Source of the DNA: Planococcus wigleyi
Lineage (GTDB): Bacteria; Bacillota; Bacilli; Bacillales_A; Planococcaceae
DNA: 64,000 bases
Reading direction: 5' to 3'
Assembly (NCBI RefSeq): GCF_014836985.1
Contig: NZ_JACSPU010000005.1
Location: 1 to 64,000, forward strand
Numbering within the stretch: the stretch's first letter is position 1; every line of letters begins with the position of its first letter. Position numbers and translations under genes: made by a program. A model generated the notes under the pieces. That model searched no databases. It had not been told where the DNA came from and saw only the letters and a program-made list of their open reading frames with translations. Below, one piece after another: positions 1 to 64,000 of the stretch.

Positions 1-134
1 TCAGTAAGTTTTGCGCGGGCCGTTTTGCGCGGCCGTTGCTGTATGTTGACGTTTTGCTGTTCAGTTTTCAAGGTTCAGTTTGTCGCGCTCACTTGCGACT
101 CAATTAATATACCATGCTTGCATTTAAGAGTCAA
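1..134 (-). promoter_or_regulatory. promoter and leader of a probable rRNA operon leaving the left edge
   Basis: On the minus strand a consensus SigA promoter is visible: -35 TTGACT (129-134), 17-bp spacer, -10 TATATT (106-111). A second TATAAT-like box lies at 164-169. Downstream, running off the left edge, are the phrases AACTGAACCTTGAAAACTGA and a GC-rich stretch, which resemble the anti-termination/processing leader in front of 16S rRNA genes of Bacillales. The rRNA itself is not in the window, so the assignment is inference. Confidence 0.5.
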
Positions 135-248
135 CACTATAAAATAGATTTTCGCACAACTTTATTATAACAGAAAATTCTTAATAAAAAGATTACAAAA
201 ACGTTACAAATTTGAAAGGAAATCCACTCTTTACATTCAATCTTCCCC

Positions 249-425
249 CTAACTTTCAATAGCTTCCCACAGCTGGTCCGCAATTGAAATTCCTTCTATA
301 GAAAGCCCTCTAAAATCTTCAGCTTCTAAGTCTTCAAACCTATTTTCCAATAAACTTTCCTCAATTAAAACCTCAATAGATTTAAAGCTCCTTCTATATA
401 GTAGAAAGCTCAGAAATTCAGTCAA
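249..425 (-). pseudogene. orphan 58-codon frame, possible 3' remnant of a gene
   Basis: An open frame runs from a TTG at 425 to a TAG at 249-251. The product is acidic and protein-like, starting LTEFLSFLLYRRSF and ending ADQLWEAIES. It has no ATG and no ribosome site before the TTG, and the frame also runs back through the pbuG terminator. An AAGGAG sits inside it, about 10 nt before an ATT codon. It looks like the C-terminal tail of a gene whose front is lost, or a chance frame. I do not recognise the family. Confidence 0.25.
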
Positions 426-437
426 CTTAAAAAGAAA

Positions 438-469
438 AAGCCTGCCGTTAAAACCGGCAGACTTTTTTT
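438..469 (-). terminator. pbuG terminator
   Basis: Hairpin CTGCCG (442-447) / CGGCAG (455-460) extended by AAG/CTT pairs and flanked by T-rich tracts, directly after the pbuG stop codon. Confidence 0.8.
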
Positions 470-471
470 GC

Positions 472-1809
472 TTACGCTATGAAAATGAAATAGAGAATGA
501 AAATCACAAACAACCCATACATAATAGGATGAACTTGCTTCCCTTTCCCAGCTACAATCATCGTAATCGGGTAGAAGATAAAACCGATTGCGATCCCTGT
601 GGCAATACTATAACCAAGAGGCATAGCAATCATCGTCAGAAACGCTGGAACGGCAATTTCAAATCTCGTCCAATCTATTTTCCCTAAAGCCGAAACCATC
701 AATACACCTACAATGATTAATGCTGGTGCTGTGACTGCACTTGTGATCACTTCAAGCAGTGGGTAAAAGAAAATCGAAACCAGGAAAAGCAGGCCAGTAA
801 CAACAGCGGCGAATCCTGAACGGGCACCAGCCGCAACTCCTGAAGTGGATTCAATATAGGAAGTTGTTGTTGACGTTCCGAAAATTGCTCCACTTACTGT
901 AGCAATTGAATCAGCCATCAGCGCTTTGCCCGCTCTCGGCAGTTTATTGTCTTTCATTAACCCTGCCTGATTGGCTACAGCTACTAATGTGCCAGCTGTA
1001 TCAAAGAAATCGACGAAGAGGAAAGTCAATACTACTACAAGGAACTGAATGTTCATCAATGAACCGAAGTCGTTGAAAATCGGCTCAAGCGCTACACCAA
1101 AAGTCGGCGCCATGCTCGGTACGTTGAAATCTACAATAGCGCTCGGCAAATTGACGACTCCGAAAATCATTCCAACTATTGCTGCAATCAGTATTCCAAA
1201 AAAGATTCCGCCTTGAACGCCGCGGACCATAAAAATGACTGTGACCACCAAACCAAAGATCGCCAGCAACGCTGAGCCAGCCGAAAGATCTCCGAGCCCG
1301 ACCAAGGTATCGGGATTGCCCACAATAATTCCCGCATTCTGAAACCCGATAAATGTAATGTAAAGCCCAATGCCGGCACCTACCGCATATTTCAATTCAG
1401 CAGGGATAGCATTGATGATCAATTCGCGAAGACCGGTTAACGTAATGAGAATAAATATAAGACCGGAAAACAGTACGCCTGTCAAAGCTGTTTGCCATGG
1501 AATCCCATAAGTCAGAATAACCGTATAAGCAAAGAATGCATTTAAACCCATTCCTGGAGCAAGCGCAATTGGATACTTTGCCAGGATCCCCATAACCAGA
1601 CAACCAATCGCTGCAGCCAAAGCTGTCGCCATAAAGACAGCGCCGTAATCCATCCGTAAAGCATCATCAAGATCCGGAACTGATTCCAGCGTTAACGTCA
1701 ACGGGTTGACGACAAGTATATAAGCCATCGCTAAAAATGTTGTTAAACCTCCGATAATTTCGCGGCGGTAATTCGTCCCCAGTTCTTCAAACTGAAAATA
1801 CTTTTTCAT
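472..1809 (-). CDS. pbuG: NCS2-family guanine/hypoxanthine permease
   Basis: A 445-residue integral membrane purine permease of the NCS2 (AzgA/PbuG) family. It imports hypoxanthine and guanine by proton symport for salvage. The N-terminus MKKYFQFEELGTNYRREIIG and the following TTFLAMAYILVVNP are characteristic of PbuG/PbuO. About a dozen hydrophobic helices cover the whole length, which is normal for the family. The ATG at 1809 has a GGAGG ribosome site at 6-7 nt. A guanine-type riboswitch with terminator precedes it, and the gene sits next to guaA as in B. subtilis. Function is confident; guanine versus hypoxanthine preference rests on family and riboswitch. Confidence 0.93.
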   Translation of the reverse strand: MKKYFQFEELGTNYRREIIGGLTTFLAMAYILVVNPLTLTLESVPDLDDALRMDYGAVFMATALAAAIGCLVMGILAKYPIALAPGMGLNAFFAYTVILTYGIPWQTALTGVLFSGLIFILITLTGLRELIINAIPAELKYAVGAGIGLYITFIGFQNAGIIVGNPDTLVGLGDLSAGSALLAIFGLVVTVIFMVRGVQGGIFFGILIAAIVGMIFGVVNLPSAIVDFNVPSMAPTFGVALEPIFNDFGSLMNIQFLVVVLTFLFVDFFDTAGTLVAVANQAGLMKDNKLPRAGKALMADSIATVSGAIFGTSTTTSYIESTSGVAAGARSGFAAVVTGLLFLVSIFFYPLLEVITSAVTAPALIIVGVLMVSALGKIDWTRFEIAVPAFLTMIAMPLGYSIATGIAIGFIFYPITMIVAGKGKQVHPIMYGLFVIFILYFIFIA

Positions 1810-1849
1810 TCTGATTCCTCCGAATGCCTGCGTATAAATTCTACAAAAG

Positions 1850-2010
1850 AAAAACGCATACAGCAGATTGCCGTATGCGTTCGATTTATCCTTTCACTTG
1901 AAAACTGAAAGGCACCCTACTCTTCACTTGAGCGGATTAAAATCGTAGTCGAGTCATTTACGGTAACTCGGTAGAAACTTTCGGGCCATATCCCCGACAT
2001 TATACGACAA
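1850..2010 (-). promoter_or_regulatory. guanine-type purine riboswitch upstream of pbuG
   Basis: Read on the minus strand, the aptamer (about 1941-2009) carries TATAATG, GGATATGGCCCGAAAG, GTTTCTACC, CCGTAAAT and GACTACGA, the ordered conserved blocks of the purine riboswitch. P1 pairs TCGTA (2003-2007) with TACGA (1943-1947). The nucleotide matching xpt C74 is C (GACTA), which in this class selects guanine/hypoxanthine over adenine. The expression platform is an intrinsic terminator with 12-bp arms at about 1854-1880 followed by a T tract. Bound purine should end transcription before pbuG. Confidence 0.95.
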
Positions 2011-2030
2011 GCTTATTTAATTTCATTAGT

Positions 2031-2059
2031 AATATATCATGTATAAAATGAATTAACAA
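2031..2059 (-). promoter_or_regulatory. SigA promoter of the pbuG riboswitch transcript
   Basis: Minus-strand TTGTTA (2054-2059), 17-bp spacer, TATATT (2031-2036), placed about 25 bp before the aptamer. Confidence 0.65.
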
Positions 2060-2103
2060 GATTAAACACGAACATTTATATAAAATAAGCAAATAAAGTT
2101 CGT

Positions 2104-2134
2104 AAAAAAGATGCCAGCTTAGTTAGCTGACATC
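2104..2134 (-). terminator. guaA terminator
   Basis: Minus-strand hairpin GATGTCAGC / GCTGGCATC with a short A/T loop, followed by TTTTTT, ten bases after the guaA stop. Confidence 0.85.
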
Positions 2135-2143
2135 CTTTGTAGT

Positions 2144-3697
2144 TTATTCCCATTCAATAGTTGCAGGTGGCTTGCTCGTAATGTCATACAGCACACGGTT
2201 GATGTGGTCGACTTCGTTGACCAATCGGACACTGATTTTCTCAAGCACTTCCCAAGGGATGCGTGCCCAGTCAGAAGTCATTCCGTCAATTGATGTGACT
2301 GCACGGATACCGATAGCGTAATCGTACGTCCGGGCATCGCCCATAACACCTACACTGCGCAGATCCGGCAACACAGTAAAGTATTGCCAAATATCACGAT
2401 CGAGACCAGCTTTGCTGATTTCATCGCGTAAAATCCAATCGGATTCACGGACAATCTCCAATTTTTCTTCAGTGACAGCCCCCATGATGCGGATGCCTAG
2501 GCCAGGACCTGGGAATGGCTGGCGCCAAACAATTTCGTCCGGCATGCCGAGCTCTGTCCCTAGAACACGTACTTCATCTTTGAATAATGTATTCAATGGC
2601 TCGATCAATTTAAACTGCATGTCATCAGGCAATCCGCCTACGTTGTGGTGAGATTTGATGGTTTGTGCAGTTGTTGTTCCACTTTCGATGATATCGGTGT
2701 ACAAAGTTCCTTGTGCAAGGAAATCCATGCCTTCCAACTTCGAAGCTTCGTCATCAAAGACATAGATAAATTCATTGCCGATAATTTTGCGTTTTTTCTC
2801 TGGATCCGTAACGCCTTCAAGTTTTTTCATGAAGCGGTCGCGTGCATCGATTTTGATGACGTTCATGTTGAATCCGTCAGCAAAAGTTTTCATAACGCTC
2901 TCGGCTTCTCCTTTGCGAAGTAAACCGTGATCCACGAACATGCACGTCAATTGATCACCAATCGCTTTATGAATCAAGACAGCCACTACGGATGAATCTA
3001 CTCCACCACTAAGTGCGCAAAGAACTTTTTTGTCGCCGACTTCTTCACGAATCTTTTCAATTTCCAAATCGATGTAATTTTCCATCGACCAGTCATCAGT
3101 CATGCCACAAACATCGTAGACGAACTTGCGCAGAAGATCGTTTCCATAAATCGAGTGACGCACTTCCGGGTGAAATTGAACACCGTAGAATCCGCGGCTT
3201 TCGTCAGCCATTGAAGCGATCGGACAGCCAGCACTTGTTCCAATCACATCAAATCCCGGAGGTGCAGCAGTGACCAAGTCACCGTGGCTCATCCAGACAA
3301 TCTGCTCTTCCGGAAGGTCTTTGAAAATCTTGCTCTCTTTCGTCAACTTAAGCTCTGCTTTACCGTACTCGCGGTTTTGGGATTTCTCCACATTTCCTTT
3401 CAAGTGCAACGCCATCAGCTGCATGCCATAGCAAATCCCCAAAATCGGCAAGCCCATTTCAAAAATCGCTTCATCGATAGAAAAAGCGTTTTTATCGTAA
3501 ACAGAATTCGGGCCGCCAGAGAAAATGATCCCCGTAGCGTTCATATCTTTGATTTCTTCAGCTGTGACAGTATGTGGATGCAGCTCACTATAAACACCAA
3601 TTTCACGGATGCGGCGAGTGATCAACTGATTGTATTGACTTCCGAAATCCAAAACGACGATTTTTTTCTGTTCTTTCAACATTGGACTAACTGGCAA
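2144..3697 (-). CDS. guaA: GMP synthase (glutamine-hydrolysing)
   Basis: Converts XMP, ATP and glutamine to GMP in the cytoplasm. The N-terminal class I glutamine amidotransferase domain shows the nucleophile motif GICYGMQLM and HPEVRHS. The ATP-pyrophosphatase domain carries the PP-loop ALSGGVDSS, and the C-terminal dimerisation domain ends KPPATIEWE as in Bacillus. Length matches the 513-residue B. subtilis enzyme. Start is uncertain: I chose the TTG at 3697 because a GAGGTGA ribosome site lies 6 nt before it; an ATG at 3682 and a GTG at 3706 are in frame. It has its own promoter and riboswitch, separate from the upstream transglutaminase operon. Confidence 0.95.
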
Positions 3698-3740
3698 AAC
3701 CTTCACCTCTTCTATTCAATTCAGGTCTCAAAATAGCAAA

Positions 3741-3898
3741 AGAACGCGAAAATTGGACCTCGCGTTCTTCTGCTCTACATCAAAAAGGCGAATGCACATG
3801 TCAAAAAGCATGCGTCATCCACCTTCATAGTCAAGTCATTTCCGGGGACTTGGTAGAGACATCCGATCCATATCACCGGACATATATGAGGGCACCTG
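3741..3898 (-). promoter_or_regulatory. guanine-type purine riboswitch upstream of guaA
   Basis: A second, diverged purine aptamer on the minus strand (about 3821-3897) has GATATGG, GTCTCTACC, CCGGAAAT and GACTATG in order, with P2 arms TCCGGT/ATCGGA and a CATA/TATG P1 core. The specificity base is again C. Differences from the pbuG copy are U48 to C and U63 to G, both flipped-out positions in xpt, and a shorter J1/2. The terminator is AGAACGCG / CGCGTTCT (3741-3769) with a T tract. It should reduce GMP synthase when guanine is plentiful. Confidence 0.88.
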
Positions 3899-3916
3899 TA
3901 ATCTTTAATTTTCTCA

Positions 3917-3945
3917 ATTGTACAAGCTACATGCTGTAAAATCAA
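3917..3945 (-). promoter_or_regulatory. SigA promoter of guaA
   Basis: Minus-strand TTGATT (3940-3945), 17-bp spacer, TACAAT (3917-3922). The -35 overlaps the stop codon of the upstream transglutaminase gene, so guaA starts its own transcript. Confidence 0.7.
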
Positions 3946-6125
3946 CCGCTTGTCCGATTGATTAAATTTTCCCAACTTTCCCTTAACTTAAGCCAGTCAA
4001 CAGATTCAGCATTGCCTCCATAAACTGCACGTTCATATGCTTCGGTCAGCTCAGTCATTTCCCGTGTTCCAAAAAACGAATCAATGTATGCGGCATAGGA
4101 TTTCAAGGTTTGGCCCGGCCTTCTATGGATGCCATACAAATCCAATTGCTTCAAAAGCCGCAAATACGCTTTTTCAAATTGTCCACTCCCACCACCGCTT
4201 TTCCGGTAATAGGAAACCAGTAGCTTGGGCATCCATTTACGGCGAATCTTAAAGAGAACGGATGCAGCAACACTCACTCCAAGCAATCCCCAAATCAATT
4301 TCCAGCGATTTTCTGAAATGAAATCTGCAACGCGTTCTCCAAATGAAGGACCGGCTGCAACAGCCGTTTCTTCTTCCTCAGCTGTTTGAGGATTATCTTC
4401 AAGGGGAAGTTCTTCTGGTTCAGGCTGTACCGGATCTTCCGCATCCAGCTCTAAATCGAAATCGATGGAAGCAGCGCCAGTAAAGCCGATAGTCGGTTCG
4501 AACAGCATCCACCCGACCCCAGGCATATAGGCCTCTACCCAAGAATGGGCATTATTGTTCGTCACTTGATACGTATCAATCTCGCCAGTGGTCCCGATCA
4601 GTTCTCCTTCATTGAAGCCTTTGACCCAACGGGCAGGAATATCCAAAGAACGCAGCATCACTACCATGGAACTGGAAAAATTATCGCAATACCCTCTTTT
4701 GGTTTCAAATAAGAACTGATCTACATAATCCTGATCAGCTTCAGGTACAGGAATATCGGATTGGCTGTATTCAAATCCGGAGATACTGAAATAACGTTCT
4801 ACAGCACGTGTTTTATCATAGACAGTTTCTGCCCCTGCCGTAATTTCAGCAGCCAGGTTTCTGACGCGTTCCGGCAGTTCATTGGGCAATTGCAAGAAAC
4901 GGTCGAAATCGCCCGAAAGCTCTGCTAAATCTTCATCGCTCGTTTCCCGTAATGCAGTTAAACTATAACTGGGCTCATTGAAAGCTATTTCATACACTTC
5001 AGGCTCAAATTCCTGTCCATTCTGATAGGTTTCAAATCGTTGATCTGCCGGGCTGTATTGATAATCCGGTGATTCTTCCATGAAAAAAGAAGCAGTCCCA
5101 TAAGGATAAAGAACAAACGGAAAATCTTGCTCCATCGACAAGATAGCCAAATCCAGTTCTTCTTCAGCCGGATCAAAGCCGGTATCAACCGTTTCGTCAT
5201 TGCCATAGAAGATGGACTCATCTACGTTTTCGGTTAATTCCCATCCTTTTGTCGTGTACACATCTTTCGACTCGACTTTCCAGTACTGCCCTTCTGATAC
5301 CTCTGCATGAAAAGCTACAGTATCGTCACCAATAAAGGATCCACCGAGACGCGAATCATCGACTCCGTATCCGATACGGCCAACATTGCCCCCCATCCCC
5401 GCGCCTCCTTGTCCGGAGAATGAAGTGATAAACGGCACAGGATCAGGCCAAATCGGGCCGGCTTTAGGCAGGTACAAGGCTAAAGCCGTCGATACTGCCA
5501 CCACTAAAACCAGGGGCACGGCAAAGGCAGCCAATTTTTCCGTCCGCTCCAGAATGCGGTGCCCTTCCATCCAACGGGCCAAATGCAATAATCCGGCTAA
5601 AAGCAGGCCGATCACCATGATGCGGACAATTGCCGCGTCTCCGGAATAAGGGCTGAACGTATCCAGGACTGCTATGAAAATGACCGTCAGCAAGTAAAAT
5701 AAAAAGATGCTTAATCTGAAACTTACCCAGTAATGAATCAAATAAATAGCCATCCATAATAAAGTGAAAAATAATACCGTACGGAAAACATCCGTTGTCT
5801 GTGCCCAATTTTGAGACATCAGAGCAGTAAAATTAACACTGAAATCCGTTCGGAGAAATGAAATGGCTTCGCCGGTAAAGAACAAATTCCCTGTATAGAC
5901 GTAGACAATGAACCAGAGAATATAGAGAATTTTGATGGGTCCTGAAAACCACCAAGGCGCTCTCAAGAAAGCCATTAATAAACCGGCAGCGATGAAAAAC
6001 AGAAACAATGCTTTATGGCCCGTTTCAGTCAGTACAATGACGGGCGTCAGCCATTCGGCAAGCATCAGAAAAACCAGCACATACAAAACAGCCATGAACA
6101 GTTTGTTTTTTCTTATGGAAGTCAT
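3942..6125 (-). CDS. membrane transglutaminase-like protein (TgpA/YebA type)
   Basis: A 727-residue protein with about six N-terminal transmembrane helices (to about residue 215), an extracytoplasmic transglutaminase core, one more helix near 615 and a cytoplasmic DUF4129-like tail. The core shows the nucleophile in RGYCDNFSSSM (Cys about 480), NNAHSWVEAY (His about 526) and GWMLFEPT, where the third catalytic position is Glu rather than Asp, as I recall for this family. It overlaps the DUF58 gene by 4 bp and has a GGAGGTGA ribosome site. Order matches B. subtilis yeaC-yeaD-yebA. The substrate is unknown; cell-envelope protein processing is inferred. Confidence 0.85.
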   Translation of the reverse strand: MTSIRKNKLFMAVLYVLVFLMLAEWLTPVIVLTETGHKALFLFFIAAGLLMAFLRAPWWFSGPIKILYILWFIVYVYTGNLFFTGEAISFLRTDFSVNFTALMSQNWAQTTDVFRTVLFFTLLWMAIYLIHYWVSFRLSIFLFYLLTVIFIAVLDTFSPYSGDAAIVRIMVIGLLLAGLLHLARWMEGHRILERTEKLAAFAVPLVLVVAVSTALALYLPKAGPIWPDPVPFITSFSGQGGAGMGGNVGRIGYGVDDSRLGGSFIGDDTVAFHAEVSEGQYWKVESKDVYTTKGWELTENVDESIFYGNDETVDTGFDPAEEELDLAILSMEQDFPFVLYPYGTASFFMEESPDYQYSPADQRFETYQNGQEFEPEVYEIAFNEPSYSLTALRETSDEDLAELSGDFDRFLQLPNELPERVRNLAAEITAGAETVYDKTRAVERYFSISGFEYSQSDIPVPEADQDYVDQFLFETKRGYCDNFSSSMVVMLRSLDIPARWVKGFNEGELIGTTGEIDTYQVTNNNAHSWVEAYMPGVGWMLFEPTIGFTGAASIDFDLELDAEDPVQPEPEELPLEDNPQTAEEEETAVAAGPSFGERVADFISENRWKLIWGLLGVSVAASVLFKIRRKWMPKLLVSYYRKSGGGSGQFEKAYLRLLKQLDLYGIHRRPGQTLKSYAAYIDSFFGTREMTELTEAYERAVYGGNAESVDWLKLRESWENLINRTSG

Positions 6126-7336
6126 TGTCTGCTCACCTCCGTAAACACCGCTGCAAAGTTCTCTGGACTCACACGCCTGACAATAAATCCTTTCGAGCGG
6201 GCAAACTGGTGCACGTCTTCCTCTTTCTTACTTAAAGGTTCACCTTTATTGGCGATGACCAGACAGGTACAATTGCTGAGGCTTTTCGCATTTTTTCGGA
6301 TGGCCTGAACCATGTCTACCGACAATTCGCTGGTCACGTAGAGCAAACTTGATGTATTCATCCGCTGAAGCTCGCGGCCAATGGCCTGTTCTGCCGACTT
6401 GTCCAAGTCATCTTGTACTTTGGCTAAATGATACATGACCCGCTGCAAATGCTCTTCGGTTTGGATAATCGGGAAATAATTTCGAGTGTGTCCGACCGAT
6501 AGATAAGCGACGCTCGAATTGGCGCGGACGATTGACTGCAGAATTGATGCCACAAGCTCCACCTGCAACTCGAATTTTTCTGAACTTCTGCGGTCATCCA
6601 GCAAAAATAAGTCCTGCGACTGGCGGTCTTCGAATTCTTTCGTCCGCAAAGTTTGGGTACGCGCGTATGATTTCCAATGAATCCAGGACACTCGGTCCCC
6701 TGGCTGATAATCACGGATTCCGCTTGCCATGGTGGTATCTTTTACCAGCGTAAAAGGAGCAGCCGTCGATCCTTGATCATAACGGGATTCCATTGGACGA
6801 TAAGCGATTTCCACAGTATTTGGATACACAAGCACCGTTTGTTGAATCGGCAAAAGGCGGCTTTTTTTCACCCATCCAAAAAAATCAGCAATTTCCAGAT
6901 GAACACCTTCCAACACATGCTCACCTCTCGGCATCTGCTCCACAGCATATGTCCAGGAAACCTTTTTCCGAAATCCAGGGACAATCATTTTTTGCTGTTG
7001 GCCAGCCAGCCTCTTATTCAAGGAAGGCGAATTGGTTTGTTCGCTTACCACTGTATAAAGCAAAGGGAAAGGGTACTTTCGGTAAATGGTAGCAGTGGCG
7101 GAAAAATCCCCCCCTTGTCTAACCTGGGCAGTATGTATTTCCCGATTGGCTTCAACGTCCTGCAAAGGATAGAAAGTAAGCAAAATCGAATACAAAATAA
7201 ATGGCAGCGCCATATAAAAAATGAACCAGCTGACAAATCCTCCTTGAAACATGGCAAAAGAAAAAGTAAGGAAAAGAATGAACACCACAAGAATCAGCCG
7301 GCCTGAAAGACCCGTAATTTTTTTCAACCGATTCAT
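6122..7336 (-). CDS. DUF58 domain protein (YeaD-like)
   Basis: 404 residues. Two hydrophobic helices occupy roughly residues 10-55, followed by a beta-rich region and the DUF58 signature with GDRVSWIHWKSYART (about residues 215-230), then a von Willebrand A-like segment. DUF58 proteins are routinely encoded between a MoxR ATPase and a transglutaminase and are thought to act with them in assembly or maturation of envelope components. It overlaps both neighbours by 4 bp, indicating translational coupling. No enzymatic role can be read from the sequence. Confidence 0.85.
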   Translation of the reverse strand: MNRLKKITGLSGRLILVVFILFLTFSFAMFQGGFVSWFIFYMALPFILYSILLTFYPLQDVEANREIHTAQVRQGGDFSATATIYRKYPFPLLYTVVSEQTNSPSLNKRLAGQQQKMIVPGFRKKVSWTYAVEQMPRGEHVLEGVHLEIADFFGWVKKSRLLPIQQTVLVYPNTVEIAYRPMESRYDQGSTAAPFTLVKDTTMASGIRDYQPGDRVSWIHWKSYARTQTLRTKEFEDRQSQDLFLLDDRRSSEKFELQVELVASILQSIVRANSSVAYLSVGHTRNYFPIIQTEEHLQRVMYHLAKVQDDLDKSAEQAIGRELQRMNTSSLLYVTSELSVDMVQAIRKNAKSLSNCTCLVIANKGEPLSKKEEDVHQFARSKGFIVRRVSPENFAAVFTEVSRQ

Positions 7337-8283
7337 TGGCCAACAAGCCTTTGGACAGGCACACGGGTTTTCGCTAAAATACGTTCAGTAATTTCTTCGG
7401 CGGTTATTCCATCATAACGAGCTTCCGACCGCAGCATGATGCGATGGCCGAAAACAAACTTCGCCAAATATTGCACATCATCAGGCGTTACGTAATTTCG
7501 TCCTTTCAATAAAGCATAGGCTTGGGAAGCTTTCATGAGTGCGATGGATCCACGCGGGCTTACCCCCAAATAAACATAGGAATCTTGACGGGTCTGTCTG
7601 GACAAATCAACAATGTAGCTGCGGATGGTTTCGTCCACTTTGATCGTCTTCACCTGTTCCTGCAGTTCCAGCAATTCATTGAGCGAAATGACGGAAGTCA
7701 GTTCTTCAATCGGAGCAGCAGACTGCGCGCGGTTCAACACTTCCATTTCTTCTTTAGGCGTAGGATACCCCATCTTGATTTTCAGCAAAAAGCGGTCGAG
7801 CTGCGCTTCCGGCAACGGATAGGTCCCTTCATATTCGATAGGGTTTTGTGTGGCCATGACAAAGAATGGTTTAGGAATCTGCATTGTGACACCATCAATG
7901 GTCACAGAAGCTTCTTCCATCGCTTCGAGTAGGGAAGATTGTGTTTTCGGGGAGGTTCTGTTGATTTCATCGGCTAAAATGATGTTGCCCATAATTGGAC
8001 CGGGCCTAAAATGGAATTCCATGTCTTTCGGGTTATAAATGGAGACACCGATTACGTCCGATGGAAGAAGATCGGGTGTGAATTGTATGCGCTTAAAATC
8101 TGCTCCTACAGATTTTGCCAATGCACGGACCAACATCGTTTTTCCAACACCGGGAACATCCTCAAGCAGGACATGGCCATGCGACAGCATCGCGACAATG
8201 CTGAGTTCAGCAATATTGCGTTTGCCGATGATGACTTTTTCGATATTATCAATTACCTGTTCCAATCGCTCTTTTGCGTTCAT
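7333..8283 (-). CDS. MoxR-family AAA+ ATPase (YeaC-like)
   Basis: 316 residues. Walker A is LLEDVPGVGKTMLVRAL (about 35-52), Walker B is ILADEINR (about 101-108), followed by the sensor-1 region MATQNPIEYEGTYPLPEAQLD (shown in part by ATQNPIE) and the arginine-finger region SPRGS. MoxR ATPases act as chaperone-like activators of partner VWA/DUF58 proteins. It is the first gene of a three-gene operon with 4-bp overlaps; the ribosome site is GGGGG at 9 nt. About 120 bp upstream separates it from the nadE terminator and should hold the promoter, though I saw no clear consensus. Confidence 0.92.
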   Translation of the reverse strand: MNAKERLEQVIDNIEKVIIGKRNIAELSIVAMLSHGHVLLEDVPGVGKTMLVRALAKSVGADFKRIQFTPDLLPSDVIGVSIYNPKDMEFHFRPGPIMGNIILADEINRTSPKTQSSLLEAMEEASVTIDGVTMQIPKPFFVMATQNPIEYEGTYPLPEAQLDRFLLKIKMGYPTPKEEMEVLNRAQSAAPIEELTSVISLNELLELQEQVKTIKVDETIRSYIVDLSRQTRQDSYVYLGVSPRGSIALMKASQAYALLKGRNYVTPDDVQYLAKFVFGHRIMLRSEARYDGITAEEITERILAKTRVPVQRLVGQ

Positions 8284-8408
8284 CTATGGTTCCCCCAATA
8301 TAAATCAGAAAATGTTTGAATTGTCACAATCTTATCGTAATCATAACGAATAATGGACAAGAACTCAACTACACGGATTGTTTCATCGGACCTTTTTCCC
8401 AAAGAAAA

Positions 8409-8436
8409 AGCAGGGACTCCCAAAGGATCCCTGCTG
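8409..8436 (-). terminator. nadE terminator
   Basis: Minus-strand hairpin AGCAGGGA / TCCCTGCT followed by TTTTCTTT, just after the nadE stop codon. Confidence 0.85.
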
Positions 8437-8440
8437 TTCT

Positions 8441-9271
8441 TCACTTTTTCCAAAAATCATCAAATATTGTAATTGGCAAATGACGTTTATGCTGCGTTCT
8501 CAAATAATAACCTTCCAATTTTTCCTGAGCATCTGTTGGGATCTTTTTGCCTTCCAAATAATCATCGATCATGTCGTAGGTTAATCCAAGAGCCACTTCA
8601 TCTGGAATTGCGGGTTTGTCTTCCTCCAGATCCGCAGTCGGGATTTTCGTGTACAGATGTTCCGGAGAACCAAGTTCCTTCAGCATTGCCCGCCCTTGGC
8701 GTTTGTTTAGGCGGACTAACGGCGTCACGTCAGCAGCGCCATCTCCGAATTTCGTGTAAAATCCAGTGATGGCTTCCGCAGCATGATCCGTTCCCAATAC
8801 CACTGCATTATGCATCGCCGCTACTGAATATTGGGCTTTCATCCGTTCACGCGCTTTTTCGTTGCCTTTAATAAAATCGGTCAATTCAATACCGGCCGCT
8901 TCCAATGCGCGGTCACTGGCATCAACAGCTTCTTTGATATTAATCGTGTACACTTTCGTCGGCTGAATAAATTCCAGCGCATCTTTCGCATCGTGTTCAT
9001 CGAATTGGACGCCGTACGGCAATCGCACTGCGTAAAATCCGTACGTATTATCCCCTGTTTCTTCATTCAACTGATCGACAGCCATCTGAGCCATCTTTCC
9101 AACTAATGTAGAATCTTGTCCACCAGAAATCCCCAATACGTATCCTTTTAAAAACGAATGGTGCTTCAGGTATTCTTTCAAAAATGAAACGGTACGCTCG
9201 ATTTCTTCTTTTGCTTGAATGGAAGGCTGAACTTTCAGCTCTTCAATGATTTGCTGCTGTAAAGTAGACAT
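8441..9271 (-). CDS. nadE: NH3-dependent NAD(+) synthetase
   Basis: 276 residues. Adenylates nicotinate adenine dinucleotide and amidates it with ammonia to give NAD. The N-type ATP-pyrophosphatase loop GISGGQDST lies at 47-55, and the conserved tail region includes [10 protein letters not shown], as in the B. subtilis enzyme. There is no glutaminase domain, so it is the ammonia-dependent form. Start ATG at 9271 has GGAGGAG 4 nt upstream. It begins 11 bp after pncB, forming a two-gene NAD salvage operon. Confidence 0.95.
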
Positions 9272-9282
9272 TTGACTCCTCC

Positions 9283-10752
9283 TCAGTCTCCGATATAGTC
9301 ATGAACCGCCTGCCGAACCTCTTGAATGTTCTTCATCTTATTGTCCCAACATTTCTGGCTGAGATCTACTGGATATTCCTCAGGGTTCAATGAGCGCTTG
9401 TATTCATCCCATAACAGTTCCATGTTTTGAATCCCGTAGAGCTGCATTTCCTTAAGGCTTGGATTGTCATAGATAACTTCACCATTTTCAATGACTTTCT
9501 GATGAATGTTGACTGCATCGAAATTCGTTACAAATTTCGAGACAAATGTATGGACTGGATGGAACATTTTCAAGCGCTCCTCAGAAGCAGGATCTTCATC
9601 TTGCATGGCAATGTAATCACCTTCTGATTTCCCATTTTCCCTATCTATGATTCGGTAAACGTTTTTCAATCCGGGTGTGGTAACTTTTTCTGCAGTTCCC
9701 GAAATTTTAATGGTATCTTCCATTTCGCCGTTTTCATTTTCAATAGCCACAAGTTTATAAACAGCGCCCAGAGCCGGCTGGTCATAAGCAGTGATCAGCT
9801 TTGTCCCAATTCCCCATGCATCAACACGTGCGCCTTGCGCTTTCAAGTTCAGTATTGTGTATTCATCCAAATCATTGGATACCACGACTTCAGCGTCAGG
9901 GAAACCGGCCGCATCCAACATTTTTCTTGCCTCTTTAGATAAGAAAGCAATATCTCCACTGTCCAGGCGAATTCCCTGGAAGTTGATCTGGTCGCCAAGT
10001 TCCTGTGCCACTTTTATGGCAATGGGCAGGCCTGATTTCAAGGTATCGTATGTATCGACTAAAAAGACGCAGTTTTTATGTCGCTTTGCGTATGCACGGA
10101 ATGCTTCGTATTCATCTTTGTAAGCCTGCACCATTGAATGGGCATGCGTTCCTGCTACCGGAATTCCGAATTTTTTCCCTGCACGTACATTACTGGTCGC
10201 TTCAAGACCGCCAATGTAAGCTGCACGCGTTCCCCAAATAGCCGCGTCCATTTCCTGTGCGCGTCTTGTTCCAAATTCCATTACCTTTTCTTTTTTCACA
10301 ATTTGCTTGATGCGACTCGCTTTCGTCGCAATCAAAGTTTGGTAATTGACGATGTTTAATAAGGCCGTTTCGATCAACTGCGCTTCGACAAGCGGAGCTT
10401 CCACACGAATCAACGCTTCGTTTTGGAAAACCAATTCACCTTCAACAACCGAATAGACAGTACCCGTAAATCGAATGGTACGTAAATACGCAATAAAATC
10501 TTCTTTATAGCCCAGCTCTTCGTGTAAATATTTCAAATCACTTTCTGTAAACTTGAAGTTCTTCAAATAATCCAGCACACGTTCCAACCCAGCAAAAAGT
10601 GCATAGCCATTGCCAAACGGCAATTTGCGGAAAAACAATTCAAATACCGCTTTCCGATTGTGCATGCCATCTGCCCAATAAGCTTCCGACATATTGATTT
10701 GATATAAATCTGTATGTAGCGCCAAACTGTCATCCGTATAATGCTTATCCAT
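9283..10752 (-). CDS. pncB: nicotinate phosphoribosyltransferase
   Basis: 489 residues from the chosen ATG (AAGGAG at 6 nt); an in-frame ATG seven codons earlier lacks a ribosome site. It condenses nicotinate with PRPP, using ATP, to nicotinate mononucleotide. Family segments include [29 protein letters not shown] and IRLDSGD, in the usual order. Together with nadE it covers the first and last enzymatic steps of Preiss-Handler salvage. A 16-bp palindrome overlaps the promoter region upstream. Confidence 0.95.
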
Positions 10753-10787
10753 AAGAATCTCCTTCTTCCGCATCCGTAATGCCTACA

Positions 10788-10816
10788 ATTATACACCAAT
10801 ACTGGTGTGACAATAA
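10788..10816 (-). promoter_or_regulatory. pncB promoter region with a 16-bp palindrome
   Basis: Minus-strand -10 TATAAT (10788-10793) follows a weak -35 (TTATTG, 10811-10816). Between them is a perfect inverted repeat, ACACCA-4 bp-TGGTGT (10793-10808), filling the spacer. A dyad in this place is a good operator candidate for an NAD or niacin regulator. It does not look like the NiaR motif I remember, so the regulator is unknown. Confidence 0.45.
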
Positions 10817-10920
10817 ATAAAAGCTATTTGCCTGCTTTTTAATTGGTTTGAGGGCATATGACCAAAAGGCAATCGATTTCGTGTTATACAGTTTTGGTAA
10901 GCATCCTGCAGACTAACTCT

Positions 10921-10949
10921 TTGACACCCATGAATAAATGTGAGATACT
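10921..10949 (+). promoter_or_regulatory. SigA promoter of the intergenic RNA
   Basis: TTGACA (10921-10926), 17-bp spacer, GATACT (10944-10949), pointing rightwards, away from pncB and into a 300-bp stretch with no convincing reading frame. The predicted start is near 10956. Confidence 0.65.
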
Positions 10950-10954
10950 GAACT

Positions 10955-11245
10955 AGTTAACACAAAGGTAACTGGTAAATTTTGATAATCTGGCATTCTA
11001 CTATAGAAGTTTTTGAGAATACTTATTCACACTGGCGCGATTTAAGGATCGCAAGGACGTAAAAGAAGGTAGGGTTTACGTTGCTTAAGTTAGAAAGCAA
11101 CCAGTGGAACAATGACCGCGGTACTGGAAGTAACACTTTCAATGGAAATGATTCCCCGATAACACGGGTTGAAAAATTGAGTCAAAATAAATTATAGTTA
11201 CCTTAAACAAACAAAGGGATGTCCTCTACACAGAGGGCATCCCTT
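10955..11245 (+). ncRNA. candidate structured RNA of unrecognised family (about 290 nt)
   Basis: The stretch lies between a consensus promoter and an intrinsic terminator and has no supported ORF. The ends close by AAGGTAACT (10965-10973) / AGTTACCTT (11196-11204), then ATTTTGA (10979-10985) / TCAAAAT (11182-11188). Inside is a compact four-way junction: CACTGG (11030-11035) / CCAGTG (11101-11106) encloses GCGAT/ATCGC (11037-11052), ACGTAAA/TTTACGT (11057-11081) and TGCTT/AAGCA (11082-11099). Further 3' is CCCG/CGGG near 11154-11167. It does not match tmRNA, 6S, SRP RNA, RNase P RNA or the riboswitch classes I know. Function is unknown. Confidence 0.55.
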
Positions 11246-11246
11246 T
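11213..11246. terminator. bidirectional terminator between the intergenic RNA and the ALDH operon
   Basis: AAGGGATG-T-CCTCT / AGAGG-G-CATCCCTT with a short loop. A T tract follows on the plus strand and TTTGTTTG on the minus strand, so it can end both the RNA and the aldehyde dehydrogenase operon. Confidence 0.85.
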
Positions 11247-11260
11247 TCCAATTCCATGCG

Positions 11261-12703
11261 TTAGTACTTCAGCGCTACATTTTTCAAGATGGTGTAATTG
11301 CGCAAAGCTTCGAGCCCTTTTTCACGGCCAAATCCACTTTTCTTATAGCCGCCAAATGGCATTTGAACCCCGCCGCCTGCACCGTAATTATTGATGAACA
11401 CCTGGCCTGCACGAATTTTGCTGGCTATACGATGGGCCCGCGCTCCATCTTTTGTCCAAATTCCTGTTACCAATCCATAGTCTGTGCCATTAGCCAGATC
11501 AATCGCCTGCTGCTCTGTATCAAATGAAAAGGCAGCAACCACCGGCGCAAAAATCTCTTCCTGCGCGACATAGCTTTTCGGAGCCAGGCCATCGATGACG
11601 GTCGGCTGGAAAAAGTAGCCGTTTTCAAGGCCGGCAGTTTCCTGCCGCTGTCCTCCTGTTAGGAAAGTTGCCCCTTCTTTATTGGCGACATCCATGAAAT
11701 CCAGAATTCGGTTGAATTGTTTTTCATTTAAAATCGGGCCCAAGTCAGGGTCATCTACTCCTTTTCCGATTTGGATCGCCTGCATTTTTGCTACAACTTT
11801 TTTCAGGAATTCATCCTTAATCGATTGCTGCACCAGAAGACGTGAGCCCGCTGAACAGGTTTGTCCCGCATTTTGAATGATGGACCGCACAACCCAATCC
11901 ACCGCTTCTTCCTGATCACAATCTTCGAAGATGAGGTTCGGTGATTTCCCGCCCAACTCCAACGTCACCGGCTTTACATTTTTAGCCGCACCCATCATGA
12001 CGGCCGATCCTGTTTGGACAGAACCCGTGAAGGTAATGTGGTCAACATCCGGATGTTCGGAAATTGCCGACCCTGCTTCAAAACCATAACCTGTCACCAA
12101 ATTGAATACGCCTTTCGGCAAAGCAGTTTTATCAAAGATCTCCGCCAGTTTAATGGCAGTCAACGGGGTATCTTCCGCTGGTTTGGCAACAACGGTATTG
12201 CCGGTTGCAATCGCAGCCGCCGTTGAGCGGGAAATGATCTGCAGTGGATAATTCCAAGGAATGATATGGGCAGTAACGCCAATCGGCTCCCGCAAGGTAT
12301 AATCCAGAATCCCCGGTTGAACTGGTATGGTTTCCCCAAAAATTTTATCCGCCATTCCTGCATAGTACTCGAAATACAGCGCCGATGCCTCTACATCTTT
12401 ACGTGCCTGCGTTAATGGTTTTCCGGTATCCAAGGTCTCCAGCAAAGCGATTTCTTCCGCATCTCTCCTCAATGCGTCAGCCACTTTATGCAGAATCCTC
12501 CCTCTTTCAATCGGGGGAAAGGATTGCCATTCCTCTGATTCAAACCGGTTGCGTGCCGCTTGGACCGCTGCGTCCACGTCCTGTTTTTTGCCTCTTGGAA
12601 TTTGCGCCAGCACTTCGCCGGTACCCGGATTTATTGTTTCAAAATGTTCCTCTTCGGTACTGTCCAGCCACTGGCCATTGATATACATCTGTTGTTTTTT
12701 CAC
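11261..12703 (-). CDS. NAD(P)-dependent aldehyde dehydrogenase
   Basis: 480 residues from a GTG that follows AAAGAGGTG by 6 nt; upstream in-frame codons overlap the previous gene and lack a ribosome site. It is an ALDH-superfamily member of the betaine-aldehyde/DhaS type, oxidising an aldehyde to the acid. Visible motifs are the active-site Glu region LELGGKSPNLIF, the catalytic Cys in NAGQTCSAGSR, the cofactor region ITFTGSVQTG and EEIFAPV. It is the last gene of the TRAP/tartrate-dehydrogenase-like operon. The context suggests it oxidises a semialdehyde from the imported acid; the substrate cannot be read from sequence. Confidence 0.88.
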   Translation of the reverse strand: MKKQQMYINGQWLDSTEEEHFETINPGTGEVLAQIPRGKKQDVDAAVQAARNRFESEEWQSFPPIERGRILHKVADALRRDAEEIALLETLDTGKPLTQARKDVEASALYFEYYAGMADKIFGETIPVQPGILDYTLREPIGVTAHIIPWNYPLQIISRSTAAAIATGNTVVAKPAEDTPLTAIKLAEIFDKTALPKGVFNLVTGYGFEAGSAISEHPDVDHITFTGSVQTGSAVMMGAAKNVKPVTLELGGKSPNLIFEDCDQEEAVDWVVRSIIQNAGQTCSAGSRLLVQQSIKDEFLKKVVAKMQAIQIGKGVDDPDLGPILNEKQFNRILDFMDVANKEGATFLTGGQRQETAGLENGYFFQPTVIDGLAPKSYVAQEEIFAPVVAAFSFDTEQQAIDLANGTDYGLVTGIWTKDGARAHRIASKIRAGQVFINNYGAGGGVQMPFGGYKKSGFGREKGLEALRNYTILKNVALKY

Positions 12704-12722
12704 GTTTTTCACCTCTTTCCAA

Positions 12723-13478
12723 TTAAATTCCGCGTCCTCCATCAACGTTCACTACGCTGCCCGTCATCATTTTCGCCAAATCAGAACTTAAGTATAGAAC
12801 ACAATTGGCAATAGCCTCAGGTGTAATCAATTCACCGAGGGGCACACTTTTACGGAAAATATTTTCTTTTGCTTCGCCTTCATTGCCGCCGGCTGTGGTG
12901 AATTCACCCAGCATTTTAGTATCGGCTGGCCCTGGATTGATGGCATTGACCCGTATGTTATACGGAGCCAATTCAATCGCCAGCGCTTTCGTCAAAGAAA
13001 TCGTTGCTCCCTTAGAAGCTACATATGCATTCAATCCTGGTCTTGGCCGATCCACGGACACCGATGCGATGTTGATGATGGATCCGTTTTTTTGCTGTTT
13101 CATATAAGGTACAACCGCTCGGGAAGTTAAAAAGACCGCTGTCGAATTGATGGACATGATACGCTCCCAGTCTTTCAATGAAACTTTTTCGATATCTGTT
13201 GCCGCTTGGGCAATGCCGGCGACATTGGCCAATACGTCAATCTGACCGAAAGTTTCCGCTGTTTTTTTTATAGCCGATTCGACACTTTCCTCGTCTGCCA
13301 AATTTCCTTGTATAACCAGCAATTGTTCAGGATATCGAGATTCCAGTTCGACTAGGCTGGCAGTTTGAATATCGATCCCCGCCACTTTTGCGCCTTGTTC
13401 AAGAAATTGTTCGACAACCACTTTTCCCATTCCGCCTCCTGCGCCTGTTACAATCGCCACTTTCTCATTTACATTCAT
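12723..13478 (-). CDS. short-chain dehydrogenase/reductase
   Basis: 251 residues from an ATG with GGAGG 7 nt upstream. It is a classical SDR with Rossmann motif VTGAGGGMGK (about 10-19), NVAGIAQ in place of the common NNAG, and active-site Ser with YVASK (about 153-157). It lies 19 bp from the ALDH start and 16 bp from the tartrate-dehydrogenase-like gene, all one operon. It probably oxidises a hydroxyl of the imported substrate or its product. The NVAG variant is common in SDRs and not by itself abnormal. Confidence 0.88.
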   Translation of the reverse strand: MNVNEKVAIVTGAGGGMGKVVVEQFLEQGAKVAGIDIQTASLVELESRYPEQLLVIQGNLADEESVESAIKKTAETFGQIDVLANVAGIAQAATDIEKVSLKDWERIMSINSTAVFLTSRAVVPYMKQQKNGSIINIASVSVDRPRPGLNAYVASKGATISLTKALAIELAPYNIRVNAINPGPADTKMLGEFTTAGGNEGEAKENIFRKSVPLGELITPEAIANCVLYLSSDLAKMMTGSVVNVDGGRGI

Positions 13479-13494
13479 TTGAGTTCCTCCGCTT

Positions 13495-14568
13495 CTATTT
13501 AACAATCAGCTGTTGAACCTTTTCCGCAATCGCCGAGCCAAGCTCCTGCGTCGTTGAAGTTCCGCCTAAGTCCGGCGTCAGTACCCGGCCTTCTTGCAAT
13601 ACTTGTTCAATGGCATCGACAATTGCCGTGGATAGATCCGGCCGTCCCAGATGATCCAGCATTAGAGCGGCTGACCAAATTTGTGCAATCGGATTAGCGA
13701 TTCCTTTTCCAGCAATATCCGGTGCTGATCCATGAATCGCTTCAAACATGGAAGGAAATGTCCGGTCCGGATTGATGTTGCCTGACGGCGAAACACCTAA
13801 GCCCCCTACTAAAGCAGCTCCAAGATCCGTCAATATGTCTCCGAATAGATTCGATGCCACCACTACTTCAAACGATTCCGGACGCATCACGAAATAAGCT
13901 GCCAGCGCATCGATAAAATTGCTTTCGAGTTCAATCTCGCCATAGTCTTCTGCTACTTCCTTCACGACTTCATCCCATAACTTCATCGAATGGATAATGG
14001 CATTGGATTTCGTGGCGCTTGTCACCTTTGATTTTTTGTTTTTTCTGGCATATTCAAAGGCATATTTAGCGATGCGTTCTACACCTTGCTTCGTAATGAC
14101 AGTGTTTTGAATGGCCATTTCTTGGGACTGCTGTTGATAAAGCCGTCCCCCGATATTTGAATACTCTCCTTCCGCATTTTCACGGAATACCATAAAATCA
14201 ATGGGCTGTTCATTTTTCAAAGGAGATTCAATACCCGCCAAGCGTCTGATGGGGCGCATATTGACATATTGCTGAAAGTTTTTCCGAATGGGCATAATCA
14301 ATTCCCAAATGGTGATTTCATCCGGCACCCGCTTATCTCCCACTGCTCCAAATAAAATGGCATCAAAGCTTTTCAATTGATCCAACCCATCTTCCGGCAT
14401 TATCCGACCGTGTTCCAAATAATACTCACTGCCCCATTCGAATGGCCGAAATTCGATTTTAAAATCAGGATCCTGCTGTTTCAGCGCTTCCAGCACTTTG
14501 ATAGCTTCGGCAGTTACATCCGGTCCGATTCCATCCCCCGGAAGAACCGCTATTTTATACGTTGTCAT
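13495..14568 (-). CDS. tartrate/D-malate-type beta-decarboxylating dehydrogenase
   Basis: 357 residues of the isocitrate/isopropylmalate dehydrogenase superfamily, closest by eye to tartrate dehydrogenase (TtuC) and D-malate dehydrogenase (DmlA). Evidence: AVLPGDGIGPDV at the N-terminus, WGSEYYLEHG, the arginines of VNMRPIRRL, FRENAEGEYS, the catalytic Lys in TKSNAI, metal-binding SNLFGDILTDLGAAL, and MFEAIHGSAPDIAGKGIANP. Ribosome site GGGGGAG. It lies between the TRAP large subunit gene and the SDR, so its substrate is likely what the TRAP system imports. Exact substrate (tartrate, D-malate or a relative) is not determined. Confidence 0.82.
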   Translation of the reverse strand: MTTYKIAVLPGDGIGPDVTAEAIKVLEALKQQDPDFKIEFRPFEWGSEYYLEHGRIMPEDGLDQLKSFDAILFGAVGDKRVPDEITIWELIMPIRKNFQQYVNMRPIRRLAGIESPLKNEQPIDFMVFRENAEGEYSNIGGRLYQQQSQEMAIQNTVITKQGVERIAKYAFEYARKNKKSKVTSATKSNAIIHSMKLWDEVVKEVAEDYGEIELESNFIDALAAYFVMRPESFEVVVASNLFGDILTDLGAALVGGLGVSPSGNINPDRTFPSMFEAIHGSAPDIAGKGIANPIAQIWSAALMLDHLGRPDLSTAIVDAIEQVLQEGRVLTPDLGGTSTTQELGSAIAEKVQQLIVK

Positions 14569-14586
14569 AAACTCTCCCCCAATTAG

Positions 14587-15855
14587 TTAATCTCCAAGAA
14601 GGAATAAGCTGATCCCTGGAATAAACGAAATTATAATGACATCTACAATCATGATCAGAATAAACGGAACAATCGCTTTCAAGAGACTTTCGAATTTTGT
14701 TCCTGCGATATTAGCTGCAACAAATAAATTGACGCCTACTGGCGGTGTAATGAATCCAATTCCAAGGTTGACAATCATAATGATTCCGAAATGGACCAAG
14801 TCAATGCCCAGGGCACTGGCGATAGGCACGAGAATCGGCGTTAAAATGATGATGGCAGCTGAAGTTTCAAGGAAAACGCCGCAGATCAGCAATAACAAGT
14901 TAATGATCAATAAAGCGATGATCCAATTCTCGGTAACCCCGAGCATCAGCTCGGTCAATTCAGCTGGAATCCGTTGCCGCGTCAAGTAATAGCCGAATAC
15001 GGAAGCTCCCGCAATGATGAACATGATGACCGCTGTCACCACGACGGAGGAAGAAAATATATGGATAAGGTCTTTAAATTTGATTTCCCGGTAGATAAAG
15101 ATCCCGACAATCAATCCGTAGACAACTGCCACAACGGCTGCTTCCGTCGGAGTGAAGATCCCCCCATAAATCCCGCCTAATATGATGACCGGCATCATCA
15201 AGGCCAAGAAAGCATCGAAAAACGCTTTAAAGAAATCTTTGAAGCCGAATTTTTCGCCTCCGCCATACCCTTCTTTCAAAGAGATCAAATAAACCAACAG
15301 AATGAGCGACACCATAACGAACAGTCCAGGAACAATTCCAGCGATAAATAAGTCACTCACCGAAACACCGGCTGCTACTCCATAAAGGACGAGCGGCACA
15401 CTCGGAGGAATCATAATCCCGATAGTTCCCCCTGCAGCTTGGATTGCTGTTGCAAAACTTTTGTCGTAGCCTTTATTGACCATTGCCGGAATCATCAATG
15501 CTCCGACTGCTGCTGTAGTGGCAGCAGCCGAACCTGAAATAGCCGCAAAAAACGCACAAGCGACAATTGAGACAATGCCTAGTCCCCCTTTGACACGGCC
15601 GAAAATAACATTGGCCAAATGAATCAAACGCTGGGAGATCCCTCCGCTTTCCATCAATTTCCCTGCCAAAATAAAGAAGGGAATAGCCATCAAAGGGAAT
15701 GAATCTACAGAGTTGAACATCCGTTGAATGATCACAATCAACGATACATTGCCATCGAGAAAGAAGACAAGAGTAGAGGCAAGCCCAAGAGCTACTGCAA
15801 TTGGAACATTTATTAAAAATAACACCATCAATAAGATAAACAGTACCAATGCCAT
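14587..15855 (-). CDS. dctM: TRAP transporter large permease subunit (DctM)
   Basis: 422 residues, about 12 hydrophobic helices, with family phrases PLMAIPFFILAGKLME, FFAAISGSAAATTAAVG and GGIYGGIFTPTEAA (catalytic/ion-coupling core of DctM). It drives sodium-dependent uptake of a carboxylate delivered by DctP. Start ATG has GGGGGTG upstream, 2 bp after the dctQ stop. It belongs to the operon dctP-dctQ-dctM-dehydrogenase-SDR-ALDH. Confidence 0.94.
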   Translation of the reverse strand: MALVLFILLMVLFLINVPIAVALGLASTLVFFLDGNVSLIVIIQRMFNSVDSFPLMAIPFFILAGKLMESGGISQRLIHLANVIFGRVKGGLGIVSIVACAFFAAISGSAAATTAAVGALMIPAMVNKGYDKSFATAIQAAGGTIGIMIPPSVPLVLYGVAAGVSVSDLFIAGIVPGLFVMVSLILLVYLISLKEGYGGGEKFGFKDFFKAFFDAFLALMMPVIILGGIYGGIFTPTEAAVVAVVYGLIVGIFIYREIKFKDLIHIFSSSVVVTAVIMFIIAGASVFGYYLTRQRIPAELTELMLGVTENWIIALLIINLLLLICGVFLETSAAIIILTPILVPIASALGIDLVHFGIIMIVNLGIGFITPPVGVNLFVAANIAGTKFESLLKAIVPFILIMIVDVIIISFIPGISLFLLGD

Positions 15856-15857
15856 CT

Positions 15858-16328
15858 TCAGACACCCCCGCTTTTAAAGTCTTTTGAAAACTGCGAGGCC
15901 ATATTGATAATTAAAATCGCACCACTCACTGGAATGACCATATAAATCATCCCCATAGGAATTCGTAACACCGGCGATAATTGTGACATCCCTTGCATCG
16001 CCAAGTCATAGCCTTCTATTACCATCAACAGGAAAAAAAGCAGACTGGCAAATGTCGCGATGATGTAGAGTGCTTTGCGGATAGAGAGGCTAAATAAATT
16101 CACAAAAAATTCCATCCCGATGTGCGCCTTTGAAGACATTGCATAAGCTGCTCCTAAAAAAGTCAGCCAAATCAAGCTGTAACGTGCCAATTCTTCAGTC
16201 CAGGCAAGCGGTGAATCAAGTGCAAAGCGGAAAATCACCTGCAGAAAAACCACAACGACCAACAAAGCCATCAAAAGGTTCAATACGTGCTTGATGCCCC
16301 AGTTCATGTAATCGACTAATTTATTCAT
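15858..16328 (-). CDS. dctQ: TRAP transporter small permease subunit (DctQ)
   Basis: 156 residues with four hydrophobic helices and the DctQ hallmark WTEELARYSLIWLTFLGAAY around residues 39-58. It forms the membrane complex with DctM. It lies immediately before dctM, and 120 bp after dctP with a terminator-like hairpin in that gap. Confidence 0.93.
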   Translation of the reverse strand: MNKLVDYMNWGIKHVLNLLMALLVVVVFLQVIFRFALDSPLAWTEELARYSLIWLTFLGAAYAMSSKAHIGMEFFVNLFSLSIRKALYIIATFASLLFFLLMVIEGYDLAMQGMSQLSPVLRIPMGMIYMVIPVSGAILIINMASQFSKDFKSGGV

Positions 16329-16345
16329 CGCCTTTCCCCCGATAG

Positions 16346-16374
16346 AAAAAAGAGAGAATAGATTCTCTCTTTTT
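16346..16374 (-). terminator. intercistronic terminator/attenuator between dctP and dctQ
   Basis: Minus-strand AGAGAGAAT-2 nt-ATTCTCTCT followed by TTTTTT. It lies between dctP and dctQM and would make the binding protein more abundant than the permease, or protect the dctP 3' end. Confidence 0.75.
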
Positions 16375-16451
16375 CAGATTTCCTTATATCTCCATGCTTT
16401 AACGAACAATAAAGATAAAGAAAACTTCTGTTAAAAGTTTTCCTCGTTCAA

Positions 16452-17465
16452 TTATTGGGCGTCCAGAATTTCATTGAGCAGATCCTGGTGCTCGATGGTT
16501 TCATAAACCGGTTGAACCGCTTCCTGGAAAGGTGCAGTGTCGATGTCTTCGATGATTTCCACACCGTTATCTTTCAAGTTCTGAATGGATTCCTTCTCCA
16601 TTTCGACAATCAAATCACGTTCTTTCGCTCCTGCTTTTTGCCCCTCTTCGACAACGATGTCACGCAAATCTTCAGGCAGTTCGTCGTATGTTTGCTGGCT
16701 CATCATATAGATGGCAACGGAATAAACATGTCCTGTTAAACTCATATATTTCTGATTGGCATCGTAAAGACTGAACTGATCTGCGACAATTGCCGGATTT
16801 TCCTGTGCATCAACAACCCCTTGTTGCAAAGCTGTAATCGCTTCAGTCCAAGCCATTGGTGTCGGCTGCGCACCTAATGCCTCAAAAGCAGCTAGATGAA
16901 TTTCATTTTCCTGTGTTCTGATCTTCAGGCCTTTCAAATCTTCAGGAGTTTCGACTGGACGTACTGCATTGGTGATGTGGCGATAACCATTTTCTCCCCA
17001 TGATAAGCCGATAATGCCGTTTTCCTCCATTTTGGCGAATAACTCGTCTCCAATGTCGCCTTCGAGAACCTCTACTGCGGATTCACGATCTTGAAAAAGG
17101 AATGGCACATCCAATACGCCCAACTCCGGCACAAAGTTAGTGACTGGTGCGGTTGAAGAGACCACCAAATCGACTGTCCCCAGTCCCATTCCTTCAGTCA
17201 ACTCACGTTCCGCACCAATCTCACTGTTCGCGAACACTTCAATTTTTACTTGGCCATCTGTACGTTCTTCTACCGCTTCAGCCATCTCTAAAAAGCCGAT
17301 ATGGTAAGGGTGGTCATCTGGCAGCGAATGTCCAGCTTGAAGGACATAGGTTTCTCCTGAGCTTCCTTCTTCTGAAGATGAACTGCTATCGGAACCTCCA
17401 CATGCCGTTAATGCTAAAACACTGGCCATCATCACCGAAATAAATCCGAACTTCTTCTTTGCCAT
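16452..17465 (-). CDS. dctP: TRAP transporter solute-binding lipoprotein (DctP)
   Basis: 337 residues. A lipoprotein signal with lipobox LTACGG (Cys about 22) is followed by a Ser-rich linker and the DctP domain. Motifs include LQAGHSLPDDHPYH, the conserved Arg in GLKIRTQENEIHLAAFEALGAQPTPM (part: KIRTQEN), and the QQGVVDAQENPAI segment. In this family the Arg salt-bridges the substrate carboxylate, supporting an organic acid ligand. It is first in the operon, with ribosome site GGGGGAAG. Confidence 0.92.
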   Translation of the reverse strand: MAKKKFGFISVMMASVLALTACGGSDSSSSSEEGSSGETYVLQAGHSLPDDHPYHIGFLEMAEAVEERTDGQVKIEVFANSEIGAERELTEGMGLGTVDLVVSSTAPVTNFVPELGVLDVPFLFQDRESAVEVLEGDIGDELFAKMEENGIIGLSWGENGYRHITNAVRPVETPEDLKGLKIRTQENEIHLAAFEALGAQPTPMAWTEAITALQQGVVDAQENPAIVADQFSLYDANQKYMSLTGHVYSVAIYMMSQQTYDELPEDLRDIVVEEGQKAGAKERDLIVEMEKESIQNLKDNGVEIIEDIDTAPFQEAVQPVYETIEHQDLLNEILDAQ

Positions 17466-17754
17466 ACTTTTGCTTCCCCCTTTTTTATCGCGCTTTACCG
17501 ATGAATTGAATGCTCTTATGGAAGTTGGGCATCCATTCCTCGTGAAAGTCCATATGGTGCGTTACATTTCTGCGGAATATAAACCCCTGCAGAATAGAGC
17601 TTTTTAATTTAACTGGTAATCAGCAATTTCATAATCCAGCTGACTTCTTCAGTTTCCAGCAGAAATAGCATTAGATTAAGCAAGATAGGCCTATGATAAG
17701 AGCACAGCTCCAAAACAATATTTTATTCAATATTTCGTCTATTTAGATCAGAAC
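17466..17754. other. noncoding stretch upstream of the TRAP operon
   Basis: No convincing gene is present. It should hold the dctP promoter and operator. An inverted repeat TTCTGC-15 bp-GCAGAA is visible near 17569-17595. I found no clear SigA promoter, sigma-54 -24/-12 site or canonical cre site. Confidence 0.4.
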
Positions 17755-17785
17755 AACTCAGCGGGAATGTGAACTCCCACCGAGT
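17755..17785 (-). terminator. ilvD terminator
   Basis: Minus-strand ACTCGGTGGGA / TCCCGCTGAGT with a 7-nt loop, four bases after the ilvD stop; the T tract is weak. Confidence 0.6.
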
Positions 17786-17789
17786 AAAC

Positions 17790-19475
17790 TTATCGATTCA
17801 AATAATCTGTAACTGCTCCTTTTGAAGAACATGACACGTTATGTGCGTATTTTCCAAGAACACCTTTTTTATGAAGCGGTGGCGCTACCCATTGTTTGCG
17901 GCGCTCTTCCAGTTCTGCTTCGGAAACATCCATGGAAATTTCCTGCAACTCCGAATCGATTGTCACCAGATCGCCTTCCTGTAAAAAGGCGATCGGCCCG
18001 CCAACTTGTGCCTCGGGTGCAATATGTCCAACTACAAGACCGTGGGTTCCCCCTGAAAAACGCCCGTCAGTCAGCAAAGCGACGGATGCGCCCATGCCTT
18101 TACCAACCAGAATTGCAGATACCGATAGCATTTCCGGCATTCCCGGACCGCCTTTTGGTCCTACATAGCGGATGACCAATACGTCTCCATCGTTGATTTC
18201 ATTGGCCATAACGGCTGCCGTTGCTTCTTTTTCGTTATTATAAACGCGAGCAGGACCTGTGTGCCGTTTCACTTTTACGCCGGACACTTTCGCTACTGCG
18301 CCGTTCGGCGAAAGATTCCCTTTCAGGACGATCAGGGGACCATCTTTGCGTTTCGGATTATCGAAAGGCATGATGACTTTTTGCCCTTCCTGCAATCCAG
18401 GCGACTCCTGAAGATTTTCAGCCACTGTTTTGCCTGTGACCGTCATGCAATCTCCATGAATATAGCCTGCTTCAAGCAGCATTTTCATGACTGCCTGTAC
18501 TCCGCCAACCTCGTGCAAGTCCTGCATGACGTATTTGCCGCTCGGCTTCAAATCGGCCAAATGCGGAACCGTCTTCTGCAGGCGGTTGAAATCGTCGATT
18601 GTCAAATCAACTTCCGCTGCATGCGCAATAGCCAGTAAGTGCAAGATAGCATTTGTTGAACCGCCAAGCGCCATAACAACGGTGATGGCGTTCTCGAACG
18701 CTTCTTTCGTCATAATGTCTTTCGGATAAACTCCCAGTTCAAGCAAGTTATGTACTGCTGCTCCAGCTTTTTCACAATCCGCTAGCTTTTCAGGAGATAC
18801 TGCCGGGTTCGAAGCGCTCCCCGGCAAACTCATGCCCATCGCTTCAGCCGCAGATGCCATTGTATTTGCAGTATACATGCCGCCGCATGATCCTGCTCCT
18901 GGACAAGCACCGCATTCGATATTGCGAAGCGTGTCATCGTTGATGTCTCCATTATTATGCTGGCCGACACCCTCAAATACCGAAACAATGTCGATATCCT
19001 GCCCATTGTGGCGTCCAGGCGCAATCGTACCACCGTACACAAAAACAGCTGGAACCTCTGAATTGGCAATGGCGATCAAGCAACCCGGAATGTTCTTATC
19101 ACATCCGCCGATGGCCACTAAACCATCCAAACTTTCCGCCCCTACTACAGTTTCAATCGAATCGGCAATCACATCGCGGCTTGAAAGAGAATATTTCATG
19201 CCTTCGGTTCCCATGGAAATTCCGTCAGACACTGTAATCGTATTAAATATGAATGGGACACCCCCAGCTTCTCTAGCACCTTTTTTTGCACTGATCGCCA
19301 AGTCGTCAATATGTATATTACACGGTGTCACTTCGCTCCATGTGCTCGCGACACCAATCATCGGTTTCTTGAAATCTTCATCTGTTACACCCACTGAACG
19401 AAGCATGGCACGGTTCGGTGCTTTCATTGCCCCTTCACTAAAAACCTTACTGTTGATGCGCAAATCTTTTTTCAT
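17790..19475 (-). CDS. ilvD: dihydroxy-acid dehydratase
   Basis: 561 residues, standard for IlvD. It dehydrates 2,3-dihydroxy acids to 2-keto acids in valine, isoleucine and leucine synthesis. The [2Fe-2S] cysteines are visible as C52 (TPCNIH), C125 (GGCDKN, with the carbamylated Lys126) and C197 ([15 protein letters not shown]). It stands alone, not in an ilvBNC-leu cluster, as in B. subtilis. Because the superfamily includes sugar-acid dehydratases and a hydroxy-acid operon lies downstream, a catabolic role is possible, but the sequence looks like ordinary IlvD. Confidence 0.92.
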
Positions 19476-19502
19476 AATTATCCTATCCTTTCTTTTCTAT
19501 TT

Positions 19503-19530
19503 ATTATAGAGCACATTTGTCAGAATTCAA
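19503..19530 (-). promoter_or_regulatory. ilvD promoter
   Basis: Minus-strand TTGAAT (19525-19530), 16-bp spacer, TATAAT (19503-19508), a short leader before the ilvD start. No T-box or CodY-like leader was recognised. The remaining 19531-19802 is AT-rich with no supported gene. Confidence 0.55.
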
Positions 19531-19802
19531 CGAATAAAAAAATAATAATTTCATTATTTTTATAATCGTCAAATAACTTACACATGTATGCGGTTTCATC
19601 AATAGCTTCTAAATTCCTTTCTTGCTGTATGCAATATATTTCTTTATAATTACCTTGTCTACAATAACTTTGTGAAAGCAATATAGTTTCATTCACTGTC
19701 TGAAGCATTAGTGAATCCGCGTTTTTATGAACACACTTGGAATCACGTTATTCCCCGAACAATTTAAAAGAATCAGAAGTGCAAGCTAAAGGAGATGATC
19801 AT

Positions 19803-20303
19803 GTGTTGATCCGACAAGCTAAAAGCAGTGAATTTTTTTTATTGAAAGAACAACGATTGTCTTCCTATCAGCCATATAAAGAAGTCCTTACACCAGAACA
19901 TTGGGAAATGCTGAAAGCCAATTTAGCTTCCACCAACGACCAGGATCCTGGTGTTGAAGTATTCGTCGCAGAAATTGATGGCCACATTGCTGGCAGTGTG
20001 GCCCTGTTTCCAGCTGAGTCCATTGCATATGGATGGGATACCCAAAAGATTGAATATCCTGAAATCCGCATGTTGGCTGTCAGTGCAGAATTCCGTTCCC
20101 GAGGCGTCGGCAAAACTTTAGTCGAGCATTGCATCGATATTTCTAAAATTCGCCGGCAAAAGTTCGTGGGTCTCCATACCGGCAGTTTTATGGAAAACGC
20201 CATTGCACTTTATGAAAAAATGGGATTCCAGCGTGTACCTCAACTTGACTTTGCTCCTCTTGATGACGGCATCGTCGTTCAAGCGTTTCGTTATAATCTA
20301 TAG
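19803..20303 (+). CDS. GNAT-family N-acetyltransferase
   Basis: 166 residues from a GTG with AAAGGAG 8 nt upstream; an ATG 22 codons earlier has no ribosome site. The GNAT fold shows the acetyl-CoA-binding signature LAVSAEFRSRGVGKTLVEHC followed by GFQRVPQLDF near the end. It transfers an acetyl group to an unknown amine. It is convergent with the next acetyltransferase gene and shares its terminator. Substrate is not predictable. Confidence 0.85.
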   Translation: MLIRQAKSSEFFLLKEQRLSSYQPYKEVLTPEHWEMLKANLASTNDQDPGVEVFVAEIDGHIAGSVALFPAESIAYGWDTQKIEYPEIRMLAVSAEFRSRGVGKTLVEHCIDISKIRRQKFVGLHTGSFMENAIALYEKMGFQRVPQLDFAPLDDGIVVQAFRYNL

Positions 20304-20350
20304 CTATAAAAAAACAAGCCATAATTTCTATGGCTTGTTTTTTATAGCTA
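20301..20350. terminator. bidirectional terminator between two acetyltransferase genes
   Basis: A long inverted repeat, TAGCTATAAAAAA-CAAGCCAT paired with ATGGCTTG-TTTTTTATAGCTA, gives T tracts on both strands between convergent genes. Confidence 0.92.
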
Positions 20351-20357
20351 CCCAGTT

Positions 20358-21023
20358 TTACTGGCGAAATGGATTTTTCCACTCCATCAGCAATGCGTAA
20401 TCGGCAGATTCTTTGTCTTCTACATAATTGGACACCACTGCTACCGGCGTTCTCCCACAACGCAGAAGAAACGAAATCACGGGATCTTTCAGCTTTCCGC
20501 CGATGACTTGTTCTGCGTACTGTTCGGCTGTAAACCGGTCAGAATAATTATGGTATCCGGGCATTCTGCCCCCGCCAAGCAGACGTTCCAGCCCATCGTG
20601 CACCACTCGCTCATACATCGCCTGCATCAGAAGCTGCCCCAATTTCAACGACCGGTATTTCGGATGAACACAGATATCAACGATATACAATGTCGCACCA
20701 TCCGCCTTATGGTTTTGGATATAGCCGTTGTCCGTCGCCTCTTGCCATGTGTGCTCCGGATGAGCAGGATCAAAATCCGTCAACAATGCCGTCATCGAAC
20801 CCACTACTTCTCCTTCAACTTCAATGCACAGTGATCCTTCTGGATACAGAGCTACATGACTCGCCAATTGTTGTTCATTCCACCAGAGATCTGAAGAGAA
20901 TGGGGGCGGAAAACTTTCCTTTTGAATGGCAATCAAATCCGGAAAATCAGACTTTCCATAATTACGGATCTCTGCCTTCACCGGCTTGTCATTGTCAAAG
21001 ACATATTGCTTCTTGCTATACAC
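20358..21023 (-). CDS. GNAT-family N-acetyltransferase
   Basis: 221 residues from a GTG preceded by GGGGAGAGG; upstream in-frame codons run into the neighbouring terminator. The GNAT core holds YIVDICVHPKYRSLKLGQLL, the beta4-alpha3 acetyl-CoA motif, and a conserved LGGGRMPGYH stretch seen in larger GNATs acting on small molecules. No operon partner. The substrate is unknown. Confidence 0.8.
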   Translation of the reverse strand: MYSKKQYVFDNDKPVKAEIRNYGKSDFPDLIAIQKESFPPPFSSDLWWNEQQLASHVALYPEGSLCIEVEGEVVGSMTALLTDFDPAHPEHTWQEATDNGYIQNHKADGATLYIVDICVHPKYRSLKLGQLLMQAMYERVVHDGLERLLGGGRMPGYHNYSDRFTAEQYAEQVIGGKLKDPVISFLLRCGRTPVAVVSNYVEDKESADYALLMEWKNPFRQ

Positions 21024-21115
21024 ATTCCTCTCCCCTTTCTTAATCTCTATCATACGATATCGCTGCTTACAGAAACCACCATGCTTCCTGGCAACGGGAG
21101 TTTTTCCATGAAAAT

Positions 21116-21156
21116 GGCTACAGGCAAACTCAGTTAGAATGAGTTTGCCTGTAGCC
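21116..21156 (-). terminator. terminator of the regulator-propeptide operon
   Basis: A 17-bp arm starting GGCTACAGGCAAACTCA pairs with its complement across a short loop. It closes the transcript carrying the regulator and its peptide gene. Confidence 0.8.
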
Positions 21157-21196
21157 TGAAAAATGCTCAAAGTTGAGCTGCTATTTATTGAACCGA

Positions 21197-21292
21197 TTAA
21201 ATTGGCGGCAGGATATTTGGACCGCCGATGACCATCACACCCAATAAACCAGTGGACAAGGCTGATAGCAGAAACAGTTTTGTTTTCATCAT
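21197..21292 (-). CDS. putative signalling propeptide (31 codons)
   Basis: This short gene starts with ATG overlapping the regulator stop as ATGA and has a GGCGGTGA ribosome site 7 nt upstream. The product has a basic start (MMKTKLF), a hydrophobic export-signal-like core and the C-terminal tail IGGPNILPPI. In the RNPP quorum systems NprR-NprX and PlcR-PapR, the peptide gene lies just downstream of the regulator and the tail is the signal. The segment GPNIL resembles NprX KPDIV (mature peptide SKPDIVG). The mature form here might be PNILPPI or a neighbouring cut; that is inference. Confidence 0.65.
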   Translation of the reverse strand: MMKTKLFLLSALSTGLLGVMVIGGPNILPPI

Positions 21293-22527
21293 TTCAATTC
21301 ACCGCCATTCTCTTCCCGATAAGATTGGTAAAAATAAGCTTTTTCCCAATCTTCTTGTTTTTGGTAATAATCTGCTAATTCAGCTGCAATAGTTTTCGTT
21401 TCCTTTATATAACCATGTTTTCTGAAAAATGGAAACATTTTTTCTTCAGAATAGGTCAAAAGATCTGGTTGGGAAAAATTTCTTTTATCGAAGTAATTGG
21501 CATAAATATGAAAGTATTTATCCTCTAATGGATTGCTGATTGCTTTCAGTTCCTCAATCAGCAGCGTGGCATTTTGGCCTGTTTCAACCATTGCTTCCAA
21601 TAAACTTAATAGTACAGCTTTGTAGAAATAACTGTCGGGAGTTATTTTGTCTTTTAATGCATGCAGTATTTCTAAGGCTTCCCCATGCTCGCCTTTGATT
21701 TTCAGCAACTCGGTGTAGTTGTAGAGTGTTTGGTTATGCAATTCCATTTGTTTCGTCAAGTGCGTGTTGCGGATCAGCACTTCGTAAATGCTTTCTGCCT
21801 GTACCAGCAGGTTTCTCCGGGTATAATTGATGGCCAACAGCATTTGCGCATGCAGGAGCCGGATGTAATTATGGTGAAGCTGGAAAGATCGTACCGCCAG
21901 TTCTGCGTAATGCGCAGACAACTCATAGCGGTCAGCCAGCACCAGCATGCGTGCCTTCTGGTAATAAAACTCCCCTTCAAACTTTTGAGGAATGCTCTGG
22001 ATTCCTGAATCCAGGTTGTTTAGGAATTCGAGGGACCGGCTGTTGTCCCCCATCATAGAGGAGTACAGCGATTGAAAAAACTGATGTACCCAAAGCTCTG
22101 CTGCTAAAAAAGAAGCTTTCATGCGTTCCAGCAGCTTTTTCTGCCGTTCTGCCTTGACTCTGTCATTGTCATAAATATAAAAACGGAATTTATACAATTC
22201 GTACTGGTTCACCAACCCGGTGGATTGTATATAATCATTTTCCACTTCAAGTTGCTGGTACAAATTGCGCATGGTTTCAAGATCGTAATGAAGAGAGCAG
22301 TCAACAAATCTCCCGAGCAGTTTTTCCAGCCGCTTATGCTTTTCCAGTTCTTTGTTCAATTGGACGCCCATTTTCAACAACAATGCCTTGATAGTGGATT
22401 CGTGCGGCAAATAAGCATTGGATTCGATTTTGCTCAAATGAGAAATCGAACAGATGCCATCTGCCAATTGAGATTGCGTCAAATTGTTTTTCGAGCGGTA
22501 GTATTTGATAATCGAGCCGACGTTCAT
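21289..22527 (-). CDS. NprR/PlcR-type (RNPP) peptide-responsive regulator
   Basis: 412 residues. Residues 1-60 are an XRE helix-turn-helix (IIKYYRSKNNLTQSQLADG, then ICSISHLSKIESNAYLP), very like NprR and PlcR. The rest is an all-helical tetratricopeptide array, the peptide-binding part of RNPP regulators; the size is close to NprR. It lies between a subtilisin gene and a small propeptide gene, on the same strand, behind its own start (AAAGGGTGA ribosome site). In B. cereus-group species, NprR activates the protease nprA when bound to NprX. Control of the adjacent protease is inferred. Confidence 0.82.
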   Translation of the reverse strand: MNVGSIIKYYRSKNNLTQSQLADGICSISHLSKIESNAYLPHESTIKALLLKMGVQLNKELEKHKRLEKLLGRFVDCSLHYDLETMRNLYQQLEVENDYIQSTGLVNQYELYKFRFYIYDNDRVKAERQKKLLERMKASFLAAELWVHQFFQSLYSSMMGDNSRSLEFLNNLDSGIQSIPQKFEGEFYYQKARMLVLADRYELSAHYAELAVRSFQLHHNYIRLLHAQMLLAINYTRRNLLVQAESIYEVLIRNTHLTKQMELHNQTLYNYTELLKIKGEHGEALEILHALKDKITPDSYFYKAVLLSLLEAMVETGQNATLLIEELKAISNPLEDKYFHIYANYFDKRNFSQPDLLTYSEEKMFPFFRKHGYIKETKTIAAELADYYQKQEDWEKAYFYQSYREENGGELK

Positions 22528-22571
22528 AATTTCACCCTTTTTTACAGATTAAAAGAAATATACCATAAAAA

Positions 22572-22601
22572 AACAATCCCGACATTTTTGAAGGGATTGT
22601 T
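22572..22601 (-). terminator. subtilisin gene terminator
   Basis: Minus-strand AACAATCCC / GGGATTGTT with a 12-nt loop and TTTTTTT, separating the protease from the regulator, which therefore is at least partly expressed separately. Confidence 0.9.
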
Positions 22602-22623
22602 TGGCATTTAAAGTTATTACTGT

Positions 22624-23883
22624 TTATTGTACACGTGAGAATCCAAAGCCTGATGCGTAATCATCACCAACACCAGCACCTGATCCTGAAAGGATGTCAT
22701 ATGCTTTGGCGCGATTTTGCAGATTCGCACGAATTTGGACGTTTGAAGAATTTGGAGTCGTTGCCCAAATTTTTGCTGCAAGGCCTGCTGCATGCGGCGA
22801 AGCCATTGAAGTTCCACTGATTGTTGCATAGCCGCCTGTATACCAAGCAGAGTATACCGCTGCTCCAGGAGCTGAAACTTCAACATCGTATTTGCCGATT
22901 GAATAATCGCCATCTGTAGAGCTATAGCCGCGTGAAGAGAAATCCGCCACACGGTATGTGCCGTTCTGGATCACGTTTTCAAGTGCCGCAACTGCTACTG
23001 CATTCGGCAATGCGCCTGGGAAGCCGATTGATCCTTGTGCAGGACCTGAGTTGCCAGCTGCTGCAATAATCAATACCCCTTTGTTATATGCATAGTTGAC
23101 TGCGTTTGTAATCAAGCTGCTTTCCGCAGAAGATCCTAGAGACATATTGATGACTACTTTCGTTTTTAAAGCAGTAGCCTGATCTGCAACGTGGCGAATA
23201 GCTGCAGCAATATCATCGGAAGAACCTGAACCATCGTCGCCTAATACCTTATAAGCCCAAAGATCGGATTGAGGAGCAACTCCATATAATCCTCCATTCC
23301 CATTCGCAAGAGCTGAACCGGCTACGTGTGTGCCATGCCCCTGACGATCTGTACAGGTGCCGTTTGTGATGCTCGCGCCTAGAGTAAAGTCTTTACATTG
23401 TTCAATATTGCCCGATAGATCGGGATGATTCACATTAACCCCAGTATCCAGAACGGCGATATTGATGCCAGCACCACCTGATGTCTTGGCCAGGCTGGAA
23501 TTATTATAGATTGCTTTAATGCCCCATGGCGTCGCTTGAGAAGCAGCCATTGTTGAATATTTGGCAAGCGGTTCAGAAGATGTGGCTTCAATGCTGTATT
23601 CAGGAACTTTTTCTACTTTTATATTTTTGTTTTTCTGGAGAGCCTCATATTGCTTTGCGTTCATATTGGTGGTGAATCCTTCACCTTTAAAATCCCATTG
23701 GACCCCGTATTGGTTTTTAGCATTTTTCAGGTCCTGTTGATTCGCCGAATCGACGAGTACACGGAATTTCTCATTGCCATTCGCTGTTTCAGTGGATTCC
23801 CCGTTGGCGCTGACGCCCATTGCCGGTATTAGCAAAGTAGCTGCCAACATTGCCGTCGTAATGAATTTTGCTGATTTCTTCAT
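22624..23883 (-). CDS. secreted subtilisin-like serine protease (S8)
   Basis: 419 residues. A Sec signal peptide ends around ANG (26-28). An inhibitor I9-type propeptide covers about 38-98, and mature enzyme begins near 117. The catalytic triad is D146 (VLDTGVN), H183 (GHGTHVAG) and S359 (GTSMASPHAAG), with oxyanion N278 (AAGNSG). Two cysteines (C163, C177) could form a disulfide, as in some cold-adapted subtilisins. No C-terminal domain. It is expressed alone, with a long leader upstream and a terminator after, and lies beside an RNPP regulator that may control it. Confidence 0.94.
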   Translation of the reverse strand: MKKSAKFITTAMLAATLLIPAMGVSANGESTETANGNEKFRVLVDSANQQDLKNAKNQYGVQWDFKGEGFTTNMNAKQYEALQKNKNIKVEKVPEYSIEATSSEPLAKYSTMAASQATPWGIKAIYNNSSLAKTSGGAGINIAVLDTGVNVNHPDLSGNIEQCKDFTLGASITNGTCTDRQGHGTHVAGSALANGNGGLYGVAPQSDLWAYKVLGDDGSGSSDDIAAAIRHVADQATALKTKVVINMSLGSSAESSLITNAVNYAYNKGVLIIAAAGNSGPAQGSIGFPGALPNAVAVAALENVIQNGTYRVADFSSRGYSSTDGDYSIGKYDVEVSAPGAAVYSAWYTGGYATISGTSMASPHAAGLAAKIWATTPNSSNVQIRANLQNRAKAYDILSGSGAGVGDDYASGFGFSRVQ

Positions 23884-23947
23884 CGTTCAATCCCCTTTTC
23901 CAATATGGTATATGGCTGTTAGGATCCAGGAGCGGCGTCCCGCACCT

Positions 23948-23989
23948 TAACGTAATCCCGGTTGGTGAACCTGCCATACACTTACGTTA
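23948..23989 (-). promoter_or_regulatory. stem-loop in the subtilisin mRNA leader
   Basis: TAACGTAA (23982-23989 on the minus strand) pairs perfectly with TTACGTTA (23948-23955); inside, GGTT pairs with AACC (23960-23971). A 5' hairpin of this kind stabilises aprE mRNA in B. subtilis, so a similar role is plausible. It does not match a riboswitch class I know. Confidence 0.45.
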
Positions 23990-24050
23990 GCAGAACATCC
24001 GTTTTTCCGTAATTGGGAAATTCTCAAGAAAATTCCGACCATAAAACGAT

Positions 24051-24070
24051 TATGAGCTTATATACTCATA
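24051..24070. promoter_or_regulatory. candidate operator upstream of the subtilisin gene
   Basis: A 20-bp dyad with perfect 6-bp arms, TATGAG-8 bp-CTCATA. The outer TATG...CATA resembles the ends of the PlcR box, but with a 12-bp rather than 8-bp interior. It lies about 170 bp before the protease start, a natural place for the RNPP regulator to bind. The regulator-site pairing is inference. Confidence 0.45.
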
Positions 24071-24098
24071 CATTTGTGCCTATTTATTTTCCACATCA

Positions 24099-24138
24099 AA
24101 AGCCTCCTCATTGTTAAGTAAAACAATGAGGAGGCTTA
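24099..24138 (-). terminator. glucosidase gene terminator
   Basis: AAGCCTCCTCATTGTT pairs with AACAATGAGGAGGCTT across a short loop and is followed by TTTT on the minus strand. Confidence 0.9.
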
Positions 24139-24152
24139 ATTTACCTGCTATG

Positions 24153-25784
24153 CTATCCATAAATTTCTTTTTTCATAAAATAGATGCATGCTTCATAAGG
24201 TTGAAGCACCCCTTTAACCCGTTTTTCGTAATTGGTCAGAAGAAGTTCAGCATCATACGGCGTATTCCATGTGCAAGGGCGTTCGCTTAAATTGGAAGCA
24301 ATCAGCATTTTGGTATAGCGGTCTTCCCGTACATAAGCATAGACATCGGGGCAACCGGAATCCGTCAAATTGGTCGTTCCGTATACCAGCACATCCCAGT
24401 TTTGCCGCAGGTGAATCATCTTTTTATAATAAGACCAAATGGATTTCGGGTCGTCTTTCTGAGCTTCTACATTCAGCCATTTATAATTTGGGTTTACTGC
24501 CAGCCATGGTTCGGCAGTTGAGAAGCCACCGTATTTCCTGCTGTTCCATTGCATCGGCGTACGGGCATGGTCTCGGCTGATTTTTTTGATGATTTTCATC
24601 AAATCTTCATGGGGAACGCCTTCTTTGCGGTTGTACCGGTACATATTTTTGGTTTCAATGTCATTGTACATGTCAATATCATCAAACGGCGCATTGGTCA
24701 TCCCGATTTCCTGCCCTTGATAGATGAATGGCGTGCCCTGCATGAAAAAGTACATGCATCCCAAAGCCGTTGCACTTTCAAACCAATAATCCCGATCATT
24801 TCCCCAAATGGAAACCGTTCTTGGGCGGTCATGGTTTTCAAGATACAGGGAGTTCCATGCGACACCGTGGGCTGCTTTTTGCCAGCGGTCCAGAACTTCT
24901 CTTAAATCTTCTACGTCCAATCCGCCATTAACTTCATCACTGGCTGCTTCCAAGGCTTCCCGATGGAAAATCATATTGAATTTACCCTCATGCTCACTGA
25001 TCCATTGTTCCATGTCATGTGATTTAACGCTGTTTGCTTCGCCAACTGTGACAATATCATAACCCGAAAAAGCTTTCTCTTTCAATTCTGCCAGCATTTC
25101 CTGCAGACCTTCCACTTCCGTGAATTTTTCCCAAGCTGGAACATACGGAAGGTATTTAGGATTTGGCATATCGCTGTATTCTTTCTTTATATGGTTGATA
25201 GCATCTACACGGAAACCATCAACTCCTTTATCCAGCCACCAGCGGATCATTTCATAGACGGCTTTGCGCATATCTTCATTTTCCCAATTCAAATCCACTT
25301 GGTTTTTGGTGAAGATATGGAGATAGTATTGATTGGATTTCGGGTCAAAAGTCCATGCTGGTCCCCCGAAAATACATTCCCAATTGGTTTGCTGGTCCCG
25401 CCAGACATACCAATCTCGTTTCGGACTATCTTTTGAAGAACGGGATTCCACAAACCACGGATGCTGGTCACTTGTATGATTAATAACCAGATCGATGATG
25501 AGTCGCATTCCTCTTTTATGGACTTCTTTGAGTAAACGGTCAAAATCCTCCATCGTTCCCATTTCGTCCATAATGGCCTGATAATCACTGATATCATACC
25601 CATTATCTACATTTGGGGATTTATACATTGGACAAATCCAGATGATGCTGATGCCCAAGTCGTTTAAATAATCCAGTTTTTCTGTCACGCCATTTAAATC
25701 CCCGATGCCATCCCCATTTGAATCATTAAAGCTCCGTGGATAAATTTGATAGACTACGGCTTCTTTCCACCAGGTTTTTTTCAA
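24153..25784 (-). CDS. GH13 alpha-glucosidase (oligo-1,6-glucosidase family)
   Basis: 543 residues, a cytoplasmic GH13_31 enzyme without signal peptide. It hydrolyses terminal alpha-glucosides taken up by the cell. The four conserved regions are IDLVINHTS, GFRVDAINH (nucleophile D194), VGEAN (acid/base E249) and LENHDRPR (D319). Residue A195 stands where strict oligo-1,6-glucosidases carry Val; in studied enzymes Ala or Thr there goes with alpha-1,4 preference, so maltase-like activity is likely. It stands alone without a transporter. Trehalose-6-phosphate hydrolase is a less likely alternative. Confidence 0.88.
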   Translation of the reverse strand: MKKTWWKEAVVYQIYPRSFNDSNGDGIGDLNGVTEKLDYLNDLGISIIWICPMYKSPNVDNGYDISDYQAIMDEMGTMEDFDRLLKEVHKRGMRLIIDLVINHTSDQHPWFVESRSSKDSPKRDWYVWRDQQTNWECIFGGPAWTFDPKSNQYYLHIFTKNQVDLNWENEDMRKAVYEMIRWWLDKGVDGFRVDAINHIKKEYSDMPNPKYLPYVPAWEKFTEVEGLQEMLAELKEKAFSGYDIVTVGEANSVKSHDMEQWISEHEGKFNMIFHREALEAASDEVNGGLDVEDLREVLDRWQKAAHGVAWNSLYLENHDRPRTVSIWGNDRDYWFESATALGCMYFFMQGTPFIYQGQEIGMTNAPFDDIDMYNDIETKNMYRYNRKEGVPHEDLMKIIKKISRDHARTPMQWNSRKYGGFSTAEPWLAVNPNYKWLNVEAQKDDPKSIWSYYKKMIHLRQNWDVLVYGTTNLTDSGCPDVYAYVREDRYTKMLIASNLSERPCTWNTPYDAELLLTNYEKRVKGVLQPYEACIYFMKKEIYG

Positions 25785-25847
25785 GTTCCTCTCCCTCTTC
25801 CTAACATTGGAAATCGCTATTATCGGTTCATTTTTCCTGATCAGCTT

Positions 25848-26810
25848 CTAATTTACTTTTGCCACTTGCGCTTTTAGATTTTCTGGCCATTTCCAACCAC
25901 TGATGTCCGCAGCCTCTGAGACATGATACGGTTTGCTTGCACCCACGATTGCGGAAGTAACTGCCGGTTGGTTCAGCGTCCATGCCAATGCAAACTGCGA
26001 CAACTGACACTCCTGCTCAACTGCCAAATCGTTGTAAGCAGCGACCCGTTCAAAATTAGCTTCCGTAAAATAACGCTGAATAAGATCTTCTCCTTTTGCT
26101 GCACGGCTGCCTTCGGGCATATCGCCTTTTGCTTTGTATTTTCCGGACAGCATGCCCCGTGCCATAGGGCTGTAGACCAGCAGACCCGTTTTCTCAGCTG
26201 CGCAATAAGGAACTACCTCTCTTTCCAATTCGCGCGATAATAAATTATATTCGGACTGGCTCGAAACGAAATGCTCGAGACTATGAAAATCACTGATCCC
26301 TCTTGCTTTCGCCATTTGCCATGCAGCAAAATTCGAACAGCCGATATAGCGGACCTTCCCCTGTCTCACCAAATCCGTCAGCGCAGACAAAGTTTCTTCC
26401 AATGGAGTCGTTTCATCAAAGCGGTGCACTTGGTACAAATCAATCCACTCGGTCTGAAGACGCCTCAACGACTCTTCTGCCTGCTGCATGATATGAAGCT
26501 TTGAAAGCCCTTGCTGGTTTGGGCCTTTGCCCATCGGCAACCCGACTTTTGTGGCTAGGATTGTCTGATTCCGTTTTCCTTTCAAGTACTTGCCGACAAT
26601 TTCTTCACATTCTCCTGTCCCATATTTAAACGGCTCATCCTGTCCCTTGCCGTAAAAATTGGCGGTATCGATTACATTGATTCCTCGATCCATCGCTACA
26701 TCCATGATTTCAAATGAAGCCTGTTCATCTATCCAACGCCCAAAAGCCATGGTGCCCAAACTTATCGCTGAAATCTTCATTCCCGTTTCCCCTAAATGTC
26801 TGTATTCCAC
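25848..26810 (-). CDS. aldo/keto reductase
   Basis: 320 residues from a GTG preceded by AGGGGGG; the longer frame's first 21 codons have no ribosome site. It is an AKR (beta/alpha)8-barrel oxidoreductase, NADPH-dependent. The catalytic residues are recognisable as DTANFYG (Asp, Tyr), ATKVGLP (Lys) and YQVHRFD (His), with the cofactor-binding tail SAIVGASKPYHV. The substrate is unknown. It lies alone between glucosidase and the penicillin-binding protein gene. Confidence 0.88.
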   Translation of the reverse strand: MEYRHLGETGMKISAISLGTMAFGRWIDEQASFEIMDVAMDRGINVIDTANFYGKGQDEPFKYGTGECEEIVGKYLKGKRNQTILATKVGLPMGKGPNQQGLSKLHIMQQAEESLRRLQTEWIDLYQVHRFDETTPLEETLSALTDLVRQGKVRYIGCSNFAAWQMAKARGISDFHSLEHFVSSQSEYNLLSRELEREVVPYCAAEKTGLLVYSPMARGMLSGKYKAKGDMPEGSRAAKGEDLIQRYFTEANFERVAAYNDLAVEQECQLSQFALAWTLNQPAVTSAIVGASKPYHVSEAADISGWKWPENLKAQVAKVN

Positions 26811-26951
26811 CCAATCCCCCCTAACGCTTATGGTCCGTAATTCCGCAGCAATTCCTTTACCTTTTCTATTCAATATTCATATGGGAATTCCTGCAATTAA
26901 CTCCGTTATTTTTCGGATAATTCCAAATACTTCGCTATACAAAAATAAAAA

Positions 26952-26976
26952 CAGCTACCTGAAGAAAGGGTAGCTG
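26952..26976 (-). terminator. terminator of the penicillin-binding protein gene
   Basis: Minus-strand CAGCTACC / GGTAGCTG hairpin followed by TTTTTATTTTT. Confidence 0.85.
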
Positions 26977-26982
26977 CTGCGG

Positions 26983-29007
26983 TTATCGATTCTGCTTATA
27001 CTCTTCAAAGACTTTCGCTGCAAATCCGGCGACATAATCACTTCCGCCATTGTCTTCAATAGATTCAATCATCATTGCAAGAATAAAGTCCGGCTGATCG
27101 GAATCATACGCAACGAAAAAGCCGTTTTCCTGACCTTCTTCTCCGATTGCACCTTTCAATTCAGCAGTACCCGTTTTACCGGCAATTTTTACGGAAGAGC
27201 TATTGGCTGACTGGGCGTAGCCGTCCACTACAACATTACGCATCCCTTTGCGCAGTATCGCAGCATTTTCTGCACTCAGCACTCCCTCTTTCCATACCTG
27301 CCCTTTCTCCTCTTCCATATACAGCAGCGGCTTATACATGATGCCGTCTGTCAGGAAGGGCTGATACATCGTAGCCAGATGAAGAATATTCGTCAGCATC
27401 TGTCCTTGGCCGAAAGAAGTATCGGCCAGTTGGCCTTCAGATCCTAAAGTGCCTTCATTGGAAATCTGTGAAGGCTGCAATTCCAGGGCAAAGGGAATTT
27501 CCTCACCAAACCCGAAGTTCTTCAAACCTGCTACAAATGTTTCGTTACCCATTTCGAGCGCTTGGCGGGCAAAATAGATATTGTCCGAATACACCAATGC
27601 TTTATTCAAATCGATGGGATTAGGGGCTTCCGGATGCAGACGGGATACCCGGTAATCTCCCCAAGAACCGTCTTTTTGCCAGGTTGCTCCATCAATCTGC
27701 AGACCTTGCGCGGGATCAAGCGCTCCCGCTTCCATGCCGATAGCGGCTGTCACGGGTTTGATGGTCGAACCTGGTGCATATGCTGCGCCAAAACGGTTGA
27801 AAAGCGGATTCAAGGGATCTTCGCTCAGTTCCTTGAAGCGGCTTTCACTGATGCCCAGCATGTATTCGTTCGGATCATAAGCCGGTGAGCTGGCCAAGAC
27901 AAGCGTTTCTCCCGTTTCCGGATTGACCGCTGCACTGGTGCCCGCTTCCCCTTTCATCGACTCATAGGTCGATTTCTGGAGTTCGGCATCAATCGTCAAG
28001 ATGATTGTTTCCCCATTTTCAGCCGGTGTTTCAGCGACTGTCACCTTTTCTCCATTTTCACCTTGCTTGGCGATAACAATTTTTACGCCATTAGCACCAT
28101 GAAGACGCTCTTCCAAGATTTGCTCGAGCCCTCTTCTGCCGATCGAGTCAGTGTTTGTATAACCTTGATCTTTCAATTCCTCTAACTTTTCAGCAGTGAT
28201 AGGTCCAATGTAGCCACTTAAATGGCCAAGAGCTTCCCCGTAGGGATATTCACGCATCGCGGTTTCCTGATAAGTGACGCCTGAAATTGCTGTCGCTTTC
28301 TCCAATAACTCCGTATCGTTTTTAGCCGCTTTCGAAATCGGGACAAACTGATTGTCCTGAACCCAGCTTTGCCCTAATTTTTCATCAATAGAAGCCACAG
28401 AAATTCCGAGAACATTTGCCAGATCATCTTTGGCAGAGGCTTCTGTAAAGTTCTCAGGAACCACTCCGATGTTAAAGCCCGTTCCATTGATGGCAATCGG
28501 CTGCTCGTTGCGGTCCAGTATTTCTCCACGCACTGATTTTGTTGTAGATACCTGTACTTCATCTCCTTTTTCCAGCTGTTCAAAGATAAAGGATGGATCC
28601 CATTCAACAAACCAATCTTCAGTTTCTTCCTTCGTTTCAAATAACAAAGTCATCGTTTTTTCAAATTCAACAGGCCCTGCCAGTGTATCCATCTTCACTT
28701 GCACAGGAAAGTCTGCCGGTTTTTCCGTATCCCATTTTGCATCCTCATCCGGATTCGTATAAGTCACTTCAACATTCTCAATCGCCAGATCTTCATAAAG
28801 CTTTTGCTGCCGTTCGACAAAATCTTCCGAAGCATAGGCTTCTTTCGTACCGCTATTTAAATAAGCGGTGTACATCTCCGAAAACTCTCCATTGTTCCAA
28901 TGCTCTATGTATTCCTTCAGTCTGTCTTCAGGCGTCGCCTGCTGCTGGCAACCAGCCAAAAAAAGCAGCACAGCCAATGCCAAGATGATTGAAAATTTCT
29001 TTGCCAT
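26983..29007 (-). CDS. class B penicillin-binding lipoprotein, PbpC/MecA type
   Basis: 674 residues from an ATG with GGGGGTT upstream. It is a cell-wall transpeptidase. The order is a lipoprotein signal (lipobox FLAGC), an NTF2-like MecA_N domain, the dimerisation domain, then the transpeptidase with active-site Ser in PGSTIKP (about 414), SDN (about 475) and KTGTAE (about 611). This architecture is shared by B. subtilis PBP3 (PbpC), enterococcal PBP5 and staphylococcal PBP2a, enzymes often of low beta-lactam affinity. Here it is chromosomal and lone, with no mecR/blaI neighbours, so an intrinsic housekeeping role is likely. Confidence 0.9.
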   Translation of the reverse strand: MAKKFSIILALAVLLFLAGCQQQATPEDRLKEYIEHWNNGEFSEMYTAYLNSGTKEAYASEDFVERQQKLYEDLAIENVEVTYTNPDEDAKWDTEKPADFPVQVKMDTLAGPVEFEKTMTLLFETKEETEDWFVEWDPSFIFEQLEKGDEVQVSTTKSVRGEILDRNEQPIAINGTGFNIGVVPENFTEASAKDDLANVLGISVASIDEKLGQSWVQDNQFVPISKAAKNDTELLEKATAISGVTYQETAMREYPYGEALGHLSGYIGPITAEKLEELKDQGYTNTDSIGRRGLEQILEERLHGANGVKIVIAKQGENGEKVTVAETPAENGETIILTIDAELQKSTYESMKGEAGTSAAVNPETGETLVLASSPAYDPNEYMLGISESRFKELSEDPLNPLFNRFGAAYAPGSTIKPVTAAIGMEAGALDPAQGLQIDGATWQKDGSWGDYRVSRLHPEAPNPIDLNKALVYSDNIYFARQALEMGNETFVAGLKNFGFGEEIPFALELQPSQISNEGTLGSEGQLADTSFGQGQMLTNILHLATMYQPFLTDGIMYKPLLYMEEEKGQVWKEGVLSAENAAILRKGMRNVVVDGYAQSANSSSVKIAGKTGTAELKGAIGEEGQENGFFVAYDSDQPDFILAMMIESIEDNGGSDYVAGFAAKVFEEYKQNR

Positions 29008-29291
29008 ACAATAACCCCCAGTTGTTTTCTTTATTTTACCAATAAACAACAGCAAGGTGAAAGAATAAAAACTTTAATTGGAAAGTTGAATTAGAAAAGC
29101 CGATATTCTCCTTGTTTCTTGCAGTCATCTCTACAGTTTAGAAGAAAAAACGGGTTGTTTACTGATCACTTTGAGTAATGGGCAGTGGACTTTTCTTGGA
29201 GAGTTTTTGAACGCTCTATTCAAAGCATAAAACTTCTGCTATTTCCCTTTTCAATATGGTAAACTGTTTAACAAAAGACAGGAGGGTGAAT

Positions 29292-30569
29292 ATGGTTAAT
29301 GTTACATTTTCAGAGTCTATTGGCTCTGTACTAACACTTGAAAAAAGAACTCAGTTAAAGCAGATTCATGAAAACCTTTATAACAAAGAAGGAAAAGGCT
29401 CGGATTTCCTTGGCTGGCTGGATTGGCCAAGTACGCTTGATGAGGAATTCTTGGCAAAAGTCGAAAAAACTGCTGCCCAAATTCGTGACAATGCGGATGT
29501 ACTGGTCGTCATCGGCATCGGCGGTTCATACCTCGGCGCCAAAGCTGTATTATCAGCATTGGATCCTTATTTCAGTAAGGAATCGGGGCTGGAAGTCGTA
29601 TTTGCAGGACATCAGGTCAGCGGTGAATACTTAAAGCAATTGCTTGCCCATCTTGAAGGCAAACGCGTTATGGTCAATGTCATTTCCAAATCAGGGAAAA
29701 CAACAGAGCCGGCTATCGCTTTCCGTTTCCTGAAGGATTATATGGAAAAACGCTATGGCCAGGAAGCTGCTGAGCGGATCATTGTCACAACTGATGCTGA
29801 AAAAGGTGCTTTGCTGACACTTGCTGAGGAGAACGGCTATGAACGTTTTGTGGTACCTGCAGATGTGGGCGGCCGTTATTCTGTTTTCACCGCTGTCGGG
29901 TTGGTGCCGATTGCGGCGGCTGGTTATTCCATTCGCGAGCTGATCGCTGGAGCAGCCAATGCTGAAGAACTGTACAACAACACTGATGCTGACGAAAATC
30001 CAGCATTGCAGTACGCAGCAGTCCGCCACCAGCTTTATGTGGAAGGCTATACCACAGAAGTGATGGCAACTTTCGAACCGAAACTTTCTTTCGTCCAGGA
30101 ATGGTGGAAGCAATTGTTCGGTGAAAGCGAAGGCAAAGAAGGTAAAGGGATTTTCCCTGCATCGGTCTCCTTTACCACAGATCTTCATTCCATGGGGCAA
30201 TACATCCAGGATGGCAAACGCAATTTATTTGAAACTTTCCTGCTGGTCCAGGAAGCAAATGAAGACCTGACAATCTTTGAAGCCGAAAACGATGATGATG
30301 AATTGAATTACATGGCTGGACTTTCCTTGCAGGAATTCAATCATGTAGCATACAAAGGCACATCGAGCGCACATTTGGATGGCGGCGTCCCTCAACTCAG
30401 CCTGACGATTCCTAAAATCAACGAATATCACCTAGGCCACTTGCTGTATTTCTATATGCTGGCATGTGCCTACAGTGCCTATCTGCTCGATATCAACCCG
30501 TTCGATCAGCCAGGAGTAGAAGATTACAAGAACAACATCTTCAAACTATTGAACAAACCTGGATTTTAA
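29292..30569 (+). CDS. pgi: glucose-6-phosphate isomerase
   Basis: 425 residues from the ATG after AGGAGGGTG; a start 12 codons earlier lacks a ribosome site. It interconverts glucose-6-phosphate and fructose-6-phosphate in glycolysis. The short Firmicutes form is recognised from VIGIGGSYLGAKA, the phosphate-binding VISKSGKTTEPA and FGESEGKEGKGIFP, and ending region QPGVEDYKNN. It is monocistronic between a PBP gene and bioY, with a terminator directly after. Confidence 0.96.
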   Translation: MVNVTFSESIGSVLTLEKRTQLKQIHENLYNKEGKGSDFLGWLDWPSTLDEEFLAKVEKTAAQIRDNADVLVVIGIGGSYLGAKAVLSALDPYFSKESGLEVVFAGHQVSGEYLKQLLAHLEGKRVMVNVISKSGKTTEPAIAFRFLKDYMEKRYGQEAAERIIVTTDAEKGALLTLAEENGYERFVVPADVGGRYSVFTAVGLVPIAAAGYSIRELIAGAANAEELYNNTDADENPALQYAAVRHQLYVEGYTTEVMATFEPKLSFVQEWWKQLFGESEGKEGKGIFPASVSFTTDLHSMGQYIQDGKRNLFETFLLVQEANEDLTIFEAENDDDELNYMAGLSLQEFNHVAYKGTSSAHLDGGVPQLSLTIPKINEYHLGHLLYFYMLACAYSAYLLDINPFDQPGVEDYKNNIFKLLNKPGF

Positions 30570-30580
30570 TGTAATAAATA

Positions 30581-30609
30581 AAAGCTGACCTCAAGGGGTC
30601 AGCTTTTTT
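30581..30609 (+). terminator. pgi terminator
   Basis: AAAGCTGACC / GGTCAGCTTTTTT hairpin right after pgi. Confidence 0.92.
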
Positions 30610-30623
30610 GGTGTTTGATTTGT

Positions 30624-30674
30624 GTTAACTAAAATAAAAAATAGGTTGACTTAAATATTTTATCTGATTATACT
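30624..30674 (+). promoter_or_regulatory. bioY promoter overlapped by a BirA operator
   Basis: SigA promoter TTGACT (30646-30651), 17-bp spacer, TATACT (30669-30674). GTTAAC (30624-30629) and GTTGAC (30645-30650) are separated by exactly 15 bp, the half-sites and spacing of the Firmicutes BirA operator as in B. subtilis bioW. The right half covers the -35, so biotinyl-AMP-loaded BirA should block bioY. Confidence 0.75.
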
Positions 30675-30705
30675 CAATTTATAATAAATAGCAGGAGGCA
30701 TATTG

Positions 30706-31287
30706 ATGACGACCACAACAGCCCGATCGGCCAATCATTCCCGCACTTTGCAATTGGTACATATCGCCATGTTCGCAGCCTTGATGGCTATTGGCGCAAA
30801 TATCGCTTCTTTTTTAATTATCGGCGGCGTTCCGATTACCCTCCAGACTTTCTTTTCCATTTTGGCAGGTATTTTGCTCGGCAGCCGGATTGGGGCCATC
30901 TCCATGATTGTATACGCATTTATCGGCCTTGCCGGCGTACCCGTCTTCGCAAAATTCTCAGGCGGCATGGATACCTTGATCAGCCCGACATTCGGCTTTA
31001 TTCTTTCTTATATTTTCGTTGCTTATATTGTCGGATTGATTGTGGAGAAGTGGCCTTCCAAAAAAGGCTTCATCATTGCGGCACTGACCGGGACAGCCAT
31101 CAATTATTTATTCGGCACCAATTGGATGTATGCAGCCTATAAGCTCTGGTTTGCTGCTCCTGAAGGTTTCACCTACCAGCTGGCTTGGGCCTGGATGGCC
31201 GTGCCGCTTCCAAAAGATTTGATACTCGCAGTACTCGCTGGATTATTTGGCTACCGTTTACGGCCGATCATCCAAAAATACCGCTAG
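30706..31287 (+). CDS. bioY: biotin transporter BioY
   Basis: 193 residues with about six membrane helices; BioY is the substrate-binding S component of the energy-coupling-factor biotin importer. Family motifs are VPITLQTFFSILAGILLGSR and GLAGVPVFAKFSGG. ATG at 30706 has GGAGG 7 nt upstream. No EcfA/EcfT genes are nearby, so it uses shared ECF modules or acts alone. A BirA operator sits on its promoter. Confidence 0.94.
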   Translation: MTTTTARSANHSRTLQLVHIAMFAALMAIGANIASFLIIGGVPITLQTFFSILAGILLGSRIGAISMIVYAFIGLAGVPVFAKFSGGMDTLISPTFGFILSYIFVAYIVGLIVEKWPSKKGFIIAALTGTAINYLFGTNWMYAAYKLWFAAPEGFTYQLAWAWMAVPLPKDLILAVLAGLFGYRLRPIIQKYR

Positions 31288-31322
31288 AAAAAACCGGAAG
31301 CCTCAAAGGCCTCCGGTTTTTT
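31286..31322. terminator. bidirectional terminator after bioY
   Basis: AACCGGA-A-GCC / GGC-C-TCCGGTT with A and T tracts on both sides, shared with the convergent HEAT-repeat gene. Confidence 0.88.
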
Positions 31323-31327
31323 ATTGT

Positions 31328-31783
31328 TTATTTAGTTGGTGCAGATTTCCACTGGTCTTCCAACCATTTTTCGAAATCCTCGCCTTTATCGCCTTTATAC
31401 GTATCGTAGATATCCACACGCATTTTTTGCAGCTTCACTTTGAAGTCTTCATAGCTGTGGTCTGCAGGCAAACTTTTTTTGATGCGCACAAGCACTTTAG
31501 AAGTGTCTTTGATCAAATCAAATTTCTTCCGTTCCGGCATATGGACGTTTTCTCCAAAACCTTTTAACTTCTCATAAGCTGCTTCTTGTACCTGATAGAC
31601 AGGGTCATGGTTCATGCGATGTGTCAAAAGGTCGATCGTTGGATCGCTTTTCCACTTGCCAAGCTCTTCAACCGCAGCCAAACGTTCTTTCCAGTTGGCT
31701 GTCCGGTTCGCCGCTTTTTTCAATTCGTCGTAATTCGGTGGTAAATTCGGTATGTTTTTGTTCGGTTGTTTCAAAAAATTCAT
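31328..31783 (-). CDS. HEAT-repeat domain protein
   Basis: 151 residues from the ATG after AAAGGAG; thirty earlier in-frame codons lack a ribosome site. The product is helical and charged, with HEAT-like units around WKERLAAVEELGKWKSD and HRMNHDPVYQVQEAAYEKL (about residues 35-80). No signal peptide or catalytic motif. HEAT repeats mediate protein contacts, but its partner is unknown. It is monocistronic. Confidence 0.7.
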   Translation of the reverse strand: MNFLKQPNKNIPNLPPNYDELKKAANRTANWKERLAAVEELGKWKSDPTIDLLTHRMNHDPVYQVQEAAYEKLKGFGENVHMPERKKFDLIKDTSKVLVRIKKSLPADHSYEDFKVKLQKMRVDIYDTYKGDKGEDFEKWLEDQWKSAPTK

Positions 31784-31897
31784 TCTCCTTTTTTCATCTC
31801 CCTTTGCGGGAAATGATGTAATGCTCTCCGTTGACGGAACAAGTTCCCACCAGTATACCACCAATCGGGGCAAAAAGAAAAAGGTCGACTATTCATA

Positions 31898-33139
31898 CTA
31901 CAGTTTGACTACTTCTTCAACTCCAGCAATCAACCGCTCCACTTCCTCTTCTGTACTGTAAGGCGCAAGCCCAGCCCGTACCCAGCCGCCGCTGCCATTG
32001 ACGCCCAGTACATCGCCCAAAGTTGATGCATAAAAATGGCCGGCCGCGACAAAAATGCTGCACTCTTCAGCTAACCGTCTGCAAACTTCTCCCGGTTCAA
32101 TGCCGGCTACCTGGAAAGCGACGGTCGGTGTTTTCAGGACATCGGCCGCCGCCTGCGTTACCGTCACGCCTCGAATCGCTGCCAAACCCTCCCGCAACTG
32201 ATTCGCCAATCTGTTTTCATAAGCTTCAATGTGTTCCATTCCACTTAAGATTCGTTCCCGACGGGTTTCACCTTCGCCGAGTCCCGCGAAAAATTCAATA
32301 GCTGGACGAATGCCTGCGATGCCTTCGTGGTTTTGCGTTCCGGTCTCCAATTTATCTGGATAATAGCTCGGTGAAGTGGTCAGCTTATAAGGTTCAAGGT
32401 CCTCGAAAACTTCTTCTTTGATGGCTGCAATGCCGATATGCGGACCGAAGAACTTATAGGCGGAGCACAATAAGATATCAATCGCCTGCTGGTCCCGGTC
32501 AATCGGCAGATGCGGAGCCGCATGTACAGCATCCGCTACCATCAAGGCACCGACTTTTTTCGCCCGTTCAGCGAAAGGCTGGAGATCGACGACCGTGCCA
32601 ATGGCGTTGGAAGCCATTCCGACCGCAATAATTTTCGTTTTTTCATTAATTAAATTATCCAAGTCCGTCAGATCCAAGGTTTTTGTTTCGGTATCGACTT
32701 TGACCCAACGAACGGTTAATCCGCGATCTTCTGCCATCATAATCCACGGATCGACATTGGCACGGTGATCCATTTCGGTGACGACGATTTCGTCACCCGC
32801 TTTGAATTTCTTGCCAAGCGCATTGGCAATGGCAATCGTCAAAGTCGTCATGTTGGCACCGAAGGCCACTTCCTTTGCTTGGACATTGAGGAAATCAGCG
32901 ACCGCCGACCTTGCCTCTGAAATGATTCCCTCGGTTTCCCAGCTGGATGGGAATGTCCCATGAAGATTGCCGCCCCCTCTTTCCATATAGCCGGCAATTG
33001 CCTCGATTGCTGACTTGACGACCTGTGATCCTCCTGGGCCATCAAAATAAACTACGGGTCTCCCTTTATACGTTCTGGACAAAGCCGGGAATTGTTCCCG
33101 AACTTTGGTGATTGGAAAAGTCGTTTTGGTGGTTTTCAT
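31898..33139 (-). CDS. class V aminotransferase / cysteine desulfurase-like protein
   Basis: 413 residues from the ATG 9 nt after AAGGAG. A PLP-fold type I protein of the class V group, like the VC1184-type cysteine desulfurase-like family (TIGR01976). It has FPALSRTYKGRPVVYFDGPG at the N-terminus, MDHRANVDPW, ADAVHAAPH (PLP-binding Asp/His) and the Schiff-base Lys in CSAYKFFGPH. I see no obvious active-site Cys loop typical of SufS, and no suf genes are near. Whether it is a true desulfurase is undetermined. Confidence 0.8.
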   Translation of the reverse strand: MKTTKTTFPITKVREQFPALSRTYKGRPVVYFDGPGGSQVVKSAIEAIAGYMERGGGNLHGTFPSSWETEGIISEARSAVADFLNVQAKEVAFGANMTTLTIAIANALGKKFKAGDEIVVTEMDHRANVDPWIMMAEDRGLTVRWVKVDTETKTLDLTDLDNLINEKTKIIAVGMASNAIGTVVDLQPFAERAKKVGALMVADAVHAAPHLPIDRDQQAIDILLCSAYKFFGPHIGIAAIKEEVFEDLEPYKLTTSPSYYPDKLETGTQNHEGIAGIRPAIEFFAGLGEGETRRERILSGMEHIEAYENRLANQLREGLAAIRGVTVTQAAADVLKTPTVAFQVAGIEPGEVCRRLAEECSIFVAAGHFYASTLGDVLGVNGSGGWVRAGLAPYSTEEEVERLIAGVEEVVKL

Positions 33140-33222
33140 TGTCTGCAGCTCCTTTTTCATTAAGTTACTGTTAACGTATTCAATTTTCCATTCGAATCTC
33201 CTTTATTTTTGGATGATTTACA

Positions 33223-33327
33223 GAATACGATTCGTTCAGGATGAAATACAATCCATTTGAGACCAAATACGATCCATTGCGCCTGAAATACAGTCCGTTT
33301 AAGCTTAAATACAGTCCAATGCATAAA
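33223..33327 (+). repeat. five 21-bp tandem repeats encoding a KY-P heptad
   Basis: Five adjacent 21-bp units start at 33223, 33244, 33265, 33286 and 33307, each beginning (A/G)AATAC followed by a purine-rich dinucleotide and TCC or TTC. In the plus frame from the ATG at 33241 they read KYNPFET, KYDPLRL, KYSPFKL, KYSPMHK. The ribosome site is weak and the frame runs into the methyltransferase terminator, so translation is doubtful. The 21-bp period keeps frame on both strands. Confidence 0.7.
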
Positions 33328-33357
33328 ACAGCTGATTCCATCACCATTCAGTCAACA

Positions 33358-33385
33358 AAAAAACGCCGCAAATCGCGGCGTTGCC
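33358..33385 (-). terminator. methyltransferase gene terminator
   Basis: Minus-strand AACGCCGC / GCGGCGTT followed by TTTTTTT. Confidence 0.88.
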
Positions 33386-33394
33386 TTTATTCCG

Positions 33395-34357
33395 TTAAAC
33401 TGCTTTCTGGCAGACCAGAATTTCACGCAGGAACATCCCTTTTTTTGCGATGCAGCGGTCTGTGACGACAAATCCGGCTTCTTCGATCATATGGTCCATC
33501 GTCTCAATCGTGACGACCAGCAGTTTCTCCGTAAACGGATGGGCATCTTTCAAGATCGCCAATTGGTCTGCAGGGGTTGCATGTGTGTATAAATTATAGG
33601 GCATATCGATGATAGCTACATCGTACCGCTCTTCGACTTCCGCGATCGGACCGAGATTGACGTCGCCTGACAAACCGAAATGAGCGATATTTTCACGTGA
33701 TCCTTCAACCACCAGCGGATTGATGTCACGACCAACAATGTCAATGCCCATCGATAATGCCTCCACCAAAACCGTGCCGATGCCGCAGCATGGATCGATC
33801 GCTTTAACGCCTTTCGGTTCCGGCACTGCAATATTTGCCACTGCCCGTGCGACTCGTGTACTGAGTGCCGTTGAATATTCCCTTGGCTTTTTCATATGCT
33901 TAAACCAAATCGGTTCACTTTGAAGATAACGCCCGAAATACCAACGCCCTTCAAAAGGAATCAAACCGAATGTCACATCCGGATTGTGAACATCCGCCTC
34001 TCCTGTAATAGCCGAACCGATCTGTCGTTCAACATCCCGTTTCCCTGAATAATCGACTTGGTCCTGTTCAGACAATCCATTGATCTTTAGAAAAATCACT
34101 TTGAACGTCGTTTCGCTCATGTCTATTTCCGTGGATTTTTCAATGATCGCCTGAAGGGTATCGGCTTCAAAAAACAATTCGATGCGTTCTTTAATGAACG
34201 GGCTTCGGCTGGGATTGATGGCCACTCCGCTTTTGATGATTTTTTCAGTCGTGTCTTTTCCGAAAAAAGACCGCATTTCCAATTGGCATAAAGCTTCTTC
34301 ATCATTTGTGTAGGCATACGTATAAAGATAATCACCTGTTGCAGTTAATCGATTCAA
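33395..34357 (-). CDS. THUMP/Trm14-type RNA methyltransferase
   Basis: 320 residues. SAM-dependent Rossmann methyltransferase of the UPF0020/TrmN-Trm11 group. The SAM site is IDPCCGIGTVLVEAL (about 190-204) and the catalytic loop IIDMPYNLYTH replaces the usual DPPY with DMPY. The N-terminal 150 residues with FKVIFLKING and WYFGRYLQSEP fit the substrate-binding part of these tRNA enzymes. A tRNA or rRNA guanosine target is likely from the family; the specific base is unknown. Confidence 0.78.
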   Translation of the reverse strand: MNRLTATGDYLYTYAYTNDEEALCQLEMRSFFGKDTTEKIIKSGVAINPSRSPFIKERIELFFEADTLQAIIEKSTEIDMSETTFKVIFLKINGLSEQDQVDYSGKRDVERQIGSAITGEADVHNPDVTFGLIPFEGRWYFGRYLQSEPIWFKHMKKPREYSTALSTRVARAVANIAVPEPKGVKAIDPCCGIGTVLVEALSMGIDIVGRDINPLVVEGSRENIAHFGLSGDVNLGPIAEVEERYDVAIIDMPYNLYTHATPADQLAILKDAHPFTEKLLVVTIETMDHMIEEAGFVVTDRCIAKKGMFLREILVCQKAV

Positions 34358-34426
34358 TTCATCCCGTCCTTATCTGCCCTTTTGTGCAGGACAATATCCC
34401 TTAAGTATAGCAGAATTTGTTGGCAG

Positions 34427-35365
34427 TTAGTCGACTTGAAGATCATAATTCGCTTCAATGACTTTTATGATTCCTGTTATCAAATCATTGTAAGGCGTTT
34501 CAACGCCATGCCGCTTGCCTAGTTTTGCTACAGCTCCGTTGATGGCATCGATTTCCGTTTTCCGTTTATGCATGACGTCCATCAGCATCGACGATTTATT
34601 GGCGCCAATATCTTCCCTGCCCATCCGCAGGCAATTGGCGATAATTTGTTCCGCATCCACCGCAACGCCTATCCTTTCCGCTACTTGTGCCGCTTCCCTC
34701 ACGACATTCCGCAACAAGTCCTGTCCTTCATCGGTATTGAGGATGTCACCGTTTCGCAACCGGGTCAATGCGGTCAGCGAATTATAAGCAAGGTTTACGA
34801 ATAATTTATTCCAGATGACAGTTTGGACATCATCAGCCAAATCCGTCTGCAGCCCCGAACGATTCAGCAAGGCAATAAAGTCCAACAGTTTTTCCTGCGC
34901 AGCTGCCTCTTCAACCGGGCCGATGTAGTTTTTCCCCCAGCCCCGATGAAGGATTCGCCCTTCACTTTCGACACTGGCACCGCAGCCCATCGTCCCTGCC
35001 GCCGATGGATTTTTCGGGAAAAACTCTTTGATCGTTTCCAGGTTTCCAAGGCCGTTTTGCATCGTAATAAGCAAGGCATCCGGAGAAAAGGAATCTCTCA
35101 TAGGTTCTAATACGGCTTTATTGGCATGTGCTTTCACCAGCACCAAGACAACATCATAGCCATCCTCTTTGGAAACAGCTTGTACAACTTTTAAGGGTAT
35201 GGTTGTTTCCTTGTCGTCGCGCTCGACAATCACCAATCCGCTTTGATTGATCTGCTCTATATGCGGGTTGTATCTATTATATAGAAGAACGTCAGCTTGT
35301 TGTGCTTTCAAGCGGCCAGCAAACAAACAACCCATGGCCCCTGCACCAATCACCAGTATTTTCAT
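34427..35365 (-). CDS. panE: 2-dehydropantoate 2-reductase
   Basis: 312 residues from the ATG after AGAGGGG; nine earlier codons lack a ribosome site. It reduces ketopantoate to pantoate with NADPH in the coenzyme A pathway. Dinucleotide motif VIGAGAMGCLFAGRL is at the start, then TMQNGLGN and the catalytic Lys region VIWNKLFVNLAYNSLTAL. The panE/apbA family also contains paralogues of unclear substrate, and no other pan genes are nearby. Confidence 0.85.
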   Translation of the reverse strand: MKILVIGAGAMGCLFAGRLKAQQADVLLYNRYNPHIEQINQSGLVIVERDDKETTIPLKVVQAVSKEDGYDVVLVLVKAHANKAVLEPMRDSFSPDALLITMQNGLGNLETIKEFFPKNPSAAGTMGCGASVESEGRILHRGWGKNYIGPVEEAAAQEKLLDFIALLNRSGLQTDLADDVQTVIWNKLFVNLAYNSLTALTRLRNGDILNTDEGQDLLRNVVREAAQVAERIGVAVDAEQIIANCLRMGREDIGANKSSMLMDVMHKRKTEIDAINGAVAKLGKRHGVETPYNDLITGIIKVIEANYDLQVD

Positions 35366-35463
35366 AGAACCCCTCTTTTCAAGCAGTTTCACTACTGCCG
35401 GTTAGCTTGAATATACCATACTAGCAGCGGATTTTTCATCATCTCTTCTGGTGGCGAGCACAA

Positions 35464-35500
35464 TAAAAACCAGCTGCCTCCATAGCCGAGCAGCTGGTTT
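35464..35500 (-). terminator. terminator of the YkvI-like gene
   Basis: Minus-strand AACCAGCTG / CAGCTGGTT followed by TTTATTG. Confidence 0.85.
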
Positions 35501-35506
35501 AGAAAC

Positions 35507-36556
35507 TTACTTCTTTCCGACTTCGCGGATATTTGCGACTATCAGGGCTCCCACTAATAATAAGCCCAAGTAGCCGACAACCGGATAGAACCAGTTGACG
35601 AGCGCGGTAAATCCGAGAAAACTCAACAAAAATGCGGCAGCTCCTGTAATGATGACAAATAGACGGAAACGACCTGTGCCCATCTTCATGAAACGAGCTG
35701 AAAATGACAGCAATAAACTAACGGCCGTATTGTAGATCATCGCGAATATGACAATTGCCATAACGATCCCTAAAATCGGTGAAATAGTATCGGCCAGCGC
35801 CAGCATCGGCAAGTCCGAACTGCCGATCACATCGACTTTTGAGAAAATCGCGTAATAACTCAGCAACAGCAAAGCTCCGAAGCCAAGTCCACCGAGCAAG
35901 CCGCCGCGTGCCGCTACTTTTTCGTTCTTCTCTGCCCCACCCATTACCAAAGCCATGGGAGCGCCAAGCGCAATTGCTAATGCAACGTAGTTGATGGCAG
36001 ATAGCAGCCAATGAGGTGTTGAAGACAATTGTTCTCTGGCAACCGGTTCAAGCTCGGCAAAACTCGAATTCATAGTAAACAAACTGTAGATGGTAATTCC
36101 AACGACCAATAAGACCAAAAATGGGGTGATGCTGCTGATGATCGTAATAACTTTTTTAACATTCAGCATGATGGTGAGAACAACGAGGATAATCATAATG
36201 CTTCGGCCAAATGCTGGTGCGAGACCAAATTGCTGGGAGAAAATCGAACCTGCTCCGGCTATCATCACAACCAGGATTCCGAATAAGGTAAGAATCAAAG
36301 TATAATCAATCACTTTTCCAAGTGTTTTTCCGCTTATGGCATAGATTACATCTTCATGGGATTTTGTATTCATCCGGCTGCCAAGGCGCGTCAAAATCAT
36401 TCCTATATAACCGAACAGGGCTCCGGCAACCAAAACTGCGGCCAATCCCCAATAACCAAAGCTTGTGAAGTACTGAAGGATTTCCTGCCCGGAAGCAAAA
36501 CCTGCTCCTACTACAATACCGATAAAAGCACTTGCAATCTTTAAACTTCTATTCAT
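35507..36556 (-). CDS. YkvI-family membrane protein
   Basis: 349 residues with ten or so hydrophobic helices. The opening segment IASAFIGIVVGAGFASGQEILQYF (shown in part by VGAGFASGQE) is the hallmark of the YkvI family, a branch of the APC amino-acid/cation transporter superfamily. The unwound-helix glycine motif suggests a solute symporter, but no substrate is established. Tandem ATGs; the second has the better ribosome spacing (GGAAG). Confidence 0.85.
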   Translation of the reverse strand: MNRSLKIASAFIGIVVGAGFASGQEILQYFTSFGYWGLAAVLVAGALFGYIGMILTRLGSRMNTKSHEDVIYAISGKTLGKVIDYTLILTLFGILVVMIAGAGSIFSQQFGLAPAFGRSIMIILVVLTIMLNVKKVITIISSITPFLVLLVVGITIYSLFTMNSSFAELEPVAREQLSSTPHWLLSAINYVALAIALGAPMALVMGGAEKNEKVAARGGLLGGLGFGALLLLSYYAIFSKVDVIGSSDLPMLALADTISPILGIVMAIVIFAMIYNTAVSLLLSFSARFMKMGTGRFRLFVIITGAAAFLLSFLGFTALVNWFYPVVGYLGLLLVGALIVANIREVGKK

Positions 36557-36766
36557 CATCTCTTCCTTTCATTTTTAATAGCGCGTTTCTAATCGCTCTC
36601 ATTCAAGCTATTTCCTTATTTTCAAATAAAGCCACTTCTTCTCTTTCCCCGTCTGTTTAAAGTATAAACCCAAAATTCAAGAGATGTCTGTCATACTCCT
36701 TGCTTTTAAAGTCTTTTTGGCTTATCCTTCCTTATTAGTAATCACATTTAGAGAGGTCGGAACCGT

Positions 36767-37318
36767 ATGGAGCAATTCGATCAATCCCTCGAAGTATTTA
36801 TGGACAATGTCGGCTGGCTGGCACCGTTTCTCTTTATTCTCTTGCATTTATTGCGTCCCTTGTTGTTTTTGCCGGTTATTGCTGTGTGTATTGCAGGCGG
36901 CTACCTTTTCGGTTTTCTCGAAGGCGCTTTTTTATCCTTTATCGGATTGACATTAATGAGCTGGATCTCTTACCTGCTGGTCAATAAATTCCCGAAATTC
37001 CGCGGGAAAATGTCACGGCTGAAAGAGAAGATTTTTCCTGACCGCACTTTGTCGGTCGCGCAAGTCATGATTTTGCGCATCATGCCGTTTGTTCACTTTC
37101 ACTTGCTGTCCTTGTATTTGATTGAAATGACCAAATCTCGAAAAGAATATATGGCAATCTCTGCTTTAGGGCTGATCGCCCCAGCCATACTTTACACGGC
37201 TTTCGGCCAAGCCATCTCGGAATTCCCCTGGTACACGACTGTCAGCATGTTCCTATTGCTTGCCGCCATCTTCAGCTTTATCGAGAAATGGCAAAATTCC
37301 AGGACACAGTCCAATTGA
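36767..37318 (+). CDS. TVP38/TMEM64-family membrane protein
   Basis: 183 residues, about five helices, SNARE-associated/DedA-related fold. The region FLPVIAVCIAGGYLFGFLEGAFLSFIG (shown in part by AGGYLFGFLEG) corresponds to the family's conserved re-entrant segment, and RIMPFVHFHLLSLYLI follows. DedA/TVP38 proteins are thought to act as lipid scramblases or flippases at the membrane. Ribosome site GAGAGG. The physiological substrate is unknown. Confidence 0.82.
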   Translation: MEQFDQSLEVFMDNVGWLAPFLFILLHLLRPLLFLPVIAVCIAGGYLFGFLEGAFLSFIGLTLMSWISYLLVNKFPKFRGKMSRLKEKIFPDRTLSVAQVMILRIMPFVHFHLLSLYLIEMTKSRKEYMAISALGLIAPAILYTAFGQAISEFPWYTTVSMFLLLAAIFSFIEKWQNSRTQSN

Positions 37319-37368
37319 ATAAAAAGCGTTCATGTCAACGAACTGTTACTGAACCCCCGAAAATTTTT

Positions 37369-37399
37369 AGCACAACTCTTTGTTGTGCTTTTTATTTTT
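37369..37399 (+). terminator. terminator after the TVP38-like gene
   Basis: AGCACAAC / GTTGTGCT followed by TTTTATTTTT. Confidence 0.9.
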
Positions 37400-37478
37400 C
37401 CCTAAAGTTAATTTCTTTCAGTACAGGGTATAACGTTACAAGAGAAGTTCAAACTGTTTGAGGAAAAGAGGATTATTT

Positions 37479-38252
37479 ATGCCTACATTCACACGTAAGG
37501 GGATTGAATTATATTATGAAGATATTGGTGAAGGACGGCCGCTTTTGCTGCTGCATGGATTGACCAGCAACTCTGCGATGTTTTACCGTGAAATTGAATT
37601 TTTCAAAGATAAGCAACGCATCATAGCAATGGATTCGCGTGGCCATGGAAATTCGAGCCGCCAAGACTCTTATACATTACAAGATCATATAGAAGATGCC
37701 TACGCCCTCATGTCTTATTTAAAACTGGAGACTGTTGACGTTTTAGGGGTTTCGATGGGCAGCTATATCGCACAGGGGTTAGCTATCAAATATGCAGAAA
37801 AAGTAAGTAAACTGATACTGGTCGCCACAAAATCCCACGGAAGGCAATCATCCATGGCTGAGCTTTTTGAACGCCACAAGGAGATTTTCGAAGGATTGAG
37901 CATGCTGGAGAAATTCGCTGCTTCCTCCAGTTACATTTACCATAACCAACCGCTGATTGATGAGTGGCTCAGCAAAACAGCCGAACAAAGCCGCCAACTG
38001 ACGATGCAGGAGCAGATCACCGCTTCTGAAGCGTTGAAGGAATTCGACTTCCGCAACCAGCTTTCTCAAATTACTGCTGAAACCTTAGTCATCAGCGGGA
38101 AATTCGACGGGTTGAATCCGCCCGAAAAAGGGCGTGAAACAGCGGTCGCCATACCTGATGCCACTTTTATGGAATTTAAGCGATCCGGGCATGGCCCAAA
38201 TGTAGAACAAGCCCAGTTGTTTCTTGCAGTTGTAGACAACTTTCTCGAATAG
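37479..38252 (+). CDS. alpha/beta-hydrolase fold protein
   Basis: 257 residues from the ATG after AGAGGATT. Single-domain alpha/beta hydrolase with oxyanion LLLHGLTSN, nucleophile elbow GVSMGSY (Ser about 96), acid in ISGKFDGLNPP and His in RSGHGPNVEQ. It resembles 3-oxoadipate enol-lactonase and esterase-like members, but the family is too broad for a substrate. Monocistronic. Confidence 0.85.
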   Translation: MPTFTRKGIELYYEDIGEGRPLLLLHGLTSNSAMFYREIEFFKDKQRIIAMDSRGHGNSSRQDSYTLQDHIEDAYALMSYLKLETVDVLGVSMGSYIAQGLAIKYAEKVSKLILVATKSHGRQSSMAELFERHKEIFEGLSMLEKFAASSSYIYHNQPLIDEWLSKTAEQSRQLTMQEQITASEALKEFDFRNQLSQITAETLVISGKFDGLNPPEKGRETAVAIPDATFMEFKRSGHGPNVEQAQLFLAVVDNFLE

Positions 38253-38363
38253 ATCATGTCAAAAGCTCCGGTTTCACAAGACGGCTTCTGATGATTTAAA
38301 AATGAGTAAACGGGTAAAGGGTAATTAGCATTTACCATTATCCATTTATGGAGGAGGAAAAAC

Positions 38364-38564
38364 ATGGCGAAGCAATTGGCAATGCACGAAAAACTGGAAG
38401 TCCATGAAGTATTGACCTTTAAAACAGCCTGTGTGGCTAAAAATAAAGTATTCAGTGGACTTGTAAAAGATCCGGAATTAAAAGCGATTCTGGAAGAAGA
38501 TTTGGAACTATCCAAAAAAGCCATTAAAGATTTCCGCAAACTATTGGCCGATTCAGAGAAATAA
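38364..38564 (+). CDS. small CotF-like helical protein
   Basis: 66 residues with a perfect GGAGGAGG ribosome site. Almost entirely helical and amphipathic (HEKLEVHEVLTFKTACVAKN), similar in style to small spore-coat-F-related proteins of Bacillales. It is followed 23 bp later by a second CotF-like gene, so the two form an operon. A role outside spores is possible because many such proteins occur in non-spore-formers. Confidence 0.7.
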   Translation: MAKQLAMHEKLEVHEVLTFKTACVAKNKVFSGLVKDPELKAILEEDLELSKKAIKDFRKLLADSEK

Positions 38565-38596
38565 CAGACAGCATTCAATGTGGAAGGATGGATCTC

Positions 38597-38971
38597 ATGG
38601 CAAAGAAAAATGACACCAAAACAAAGAAAGCAACGGATAAGAATAGCGCGATAAAGAAAAAAGCCAAAAAGGATAATTTAGCGATTCCCGGATCGATGCT
38701 TGATGATATGGCCATTGCCACAGATTTCCTGATAACAGCAAAAGCAGCTGTGCGAAATCTTGCCGTTGCCATCACGGAAACCGCAACTCCCGAAGTGAAA
38801 AAATTATTGCGCCGCGAATTGGATACCGCCATCGATACACATGATAAAATAGCCCAATACATGATCAAAAATGAAATGTACCATGCCTATAATGTCGATG
38901 AGCAAATTGAACATGATCTTAAAAAAGCGGATATCGCACTTGAACTCATTAAAAACAATAAATTCGTGTAA
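38597..38971 (+). CDS. CotF-family (spore coat) protein
   Basis: 124 residues from the ATG 8 nt after GGAAGG. A lysine-rich N-terminal 30 residues leads into a ferritin-like helical CotF domain with DMAIATDFLITAKAAVRNLA and DTAIDTHDKIAQYMI. CotF is a coat component in B. subtilis; family members also occur without sporulation genes. No sporulation gene is otherwise seen in the window. Confidence 0.75.
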   Translation: MAKKNDTKTKKATDKNSAIKKKAKKDNLAIPGSMLDDMAIATDFLITAKAAVRNLAVAITETATPEVKKLLRRELDTAIDTHDKIAQYMIKNEMYHAYNVDEQIEHDLKKADIALELIKNNKFV

Positions 38972-38974
38972 TGC

Positions 38975-39004
38975 AAAAGGAGCCTCCAATGGAAGCTCCT
39001 TTTA
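38975..39004. terminator. bidirectional terminator between the CotF-like operon and uppP
   Basis: AAAAGGAGC / GCTCCTTTT hairpin between convergent genes. Confidence 0.88.
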
Positions 39005-39008
39005 CTGA

Positions 39009-39842
39009 TTATAGGAAAACAATAATTGCCAGCACAGCTGCCAATACTAGTCTGTATATGGCAAACGGCATCAGCTTGATGCGTGAGATCAGTTTCAGGA
39101 AGAATCGGATGGAGATCAATGCAAACACAAAGGCGGATACAAATCCCACAATGTAGAAAGATAGATAGTCCATTGACAAGGTATCCCAGTTCTTCAATAC
39201 CGAGACGAGACTCGCTCCGAACATGATCGGAACCGCCATAATAAAGGTAAAATCAGCTGCAACCCGGTGGTTCAAGCCGAAGAGCACCCCACCTGAAATG
39301 GTTGCACCTGAGCGTGAAAATCCAGGCCATAGGGAAAGGCATTGCACGAGGCCGATCTTCAACGCCTGAAAATATGTAATTTCATCCAACGAGTTGACGG
39401 TCGGTTTTTTAGGTCCGAACTTATCTGCAACGATCATTAAGATTGCTCCGGCCACCAATGCATAGATAACGGTCTCTACACCAAACAAATGGTCATCTAT
39501 CAAGTCCTTGAAAGCAAATCCAAAAACCACTGCCGGCAACATTCCAATGATGACATGCAGGAGATTAAAGCTTGAGCTTGCCTGCTGCCCTTCAATTTTA
39601 TAAAGTCCGACCAAACTAAACAATCGTTTCCAAAATACTACGACAACCGCCAGAATCGACCCCAGCTGGATGACAATCTTAAATGTATTAGCAGGGTATT
39701 TCCCTAGAAATTCCTGCGATTTTAACCACATATCATCAACGATGATCAAGTGACCCGTAGAAGAAACCGGTGCAAATTCTGTCATGCCTTCTACAAACCC
39801 TAAAATTAATGCCTTAAGCAAATCAAACCAATCCATGTCCAT
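39009..39842 (-). CDS. uppP: undecaprenyl-diphosphatase
   Basis: 277 residues, about eight membrane helices. It dephosphorylates undecaprenyl pyrophosphate to recycle the cell-wall lipid carrier and gives bacitracin tolerance (BacA/UppP). Conserved motifs are EGMTEFAPVSSTGHLII (about 19-35) and the catalytic PGFSRSGATISGG (about 170-182). The first motif usually reads EGLTEFLPVSSTGH; the changes are conservative. The start may be the ATG at 39842 or the one two codons on. Confidence 0.93.
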   Translation of the reverse strand: MDMDWFDLLKALILGFVEGMTEFAPVSSTGHLIIVDDMWLKSQEFLGKYPANTFKIVIQLGSILAVVVVFWKRLFSLVGLYKIEGQQASSSFNLLHVIIGMLPAVVFGFAFKDLIDDHLFGVETVIYALVAGAILMIVADKFGPKKPTVNSLDEITYFQALKIGLVQCLSLWPGFSRSGATISGGVLFGLNHRVAADFTFIMAVPIMFGASLVSVLKNWDTLSMDYLSFYIVGFVSAFVFALISIRFFLKLISRIKLMPFAIYRLVLAAVLAIIVFL

Positions 39843-39943
39843 TAATCCTGCTTTCTATAATAAAATAAGTCCTGAATCTACTAGAACGCTCTGTTAGCCA
39901 AAAGGTTGCAGCCATTTCGCTTAGACCGGCTGCCTCCTCCTAT

Positions 39944-40597
39944 TTATTTGCCTGCTTTTATTTTTACAGCAGATGCAATCGGCTCGTCACCTTGCACCAC
40001 TTCCAGAATCTGCCCAGCTGTTTCCGGGTAATTGAGCAATTCCACCAATACTGCGGCCACATCCTCACGGGCAATCGTGTCATACATCAATGTATAGCCT
40101 AGATTCACTTTTCCGTTCCCAGCATCATCCGTTAAAGTGCCCGGCCGCAAAATCGTCCAATCCAAAGCTGTTTTCACTAAATCGACTTCCGACTGGCGTT
40201 TGATTTTCATATAATGTTCAAAACTAGCCGGCATGTCTTTTCCCCGTCCTGCGTCTGGAAATGCCGATACGAGTAAAAACCGGCGGACATCTGCCATTTC
40301 AGCAGCCTTGGCGACTTTCACTAAGCCTTCCCCATCAATAGCAGTGGTCAGCTCGTCTCCTGCCCCACCGGCACCTGCAGTGAACACTACAGCGTCGCAT
40401 GCTTTCAGCAGACGAGTAAACTCCTCAATATCCGTCTCGATCAAATCAGCTATTACCGTTTGAATCCCTTGTGCTTCCAATTGCTTCGCCTGCTCTGCCT
40501 TACGGATGAACCCGATAGGCTCATCGCCGTTTTCTGCCAAAATCCTCCCTAACTTGCTGCCCACTTTTCCGTTTGCTCCAATAATTGCCACTTTCAT
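39944..40597 (-). CDS. atypical SDR, NAD(P)H-binding protein (YhfK-like)
   Basis: 217 residues from the ATG following AAAGGG. N-terminal IIGANGKVGSKLGRIL is an atypical-SDR Rossmann motif, followed by VFTAGAGGAGDELT and LLVSAFPDAGRG. The typical YxxxK is present as HYMKIKRQSE. Relatives such as B. subtilis YhfK are annotated as NAD-dependent epimerases, but the reaction is unproven. Monocistronic, weak hairpin (GGCAGCC/GGCTGC) just downstream near 39909-39937. Confidence 0.8.
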   Translation of the reverse strand: MKVAIIGANGKVGSKLGRILAENGDEPIGFIRKAEQAKQLEAQGIQTVIADLIETDIEEFTRLLKACDAVVFTAGAGGAGDELTTAIDGEGLVKVAKAAEMADVRRFLLVSAFPDAGRGKDMPASFEHYMKIKRQSEVDLVKTALDWTILRPGTLTDDAGNGKVNLGYTLMYDTIAREDVAAVLVELLNYPETAGQILEVVQGDEPIASAVKIKAGK

Positions 40598-40729
40598 CAA
40601 ACGCACGCCCTTTCAGTGAATTGGTGGTTCCAGCCGTTCTTTCTTGTTTCACTTCCACCTCATTATAGCCTAAACGCCCCCACCTTAAACACATATTGCA
40701 CAACAGCCATCATGCATGCAATAAAAATA

Positions 40730-40753
40730 CCCGCTGCATTTTCATGCAGCGGG
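40730..40753 (-). terminator. SDR gene terminator
   Basis: Minus-strand CCCGCTGCAT / ATGCAGCGGG followed by TATTTTTATT. Confidence 0.9.
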
Positions 40754-40771
40754 CTGAGTGGTTTCTATTGA

Positions 40772-41530
40772 TTAGTAAGCCGTCCATCCGGCATCAGCCG
40801 TAATTACTGTACCATTGACGAAACTTGAATCATCAGAAGCCAAGAACAAAGCTACTTTTGCGATTTCTTCGGATTTTCCGTTGCGTGGGTTTAAAGCCAA
40901 TCCATTTCTTATGCGTCCCATTCCCATTTCGCTGATGGAAGTCATCGATGAGCTGATGTTGGTTTCTACGCCGCCTGGTGCGATGGCGTTACAACGGATT
41001 CCTTCATTTGCATACATGAAACCAGTGTTTTTCGTAAAGCCGACAACAGCATGCTTAGAAGCTGTGTAAGCAGCGCCTGCACGAGCGCCATACAATCCGC
41101 CTGCTGAAGCGACATTAATGATGATGCCTTTATTTTTCTCAAGGAAAATTGGCAATGCTTTACGTGTTGCACGCATGACACTCGTTGTATTGATAGAAAA
41201 AATCCGTTCCCATTTTTCATCTTCAATTTCTCCAGCAGGCTCAAAATTATCCATGATGCCTGCATTGTTTACGAGAATATCCAAAGTTCCATATTCGCTT
41301 ACTGCCAAGTCGATCATCGCTTCGATTTCATGAAGATCTCCTACATTGGTTTTCACCGATACTGCAGTACCACCATTTTCTTTGATGCCGGCAACTACTG
41401 TTTGTGCACCTTCTTCGTTAATATCGGAAACGATTACTTTTGCGCCTTCTTTCGCGTAAAGTTCTGCAACTGCTTTACCCATACCGGATGCTGCTCCTGT
41501 TACGATAGCTACTTTTCCTTCAAGTTTCAT
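40772..41530 (-). CDS. short-chain dehydrogenase/reductase
   Basis: 252 residues. Classical SDR: cofactor motif VTGAASGMGKA (about 10-20), NNAGIMD, active-site Ser in INVASAGG and YTASK (about 152-156). It is an NAD(P)-dependent alcohol/ketone oxidoreductase of unknown substrate. It is divergent from a TetR-family gene with a dyad in between, the usual set-up for an inducible detoxification or catabolic enzyme. Confidence 0.88.
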   Translation of the reverse strand: MKLEGKVAIVTGAASGMGKAVAELYAKEGAKVIVSDINEEGAQTVVAGIKENGGTAVSVKTNVGDLHEIEAMIDLAVSEYGTLDILVNNAGIMDNFEPAGEIEDEKWERIFSINTTSVMRATRKALPIFLEKNKGIIINVASAGGLYGARAGAAYTASKHAVVGFTKNTGFMYANEGIRCNAIAPGGVETNISSSMTSISEMGMGRIRNGLALNPRNGKSEEIAKVALFLASDDSSFVNGTVITADAGWTAY

Positions 41531-41595
41531 TTTTCAGTTCCTCTTTTCATCGATTATTTTCTGGCATGAACAGATGTCCTCACCTATACAGTCAC

Positions 41596-41652
41596 AGTAT
41601 ATTGTCCTATAATTTAGTTAGCAATCAGCAAATCAACCTCTAAATGTTGATT
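41596..41652 (-). promoter_or_regulatory. SDR promoter with a TetR-type operator
   Basis: Minus-strand promoter TTGCTA (41619-41624), 17-bp spacer, TATACT (41596-41601). Seven bases beyond the -35 is a perfect dyad AATCAAC-8 bp-GTTGATT (41631-41652), between the SDR and the divergent TetR gene. It is a plausible binding site for that regulator. Confidence 0.6.
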
Positions 41653-41718
41653 AACGAACATCCGCGTTTGATTTTGTGCAGTATTGCAAAACAAATGACG
41701 AAAGTGAGGTCATGCTCG

Positions 41719-42324
41719 ATGAAAAAAGACCGAAGAATCGACAAGTCAAAATCTGCTTTGAAAGAAGCATTGATTTTCTTAATGGATGAAAAAGAATTCA
41801 AAAGCATCACCATTACAGAAATTGTCCAGTCCGCTAATCTGAATCGCGGAACTTTCTATAAGCATTACCAGACACAGGAAGAACTTCTGAATGAATTGAT
41901 TGACGATGTCTTAATCGACCTGATCCATTCCTACCGCGAACCGTACGCAAAAATAAAAGACTTCAAAGTTGGCAAACTTTCCTCCTCTTCGATCAAAATT
42001 TTTGATCATGTCGAATGCTATTCCCGTTTCTATACCATCATCATCAACTCCAATGTTCTTCCCGGATTTCAAAACCGGATATGCCAGGTATTGAAGGAAC
42101 TAGTCCAGAAAGACCTGCTCACCCCCCTGCCGAATCCTGATATTGATCCGAGCTTGCTGAGCAGCTATAATGCCTACGCCCTTTTCGGCTTGATCATTGA
42201 ATGGGTGAATGGCGATTTCAAGTTCACTCCTCAAGAGATGGCAGACCAGCTGATTCACATCCTGTTTTACCAGACATCAAGAGCAGAAACGGATTCCATC
42301 TTTAAACTGGAAAACCCATTTTAA
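41719..42324 (+). CDS. TetR-family transcriptional regulator
   Basis: 201 residues from the ATG with GTGAGGT 8 nt upstream; 25 earlier in-frame codons overlap the operator region. The N-terminal helix-turn-helix (KSITITEIVQSANLNRGTFY, then KHYQTQEELL) is typical of TetR/AcrR. The C-terminal ligand domain is like the YxaF/DhaS-type group. It is transcribed away from the SDR gene and probably controls it; effect (activation or repression) is unknown. Confidence 0.88.
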   Translation: MKKDRRIDKSKSALKEALIFLMDEKEFKSITITEIVQSANLNRGTFYKHYQTQEELLNELIDDVLIDLIHSYREPYAKIKDFKVGKLSSSSIKIFDHVECYSRFYTIIINSNVLPGFQNRICQVLKELVQKDLLTPLPNPDIDPSLLSSYNAYALFGLIIEWVNGDFKFTPQEMADQLIHILFYQTSRAETDSIFKLENPF

Positions 42325-42330
42325 TGTAAA

Positions 42331-42372
42331 GATGCTCCGCTTTCCCTAACCAGGAAAGCGGAGCATCTTTTC
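42331..42372. terminator. terminator between tetR-like gene and sortase gene
   Basis: GATGCTCCGCTTTCC pairs with GGAAAGCGGAGCATC across a 7-nt loop and is followed by TTTT; convergent genes share it. Confidence 0.9.
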
Positions 42373-42980
42373 TATTCATTTTCTATAAGGCTGGCATAAA
42401 CGATCAAACGCTCTTCCCGTGTCCCCCGGTCAAAATCGTAGGTGCCTGAACAAGTGATCAGAACCAGTTCCGGAGATGATGTATAACCGAAGACTGCCGA
42501 AACATCCGCCAAGTCTAACGGTACGGATTCCATTGTGTGAACCTTAAAAGTCAAGGTTCGGTCTTCATCCTGCACCAATACCTCGTCCCCTAATTGGAGC
42601 TCGGAAAGGTCCCAGAAAATTGCGGGCCCTTCGACACCATCCACATGTCCGGCAATAACAGCGCGGCCGTTTTGGCCTGGCTGGTAGCCTGGAGAAAACC
42701 AACTGACGTCTTCGATATTGTCCGGAACTGCCATTTCACCTGTTTTTGTCATTCCAAGATGCTGGACTTGTGCTTCCACATCAATTGCAGGAATTTTCAG
42801 AGTGTCGGGTTGAATACCTGTACGTTTTAATCCGTTGATGGGATTGCTGAGAGGAGCCGGCTGTTGAATAGTGACGGCAGCCGGTTCATCCAGTGTAAAG
42901 CCCACATTTTCTGAACGGATACTCACTTCATCAACAGGCTGTTGGCACCCCGCCAATAAGAAAAGAAGCAGGAGTGCCAT
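42372..42980 (-). CDS. sortase (class F-like) with lipoprotein-type N-terminus
   Basis: 202 residues from an ATG 7 bp after the stop of the upstream sorting-signal gene; the ribosome site is weak, suggesting translational coupling. Hydrophobic N-terminus has lipobox LAGC (Cys12). The sortase fold has catalytic H112 (AGHVDG), C177 (LITCSG) and R191 (REERLIVYA). It should cut and anchor LPxTG-like proteins to the wall. Its likely client is the DUF4397 protein directly upstream. A GTG 22 codons earlier is an alternative start within the upstream gene. Confidence 0.85.
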   Translation of the reverse strand: MALLLLFLLAGCQQPVDEVSIRSENVGFTLDEPAAVTIQQPAPLSNPINGLKRTGIQPDTLKIPAIDVEAQVQHLGMTKTGEMAVPDNIEDVSWFSPGYQPGQNGRAVIAGHVDGVEGPAIFWDLSELQLGDEVLVQDEDRTLTFKVHTMESVPLDLADVSAVFGYTSSPELVLITCSGTYDFDRGTREERLIVYASLIENE

Positions 42981-42987
42981 CAGCTGC

Positions 42988-43785
42988 TTATTGAAACCGT
43001 CTTTTCCAAACAAGGGTACTTGTTCCAAAAAGAACGAGTGCTCCACCGATTAACAACCACATGGATTGTGACTGGTCAGGTGTTCCAAGTCCAGTAGTTG
43101 GCATCCCATCAGGAGATCCCGCAGCTTCATAATCAACCAACGCGATGACTTCCAACGAATCCACTGTGTTTACTGCAAAAACACTGTAGACAGTATCTGC
43201 GGCTAATTCAGTGCCTTCCAACGGCAATACTTGTGTTCCGTCCGGCAAACGGATTTCCAAATCATAAGTACCGGCATCCAATTCTGCATAATCCGTAATT
43301 CCAGGGAATTCTGCTCCACTGAATAAAGCGTCTCCACCGATCAAGCCGACATCAACTGCCGGTGCATCCGGTGACAAATGGCCAACACGGACTTTTGTTT
43401 TTCCTTCAGTGACTTCCATCGAGTCTTCTGCAACAACAAATTCAATCGATTCCAATAAGTTTGCTGCAGCAACGGTATACGCTTTGCCGGCTTCTACTGC
43501 AAGATCCGCCTGCAATACCCCTTCGCCTGCTGCATATTCTGTTCCACTAGCAAAAACTTCTACATCATGTGTACCGGCTGGTACTTCCAAATAACCTGAA
43601 TCTGTTTTAAACGGTACCTCTTCAAGCGTTAAATCTCCGTTGACGTAAACATCGACAGCAGGAGCATCCGGTGAAGCATGGAGCACCCGTACTTTAGCAG
43701 TATGACTATCTGCCATAACTCCAGCAGCGAGAAGCGAAAATACGAGGGCCATTGCGACTGAGAATGAAACCAGAATCTTCTTCAT
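42988..43785 (-). CDS. DUF4397 cell-wall-anchored protein
   Basis: 265 residues from the ATG after AAGGAGAGG. Signal peptide (to about 26), two DUF4397 repeats marked by VRVLHASPDAPAVDVYVNG and VRVGHLSPDAPAVDVGL, then a sorting signal MPTTG, a hydrophobic segment (WLLIGGALVLFGTSTLVW) and KRR tail. It lies in an operon with a sortase. The MPTTG form deviates from LPxTG and may be read by that dedicated enzyme. The function of DUF4397 is unknown. Confidence 0.88.
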   Translation of the reverse strand: MKKILVSFSVAMALVFSLLAAGVMADSHTAKVRVLHASPDAPAVDVYVNGDLTLEEVPFKTDSGYLEVPAGTHDVEVFASGTEYAAGEGVLQADLAVEAGKAYTVAAANLLESIEFVVAEDSMEVTEGKTKVRVGHLSPDAPAVDVGLIGGDALFSGAEFPGITDYAELDAGTYDLEIRLPDGTQVLPLEGTELAADTVYSVFAVNTVDSLEVIALVDYEAAGSPDGMPTTGLGTPDQSQSMWLLIGGALVLFGTSTLVWKRRFQ

Positions 43786-43801
43786 TTCTTCCTCTCCTTC
43801 A

Positions 43802-43853
43802 TGTGTATAGTTTTTGCACAATTATTGTACAAATCATTTATAACCTATACACA
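43802..43853. promoter_or_regulatory. inverted repeats flanking the DUF4397-sortase promoter region
   Basis: TGTGTATAG (43802-43810) and CTATACACA (43845-43853) are perfect 9-bp complements 34 bp apart. A ATTGTACAAAT box lies between (-10 candidate TACAAT on the minus strand). Such spaced dyads may be a looping operator or a leader stem. Confidence 0.4.
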
Positions 43854-43956
43854 ATCATTCCGCAAGCAATAAACTGACTATTTAGATATTTAATTAAATA
43901 GGCGCAGTAAACTATACAAACCTGGAGCACTTACCGTAATTTATTGAAGAAGAATT

Positions 43957-43989
43957 TAAAAAGAACCAGAGCTATATGCTCTGGTTCTG
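43957..43989 (-). terminator. terminator of the RNase H-like gene
   Basis: Minus-strand AGAACCAGAGC / GCTCTGGTTCT followed by TTTTT. Confidence 0.9.
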
Positions 43990-44007
43990 CAGACCGTATG
44001 AGATGCC

Positions 44008-44667
44008 TTACCGGATAACTTCACTGGTTGCCGCAATCGTTACGCCATGTAAAGCCTGTGTGGCTAATTTGTCAGCCTCTGCATTTTCTTTACGCGGAAT
44101 TAACTCGTATTCGGCTTGTATACCCAACTTCGTTATTTTTTCTTCAATTCGATTGGCCCAAGGAATCAGCTGTTCTTCAATTGTAGGCCATTCATTTGTC
44201 AGTCCATTGATGACGATGCGTGAATCTCCCATAAAACGGACGGGCAAATGATGGACTTCCAGGTATTCGAGCTCCTGCAAACAGAAATGGAGGGCAGCGT
44301 ATTCCGATTCATTATTCGATGTCAGCCCATCCAGTTTGGCATTGGTCCGCAAGCGATACGCTTTGCTGTTCTGCTCGTAATAAATCGCACAGCCAAGACC
44401 TGCAGTCCGGGTTGTCCGCTCATATCCTCCATCAAAATAGACAGTGATATTATGCGGTTCGGTTTCAATCCCCTTCAAATAAGCCTTGAGTTCCTTAACG
44501 GTCCAGCTGCTGTCGAACTGATCGGAAAAATGAAGATTTTTGACACGTCCGGTACGCTCCAAATCCTCTGCTATCACCAATGCTTCAGCTGCCGCCATTT
44601 CTTCAGAAACAAAAACCGCTTCCCGGCTTTTAGGAACCTTATAGGTCCACTCAATTCGGATTTTCAA
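44008..44667 (-). CDS. RNase HI-fold protein (YpeP/YpdQ-like)
   Basis: 219 residues. C-terminal RNase H domain with YFDGG, NNESEYAAL, MGDSRIVINGL and ENAEADKLA supplying the four acidic catalytic positions; N-terminal 70 residues are an unrelated alpha/beta extension as in Bacillus YpdQ-type proteins. It probably hydrolyses RNA in RNA-DNA hybrids, but some family members are inactive. Not part of an evident operon. Confidence 0.85.
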   Translation of the reverse strand: MKIRIEWTYKVPKSREAVFVSEEMAAAEALVIAEDLERTGRVKNLHFSDQFDSSWTVKELKAYLKGIETEPHNITVYFDGGYERTTRTAGLGCAIYYEQNSKAYRLRTNAKLDGLTSNNESEYAALHFCLQELEYLEVHHLPVRFMGDSRIVINGLTNEWPTIEEQLIPWANRIEEKITKLGIQAEYELIPRKENAEADKLATQALHGVTIAATSEVIR

Positions 44668-44706
44668 TCTCAGTCCCCATTTCCTGCCTATTCTGCTTAA
44701 GCATTC

Positions 44707-45360
44707 TTAAGCTTTGTCTTCCAGGCGTTTCAAATCGTCTTTATGCCCCATGACAATCAAAACATCACTTTGTTCAATCACTTCATCAATCGCCGGTGCG
44801 ATATTGACTTCTTCCTGTTTTTTGATTGCCAATACAATGCAATTGAATTCTTTGCGGATGTTCAAGTCCACTAAGTTTTTATTGGCCATTTTTTTAGAGG
44901 CGACCAGCTCGATGATGCTGTAATCATGTGAAAGATCGATATAATCCACAATGCTTTCCGAGTCCACATGATGGGCGACACGTATTCCCATTTCCTTTTC
45001 TGGTTGAATAACACGGTCAGCCCCGACTTTGTGAAGGATTTTTTCATGCTGGAGATCGCGAGCTTTCACCCAGACCTTGGGCAATCCGAGTTCCTTCAAC
45101 ATCAATGTGCACAAAACACTGGCCTGGAGGTTGTCTCCAATTGCAACAATGGCATGCTCAAAGTTGCGGACTCCCAAAGAGTTCAGCTGATTTTTGTCCG
45201 TTGCATCTGCAATGACGGTAAAAGACGCATAATCTCTTAAAGTATCGACTTTCTCCGGATCTGTATCGATGGCCATGATTTCATGTCCCATACTGTGCAA
45301 TTCTTTACAAACACTGCTGCCGAAACGGCCTAGCCCAATTACCACAATCTGTTTTTTCAC
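44707..45360 (-). CDS. Ktr potassium-uptake regulatory subunit (KtrA/KtrC type)
   Basis: 217 residues: RCK_N Rossmann domain starting VVIGLGRFGSSVCKEL, with the acid IDTD at the second strand, and an RCK_C domain beyond about residue 135. The octameric ring gates a KtrB/D channel on ATP/ADP and, in known relatives, c-di-AMP. No ktrB/D neighbour, as for B. subtilis ktrC. I saw no ydaO riboswitch upstream. Confidence 0.9.
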   Translation of the reverse strand: MKKQIVVIGLGRFGSSVCKELHSMGHEIMAIDTDPEKVDTLRDYASFTVIADATDKNQLNSLGVRNFEHAIVAIGDNLQASVLCTLMLKELGLPKVWVKARDLQHEKILHKVGADRVIQPEKEMGIRVAHHVDSESIVDYIDLSHDYSIIELVASKKMANKNLVDLNIRKEFNCIVLAIKKQEEVNIAPAIDEVIEQSDVLIVMGHKDDLKRLEDKA

Positions 45361-45505
45361 ACGTTTTCCTCTTTTCTTTTCCAGTTCATTACATTCACTG
45401 TATTCTCAAATTGAAAAGATTGCAATAAAAGGTGTTGGACTTTTAAATGGCGAATTGATACAAAGAAACTCTAAAGTCTCACTATTCTAACAAAGGAGGG
45501 TATCT

Positions 45506-46426
45506 ATGCAAACCTTGAAGTATACTTTAGTCGACGTCTTCACTGCAAAGGCTTTTGGTGGAAATCCATTAGCGGTTTTCCATGATGGATCAGGATTGGA
45601 ATCAAAGACCATGCAAAAAATAGCCAATGAACTGAATTTATCGGAGACAGCCTTTATCTGTCCGCCCCAAAAACCGCAAAATCAGGTCAGTCTCCGAATT
45701 TTCACGCCCCAGGTTGAATTGCCGATAGCGGGCCACCCCACCATTGGAACAGCTTATGTACTGGCGTATTTGAAAATGCTGCCTACACAGGATGGAATCA
45801 ATGAATGGACCATCGAAGAGAATTTCGGAGATATCAACGTCACTGTGCAAAAAGAAGCTGAGAAAATCATCAAAATTGAAATGATTCAGCCTCTCCCTGT
45901 TTTTGGCGAGACCTTGACGCGGCAAGCTCTCGTCGCGGATCTGCTGTCACTGCCAAAGAGCGAACTGGACTTCCGTTATCCGATTCAGACCGTTTCTTCT
46001 GGGTTGCCTTTCCTGTTTGTCCCTATCCGTTCACTTGCTGCTATGCGGGAAATCAACTTCCGCACCGATGTATGGGAACGCCATTTTAGCGGAGATCCCG
46101 ATCGCCAGCATATCTTCGCCTTTACTAATGAAACGGAAGAAGACAATTCCACTGTGCACTGCCGGATGTTCGCTCCTGCCATGGGCATTTCTGAAGATCC
46201 GGCAACAGGTGCCGCCTCAGGACCTCTCGGCGCATTTCTAGTCGAGCATGGTGCTGTTAGCCACATGGAAGAAGGGCTCTACACAATCCGCAGCGAGCAA
46301 GGCATCGAAATGGGGAGGCCGAGTTTTATCGACATTACGGTAGTGAAGAAAAAACAGAAATACAGAGAAGTGAAAATTGGCGGTTCCGCTATTGTGGTAG
46401 GGCAAGGAGAACTTTATGTTCCGTAA
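45506..46426 (+). CDS. PhzF-family protein
   Basis: 306 residues with PhzF/epimerase (diaminopimelate-epimerase fold) signature: VDVFTAKAFGGNPLAVF at the start, LNLSETAFI with the catalytic Glu, the IAGHPTIGTAYVL motif, and the C-terminal half SEDPATGAASGPLGAFL. It likely catalyses an isomerisation; substrate unknown, no phenazine genes around. Ribosome site AAAGGAGGG. Confidence 0.9.
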   Translation: MQTLKYTLVDVFTAKAFGGNPLAVFHDGSGLESKTMQKIANELNLSETAFICPPQKPQNQVSLRIFTPQVELPIAGHPTIGTAYVLAYLKMLPTQDGINEWTIEENFGDINVTVQKEAEKIIKIEMIQPLPVFGETLTRQALVADLLSLPKSELDFRYPIQTVSSGLPFLFVPIRSLAAMREINFRTDVWERHFSGDPDRQHIFAFTNETEEDNSTVHCRMFAPAMGISEDPATGAASGPLGAFLVEHGAVSHMEEGLYTIRSEQGIEMGRPSFIDITVVKKKQKYREVKIGGSAIVVGQGELYVP

Positions 46427-46494
46427 ACCTGGCTGGACAGTGACTTTTAAAAAGCTCTGCGCCTGAACTCAATCAGAACGGACAAAACCTTCTT

Positions 46495-47508
46495 TTAGTA
46501 GAAGGTTTCTTCCGTTTCTTCAATATGGACTTTTTCTCCAGTTTCCAACGAACGGTAGCAGGCATTAATGGTCCGCATGTTCTTTAATGTCGAATCCGCA
46601 GTGATGGCCGGATCCGTATCCGTTAAAATCGCATTTGAAAACTGTTCAATTTCCAGCCTGTAACTATCGCCTAAAATTCGTTCTTCGCGTGTAACGCCAC
46701 TTTTATGAACCAGTACGGTGCCGATATGGCCATTGAGATCCGGACGGAAAGCAAATGGCACTTTAAGGCTGCCTTCAGTACCAATCAGTTCATAGTCATT
46801 TCTGCTGACCATATCAAAACTGCAATCGAACAAGGCATGGACGCCGTTGCTCATTTTCATGCGCACAATTCCAGTCAAATCGATTCCAGTTGACGGATCA
46901 ATATCGCCTTCTGCCTGTACTTCCACTGGTTCAGCATCTGTCAAATGGTGGATCGCCTGTATGGCATAACATCCGACGTCATAGATGCTGCCCCCTCCCA
47001 TTGCGGCATCCATCCGGATATCCGATGAACGATTCTCCAAATAAAACGAGTGGCTGGATTTCATCAATTTGATTTCGCCGATTTCTCCTGAAGCAATGAT
47101 TTCTTTGGCACGGGCATGCTGCGGGTGCAATTGGTACATGAAGGCTTCCATCAATTTGACGCCAGCTTCCTTGCAAGCGGCAAACATTTCATCTGCTTCC
47201 AATTCAGACAATGCGATCGGTTTTTCACAAAGAATGTGCTTGCCTTTTTGTGCCGAGCGGATCACCCATTCTTTATGCAGATGGTTGGGAAGCGGAATAT
47301 AAACCGCATCAATTTCAGGGTCATCCAACAGTTCTTCATAACTTTCGTAAGCTTTGGGTATTTGCAGTTCCTCAGCTATCGCATGCACTTTGCTGGTTCG
47401 GCTCGCTATGGCGATAATTTCAGCATTGTCAGCGCGGCAAATCGCTGGAATGACTTGCGTTCTTCCAATCTGGGCTGTACTGAGGACTCCCCATCGAATT
47501 TTCTTCAT
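46495..47508 (-). CDS. Gfo/Idh/MocA-family oxidoreductase
   Basis: 337 residues. N-terminal Rossmann domain (GVLSTAQIGRTQVIPAI; catalytic-domain motif CEKPIA with Lys), C-terminal alpha/beta domain with GGGSIYDVGCYAI. Family members oxidise sugars or inositols with NAD(P). Nearest resemblance is to dehydrogenases such as glucose-fructose oxidoreductase-type or trans-1,2-dihydrobenzenediol dehydrogenases. A hairpin AAACCTTCT/AGAAGGTTT overlaps the stop. The neighbouring aldo/keto reductase and xylose genes hint at sugar metabolism. Confidence 0.88.
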   Translation of the reverse strand: MKKIRWGVLSTAQIGRTQVIPAICRADNAEIIAIASRTSKVHAIAEELQIPKAYESYEELLDDPEIDAVYIPLPNHLHKEWVIRSAQKGKHILCEKPIALSELEADEMFAACKEAGVKLMEAFMYQLHPQHARAKEIIASGEIGEIKLMKSSHSFYLENRSSDIRMDAAMGGGSIYDVGCYAIQAIHHLTDAEPVEVQAEGDIDPSTGIDLTGIVRMKMSNGVHALFDCSFDMVSRNDYELIGTEGSLKVPFAFRPDLNGHIGTVLVHKSGVTREERILGDSYRLEIEQFSNAILTDTDPAITADSTLKNMRTINACYRSLETGEKVHIEETEETFY

Positions 47509-47546
47509 ATCCTTCTCTCCTTTTAAACGTATAGGTATTCAAACAA

Positions 47547-47577
47547 ACCGCTAAAGGGACTTTTGCCCTTTAGCGGT
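47547..47577 (-). terminator. terminator of the aldo/keto reductase gene
   Basis: Minus-strand ACCGCTAAAGGG / CCCTTTAGCGGT followed by TTGTTTG. Confidence 0.85.
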
Positions 47578-47589
47578 AAGATTCTTCTA

Positions 47590-48573
47590 TTAATATACGC
47601 CTCTGATTTCCGGATGGACGCGTTCTTTATAGAATTGCGCCAATCGGTCGATTTCTTCAGGGGTATATTCCCGGGCATCCAATGCTTTCAGGTTGTCTTC
47701 TGCCTGCGCAACACTTCGGAATCCTGGAATGACGGAAGTGACCGCTTCCTGCTGCAAGATCCATTTCAATGCAGCTTGCGTCCGGTTTCCACGGCCTTCT
47801 GCAATCCATGCAAGCTCGTCGCTTAATTCTACGCCTTTAGCAAACTCAAGTCCCGCAAACGTTTCTCCGACATTGAACGCCTCGCCGTCACGGTTGAAGT
47901 TTCGGTGATCGTCAGCTTCAAACTGTGAATCCACCTTGAATTTACCAGTTAATAATCCGCTGGCAAGAGGAACACGTGCCAGTATGCCGACATTCTTTTC
48001 AATTGCTTTTGGAAAGAGTTCTTCCAGGGGTTTTTGGCGGAATAAATTGAAAATCACCTGCAGACTGCTGACATTCGGATTTTCCAGACAGAGAAGCCCT
48101 TCTTCCACGGTTTCAACGCTGACTCCGTATGCACGGATTTTCCCTTGCACTTTCAGTTTATCCAGCACTTCAAATACACTGCCATCCTGTAAAATTTCCA
48201 TTGGCGGGCAATGAATTTGAAGCAGGTCAAGTTGCTCACGCCCTAGACGCTTCAAGCTCGCTTCAGTGTATTTTGAAACTTGTTCCATCGAGTAAGTCTT
48301 AGGGTCATGAATATCTCCAGCCCGGCAAAACTTAGTGGCGATATGGATTTCTTCGTGTTTCCCTTTAGTCGCTTTTCCCAATAACTCTTCACTGTGTCCG
48401 TCGCCATAGACATCTGCCGTATCAAAGAAATTTACACCTTGTTCCATGGCGTATTCCAATGCTTTTAAAGATTCCTGATCATTGGTATTTCCCCAAGACC
48501 CTCCAATTGCCCAAGTCCCGAAACTCAATTCACTGATTTTCATGCCTGTCTTGCCCAGTTCGCGATAGTTCAT
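47590..48573 (-). CDS. aldo/keto reductase
   Basis: 327 residues from the ATG after GAGGTGA. AKR barrel with GKTGMKISELSFGTWAIGG start, catalytic Asp/Tyr in DTADVYGDG, Lys in ATKFCR, His in LQIHCPP and tail SVIPGFRSVAQAE. It is like YqkF/YcsN-type AKRs. Placed between the Gfo/Idh/MocA gene and xylB; each has its own terminator, so co-regulation is not shown. Confidence 0.88.
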   Translation of the reverse strand: MNYRELGKTGMKISELSFGTWAIGGSWGNTNDQESLKALEYAMEQGVNFFDTADVYGDGHSEELLGKATKGKHEEIHIATKFCRAGDIHDPKTYSMEQVSKYTEASLKRLGREQLDLLQIHCPPMEILQDGSVFEVLDKLKVQGKIRAYGVSVETVEEGLLCLENPNVSSLQVIFNLFRQKPLEELFPKAIEKNVGILARVPLASGLLTGKFKVDSQFEADDHRNFNRDGEAFNVGETFAGLEFAKGVELSDELAWIAEGRGNRTQAALKWILQQEAVTSVIPGFRSVAQAEDNLKALDAREYTPEEIDRLAQFYKERVHPEIRGVY

Positions 48574-48611
48574 TCCAGTCACCTCTTCTTAAGATTGGGG
48601 TTTTATTACCC

Positions 48612-48641
48612 AAAAAACCTCAACTGTTTAGTTGAGGTTCT
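48612..48641 (-). terminator. xylAB operon terminator
   Basis: Minus-strand AACCTCAAC / GTTGAGGTT followed by TTTTTGGG. Confidence 0.88.
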
Positions 48642-48651
48642 ATTTTGGCAG

Positions 48652-50151
48652 TCACTTGCGAAATTCCAAAAGTTTGCTATTCAAATCTTTCGTGTTTTCA
48701 TAAACTTGCTGATAAATTGGAAACAGCTTTTTATAAGCCAGAACATTTTCTTCGATCGGGAGATATTGCTTATCTTCCTGCAAAAATGCATCCGCGCATT
48801 CCTGCAATGTCGGGAACCAGGAACAACCAAAAGCTGCGAGCATTGCTGCCCCCATCCCTGGGCCTTGTTCACTGGTCAGGCGAACAATTTTCGCATCGAA
48901 GATGTCGGCTTGCATTTGAAGCCAGTCTGCATTTTGTGCTCCGCCTCCGATGGATACAATGGTATCAATCGTTTTGCCGTTTTCTCTGAAGATCGAAATG
49001 GACTCTTGCAGCGAAAACGTGATTCCTTCCAGAACTGCACGCGCAAAATCTTTCCGGCGATGTGAGCCGTCCATTCCGATAAAACTGCCGCGAATCACAG
49101 CATCCGCATGTGGAGTTCTTTCCCCAACCAGATACGGTGTAAACACCAATCCATTAGATCCGGCCGGTACTTGGTCGATGTCAGACAACAGCTCATCAAA
49201 TGACACTTCCGGCGCGAAAGTTTCTTTGAACCAGCTTAAGCTATACCCGGCTGCTAAAGTCACACCCATTGTATAGAATACATTCGGTGCAGCATGATTG
49301 AAATAATGGACTTTGCCGCCAAAATCCTTATTTCCTTGCGCTTCATAAGATAAGACAACGCCGGAAGTCCCGATGCTGCATAACGTTTTGCCTTCTTCTA
49401 AAATCCCCGCTCCGATCGCTCCACAAGCATTATCGGCACCACCAGCAAAAACGCGAGTGGATTCGGACAACCCGGAAGCTGAAGCGAATTCGCTTACGAC
49501 AGTTCCCACTTCTTCATGCGACTCGACTAACGGAGGGCATATCGAAAAATCCAGTTCCAATAAATCACAGATTTCCCGGCTCCACTGTTTGCGAGTGACA
49601 TCCAGCAAAAGCGTCCCTGCTGCATCGGACAATTCCATTTGGAGTTTGCCTGTTAACTTATAGCGCAAATAATCTTTCGGCAGCACAAAGGATTTTACCT
49701 TTTTGAAAATTGCCGGCTCATGTTTCTGAACCCACAGGATTTTCGGCAAAGTAAAACCTTCCAATGCCGGGTTTTTTGTAATTTCCAGCAGCTTTTCCTG
49801 TCCAATCACATCATAAATCTGCTGGCATTCAGCTGTTGTCCGCGTATCATTCCACAAGATGGCCGGACGCAGCACTTCATTGTTCTCGTCCAACAAAACC
49901 AGTCCGTGCATTTGACCGGAAAAACTGATGCCTTCGATATCTTCTGCATTTCCGCCGAAGATGCCCAGCAATTCTTTTAGCCCAGCAGCCGTCTGATCCA
50001 CCCAATGCTGTGGATCCTGTTCGCTGTAGCCGTTCTTTTCATGGATCAGCGGGTACGGTTTCGATACAGTTTCAACAACCGCCCCTTGCTGGTCCACCAA
50101 TAAAATCTTTACAGCGCTTGTTCCCAAATCGACGCCAATTACATATTTCAT
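48652..50151 (-). CDS. xylB: xylulokinase
   Basis: 499 residues of the FGGY kinase family. It phosphorylates D-xylulose to xylulose-5-phosphate. Motifs are VIGVDLGTSAVKILL at the N-terminus, the substrate-binding QMHGLV, FAGGADNACGAIGAG, and the ATP region GGGAQNADWLQMQADI. It lies 30 bp after xylA and shares its promoter with the XylR operator and cre site. Confidence 0.95.
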   Translation of the reverse strand: MKYVIGVDLGTSAVKILLVDQQGAVVETVSKPYPLIHEKNGYSEQDPQHWVDQTAAGLKELLGIFGGNAEDIEGISFSGQMHGLVLLDENNEVLRPAILWNDTRTTAECQQIYDVIGQEKLLEITKNPALEGFTLPKILWVQKHEPAIFKKVKSFVLPKDYLRYKLTGKLQMELSDAAGTLLLDVTRKQWSREICDLLELDFSICPPLVESHEEVGTVVSEFASASGLSESTRVFAGGADNACGAIGAGILEEGKTLCSIGTSGVVLSYEAQGNKDFGGKVHYFNHAAPNVFYTMGVTLAAGYSLSWFKETFAPEVSFDELLSDIDQVPAGSNGLVFTPYLVGERTPHADAVIRGSFIGMDGSHRRKDFARAVLEGITFSLQESISIFRENGKTIDTIVSIGGGAQNADWLQMQADIFDAKIVRLTSEQGPGMGAAMLAAFGCSWFPTLQECADAFLQEDKQYLPIEENVLAYKKLFPIYQQVYENTKDLNSKLLEFRK

Positions 50152-50181
50152 AAAGTCAGCTCTCCCACTCTGGAAACTTTC

Positions 50182-51504
50182 TTATTTTGCGAAAGCCTGC
50201 AGCAAGTATTGGTTGATTGTCGCTTTGATCTGTTCAAGGCGTCCAGACGTTTGCTTGATATCGGTAATGCCAAATGCATAATCTTCAAGTTGGTGGAAAT
50301 CAGTGTTGCCGTTGACGATATCCAATCCAATTCCAGATGTATACGTTTCGTATCGGCTGCTCACTACATTTTCAAGCACTTTATCGTCAATCAGCTGCTG
50401 CGCGACTTTCAAGCCGACAGCGAAAGCGTCCATTCCTGCAATGTGCGCATGGAACAAATCGTCCTGTTCAAATGATCCTCTTCTTACTTTGGCATCAAAG
50501 TTCAAGCCGCCGCGCCCAAGTCCGCCATTTTTAAGGATTTCATACATCGCCAAAGTGGTTGACCACAGATCAGTCGGAAACTCATCGGTATCCCAGCCCA
50601 ATAGTGGATCGCCTTGGTTGGCATCGACAGATCCCAGCATATTGTTGATGCGTGCATAATGAAGTTCGTGTTCAAATGTATGGCCAGCAAGCGTCGCGTG
50701 ATTGGCCTCGATATTGAATTTGAATTTATCGTCCAGGTTATAGCTCTGCAAAAATGCGTGTGCTGTCGCTACATCGTAATCATATTGATGTGTAGAAGGT
50801 TCTTTCGGTTTTGGTTCGATCAGGAATTGGGCATCAAAACCGATTTCCTTCGCGTAGTCCGCAGCCATGTGGTAGAAGCGGCCCAAGTTATCCAGCTCCA
50901 GTTTCATATCGGTATTCAACAGCGTTTCGTAGCCTTCACGCCCGCCCCAGAATACATAGTTTTCAGCACCAAGTTCCTTGCCGACTTCAAGACCTTTTTT
51001 CACTTTCGCCGCAGAATAGGCAAAGACGTCTGCATGGCTTGAAGTTGCTGCTCCGTGAACAAAGCGTGGATGCGTAAAGTTGTTAGCTGTATTCCACAGC
51101 AATTTCGCTTTGCTGTCTTTCATGTAATCTTTGATCATCCCAACGATTTCGTCCAAGTTTTTATTGGACTCTCTCAAATTGCTGCCTTCCGGTGCAATGT
51201 CAACATCATGGAAGCAGAAAAATGGTACATCCATTTTTTCATAAAATTCAAAAGAAGCTTCAACTCTCGCTTTTGCTAAGTCCATCCCTTGTAAACGATC
51301 CCATGAACGGACCATACTTCCGGCACCGAATGGATCAGAACCGTCCATTGTAAATGTATGCCAATAAGACACTGCGTAGCGAAGAGTTTCCTCCATTGTT
51401 TTTCCGCCGATTTTTTCTTCCGGGTTGTAGAATTTGAAAGCGAATGGATTTTTTGAAGTTGCTCCTTCAAATTTTATCTTTTCAATTCCTGTGAAATGTG
51501 CCAT
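50182..51504 (-). CDS. xylA: xylose isomerase
   Basis: 440 residues from the ATG after GGAGG; the five upstream codons include a non-preferred start. It converts D-xylose to D-xylulose with two divalent metal ions. The catalytic His is in [12 protein letters not shown], and the metal/substrate regions are [37 protein letters not shown] and [17 protein letters not shown]. First gene of xylAB. Confidence 0.97.
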
Positions 51505-51565
51505 GTTCCATACCTCCAATATAATTTTAGTTCTACGAATATGTACTAATATTTAGACTTGTTAG

Positions 51566-51627
51566 TGAAAAGGCTTTCATTAAGGATTATAGCAAGTTAT
51601 AATTAGTTTGTCTATTGATTAAACAAA
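51566..51627 (-). promoter_or_regulatory. xylA promoter with XylR operator and cre site
   Basis: Minus-strand -35 TAGACA (51609-51614), 17-bp spacer, -10 TATAAT (51586-51591). The 21-bp XylR operator TTTGTCTA-5 bp-TAAACAAA (51607-51627) covers the -35. A near-consensus cre box, TGAAAAGGCTTTCA (51566-51579), lies just downstream of the -10. XylR repression and CcpA control are predicted. Confidence 0.82.
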
Positions 51628-51713
51628 GTTTCTGTAAGCTTTTAAATGAGTTTTTTTGGCACGTGAGGTATGCTTTTATAAATCATTGAAATTTAGGATA
51701 GAGGCGGTTGTTA

Positions 51714-52349
51714 ATGAATACTGTAAGCAATTATATCTATACGGCATTGGAATGGATCACCCGTTTCGCTTATTTGAATTTACTATGGGTTGTCTTTACC
51801 CTATTAGGGGGGGTCTTGTTCGGATTTTATCCTGCCACTACTTCCATGTTTGCCATTTGCCGTGAATGGCTGAAAGGCAATGCGGATCTTCCGCTTTTCA
51901 ACTCTTTCTGGGAATTCTATAAGAAAGAGTTTCTGAAAAGCAATCTTCTTGGCGTCTTTATCAATGTACTGCTTTTGCTTATTGCGTTGGATATCTTCTA
52001 CATCCAAACAAGCCCGAATGAACAATTGGATTGGACGTATGTTCCGCTTTTTGCATTCATCCTGCTATTCACTTTTTTTCTGTTTTATCTGTTCCCGTCC
52101 TTTGTGCACTTTGATGTCAAGGTGCCCCAAGTCATCAAAAATGCTTTTCTTCTTATGCTCGTCAATCCAGTAGCCACTGCAGTCATTGTTCTATGCTTTG
52201 TTCCATTATTCTTTATCATGAGATTGTTTCCAGCCCTGGCCTTTCTGTTCGGCGGAAGCTTATACGCTTTTCTGACCATGTGGATGGCGATGTATGCCTT
52301 CGGAAAAACCCATAAAAAAGCTTCACACCAAAGGGGATCTCTTCCTTAA
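51714..52349 (+). CDS. YesL-family (DUF624) membrane protein
   Basis: 211 residues, five to six helices, from the ATG with AGAGGCGG 6 nt upstream. DUF624/YesL proteins typically neighbour CUT1 sugar ABC transporter genes, as yesL precedes yesO-P-Q in B. subtilis. Here it lies beside the sugar ABC operon and xylA, convergent to the former. Its role is unknown. Its 3' end is folded into the terminator. Confidence 0.85.
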   Translation: MNTVSNYIYTALEWITRFAYLNLLWVVFTLLGGVLFGFYPATTSMFAICREWLKGNADLPLFNSFWEFYKKEFLKSNLLGVFINVLLLLIALDIFYIQTSPNEQLDWTYVPLFAFILLFTFFLFYLFPSFVHFDVKVPQVIKNAFLLMLVNPVATAVIVLCFVPLFFIMRLFPALAFLFGGSLYAFLTMWMAMYAFGKTHKKASHQRGSLP

Positions 52350-52365
52350 AGTGTGAAGCTTTTTC
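52315..52365. terminator. bidirectional terminator between yesL-like gene and ABC operon
   Basis: AAAGCTTCACAC / GTGTGAAGCTTTTT; the left arm is inside the last codons of the yesL-like gene and the right arm follows its stop. Confidence 0.85.
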
Positions 52366-52367
52366 AT

Positions 52368-53195
52368 TTATCCTTTTACTGCACTCGAGGAAATTCCCTC
52401 AACCACTTTATTGCTGAAGAAGATGAAGGCCACAATGATCGGCAGGACGCTGATGACCAACGTCGCTCCAATTGCACCCCAATCGGTCATGTACTGTCCG
52501 ATGAAGTTTTGGATTCCCACTGTCAGTGTCTTGTACTTTTCTGAACTGATGAACGTATTGACAAATACAAACTCATTCCAGTTATAGATCATGTTAATGA
52601 CCACAGTTGTCGCCAAAATCGGTGACGTCATCGGTAAGATGATTTGGAAAAACATCCGGTGAATGGAGCAACCGTCGATTATGGCAGCTTCTTCTATTTC
52701 GTGAGGCAAAGTGTAGTAGAAGCCCAACAGGATCATTAAGGTGATGGGCAAATTATATGCCGTATACGTAATGACAATCGATATCGGATTGTCGATTAAA
52801 TCCACACTCAAAAACATGCTGTAAAGCGGAATCAGGGCTGAATGAATCGGAATCATCAAGCCGACCATGAAAAGGCCGAGCACCAACCCGCTCAATTTCC
52901 ACTTCAAACGCGTAATCGCGAAAGCCGCCATACTGGCAAAAAGGACTGTCAAAATGATGGCCAGCACTGTAATCCAGACACTGTTGAAGAAGTAGGTTCC
53001 AATGCCGCCATTCCAGACTTTTTCGTAATTTTCCCATCTGAATTCTGAAGGCAGAGCGAATGGAGAACCTGCAAAAATTTCATTATTGTCTTTTAATGAG
53101 AATAGGAACAGCCAAATCAATGGCAGGATTTGAAACAATCCAACGATGATCAAAGCCAGGTAAAGAAAGAAATAACCAATGCGGCGCATTTTCAT
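52368..53195 (-). CDS. sugar ABC transporter permease (MalG/CUT1 type)
   Basis: 275 residues, six helices, ending with the EAA-loop motif LPHEIEEAAIIDGCSIHRMFFQIILPM (shown in part by EEAAIIDGCS). Forms the membrane channel with the preceding permease. 7 bp from its neighbour. No ATPase is encoded in the operon; a shared MsmX-type ATPase is expected. Confidence 0.93.
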   Translation of the reverse strand: MKMRRIGYFFLYLALIIVGLFQILPLIWLFLFSLKDNNEIFAGSPFALPSEFRWENYEKVWNGGIGTYFFNSVWITVLAIILTVLFASMAAFAITRLKWKLSGLVLGLFMVGLMIPIHSALIPLYSMFLSVDLIDNPISIVITYTAYNLPITLMILLGFYYTLPHEIEEAAIIDGCSIHRMFFQIILPMTSPILATTVVINMIYNWNEFVFVNTFISSEKYKTLTVGIQNFIGQYMTDWGAIGATLVISVLPIIVAFIFFSNKVVEGISSSAVKG

Positions 53196-53202
53196 GCCTC
53201 CT

Positions 53203-54081
53203 TTAGTATTCGAGCTTGTCTTTGGTTTCGGTCAGTTTGCGGATGATCAGTGTAACGATCAACGTAATGATCAATAACAGGAAGCCGATGGCACTGCCGT
53301 ATCCAAAGTTATAATTGGAGAAAGCGAGTTTGTACATATAAGATGCCATAACTTCACTGGCTCCGTTCGGTCCGCCTGCAGTCATTACATAAATCAAATC
53401 GAAGTATTTCAGTGATCCCACAATGGCTAACACAATTGTCACACTGACCACTTCTTTGATCAGCGGCAACTTAATGCGTGTCGCAATCTGGAAAGCAGAA
53501 GCCCCATCGATTCGGGCAGCCTCTATCAACGACTCGGGAATATTCTTTAATGCCGCATAATAGATCAAGATATAAAAGCCGGCATATTGCCATAGGATCG
53601 GAACGAATATGGCAAACAATACAATAGAAGGATTCGCTAACCACAATGGCGGATTCTCCACCCCGATGCTCATCAGGAAGACGTTTAGAATACCATTGGA
53701 AGGATTGTAGATTTTTACCCATAGTTGTGCAATGGCAACCGAAGACAACAGCATGGGAATCAAATAGATTTTGCGCAGCAAATCTGCTCCTTTAATTTTG
53801 GAAGCCAATATAAAGGAGACCGTCAAATAAATGACCAAACTTAACGTAGAAAAGATTGCCAGTAAAAACGAATGGAAGGCACTGTTCCAGAAAAGCTTGT
53901 CTTGAATTCCTTGGATGTAATTCTCTAACCCGATAAAGGTTTTTTCTCCTATGCCATCCCAATCCATCAAGCCATAATACCCTGATAAACCCAAGGGGAT
54001 GAAAACGAGGATCAGAAGCAGGAGAAGAGCCGGTGCAATATAGAAAGCGATATAGAATTTATTGGACATTACTTTGTTCAT
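53203..54081 (-). CDS. sugar ABC transporter permease (MalF/CUT1 type)
   Basis: 292 residues from the ATG after TGGGGTTG. Six helices, with the EAA-loop motif PESLIEAARIDGASAFQIATRIKLP (part: EAARIDGASA). First permease of a CUT1 importer, downstream of a binding protein gene and a terminator-like hairpin. Confidence 0.93.
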   Translation of the reverse strand: MNKVMSNKFYIAFYIAPALLLLLILVFIPLGLSGYYGLMDWDGIGEKTFIGLENYIQGIQDKLFWNSAFHSFLLAIFSTLSLVIYLTVSFILASKIKGADLLRKIYLIPMLLSSVAIAQLWVKIYNPSNGILNVFLMSIGVENPPLWLANPSIVLFAIFVPILWQYAGFYILIYYAALKNIPESLIEAARIDGASAFQIATRIKLPLIKEVVSVTIVLAIVGSLKYFDLIYVMTAGGPNGASEVMASYMYKLAFSNYNFGYGSAIGFLLLIITLIVTLIIRKLTETKDKLEY

Positions 54082-54111
54082 ACCATTCAACCCCACATCT
54101 TAGAAAATAGA

Positions 54112-54144
54112 AGGGGACATTCCACAAGTTAGGATATGTCCCCT
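54112..54144 (-). terminator. attenuator between binding-protein and permease genes
   Basis: AGGGGACAT / ATGTCCCCT hairpin with T-rich flanks on the minus strand. It likely lets only part of transcription enter the permease genes, giving excess binding protein. Confidence 0.75.
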
Positions 54145-54175
54145 CTTTTTAATTAGATTTTTTTAAGAAGCTTTA

Positions 54176-55477
54176 TTACTCTTTCGACAGAGCTTCTTCA
54201 TGATTTTTAGCGAACTCTTCCGGCGTTATTTCATTGCCGAAAAGGGCTTGAATTGAATCCAGGTGCACTTGAGCAACATCCGGGCTCATCTGAACATCTG
54301 CGAACAATGTAATGTTCGTTGCGCCATTCAATTCATCAAGGATATCTACATACATTTCTGGAAGATCTAAAGATCCAGCATCCACTTTAGTAGCAGGAAT
54401 AACGCCTGCTTTGGTTACTGCTTCTTCTCCCCAGGCTTTAACAAAGTATGAAGCGAAATCTTTTGCTTCTTCTTTTACTTCTGATTCCTCAGCGACAAAT
54501 AATCCAACTCCAGGTCCACCGACAAAGCTGCTTGTATCGCCTTCTCCATCAACAGTCGGGAAGTTCAGATAGCCGATGGAATCTCTGAATTCCTGTGGCA
54601 CACTTTCATTGGTTGTGAAGTTAGGAAGATCCCAAGTGGCGATCAAATACATCGGTGTTTGCCCACTCATGAACATGGATTTAGCTTCTTCATCTGCGAG
54701 GCCGTTAAAGCCATTGACGAAAGCATCCATATCGACTAGTTCCTGTGTTTTTGCAGCTGCTTCAACCAATGCAGGATCTTCAAAAGATCCGGAACGGTCA
54801 ATTGCTTTATTCAAAACATCAGCGCCGCCAATTCGGTCAGCCAGGTACATATACCACATCGACCCTGTCCATGAATCACGGTTCCCTAGAGCAATCGGCT
54901 GGATTCCAGCATCGTTGAACTCTTTCACTGCCGTCTCAAGTTCTTCGTAGGTTTCAGGAGGCGTAATGCCTTGTTCTTCGAACATTGCTTTATTGTAATA
55001 CAGCGACACAATGTTCAATTCCAATGGCAATCCGTAAGTTGCGCCATCCATTGCATAAGCTTCTGTGGTTCCTGGTACAAAAGCGTCACTCAAGTCTTCT
55101 TCGATTACATCATCCAGTGGCGCAAACATATTCCCGCCAACGTAAGGCTCCAAGAATCCGGCAGCCCAAGTCAAGCCGACATCTGGAAGATCTCCGGACG
55201 TAGAGAGAACTCTTAGTTTATCTTTATATTGTTCGTTGCTTAATACTTCAAGATCCACTGAAACCCCTTCATTTTCAGCTTCGTATTCAGCAATAATTTC
55301 GTTTACTACATCAAAATGTTTTTTTGAACTGCCTTCAGGCCATAAATGCATGAATTTTATCTCTTTTTCAGCCGATCCCGATGATCCCCCTGCTTCTTCA
55401 GAATCTGAACAACCAGCCAATAACATTGATAAAGCTAAAGCAGACGATAGAAGTGTAAGCGTTTTCTTCTTCCCCAT
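54176..55477 (-). CDS. sugar ABC transporter solute-binding lipoprotein
   Basis: 433 residues, family 1 (CUT1) extracellular binding protein. Lipobox LLAGCS (Cys about 23), acidic linker, then the type I fold (EIIAEYEAENEGVSVDLEVL, IQPIALGNRDSW). Its promoter carries XylR and cre sites, and GH43 xylosidase and xylAB are the other XylR targets here, so the ligand is probably a xylo-oligosaccharide. Ribosome site GGGGGAGAG. Confidence 0.92.
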   Translation of the reverse strand: MGKKKTLTLLSSALALSMLLAGCSDSEEAGGSSGSAEKEIKFMHLWPEGSSKKHFDVVNEIIAEYEAENEGVSVDLEVLSNEQYKDKLRVLSTSGDLPDVGLTWAAGFLEPYVGGNMFAPLDDVIEEDLSDAFVPGTTEAYAMDGATYGLPLELNIVSLYYNKAMFEEQGITPPETYEELETAVKEFNDAGIQPIALGNRDSWTGSMWYMYLADRIGGADVLNKAIDRSGSFEDPALVEAAAKTQELVDMDAFVNGFNGLADEEAKSMFMSGQTPMYLIATWDLPNFTTNESVPQEFRDSIGYLNFPTVDGEGDTSSFVGGPGVGLFVAEESEVKEEAKDFASYFVKAWGEEAVTKAGVIPATKVDAGSLDLPEMYVDILDELNGATNITLFADVQMSPDVAQVHLDSIQALFGNEITPEEFAKNHEEALSKE

Positions 55478-55526
55478 ATTTCTCTCCCCCTTGCAAATTT
55501 TGTTATTACAACAATTTTCAGATTGT

Positions 55527-55581
55527 TGTATGCGGTTTCATTGTAGCAAAATTATTTTTGTTAGTCTAGTGGCTAAACAAA
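55527..55581 (-). promoter_or_regulatory. ABC operon promoter with XylR operator and cre site
   Basis: Minus-strand -35 TAGACT (55563-55568), 17-bp spacer, -10 TACAAT (55540-55545). XylR dyad TTAGTCTA-5 bp-TAAACAAA (55561-55581) covers the -35; cre-like TGTATGCGGTTTCA (55527-55540) abuts the -10. Same architecture as xylA. Confidence 0.8.
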
Positions 55582-55794
55582 GTTTTATTTTCATGATAAA
55601 CTACAGGCGAGAGTAAGCTTTTTCACATTAATTAAAGAAATCACGTTACAATGTTAGTAGAAATAGTTAAAACTTATAATTCCATTCCCGTGTTCAATTG
55701 TTGATTTTTATTGTGCCGCTCTGAAGAAGTAGCCGTCAACGCGATTGGGGAATATCGTCATGTTAAAAAAATTGCGCAGAAGGAGTTGATGGCC

Positions 55795-57003
55795 ATGAAT
55801 CCTAGAGTAAATAAAACCTGGAATCATCATGTAGTCAAAGAAGGCAACAAATCCCTTGTACTGAAAAAAATTATCAACCACTCACCTATTTCCAGAGCAG
55901 CAGTGGCCCAGGAAGTCGGGTTGAATAAAGGGACAGTGTCTTCCTTAGTAAATGATCTTCTGGAAGACCATTTGATTTGTGAATCCGGTCCAGGCAAATC
56001 CAGTGGCGGAAGGCGTCCTGTCATGCTGCTTTTCAATGAAAAAGCTGGCTACTCTATCGGGATTGATATCGGAGTCAATTACCTGCTGGGCGTTTTGACA
56101 GATTTGAGCGGCACGATTTGCCATGAAAAAGAAGTCACTTTTAAAAATCTTTCATATGAAGAAATTGAAAACCAACTTTTCAATACGATCGATTACTTGA
56201 TGGCTTCCGCTCCTGAGAGCCCTCACGGAATTGTCGGAATTGGTGTCGGGGTGCCGGGAATCGTCGATAATCATGGCGAAATTCTGCTTGCTCCAAACCT
56301 TAAGTGGAAGAACCTGAATTTGAAGCTGATCCTGGAAAACAAGTATCAACTGCCGGTCATTATCGAAAATGAAGCAAATGCTGGCGCATACGGGGAAAAG
56401 AAATACGGGGCAGGGAAAGATTCCGAGCATATCATTTATGTAAGCGCAGGAATTGGCATAGGTGTCGGGCTAATCTTGAATGGATCATTGTATAAAGGCT
56501 CAAACGGCTTTTCAGGCGAACTTGGGCATATGACGATTCAAGTAAATGGCCCTACCTGCCGTTGCGGAAATAAAGGATGCTGGGAATTGTATGCTTCTGA
56601 ACAGGCGTTGTTGACAGCTGCAGAAAAAATGCAGTTGACTCTTCCAACAAAGAAAGAATTAGAGCTGAGTGACCTATTGAGCCTTGCCGAACAAGGCGAT
56701 CCAAAAGTAATTGCTTTGTTCGAACAAGCAGGTGATTTTCTTGGAGTCGGCATCAATAATATCATCAACAGCTTTAACCCCCAGCAAGTGATTATCGGCA
56801 ACCGAATGGCTTCTTCTTACAAATGGCTCAATAAGACATTGACTGAGCGAGTGTCCAATCAGGCTCTGTGGTTCCAACAGAATGATTTGACTATCTGTTT
56901 TTCTGAATTGAGTACGTTTTCCAGCGCATTAGGGGCCTCCGCGTTTTCTATCGAGAACTTCCTCAGTGTCAGTATTCAGCAGAAAATTAGCATGAACGTT
57001 TAA
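55795..57003 (+). CDS. xylR: xylose repressor, ROK family
   Basis: 402 residues. The start taken is the ATG with AAGGAG 9 nt upstream; an ATG two codons earlier is possible. N-terminal winged helix (ISRAAVAQEVGLNKGTVSSL) plus a sugar-kinase-like ROK domain with IGIDIGVNYLLG, and the zinc-site CRCGNKGCWELYAS. It should bind xylose and release the three operators at 51607, 55561 and 57297. It lies between the ABC operon (divergent) and xylosidase (same strand). No operator is clear on its own promoter. Confidence 0.93.
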   Translation: MNPRVNKTWNHHVVKEGNKSLVLKKIINHSPISRAAVAQEVGLNKGTVSSLVNDLLEDHLICESGPGKSSGGRRPVMLLFNEKAGYSIGIDIGVNYLLGVLTDLSGTICHEKEVTFKNLSYEEIENQLFNTIDYLMASAPESPHGIVGIGVGVPGIVDNHGEILLAPNLKWKNLNLKLILENKYQLPVIIENEANAGAYGEKKYGAGKDSEHIIYVSAGIGIGVGLILNGSLYKGSNGFSGELGHMTIQVNGPTCRCGNKGCWELYASEQALLTAAEKMQLTLPTKKELELSDLLSLAEQGDPKVIALFEQAGDFLGVGINNIINSFNPQQVIIGNRMASSYKWLNKTLTERVSNQALWFQQNDLTICFSELSTFSSALGASAFSIENFLSVSIQQKISMNV

Positions 57004-57030
57004 GAATGCACACCCGAGTTGTTGGTTATG

Positions 57031-57080
57031 GGGCTGTCCCAAAAGGTCATGAAAAATGACTTTTGGTGACAGCCCTTTTG
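57031..57080 (+). terminator. xylR terminator (long hairpin)
   Basis: GGGCTGTC-CAAAAGGTCAT paired with ATGACTTTTG-GACAGCCC, then TTTT. Confidence 0.85.
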
Positions 57081-57111
57081 TCGTTCCCGAAAGACCCGGC
57101 AGATGTCCATT

Positions 57112-57147
57112 GCGGCGGACGCGTTCCGCGGGCACGGCTTCTGCCGC
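57112..57147. repeat. GC-rich palindromic element, REP-like
   Basis: A GC-rich island in an AT-rich gap. It begins and ends GCGGC/GCCGC and contains GCGGA-5 nt-TCCGC (57115-57129) and CGCGGGCACGGCTTCTGCC. I recall very similar GCGGG-CACGGCTTC phrases scattered in Planococcaceae genomes, but copy number here cannot be checked from one window. Confidence 0.45.
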
Positions 57148-57197
57148 TTCCATTCCCATCAGCCAGCTGTTCTCAGAAAACGTATTCCCCCATCAAA

Positions 57198-57246
57198 TAA
57201 CAGCGGGAGAAAAAGGCTTTCTTTCTCTCCGGCTGTTTTATTTTTA
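57198..57246 (+). terminator. second hairpin before the xylosidase promoter
   Basis: AACAGC-GGGAGAAA / TTTCTCTCC-GGCTGTT followed by TTATTTTT. It insulates xynB from xylR. Confidence 0.75.
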
Positions 57247-57296
57247 AAGACTTATAGGGCAGCGCCTTTTATCTTTTTAAGTCAACTTTTCAAATA

Positions 57297-57369
57297 CTTA
57301 GTTTACTCAATAGACTAAGTAAGGTATGATCGGATATAAGTTAAATTTAAAAGTTTGTAAGCACTTACA
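57297..57369 (+). promoter_or_regulatory. xylosidase promoter with XylR operator and cre site
   Basis: Operator CTTAGTTTA-5 bp-TAGACTAAG (57297-57319) is the most symmetric of the three. Two promoter readings overlap it: TTTACT-17-TATGAT or TAGACT-18-TATAAG (57335-57340). A cre-like TGTAAGCACTTACA lies at 57356-57369, between promoter and start. XylR and CcpA control predicted. Confidence 0.78.
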
Positions 57370-57393
57370 TATTTGAATGGAGGATGAAGAAGA

Positions 57394-59007
57394 ATGAGCG
57401 TAATCCAAAATCCGATTTTGACCGGTTTCAACCCTGATCCATCAATTTGCCGTGTGGGGGAAGATTATTACATTGCTGTCTCTACATTCGAGTGGTTTCC
57501 TGGAGTCGGCATCTATCACTCAAAAGACTTAAAGAACTGGCGTTTGATTTCCCGTCCACTAAATCGCCTAAGCCAATTGAACATGTCCGGAAATCCAAAC
57601 TCAGGAGGCGTTTGGGCACCTGCTTTATCCTATAGCGACGGCCAGTTTTGGCTAATCTATACGGATGTGAAGGTGACTGAAGGGCAATGGAAAGACTGCC
57701 ATAATTACTTGGTGACCTGTGAAACCATCGATGGCGAATGGTCTGAGCCTTCTTATCTGAACAGTTCTGGATTCGATCCTTCCCTTTTCCACGATGAATC
57801 CGGAAAAAAATATTTCGTCAATATGTACTGGGACCATCGCGTTGGACACCATGCTTTTTACGGCATTGTCCTGCAGGAATTCGATCCTGCAACGCGCAAG
57901 CTCGTCGGCGATTCCAAAATCATCTTTAAAGGCACGGATATCAAGCTGACCGAAGCGCCTCACCTTTATAAGATCGGTGACTATTATTATTTGCTGACTG
58001 CAGAAGGCGGAACAAAATACGATCATCAGGCAACCATTGCCCGCTCGCGTCAAATCGACGGCCCTTATGAGGTACATCCGGAAAATCCATTGATTACTTC
58101 TTGGCCATATCCAAGAAATCCTCTTCAAAAAGCCGGGCACGCCTCCATGGTCCAAACACATACAGATGAATGGTTTCTCGTCCACTTAACCGGACGGCCC
58201 TTACCGCAGGACGGCCAGGCTTTATTGGATCCGCGAGGCTTTTGTCCGCTTGGCAGAGAAACGGCCATCCAGCGTCTGGAATGGAAAAATGATTGGCCCT
58301 ACGTTGTCGGCGGCAACCAACCCGCTGCTCAAATTGAAGGCCCGGCTATCGAAGAAGTCCCATGGCCTGCAGACTTTCCTGAAAAGGACGACTTCGATTC
58401 TGCAGAATTGAACAGCCATTTTCAAACCTTGCGCATTCCGCTTGGTGAAGAAATCGTCTCTTTAACGGACAACCCTGGACACCTTCGCCTGTACGGGCGT
58501 GAATCACTGACCTCCAAATTCACGCAGTCCTTTGTAGCAAGACGCTGGCAGCATTTTAATTTCATTGCTGAAACAAAAGTCGCTTTCCAACCAACCACTT
58601 TCCAGCAAGGTGCTGGGCTTGTGAACTATTACAATACGGAAAACTGGACAGCATTGCAGATTTCCTGGCACGAAGAAAAAGGGCGGATCCTGGATCTTAC
58701 GGTATGTGATAATTTTTCATTCGCGCAGCCGCTGCAAGGTGAGGAAATCAGCATCCCTGAACATGTCGAATCAGTCTACATGCGTGTAGAAACAAAAACC
58801 AAAACCTATACGTACTCCTATTCTTTTGATGGCGAGAACTGGACGACATTGCCGATCAAATTCGAGTCCGCCAAGCTGTCCGATGATTATATTCAAGGCG
58901 GAGGATTTTTCACCGGCGCATTTGTCGGCATGCAATGCCAGGATCTATCCGGTCAGCAACTACCGGCCGATTTCGATTATTTCATTTATAAAGAAACAAA
59001 CGAATAA
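57394..59007 (+). CDS. GH43 beta-xylosidase
   Basis: 537 residues, cytoplasmic, no signal peptide. The five-bladed propeller has catalytic Asp in [10 protein letters not shown], Asp in GFDPSLFHD and acid Glu in [11 protein letters not shown]; the C-terminal beta-sandwich has YVMRVET-like and [10 protein letters not shown]. It is like B. subtilis XynB and releases xylose from xylo-oligosaccharides (possible arabinofuranosidase side activity). ATG with GGAGGATGAAG. It is downstream of XylR and cre sites. Confidence 0.94.
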
Positions 59008-59012
59008 CCCTA

Positions 59013-59055
59013 TAAAAGGCAGCTCCGGACTCATACGTCCAGGGCTGCCTTTTTG
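59013..59055. terminator. bidirectional terminator after the xylosidase gene
   Basis: AAAAGGCAGC / GCTGCCTTTT hairpin between convergent genes. Confidence 0.9.
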
Positions 59056-59057
59056 TA

Positions 59058-60116
59058 TCATCCGATATTCTCTTCCGCTACTCTTGCCTGTTTCTTGTTT
59101 CGAGCTGCAACTATTTTAACAAACGGTACAATCAATACGGATAAGAACAAAATGCGAAACAGCTGAAACGCCGTCACGATGGTTACATCTGCATGGACCG
59201 ATGCCGCAATGAGCCCCATCTGGTCAAGGCCGCCTGGTACCACACTTAAGAAGCTGGTTGAAAAACTGAGGCCGTAAAGGTCCTGCAAAAGAAAACTGAG
59301 GCCATAAGCAAAAGCGATCAGTACAGCGCTTGAGAAAAACGAATAGAAAATCATGCGCTTCGTCAATTTCAAGTCCTCTTTTTTCAACAAAAGCCCAATA
59401 TAAATGCCGATAAACAGTTGCGCGATATGGAGCAACGAGCTTGGCATGATTGGCACCGCTATACCTGCCAGATTGAAAAGCATAATCAGAAAAACAGGAC
59501 CCAACAAAAAAGCTGTCGGTACTTTGACTTTCTGCGCCAAGATTCCTGCGCCGTAACACAGTATAAGCAACCCAAGCAACGCCAGGGAATAATTGCCTTG
59601 CCCCGACTGTTCCACATACGCCGGTTCACCGCTAGCCACAATAAACGGTACGATGGCGACGATCATCAAGACACGAAGAATATGATAAAACGTGACGGCC
59701 GTCAAATCGATGTCTTTCTGCTCTTCAGCAAAAGTGATGATCTGCGATAAACCACCGGGTACACAGCAAGTCATTGCTGTTGCCTGATCAACTTTTGCCC
59801 GCGAAGCCATCAATGCACTGATGAATAGAAACAACAGAAAAAAGGCGATATTGATTAATACCATAGCTCCAAAATAGTCTTTCATTCCCTGTAAAGCTTC
59901 TAAAGTGAAAGCAAAACCGATTACATAACCGGCCACTACCAATCCGCCGTTGCGGAAACGGGAATGCCATTCCAGTTTCACCGGCGTCAATAATTGCATC
60001 AACAAAACGGCAAACAAAGGGCCCAGTAACCAAGGCATTGGAGCTCCTGCCAGAACAAACACCCCGGCACCGGCTAAACCGATTACAAACGATTTTGCCA
60101 TTGGGGAAATCATCAT
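59058..60116 (-). CDS. AbrB-family membrane protein (putative transporter)
   Basis: 352 residues, about ten helices in two AbrB duplications: GAPMPWLLGPLFAVLL with SRFRNGGLVVAGYVIG near the start, and TCCVPGGLSQIITFAEE and SVVPGGLDQMGLIAASV. AbrB-like membrane proteins (sometimes misnamed ammonia monooxygenases) have no firm substrate. Alone, with only weak promoter cues in 60117-60401, where nothing else is evident. Confidence 0.82.
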   Translation of the reverse strand: MMISPMAKSFVIGLAGAGVFVLAGAPMPWLLGPLFAVLLMQLLTPVKLEWHSRFRNGGLVVAGYVIGFAFTLEALQGMKDYFGAMVLINIAFFLLFLFISALMASRAKVDQATAMTCCVPGGLSQIITFAEEQKDIDLTAVTFYHILRVLMIVAIVPFIVASGEPAYVEQSGQGNYSLALLGLLILCYGAGILAQKVKVPTAFLLGPVFLIMLFNLAGIAVPIMPSSLLHIAQLFIGIYIGLLLKKEDLKLTKRMIFYSFFSSAVLIAFAYGLSFLLQDLYGLSFSTSFLSVVPGGLDQMGLIAASVHADVTIVTAFQLFRILFLSVLIVPFVKIVAARNKKQARVAEENIG

Positions 60117-60401
60117 CTTGTCATCTTCTTTCTAAAACTTAGCTAATTTCTTTATTATAACTTTTTCAGGCTCCAAGTAAAACCGCTGTACCTTTTCCAG
60201 CTAAAAAGCCCTCTTTATGCGAGCTCACTTTTCCCTTCCGCGCTTTGGATGCCTGAGCATATTCTTCCCGCTTTTCGCTAGAGCTTATCACCCATCTCAT
60301 GTAAAATGAAGCAAAGCTCAACTCTTCATTACTCATTTTCAGCTTGCCCTTTTCATCGCCTGCGCATTCTCCAAAACCACTTTAAAGGAGCTTGAATCCC
60401 A

Positions 60402-62129
60402 GTGAATAAAAAATTATTGAAAAGCCGCATTGATGCTGCCAATAAACAACAAAAAGCTGATTTGGTTATTCGCAATGCTTCCATCGTTAACGTATTCACA
60501 AAAAGCCTTACTACGGGTAACGTTGCCATCAGTGGAAATACCATTGTTGGCATCGGAGATTATGAAGGCTTTCAGGAAATCGATGCGGCCGGCAAATTCA
60601 TTGCCCCTGGTTTGATTGATGCGCATGTCCACATCGAATCTTCGATGGTGACACCGCAGGAATTCTCCAAAATCGTTTTGCCTCACGGCGTTACGACCGT
60701 CATTACCGATCCACACGAAATCGCCAATGTCAGCGGAACTGCGGGATTGGATTTCATGCTGAAGGATGCGGAATCGACGCTTCTCGACATCAAATTGATG
60801 CTGCCTTCCTGCGTCCCTTCCACTTCCTTTGAAAATGCAGGCGCCAAACTTTCCGCTGAAGACCTGGAGCCTTTCTTGAATCATAAGTCGGTATTGGGAT
60901 TGGCAGAGGTGATGGATTTCCCCGCTGTCCTTCGTGGAGATGATGCGATGCTGGACAAACTGCTGCTGAGCCGACAAATCGATGGACATGCTGCCGGACT
61001 CAGCGAAAATGCCATCAATGTCTACGGAACTGCAGGAATTCTCACAGATCATGAATGTGTCACAAAAGAGGAAATGATCATCCGCCTAGAGCGTGGGATG
61101 TATGTCATGCTCCGTGAAGGGTCCGTCGCTAAAAACCTTCACGCTTTGCTTGAAGGTGTAACAGAAAAAAATGCTCATCGCTGCTTGTTTTGCACCGACG
61201 ACAAACATTTGGATGATTTGATTGAAGAAGGCAGTGTCGATTACAATGTCCGGGTTGCCATCAAACAGGGAATCGATCCGATCACTGCCATTTCGATGGC
61301 CACCATCAATGCCGCGCAATGTTTCGGAGTGCGCGGTAAAGGCGCCATCGCTCCCGGTTACGATGCCGATTTTCTATTGCTTGACAGCCTAGAGAATTTG
61401 GAGATTGCCTCGGTCTATAAAGGCGGCCAATTAGTAGCGCAGAAAGGCCAGTACGTGGGGCCGGTTCAAGAAAAGACCGATGTATCAGCGGTAAAGGATA
61501 CCGTTCGCATAGCAGAATTATCCAATGACAGTTTCCAGATTCCAATGGGCAGCAGCTCCAAGGCCCATGTTATCGGCATCAACCCCAACAACCTCATCAC
61601 CGAGCATTTGATAATTGAAACACCCGTAATAGATGGCTATTTCGTTTCAAATACGGAAAAAGATCTGTTGAAAGTCGCCGTGATAGAACGCCATAAAGCG
61701 ACTGGCAATATCGGCCTCGGCATTGTCAGCGGGCTGGGCCTAAAAAACGGCGCCATTGCTACTACTGTTGCACACGACTCGCATAACATTATTGCAGTCG
61801 GGACAACTGACCAAGACATCAAAGCGGCAGCTGAAGCCCTGCAAAACTTAAAAGGCGGGTTGGTGATCGTGCAGGATGGAAAAGTGTTGGCAAGCCTGCC
61901 TCTTGCCATTGCGGGCTTGATGTCTGAAGAATCTTTTGAAATCGTGTATGAACAACTCAAAGCCATCGACGACAGTCTTTTGAAGATTGGCGCCAGTACA
62001 GAATTTAATGCCTTTTTAACCTTGTCGTTCCTGTCTTTACCGGTCATTCCACATTTGAAACTGACGGATTGCGGCTTGTTCGACGTCAGCAGCTTCCAGC
62101 ATATCCGAGTTGCTGTGTCCGAAGGATGA
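60402..62129 (+). CDS. ade: adenine deaminase
   Basis: 575 residues from the GTG with AAAGGAG 11 nt upstream. Amidohydrolase that deaminates adenine to hypoxanthine, feeding purine salvage with PbuG. Metal-binding motif DAHVHIESSMVTP, ITDPHEIANVSG, and the C-terminal adenine-deaminase domain with GLGIVSGLGLKNGAIATTVAHDSHNIIAVG (part: ATTVAHDSHNI). No purine riboswitch seen upstream. Confidence 0.94.
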   Translation: MNKKLLKSRIDAANKQQKADLVIRNASIVNVFTKSLTTGNVAISGNTIVGIGDYEGFQEIDAAGKFIAPGLIDAHVHIESSMVTPQEFSKIVLPHGVTTVITDPHEIANVSGTAGLDFMLKDAESTLLDIKLMLPSCVPSTSFENAGAKLSAEDLEPFLNHKSVLGLAEVMDFPAVLRGDDAMLDKLLLSRQIDGHAAGLSENAINVYGTAGILTDHECVTKEEMIIRLERGMYVMLREGSVAKNLHALLEGVTEKNAHRCLFCTDDKHLDDLIEEGSVDYNVRVAIKQGIDPITAISMATINAAQCFGVRGKGAIAPGYDADFLLLDSLENLEIASVYKGGQLVAQKGQYVGPVQEKTDVSAVKDTVRIAELSNDSFQIPMGSSSKAHVIGINPNNLITEHLIIETPVIDGYFVSNTEKDLLKVAVIERHKATGNIGLGIVSGLGLKNGAIATTVAHDSHNIIAVGTTDQDIKAAAEALQNLKGGLVIVQDGKVLASLPLAIAGLMSEESFEIVYEQLKAIDDSLLKIGASTEFNAFLTLSFLSLPVIPHLKLTDCGLFDVSSFQHIRVAVSEG

Positions 62130-62153
62130 AGGGATTGACATTTTGTGAAATGA

Positions 62154-62191
62154 AAAAACCCGCGCTGCCTTCAAAGCCAGCGCGGGTTTTC
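62154..62191. terminator. bidirectional terminator after ade
   Basis: AACCCGCGCTG / CAGCGCGGGTTTT with A/T tracts on both sides, between convergent genes. Confidence 0.92.
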
Positions 62192-62193
62192 AT

Positions 62194-63087
62194 TCAGTTT
62201 CCAGTTACCAGGGGACAGGATGGATCGCTCGCCCATTCATTCATCGATCCGTCGTAGACGGCAACGTTTTTCTGCCCAAGCTTATTCAGCAGCAAAGCAT
62301 TCCAAGTTGCCGCAATCCCGCCGCCGCAATACGTGATGACTTTTTTATCCGGATCCAAAGCACCAACTTTTTCGAAAGGCTCCCGCAAGATCGAATCCTC
62401 ATACACTTTTTTCGTTTGCTGGTCGCCATGAATACCGAAGAATACATTGACGCTGCTTGGAATATGCCCTTTTCTAGGATAGGTATCTGTTTCGCCTCTG
62501 AAGTCTTCAGGAGACAAACTGTTGATCAAGATGACATTGTCATCATCCATCGCTTGCTGTACATCTTCTTTTGTCGCAATCAATTCCGGACGGCGCTGTC
62601 CGGTAAAAACTGCAGGCGAATAATTCCCGGGAACAGCTGTCAACGGACGGCCTTCCTCTTTCCATTTCGGCAATCCGCCATCCAGAATCGCAATATTGTC
62701 ATAACCTTCATACTGCATCTGCCACGCCAGTCTAGACGCCCAATAAGCGGCCACTACCGGATTTTCCACCAATGCTCCCTGGTCGTAGATGACTGTATAT
62801 GTCCCGTCCCCTATCCCAAGTTCAGTCATCTTTTTGACAAAATGATCATGTGGAGGTGCCATAAATGGCAGTGATGATTCAGGATCTGACAGTTCATTCA
62901 ACAAGTCAGCATACACCGCTCCTGGAATGTGTCCTTCATCATAAGAAGCTCTTCCTGACTCAACTGATGGCGGTCCGCCATTTTCAGGAATGTCCATGAA
63001 CGTCGTTGCATCCACAATACGCAGTTTCGGATCATCCAATCGTTGTTCCAACCAATCTGTACTGACGATTAACGGTATTCTTTCCAT
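62194..63087 (-). CDS. thiosulfate/3-mercaptopyruvate sulfurtransferase (rhodanese)
   Basis: 297 residues, two rhodanese domains. The first is catalytically degenerate (VIYDQGALVE); the second carries the active-site Cys in TYCGGGIAATWN. It transfers sulfane sulfur to thiols or cyanide. The loop CGGGI suits neither standard CRKGVT (TST) nor CGSGV (MST) exactly but is nearer the latter. It is divergent from cysteine synthase, a natural sulfur neighbour. Confidence 0.9.
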   Translation of the reverse strand: MERIPLIVSTDWLEQRLDDPKLRIVDATTFMDIPENGGPPSVESGRASYDEGHIPGAVYADLLNELSDPESSLPFMAPPHDHFVKKMTELGIGDGTYTVIYDQGALVENPVVAAYWASRLAWQMQYEGYDNIAILDGGLPKWKEEGRPLTAVPGNYSPAVFTGQRRPELIATKEDVQQAMDDDNVILINSLSPEDFRGETDTYPRKGHIPSSVNVFFGIHGDQQTKKVYEDSILREPFEKVGALDPDKKVITYCGGGIAATWNALLLNKLGQKNVAVYDGSMNEWASDPSCPLVTGN

Positions 63088-63275
63088 TTAGCATTCTCCT
63101 CACTTTTAAACCGACCAATCCAATACGATTAACAAAAATGCGTTATACTAGTACAATAAAGTTTGGGTTTAACTTCGTCAACTGAAAAACTTCAGCGCGT
63201 ACATTCCTTCCTATTCAACAATAGATCCAATGAAAACGCTGTTGATTCCATCATTTTAGAAAGGTTGTTTTCTCT

Positions 63276-64000
63276 ATGAAACCATACAATAATATCATTG
63301 AACTGATCGGCGATACGCCGGTTGTAAAATTAAACCGCATTGTGCCCCAAGGTGCGGCTGATGTATACGTAAAACTCGAAATGTTCAATCCATCAAAAAG
63401 CGTCAAAGACCGTGCTGCCTTCAACATGATTGAAATGGCTGAAAAAGAAGGCTTGATTGAAGAAGGAGCTACCATCATCGAACCGACCAGCGGCAATACA
63501 GGCATCGGCTTGGCAATGGTCGCTGCTGCAAAAGGCTACCGCTCTATTCTGGTCTTGCCGGATAATGCCACAAAAGAACGCATCAATCTATTGAAGGCAT
63601 TTGGTTCTGAGGTGGTGTTGACCCCTAGCGATGCCAAAATGCCTGGAGCAATCAGCAAAGCACTGGAGCTGCAAAAAGAGATTCCAAACAGCTTTATCCC
63701 GCAGCAATTCGAAAATAAAGCCAATCCTGATATCCACCGCACAACAACAGCGATGGAAATCCTCGAGCAGATGGATGGCAAACTGGATGCGTTTGTGGCA
63801 TCCGCTGGAACTGGCGGCACCATCACAGGCACTGGAGAAACCTTGAAAGAGCATCTTCCGGAGCTGTATATTGCGGTTGTAGAACCAAAAGGATCGCCTG
63901 TATTGTCAGGCGGAAAACCCGGCAAGCACCTGCTAGTGGGTACGAGCCCCGGTTTCATTCCTGATATTTTAAACACGGACGTATACGACGAGATTATGGC
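63276..64000 (+). CDS. cysK: cysteine synthase (partial, cut by right edge)
   Basis: The first 241 codons are present and the frame is still open at 64000. O-acetylserine (thiol)-lyase, PLP-dependent. Schiff-base Lys is in NPSKSVKDRAA (about residue 44), PTSGNTGIG binds substrate, and the phosphate-binding loop is GTGGTITG. Start ATG at 63276 follows AGAAAGG. The CysK/CysM/OAS split cannot be judged from the N-terminus alone; the GTSPGFIPD segment is CysK-like. Confidence 0.88.
   Translation, partial: MKPYNNIIELIGDTPVVKLNRIVPQGAADVYVKLEMFNPSKSVKDRAAFNMIEMAEKEGLIEEGATIIEPTSGNTGIGLAMVAAAKGYRSILVLPDNATKERINLLKAFGSEVVLTPSDAKMPGAISKALELQKEIPNSFIPQQFENKANPDIHRTTTAMEILEQMDGKLDAFVASAGTGGTITGTGETLKEHLPELYIAVVEPKGSPVLSGGKPGKHLLVGTSPGFIPDILNTDVYDEIM

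Follow-up and report, generated by a model that had tools for sequence, protein, structure and literature searches.

Among the described RRNPP receptors, PlcR (about 285 aa) is an HTH and TPR regulator with its propeptide, PapR, encoded nearby. PlcR has a five-TPR fold and Rap a nine-TPR fold (available text of PMC12700828); the reported tail of PapR-like peptides is ADLPFEF. Rap has no HTH and acts through protein-protein contact (PMC4970707), and propeptides with repeated pheromones exist in RRNPPA subfamilies (PMC9765709). In NprR-NprX a cognate propeptide gene is combined with control of an extracellular protease gene (PMC4970707, PMC3325205, PMC5641580). NprR (423 aa) activates nprA (PMC3325205) and is reported to bind SKPDIVG through R126, W167, H201, N306 and D309 (PMC4970707). 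NprR homologues were reported from 21 genera in a published survey (PMC9765709), and 21 novel high-confidence clusters were reported with RRNPP_detector (PMC10075063). The RRNPP_detector clusters have the same general signature as the cassette described here and may include its family; in the main text of that paper no Planoc*, Sporosarcina or Lysinibacillus was found. Neither the cassette nor, for Planococcaceae, a comparable form of peptide quorum sensing was found described in the literature searched, which covered the large RRNPP surveys by portions of their main text.

The window is the whole stretch of Planococcus wigleyi DNA that was analysed, 64,000 nucleotides long. On the minus strand of this chromosome a subtilisin gene (23883-22624) is followed by an XRE and TPR regulator gene (22527-21289) and a 31-codon ORF (21292-21197), exactly where a first-pass annotation had placed them. 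The features of the locus are as follows, with their basis in brackets:

24009-24020, minus strand: box TTTCCCAATTAC, a candidate operator 5' of the protease promoter (conservation, uniqueness in its own genome)
23984-23992, minus strand: extended -10-like element TGCTAACGT in the promoter of the protease gene (sequence reading, consensus only; similar elements follow the box in the relatives inspected)
23884-23982, minus strand: leader of the protease mRNA, with an inner hairpin GCGG-GACG-CCGC (23943-23932; stem pairs kept in Planococcus)
22624-23883, minus strand: secreted S8 subtilisin-type protease, 419 aa (Peptidase_S8, 2gko and 1ea7 matches)
22567-22602, minus strand: candidate intrinsic terminator AAACAATCCC...GGGATTGTTTTTTT in the gap between protease and regulator (sequence and RNA fold)
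22555-22566, minus strand: possible regulator promoter element ATGGTATATTTC (reading of intergenic regions)
21289-22527, minus strand: XRE HTH and TPR regulator, 412 aa, predicted peptide receptor (HTH_3, AlphaFold2, Foldseek)
21197-21292, minus strand: propeptide gene, 31 aa, its start overlapping the stop of the regulator gene as ATGA (conservation, selection, controls)
21200-21223, minus strand: codons for GPNILPPI, the predicted pheromone region, ends approximate (pN/pS, tandem repeats)
21116-21156, minus strand: 17-bp perfect hairpin 3' of the propeptide gene, possible terminator (sequence and RNA fold)

A receptor gene adjoining a small propeptide gene, a TPR superhelix with an optional N-terminal HTH and a propeptide with a basic start, a hydrophobic stretch and its signal portion at the C-terminus are features of RRNPP(A) systems, and all are predicted here. 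The locus is read as a chromosomal RRNPP-type quorum-sensing cassette that controls the secreted subtilisin and belongs to a subfamily separate from NprR-NprX, with a probability of about 0.8. The earlier proposal of an RRNPP-type peptide-sensing cassette adjoining a secreted protease was supported; of the refutation tests proposed with it, those open to computation were run and none refuted it. Since the candidate terminator at 22602-22567 lies between the genes, the protease and the regulator with its peptide are probably separate transcripts. An inverted repeat and T-run were seen by eye at the terminator position in the Planococcus intergenic regions inspected. No Rfam family was matched in 20900-24300 (best E 0.24, other strand).

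Propeptide gene and predicted pheromone region

The small ORF begins with an ATG at 21292 inside the regulator TGA and has the translation MMKTKLFLLSALSTGLLGVMVIGGPNILPPI. A small ORF with an xPx[VI]LPP tail was present at the same place in 43/43 Planococcus regulator loci, and one with an [IV]xPP tail lay directly downstream in 91/92 orthologous Planococcaceae regulator loci; conservation in relatives, a point raised in the first-pass annotation, was thereby confirmed. The signal-like N-terminus described there was also recovered: by eye and by hydropathy, the ORF starts with a hydrophobic segment that includes lysine. Of the 92 propeptide rows, 69 passed a crude filter for signal features, which looked at basic start, hydropathy and Shine-Dalgarno sequence.

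Counted ORFs were chosen with a PP-tail filter, so regularity of the tail is by itself no independent evidence; the Planococcus ORFs were also listed unfiltered. The same filter was applied to control places 300-900 bases away and was passed in 3/729 cases on the same strand and 3/275 on the opposite strand, against 90/92 at the true place. Within five clades pN/pS was 0-0.08 for the last 8 codons and 0.26-0.73 for the remaining codons, indicating strong purifying selection, and the pattern fits the true reading frame only. Tail pN/pS across all 43 Planococcus loci was 0.28, as the tail changes between clades, which is pherotype-like yet weakens an argument from pure constraint. A chance ORF was ruled out by the Planococcus conservation, the control placements and the frame-specific selection.

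Tandem tail units were found in four loci, as three copies of IPIHPPIG (L133, L137 and L183) and four copies of FPIHPPIL (L134, a 98-aa precursor). If the cassette reading is right, these propeptides show roughly where the mature peptide lies and which peptides to synthesise. The tail element common to 92/92 rows was [IV]xPP, with lineage-specific versions such as GPNVLPP[IL], GPQVLPP[VL], PPSILPPQV and VPIHPPVL. The P-N-I-L core had been likened to the P-D-I-V of the NprX signal; the likeness stands for Planococcus but does not extend to the whole family, in which the spacing P-x-[IV]-x-PP was present in 60/92 tail rows.

Protease, leader and candidate promoter box

The protease was matched by Pfam Peptidase_S8 (1.1e-50). 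Its closest solved chain was subtilisin 2gko (1.4e-153), followed by sphericase 1ea7 (8.6e-141); the protease of locus L132 showed 3 differences from sphericase over 310 aligned residues (own count). Nothing on quorum control of 2gko or 1ea7 was found in the literature searched. Leaders were aligned without L076 (Ns and a duplicated stretch). Among 27 distinct leaders from Planococcus, three of the four stem pairs of the leader hairpin were kept in all 27 and the fourth in 26, with modest covariation (double changes in 2/4 pairs).

The core TTTCCCAAT was present upstream of the protease in 86/86 regulator-holding Planococcaceae genomes having the protease. The L006 version is TTTCCCGAT; for L008 and L010 no more than TTCCCAATTAC was readable. 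Genus g4 had the box in 4/4 with a scan wider than 250 nt upstream. In the protease promoter the box covers the -35 position in part or lies directly beside it; no good -35 hexamer was seen. No box was found in G061, which has a protease and no orthologous regulator in its genome; this genome is uninformative on whether the regulator activates or represses.

The exact 12-mer TTTCCCAATTAC occurred once in its own genome, at the protease. With one mismatch or fewer, 11 sites were found, against 25 for a reversed control pattern; the 10 one-mismatch sites were all inside open frames of at least 101 codons, stop to stop (one covering frame of 102 codons). In 46 Planococcus genomes the exact TTTTCCCAATTAC gave 41 sites, 32 at a protease and 9 elsewhere (own count), the latter similar to the reversed-control count of 10. 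A larger regulon was rejected, the protease site being the only one within one mismatch outside open frames of at least 101 codons in its own genome.

Regulator, proposed circuit and alternative readings

HTH_3 was located at regulator residues 7-57; none of the Pfam TPR models fired. The TPR part matched NprR 4gpk with an E value of 1.3e-8 as a single sequence and 5.5e-34 as a family profile. An AlphaFold2 model (pLDDT 88.8, pTM 0.79) consisted of helical repeats, and its best 38 Foldseek matches in the PDB were all NprR, Rap or PlcR. Profile and fold both place the regulator with RRNPP proteins, as had been supposed in the first-pass annotation; no match to PF18768 (RNPP_C) was found in its own genome. 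PlcR-PapR is alike in having an HTH and TPR regulator with a nearby propeptide, and differs in its five-TPR fold, its length (412 aa here) and its tail, with a weak profile match (2qfc, 1.8e-4). Rap-Phr shares the nine-TPR fold, Foldseek matches and repeated-pheromone propeptides, whereas Rap lacks the HTH_3 found here.

Among solved structures the HTH and TPR receptor is most similar to NprR, which is of similar length. In a low-identity alignment of 24 representative rows, where single positions may shift by a residue or two, NprR peptide contacts were identical in 4 rows for R126, 0 for W167, 3 for H201, 6 for N306 and 0 for each of D309, Y165 and R343. Of its Spo0F contacts, D107 and Y118 were identical in 0 rows, E188 in 22 and Y223, as Y, in 5. 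The N275 equivalent was invariant (24/24) and an aromatic residue stood at F225 in 23/24. The peptide contacts are mostly absent, so the NprR binding mode is not transferable. A tree was built from 43 hand-picked loci and the TPR part of one NprR chain, without L043, and only its clade structure was used, as its tail labels are partly wrong (e.g. L028, L107, L115; L134 labelled 'none' despite its peptide). NprR grouped with PP-less regulators outside the clade (89/99, not starred, long branches, moderate support). A read-through regulator-peptide fusion, with L092 (TTG start) left out of the second alignment, was modelled with AlphaFold2; the tail was not placed (last four blocks pLDDT 23-30), which is uninformative on binding either way.

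In the proposed circuit the small ORF would be translated, as selection suggests, and the propeptide exported by its basic and hydrophobic N-terminus. Cleavage may free the proline-rich C-terminus, roughly GPNILPPI, as a peptide of some 7-9 residues, to judge from conservation and tandem repeats. An oligopeptide permease could re-import it; seven SBP_bac_5 matches in the own genome are possible peptide importers. Fold and linkage point to binding in the groove of the TPR regulator. The loaded regulator would then act at TTTCCCAATTAC near -35 of the protease promoter, most likely activating the subtilisin gene, the only evident target given the conservation and uniqueness of the box. Cells would thereby secrete an extracellular protease, a public good, in a density-dependent manner.

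The regulator could be a true NprR orthologue whose pherotype has diverged, in a strict NprR-NprX system. The gene order (a protease, an HTH-TPR receptor and a propeptide 3' of it) follows the same idea, profile and Foldseek both rank NprR first among solved relatives, N275, E188 and the aromatic at F225 are kept, and P-x-[IV] spacing is seen in the 60/92 tails. The HMM of the 21-genus survey (PMC9765709, available text) may also have caught these regulators. This reading is nevertheless unlikely, as NprR falls outside the clade with moderate support, most of its peptide and Spo0F contacts are not identical, the protease is of S8 type rather than NprA and the shared tail is [IV]xPP rather than SKPDIVG. 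On the same four differences (contacts, tree, protease family and shared tail motif), the first-pass description as a homologous but distinct pherotype of NprR-NprX was set aside, and a separate subfamily is the better name.

A circuit of opposite sign, in which the protease is repressed by the regulator and the peptide lifts that repression (or makes it stronger), is quite unlikely. Some RRNPP receptors, PrgX and Rap, are antagonised by their peptide, and the box position would also suit a repressor; against this, a box near -35 across genera with no good -35 hexamer would be the usual activator picture, and NprR activates nprA (PMC3325205, available text). Finally, the small ORF could be a membrane microprotein, a bacteriocin-like peptide or a translational leader, with the regulator sensing something else. 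In versions of 28-33 residues the tail follows the hydrophobic stretch almost without a spacer, unlike in classical Sec propeptides. Selection centred on the last 8 codons and not on the hydrophobic part, three to four tandem tail copies in four loci, which are best explained by the tail being the product, and linkage to a TPR receptor in 91/92 loci make a role other than signalling very improbable.

Distribution and gene losses

Orthologous regulators were found in 92/261 Planococcaceae genomes. Protease and regulator were both present in 85 of the 261 and both absent from 167, with one alone in 7 and 2; their adjacency was maintained, in either orientation. In a second Bacilli family the ORF position and tail were kept in 2/2 loci. 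L141 (G124) has a regulator and neither peptide nor protease, the regulator frame of G040 (L043) is broken or misassembled, and in G119 protease and box were found at a contig end with no orthologous regulator detected. Regulators of other families, scoring 175-313 (L155-L163), had no [IV]xPP-tailed ORF downstream. In seven of these loci the 450 nt searched contained no small ORF with signal-like features, a weak absence because the filter passes only 69/92 known propeptides. A mobile or phage origin was rejected, no relative being found in viral contigs or phage records; plasmids gave two distant matches only (28-29% identity).

Taking the quorum-sensing cassette as the reading, we favour on balance a previously undescribed RRNPP subfamily of nine Planococcaceae genera and a second Bacilli family, in which [IV]xPP pheromones, in up to four tandem copies, switch one dedicated subtilisin/sphericase-type protease through one conserved box, and in which the g17 genomes without protease are candidate natural cheaters. 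If so, the signal, receptor and operator that govern secretion of a structurally solved protease family (2gko, sphericase) would be named, and a circuit with a single signal, receptor and box would be unusually simple for an RRNPP system. Natural isolates that keep signal and receptor and lose the protease would then allow cheating on a quorum-controlled public good to be tested directly.

Of the 17 regulator-bearing genomes of genus g17, 5 retain regulator and peptide but have no protease. The promoter box (one A to G) and the protease terminator were retained in 5/5 of these loci; promoter and terminator would be a scar of protease loss.

Architecture of the locus and placement of the regulator

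The cassette comprised the following features.

24020-24009, minus strand: candidate box (possible operator) upstream of the protease, core TTTCCCAAT, reading TTTCCCAATTAC in the window
23883-22624, minus strand: S8 protease, first in transcription order
22602-22567, minus strand: candidate terminator between protease and regulator
22527-21289, minus strand: HTH+TPR regulator, second in transcription order
21292-21197, minus strand: 31-codon ORF, third, its ATG overlapping the regulator TGA
3' of the small ORF: 17-bp hairpin

The cassette proposed in the first-pass annotation was present, and its nearest relative, NprR-NprX, had been named correctly, but not the limits of its family. Its assignment as an RRNPP cassette is well supported, and it is best filed as a separate subfamily whose pheromones are proline-rich and whose dedicated target is a subtilisin.

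The family profile matched the solved structures of NprR, Rap3T and PlcR at 5.5e-34, 7.7e-12 and 1.8e-4 respectively. The AlphaFold2 model of the regulator contained a confident HTH and helical repeats (pLDDT 88.8, pTM 0.79), and the best 38 Foldseek matches were all NprR, Rap or PlcR, with NprR on top. On the profile, the model and these matches, the regulator is, as modelled, an RRNPP receptor by architecture.

The regulator is not simply NprR. The NprR peptide-binding residues named in the available text of PMC4970707 were identical in 4/24 (R126), 0/24 (W167), 3/24 (H201), 6/24 (N306) and 0/24 (D309) representative regulator rows. Y165 and R343 of NprR were each matched in 0/24, and the NprR Spo0F contacts in 0/24 (D107), 0/24 (Y118), 22/24 (E188) and 5/24 (Y223). 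N275, a peptide contact of NprR, had its equivalent in 24/24 rows, and an aromatic residue stood at the F225 position in 23/24. In a tree built from 44 rows chosen by hand, NprR joined regulators without a PP peptide (small ORF ending in [IV]xPP), outside the clade with all PP-peptide regulators; support was 89/99, not starred, with several long branches. Three regulators lacking the peptide, those of loci L141, L155 and L160 (the last two on long branches), also fell within this clade.

NprR homologues were found in 21 genera according to the available text of PMC9765709, and these may include the present regulators under another name. Planoc*, Sporosarcina, Lysinibacillus and Planomicrobium were absent from the main text of PMC10075063, PMC9765709, PMC11343458 and PMC12700828; PMC10518010, in its available text, cites Lysinibacillus sphaericus for a receptor of the RopB clan. 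No paper was found joining RRNPP, quorum sensing and Planococcus or containing any of six tail strings, and wider literature searches returned no description of it.

Another XRE+TPR-like protein, with open frames of ∼474-498 aa and 21-24% identity, was observed at G000 C10:471095-471796 and at comparable positions in many genomes of Planococcus. At three loci of genus g4 (L123, L124, L126) a second TPR paralogue lay 3' of the peptide gene; its profile match begins at position 32-46, so it is without an HTH match, and it is perhaps Rap-like. On Geobacillus stearothermophilus plasmid pBSO1 (L225, 894-2271), a signal-like ORF of 46 aa with the C-terminus EQDYPNP began 16 bases past a distantly related HTH regulator (28% identity); the two may form another plasmid-borne RRNPP pair.

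Conservation of the small ORF and its tail

The small ORF is, on comparative grounds, a genuine coding gene that is co-inherited. The genus-wide search located the regulator in 43/46 Planococcus genomes at ≥52% identity (as two pieces in G040), and a small ORF of 31-56 codons stood at its 3' end in 43/43 loci, each with a lysine-containing hydrophobic start and the tail xPx[VI]LPP[ILVF]. Across the family, orthologues (family-profile score ≥398 bits, the next score being 279) were present in 92/261 Planococcaceae genomes and 9/19 genera, with a PP-tailed ORF at 91/92 loci (L134 included, L141 the exception). The same ORF filter matched 3/729 when placed 300-900 bases away and 3/275 on the opposite strand. 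Two loci of a second Bacilli family also had PP-tailed ORFs (...GMPPILPPA and ...GMPPIQPPV).

[IV]xPP was common to 92/92 tail rows (90 from the family, 2 from another Bacilli family), with P-x-[IV]-x-PP spacing in 60/92. Tails varied by lineage: GPN[VI]LPP[IL], APHILPPL, GPHVLPP[FV], IPTILPPL, GPQVLPP[VL] and two singletons in Planococcus; PP[STQ][IV]LPP, PPDVMPPQ and E[VI]MPPQ in genus g17; and [VIFL]PIHPP, IPIYPP, IPILPP, IPIRPP and a few variants in the remaining genera.

In five Planococcus clades pN/pS was 0.066, 0, 0.022, 0 and 0.084 over the last eight codons and, in the same order, 0.40, 0.26, 0.41, 0.34 and 0.73 over the rest of the ORF. The tail value over all Planococcus was 0.28, because clades differ in tail. 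Reading the tail stretch one or two positions out of frame raised its ratio from 0.35 to 1.5 and 5.3. Selection on the small ORF points at the tail. IPIHPPIG occurred three times in the propeptides of L133, L137 and L183, and FPIHPPIL four times at 13-residue spacing in the 98-aa precursor of L134 (5232-5528); of all the evidence, these tandem copies point most clearly to the tail as the probable product. RRNPP propeptides with repeated pheromones are known (PMC9765709, available text).

Linkage of the protease and its promoter box

The protease was closest to subtilisin 2gko and sphericase 1ea7, that of L132 differing from sphericase at 3 of 310 aligned residues. Protease and regulator occurred together in 85 genomes, regulator alone in 7 (including G106, where a contig end carried a fragment of the protease), protease alone in 2 and neither in 167 (Fisher p 1.7e-57 per genome, genomes not being independent, and 1.2e-4 per genus). 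The two adjoined in 85 loci; adjacent pairs were co-directional in Planococcus (42) and g17 (12) and divergent in the remaining seven genera (31, G106 included). Such adjacency, surviving an inversion, argues for function. A tandem protease duplicate was observed at G021 C24:42866-45733, with a separate TTTTCCCAATTAC box for each copy.

An extended -10-like element lay 3' of the box. The box was present in 86/86 regulator-holding genomes with a protease or its fragment (Planococcus 43, g17 12, g8 5, g9 2, g12 4, g13 7, g16 8, g18 1, g4 4, the four g4 boxes standing farther from the protease). It read TTTCCCGAT in L006 and TTTTTCCCAAAC in 2/2 loci of the second Bacilli family, and was readable only as TTCCCAATTAC in L008 and L010. 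The 9-mer occurred 129 times in 1.58 million bases (both strands, 93 loci, protease sites included), and a chance match in a 250-base stretch is therefore rare; the exact 12-mer occurred once in the window's own genome. Genome G119 held protease and box at a contig end without a detected regulator orthologue. In G061, with protease and no orthologous regulator, the box was not found; the protease there (L189) stood in divergent orientation to an HTH protein of another kind (51 bits), a possible regulator swap.

The protease mRNA leader (23884-23982, minus strand) contained a hairpin, GCGG-GACG-CCGC (23943-23932), conserved in Planococcus with two double-changed pairs, lying within a longer TGGC...GCCA stem in many single folds and not in Rfam. 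The aprE leader is an mRNA 5' stabiliser, and by analogy this hairpin is perhaps one also.

Proposed signalling and gene losses

By analogy with the family, every step past translation would run as follows. The propeptide would be exported and cut to an LPP peptide, which would be taken up by an oligopeptide-permease system (7 SBP_bac_5 matches are candidates) and bind in the TPR groove; the loaded regulator would then act at the box and switch the protease on. Activation as the sign is suggested by NprR/PlcR and by where the box stands, close to position -35. In a fusion model the tail was not placed in the TPR groove.

Three Planococcus genomes were without regulator and without protease, and G124 kept the regulator with peptide and protease absent. 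In 5/17 regulator-bearing g17 genomes (L108, L112, L113, L114, L116) regulator and peptide were intact and the protease ORF was missing, the loss lying upstream of the regulator. We infer that these five are candidate natural cheaters, with signal and sensor kept and the public good lost. The promoter box and protease terminator remained, flanking the missing ORF, with an A to G change in the box at one of the five loci.
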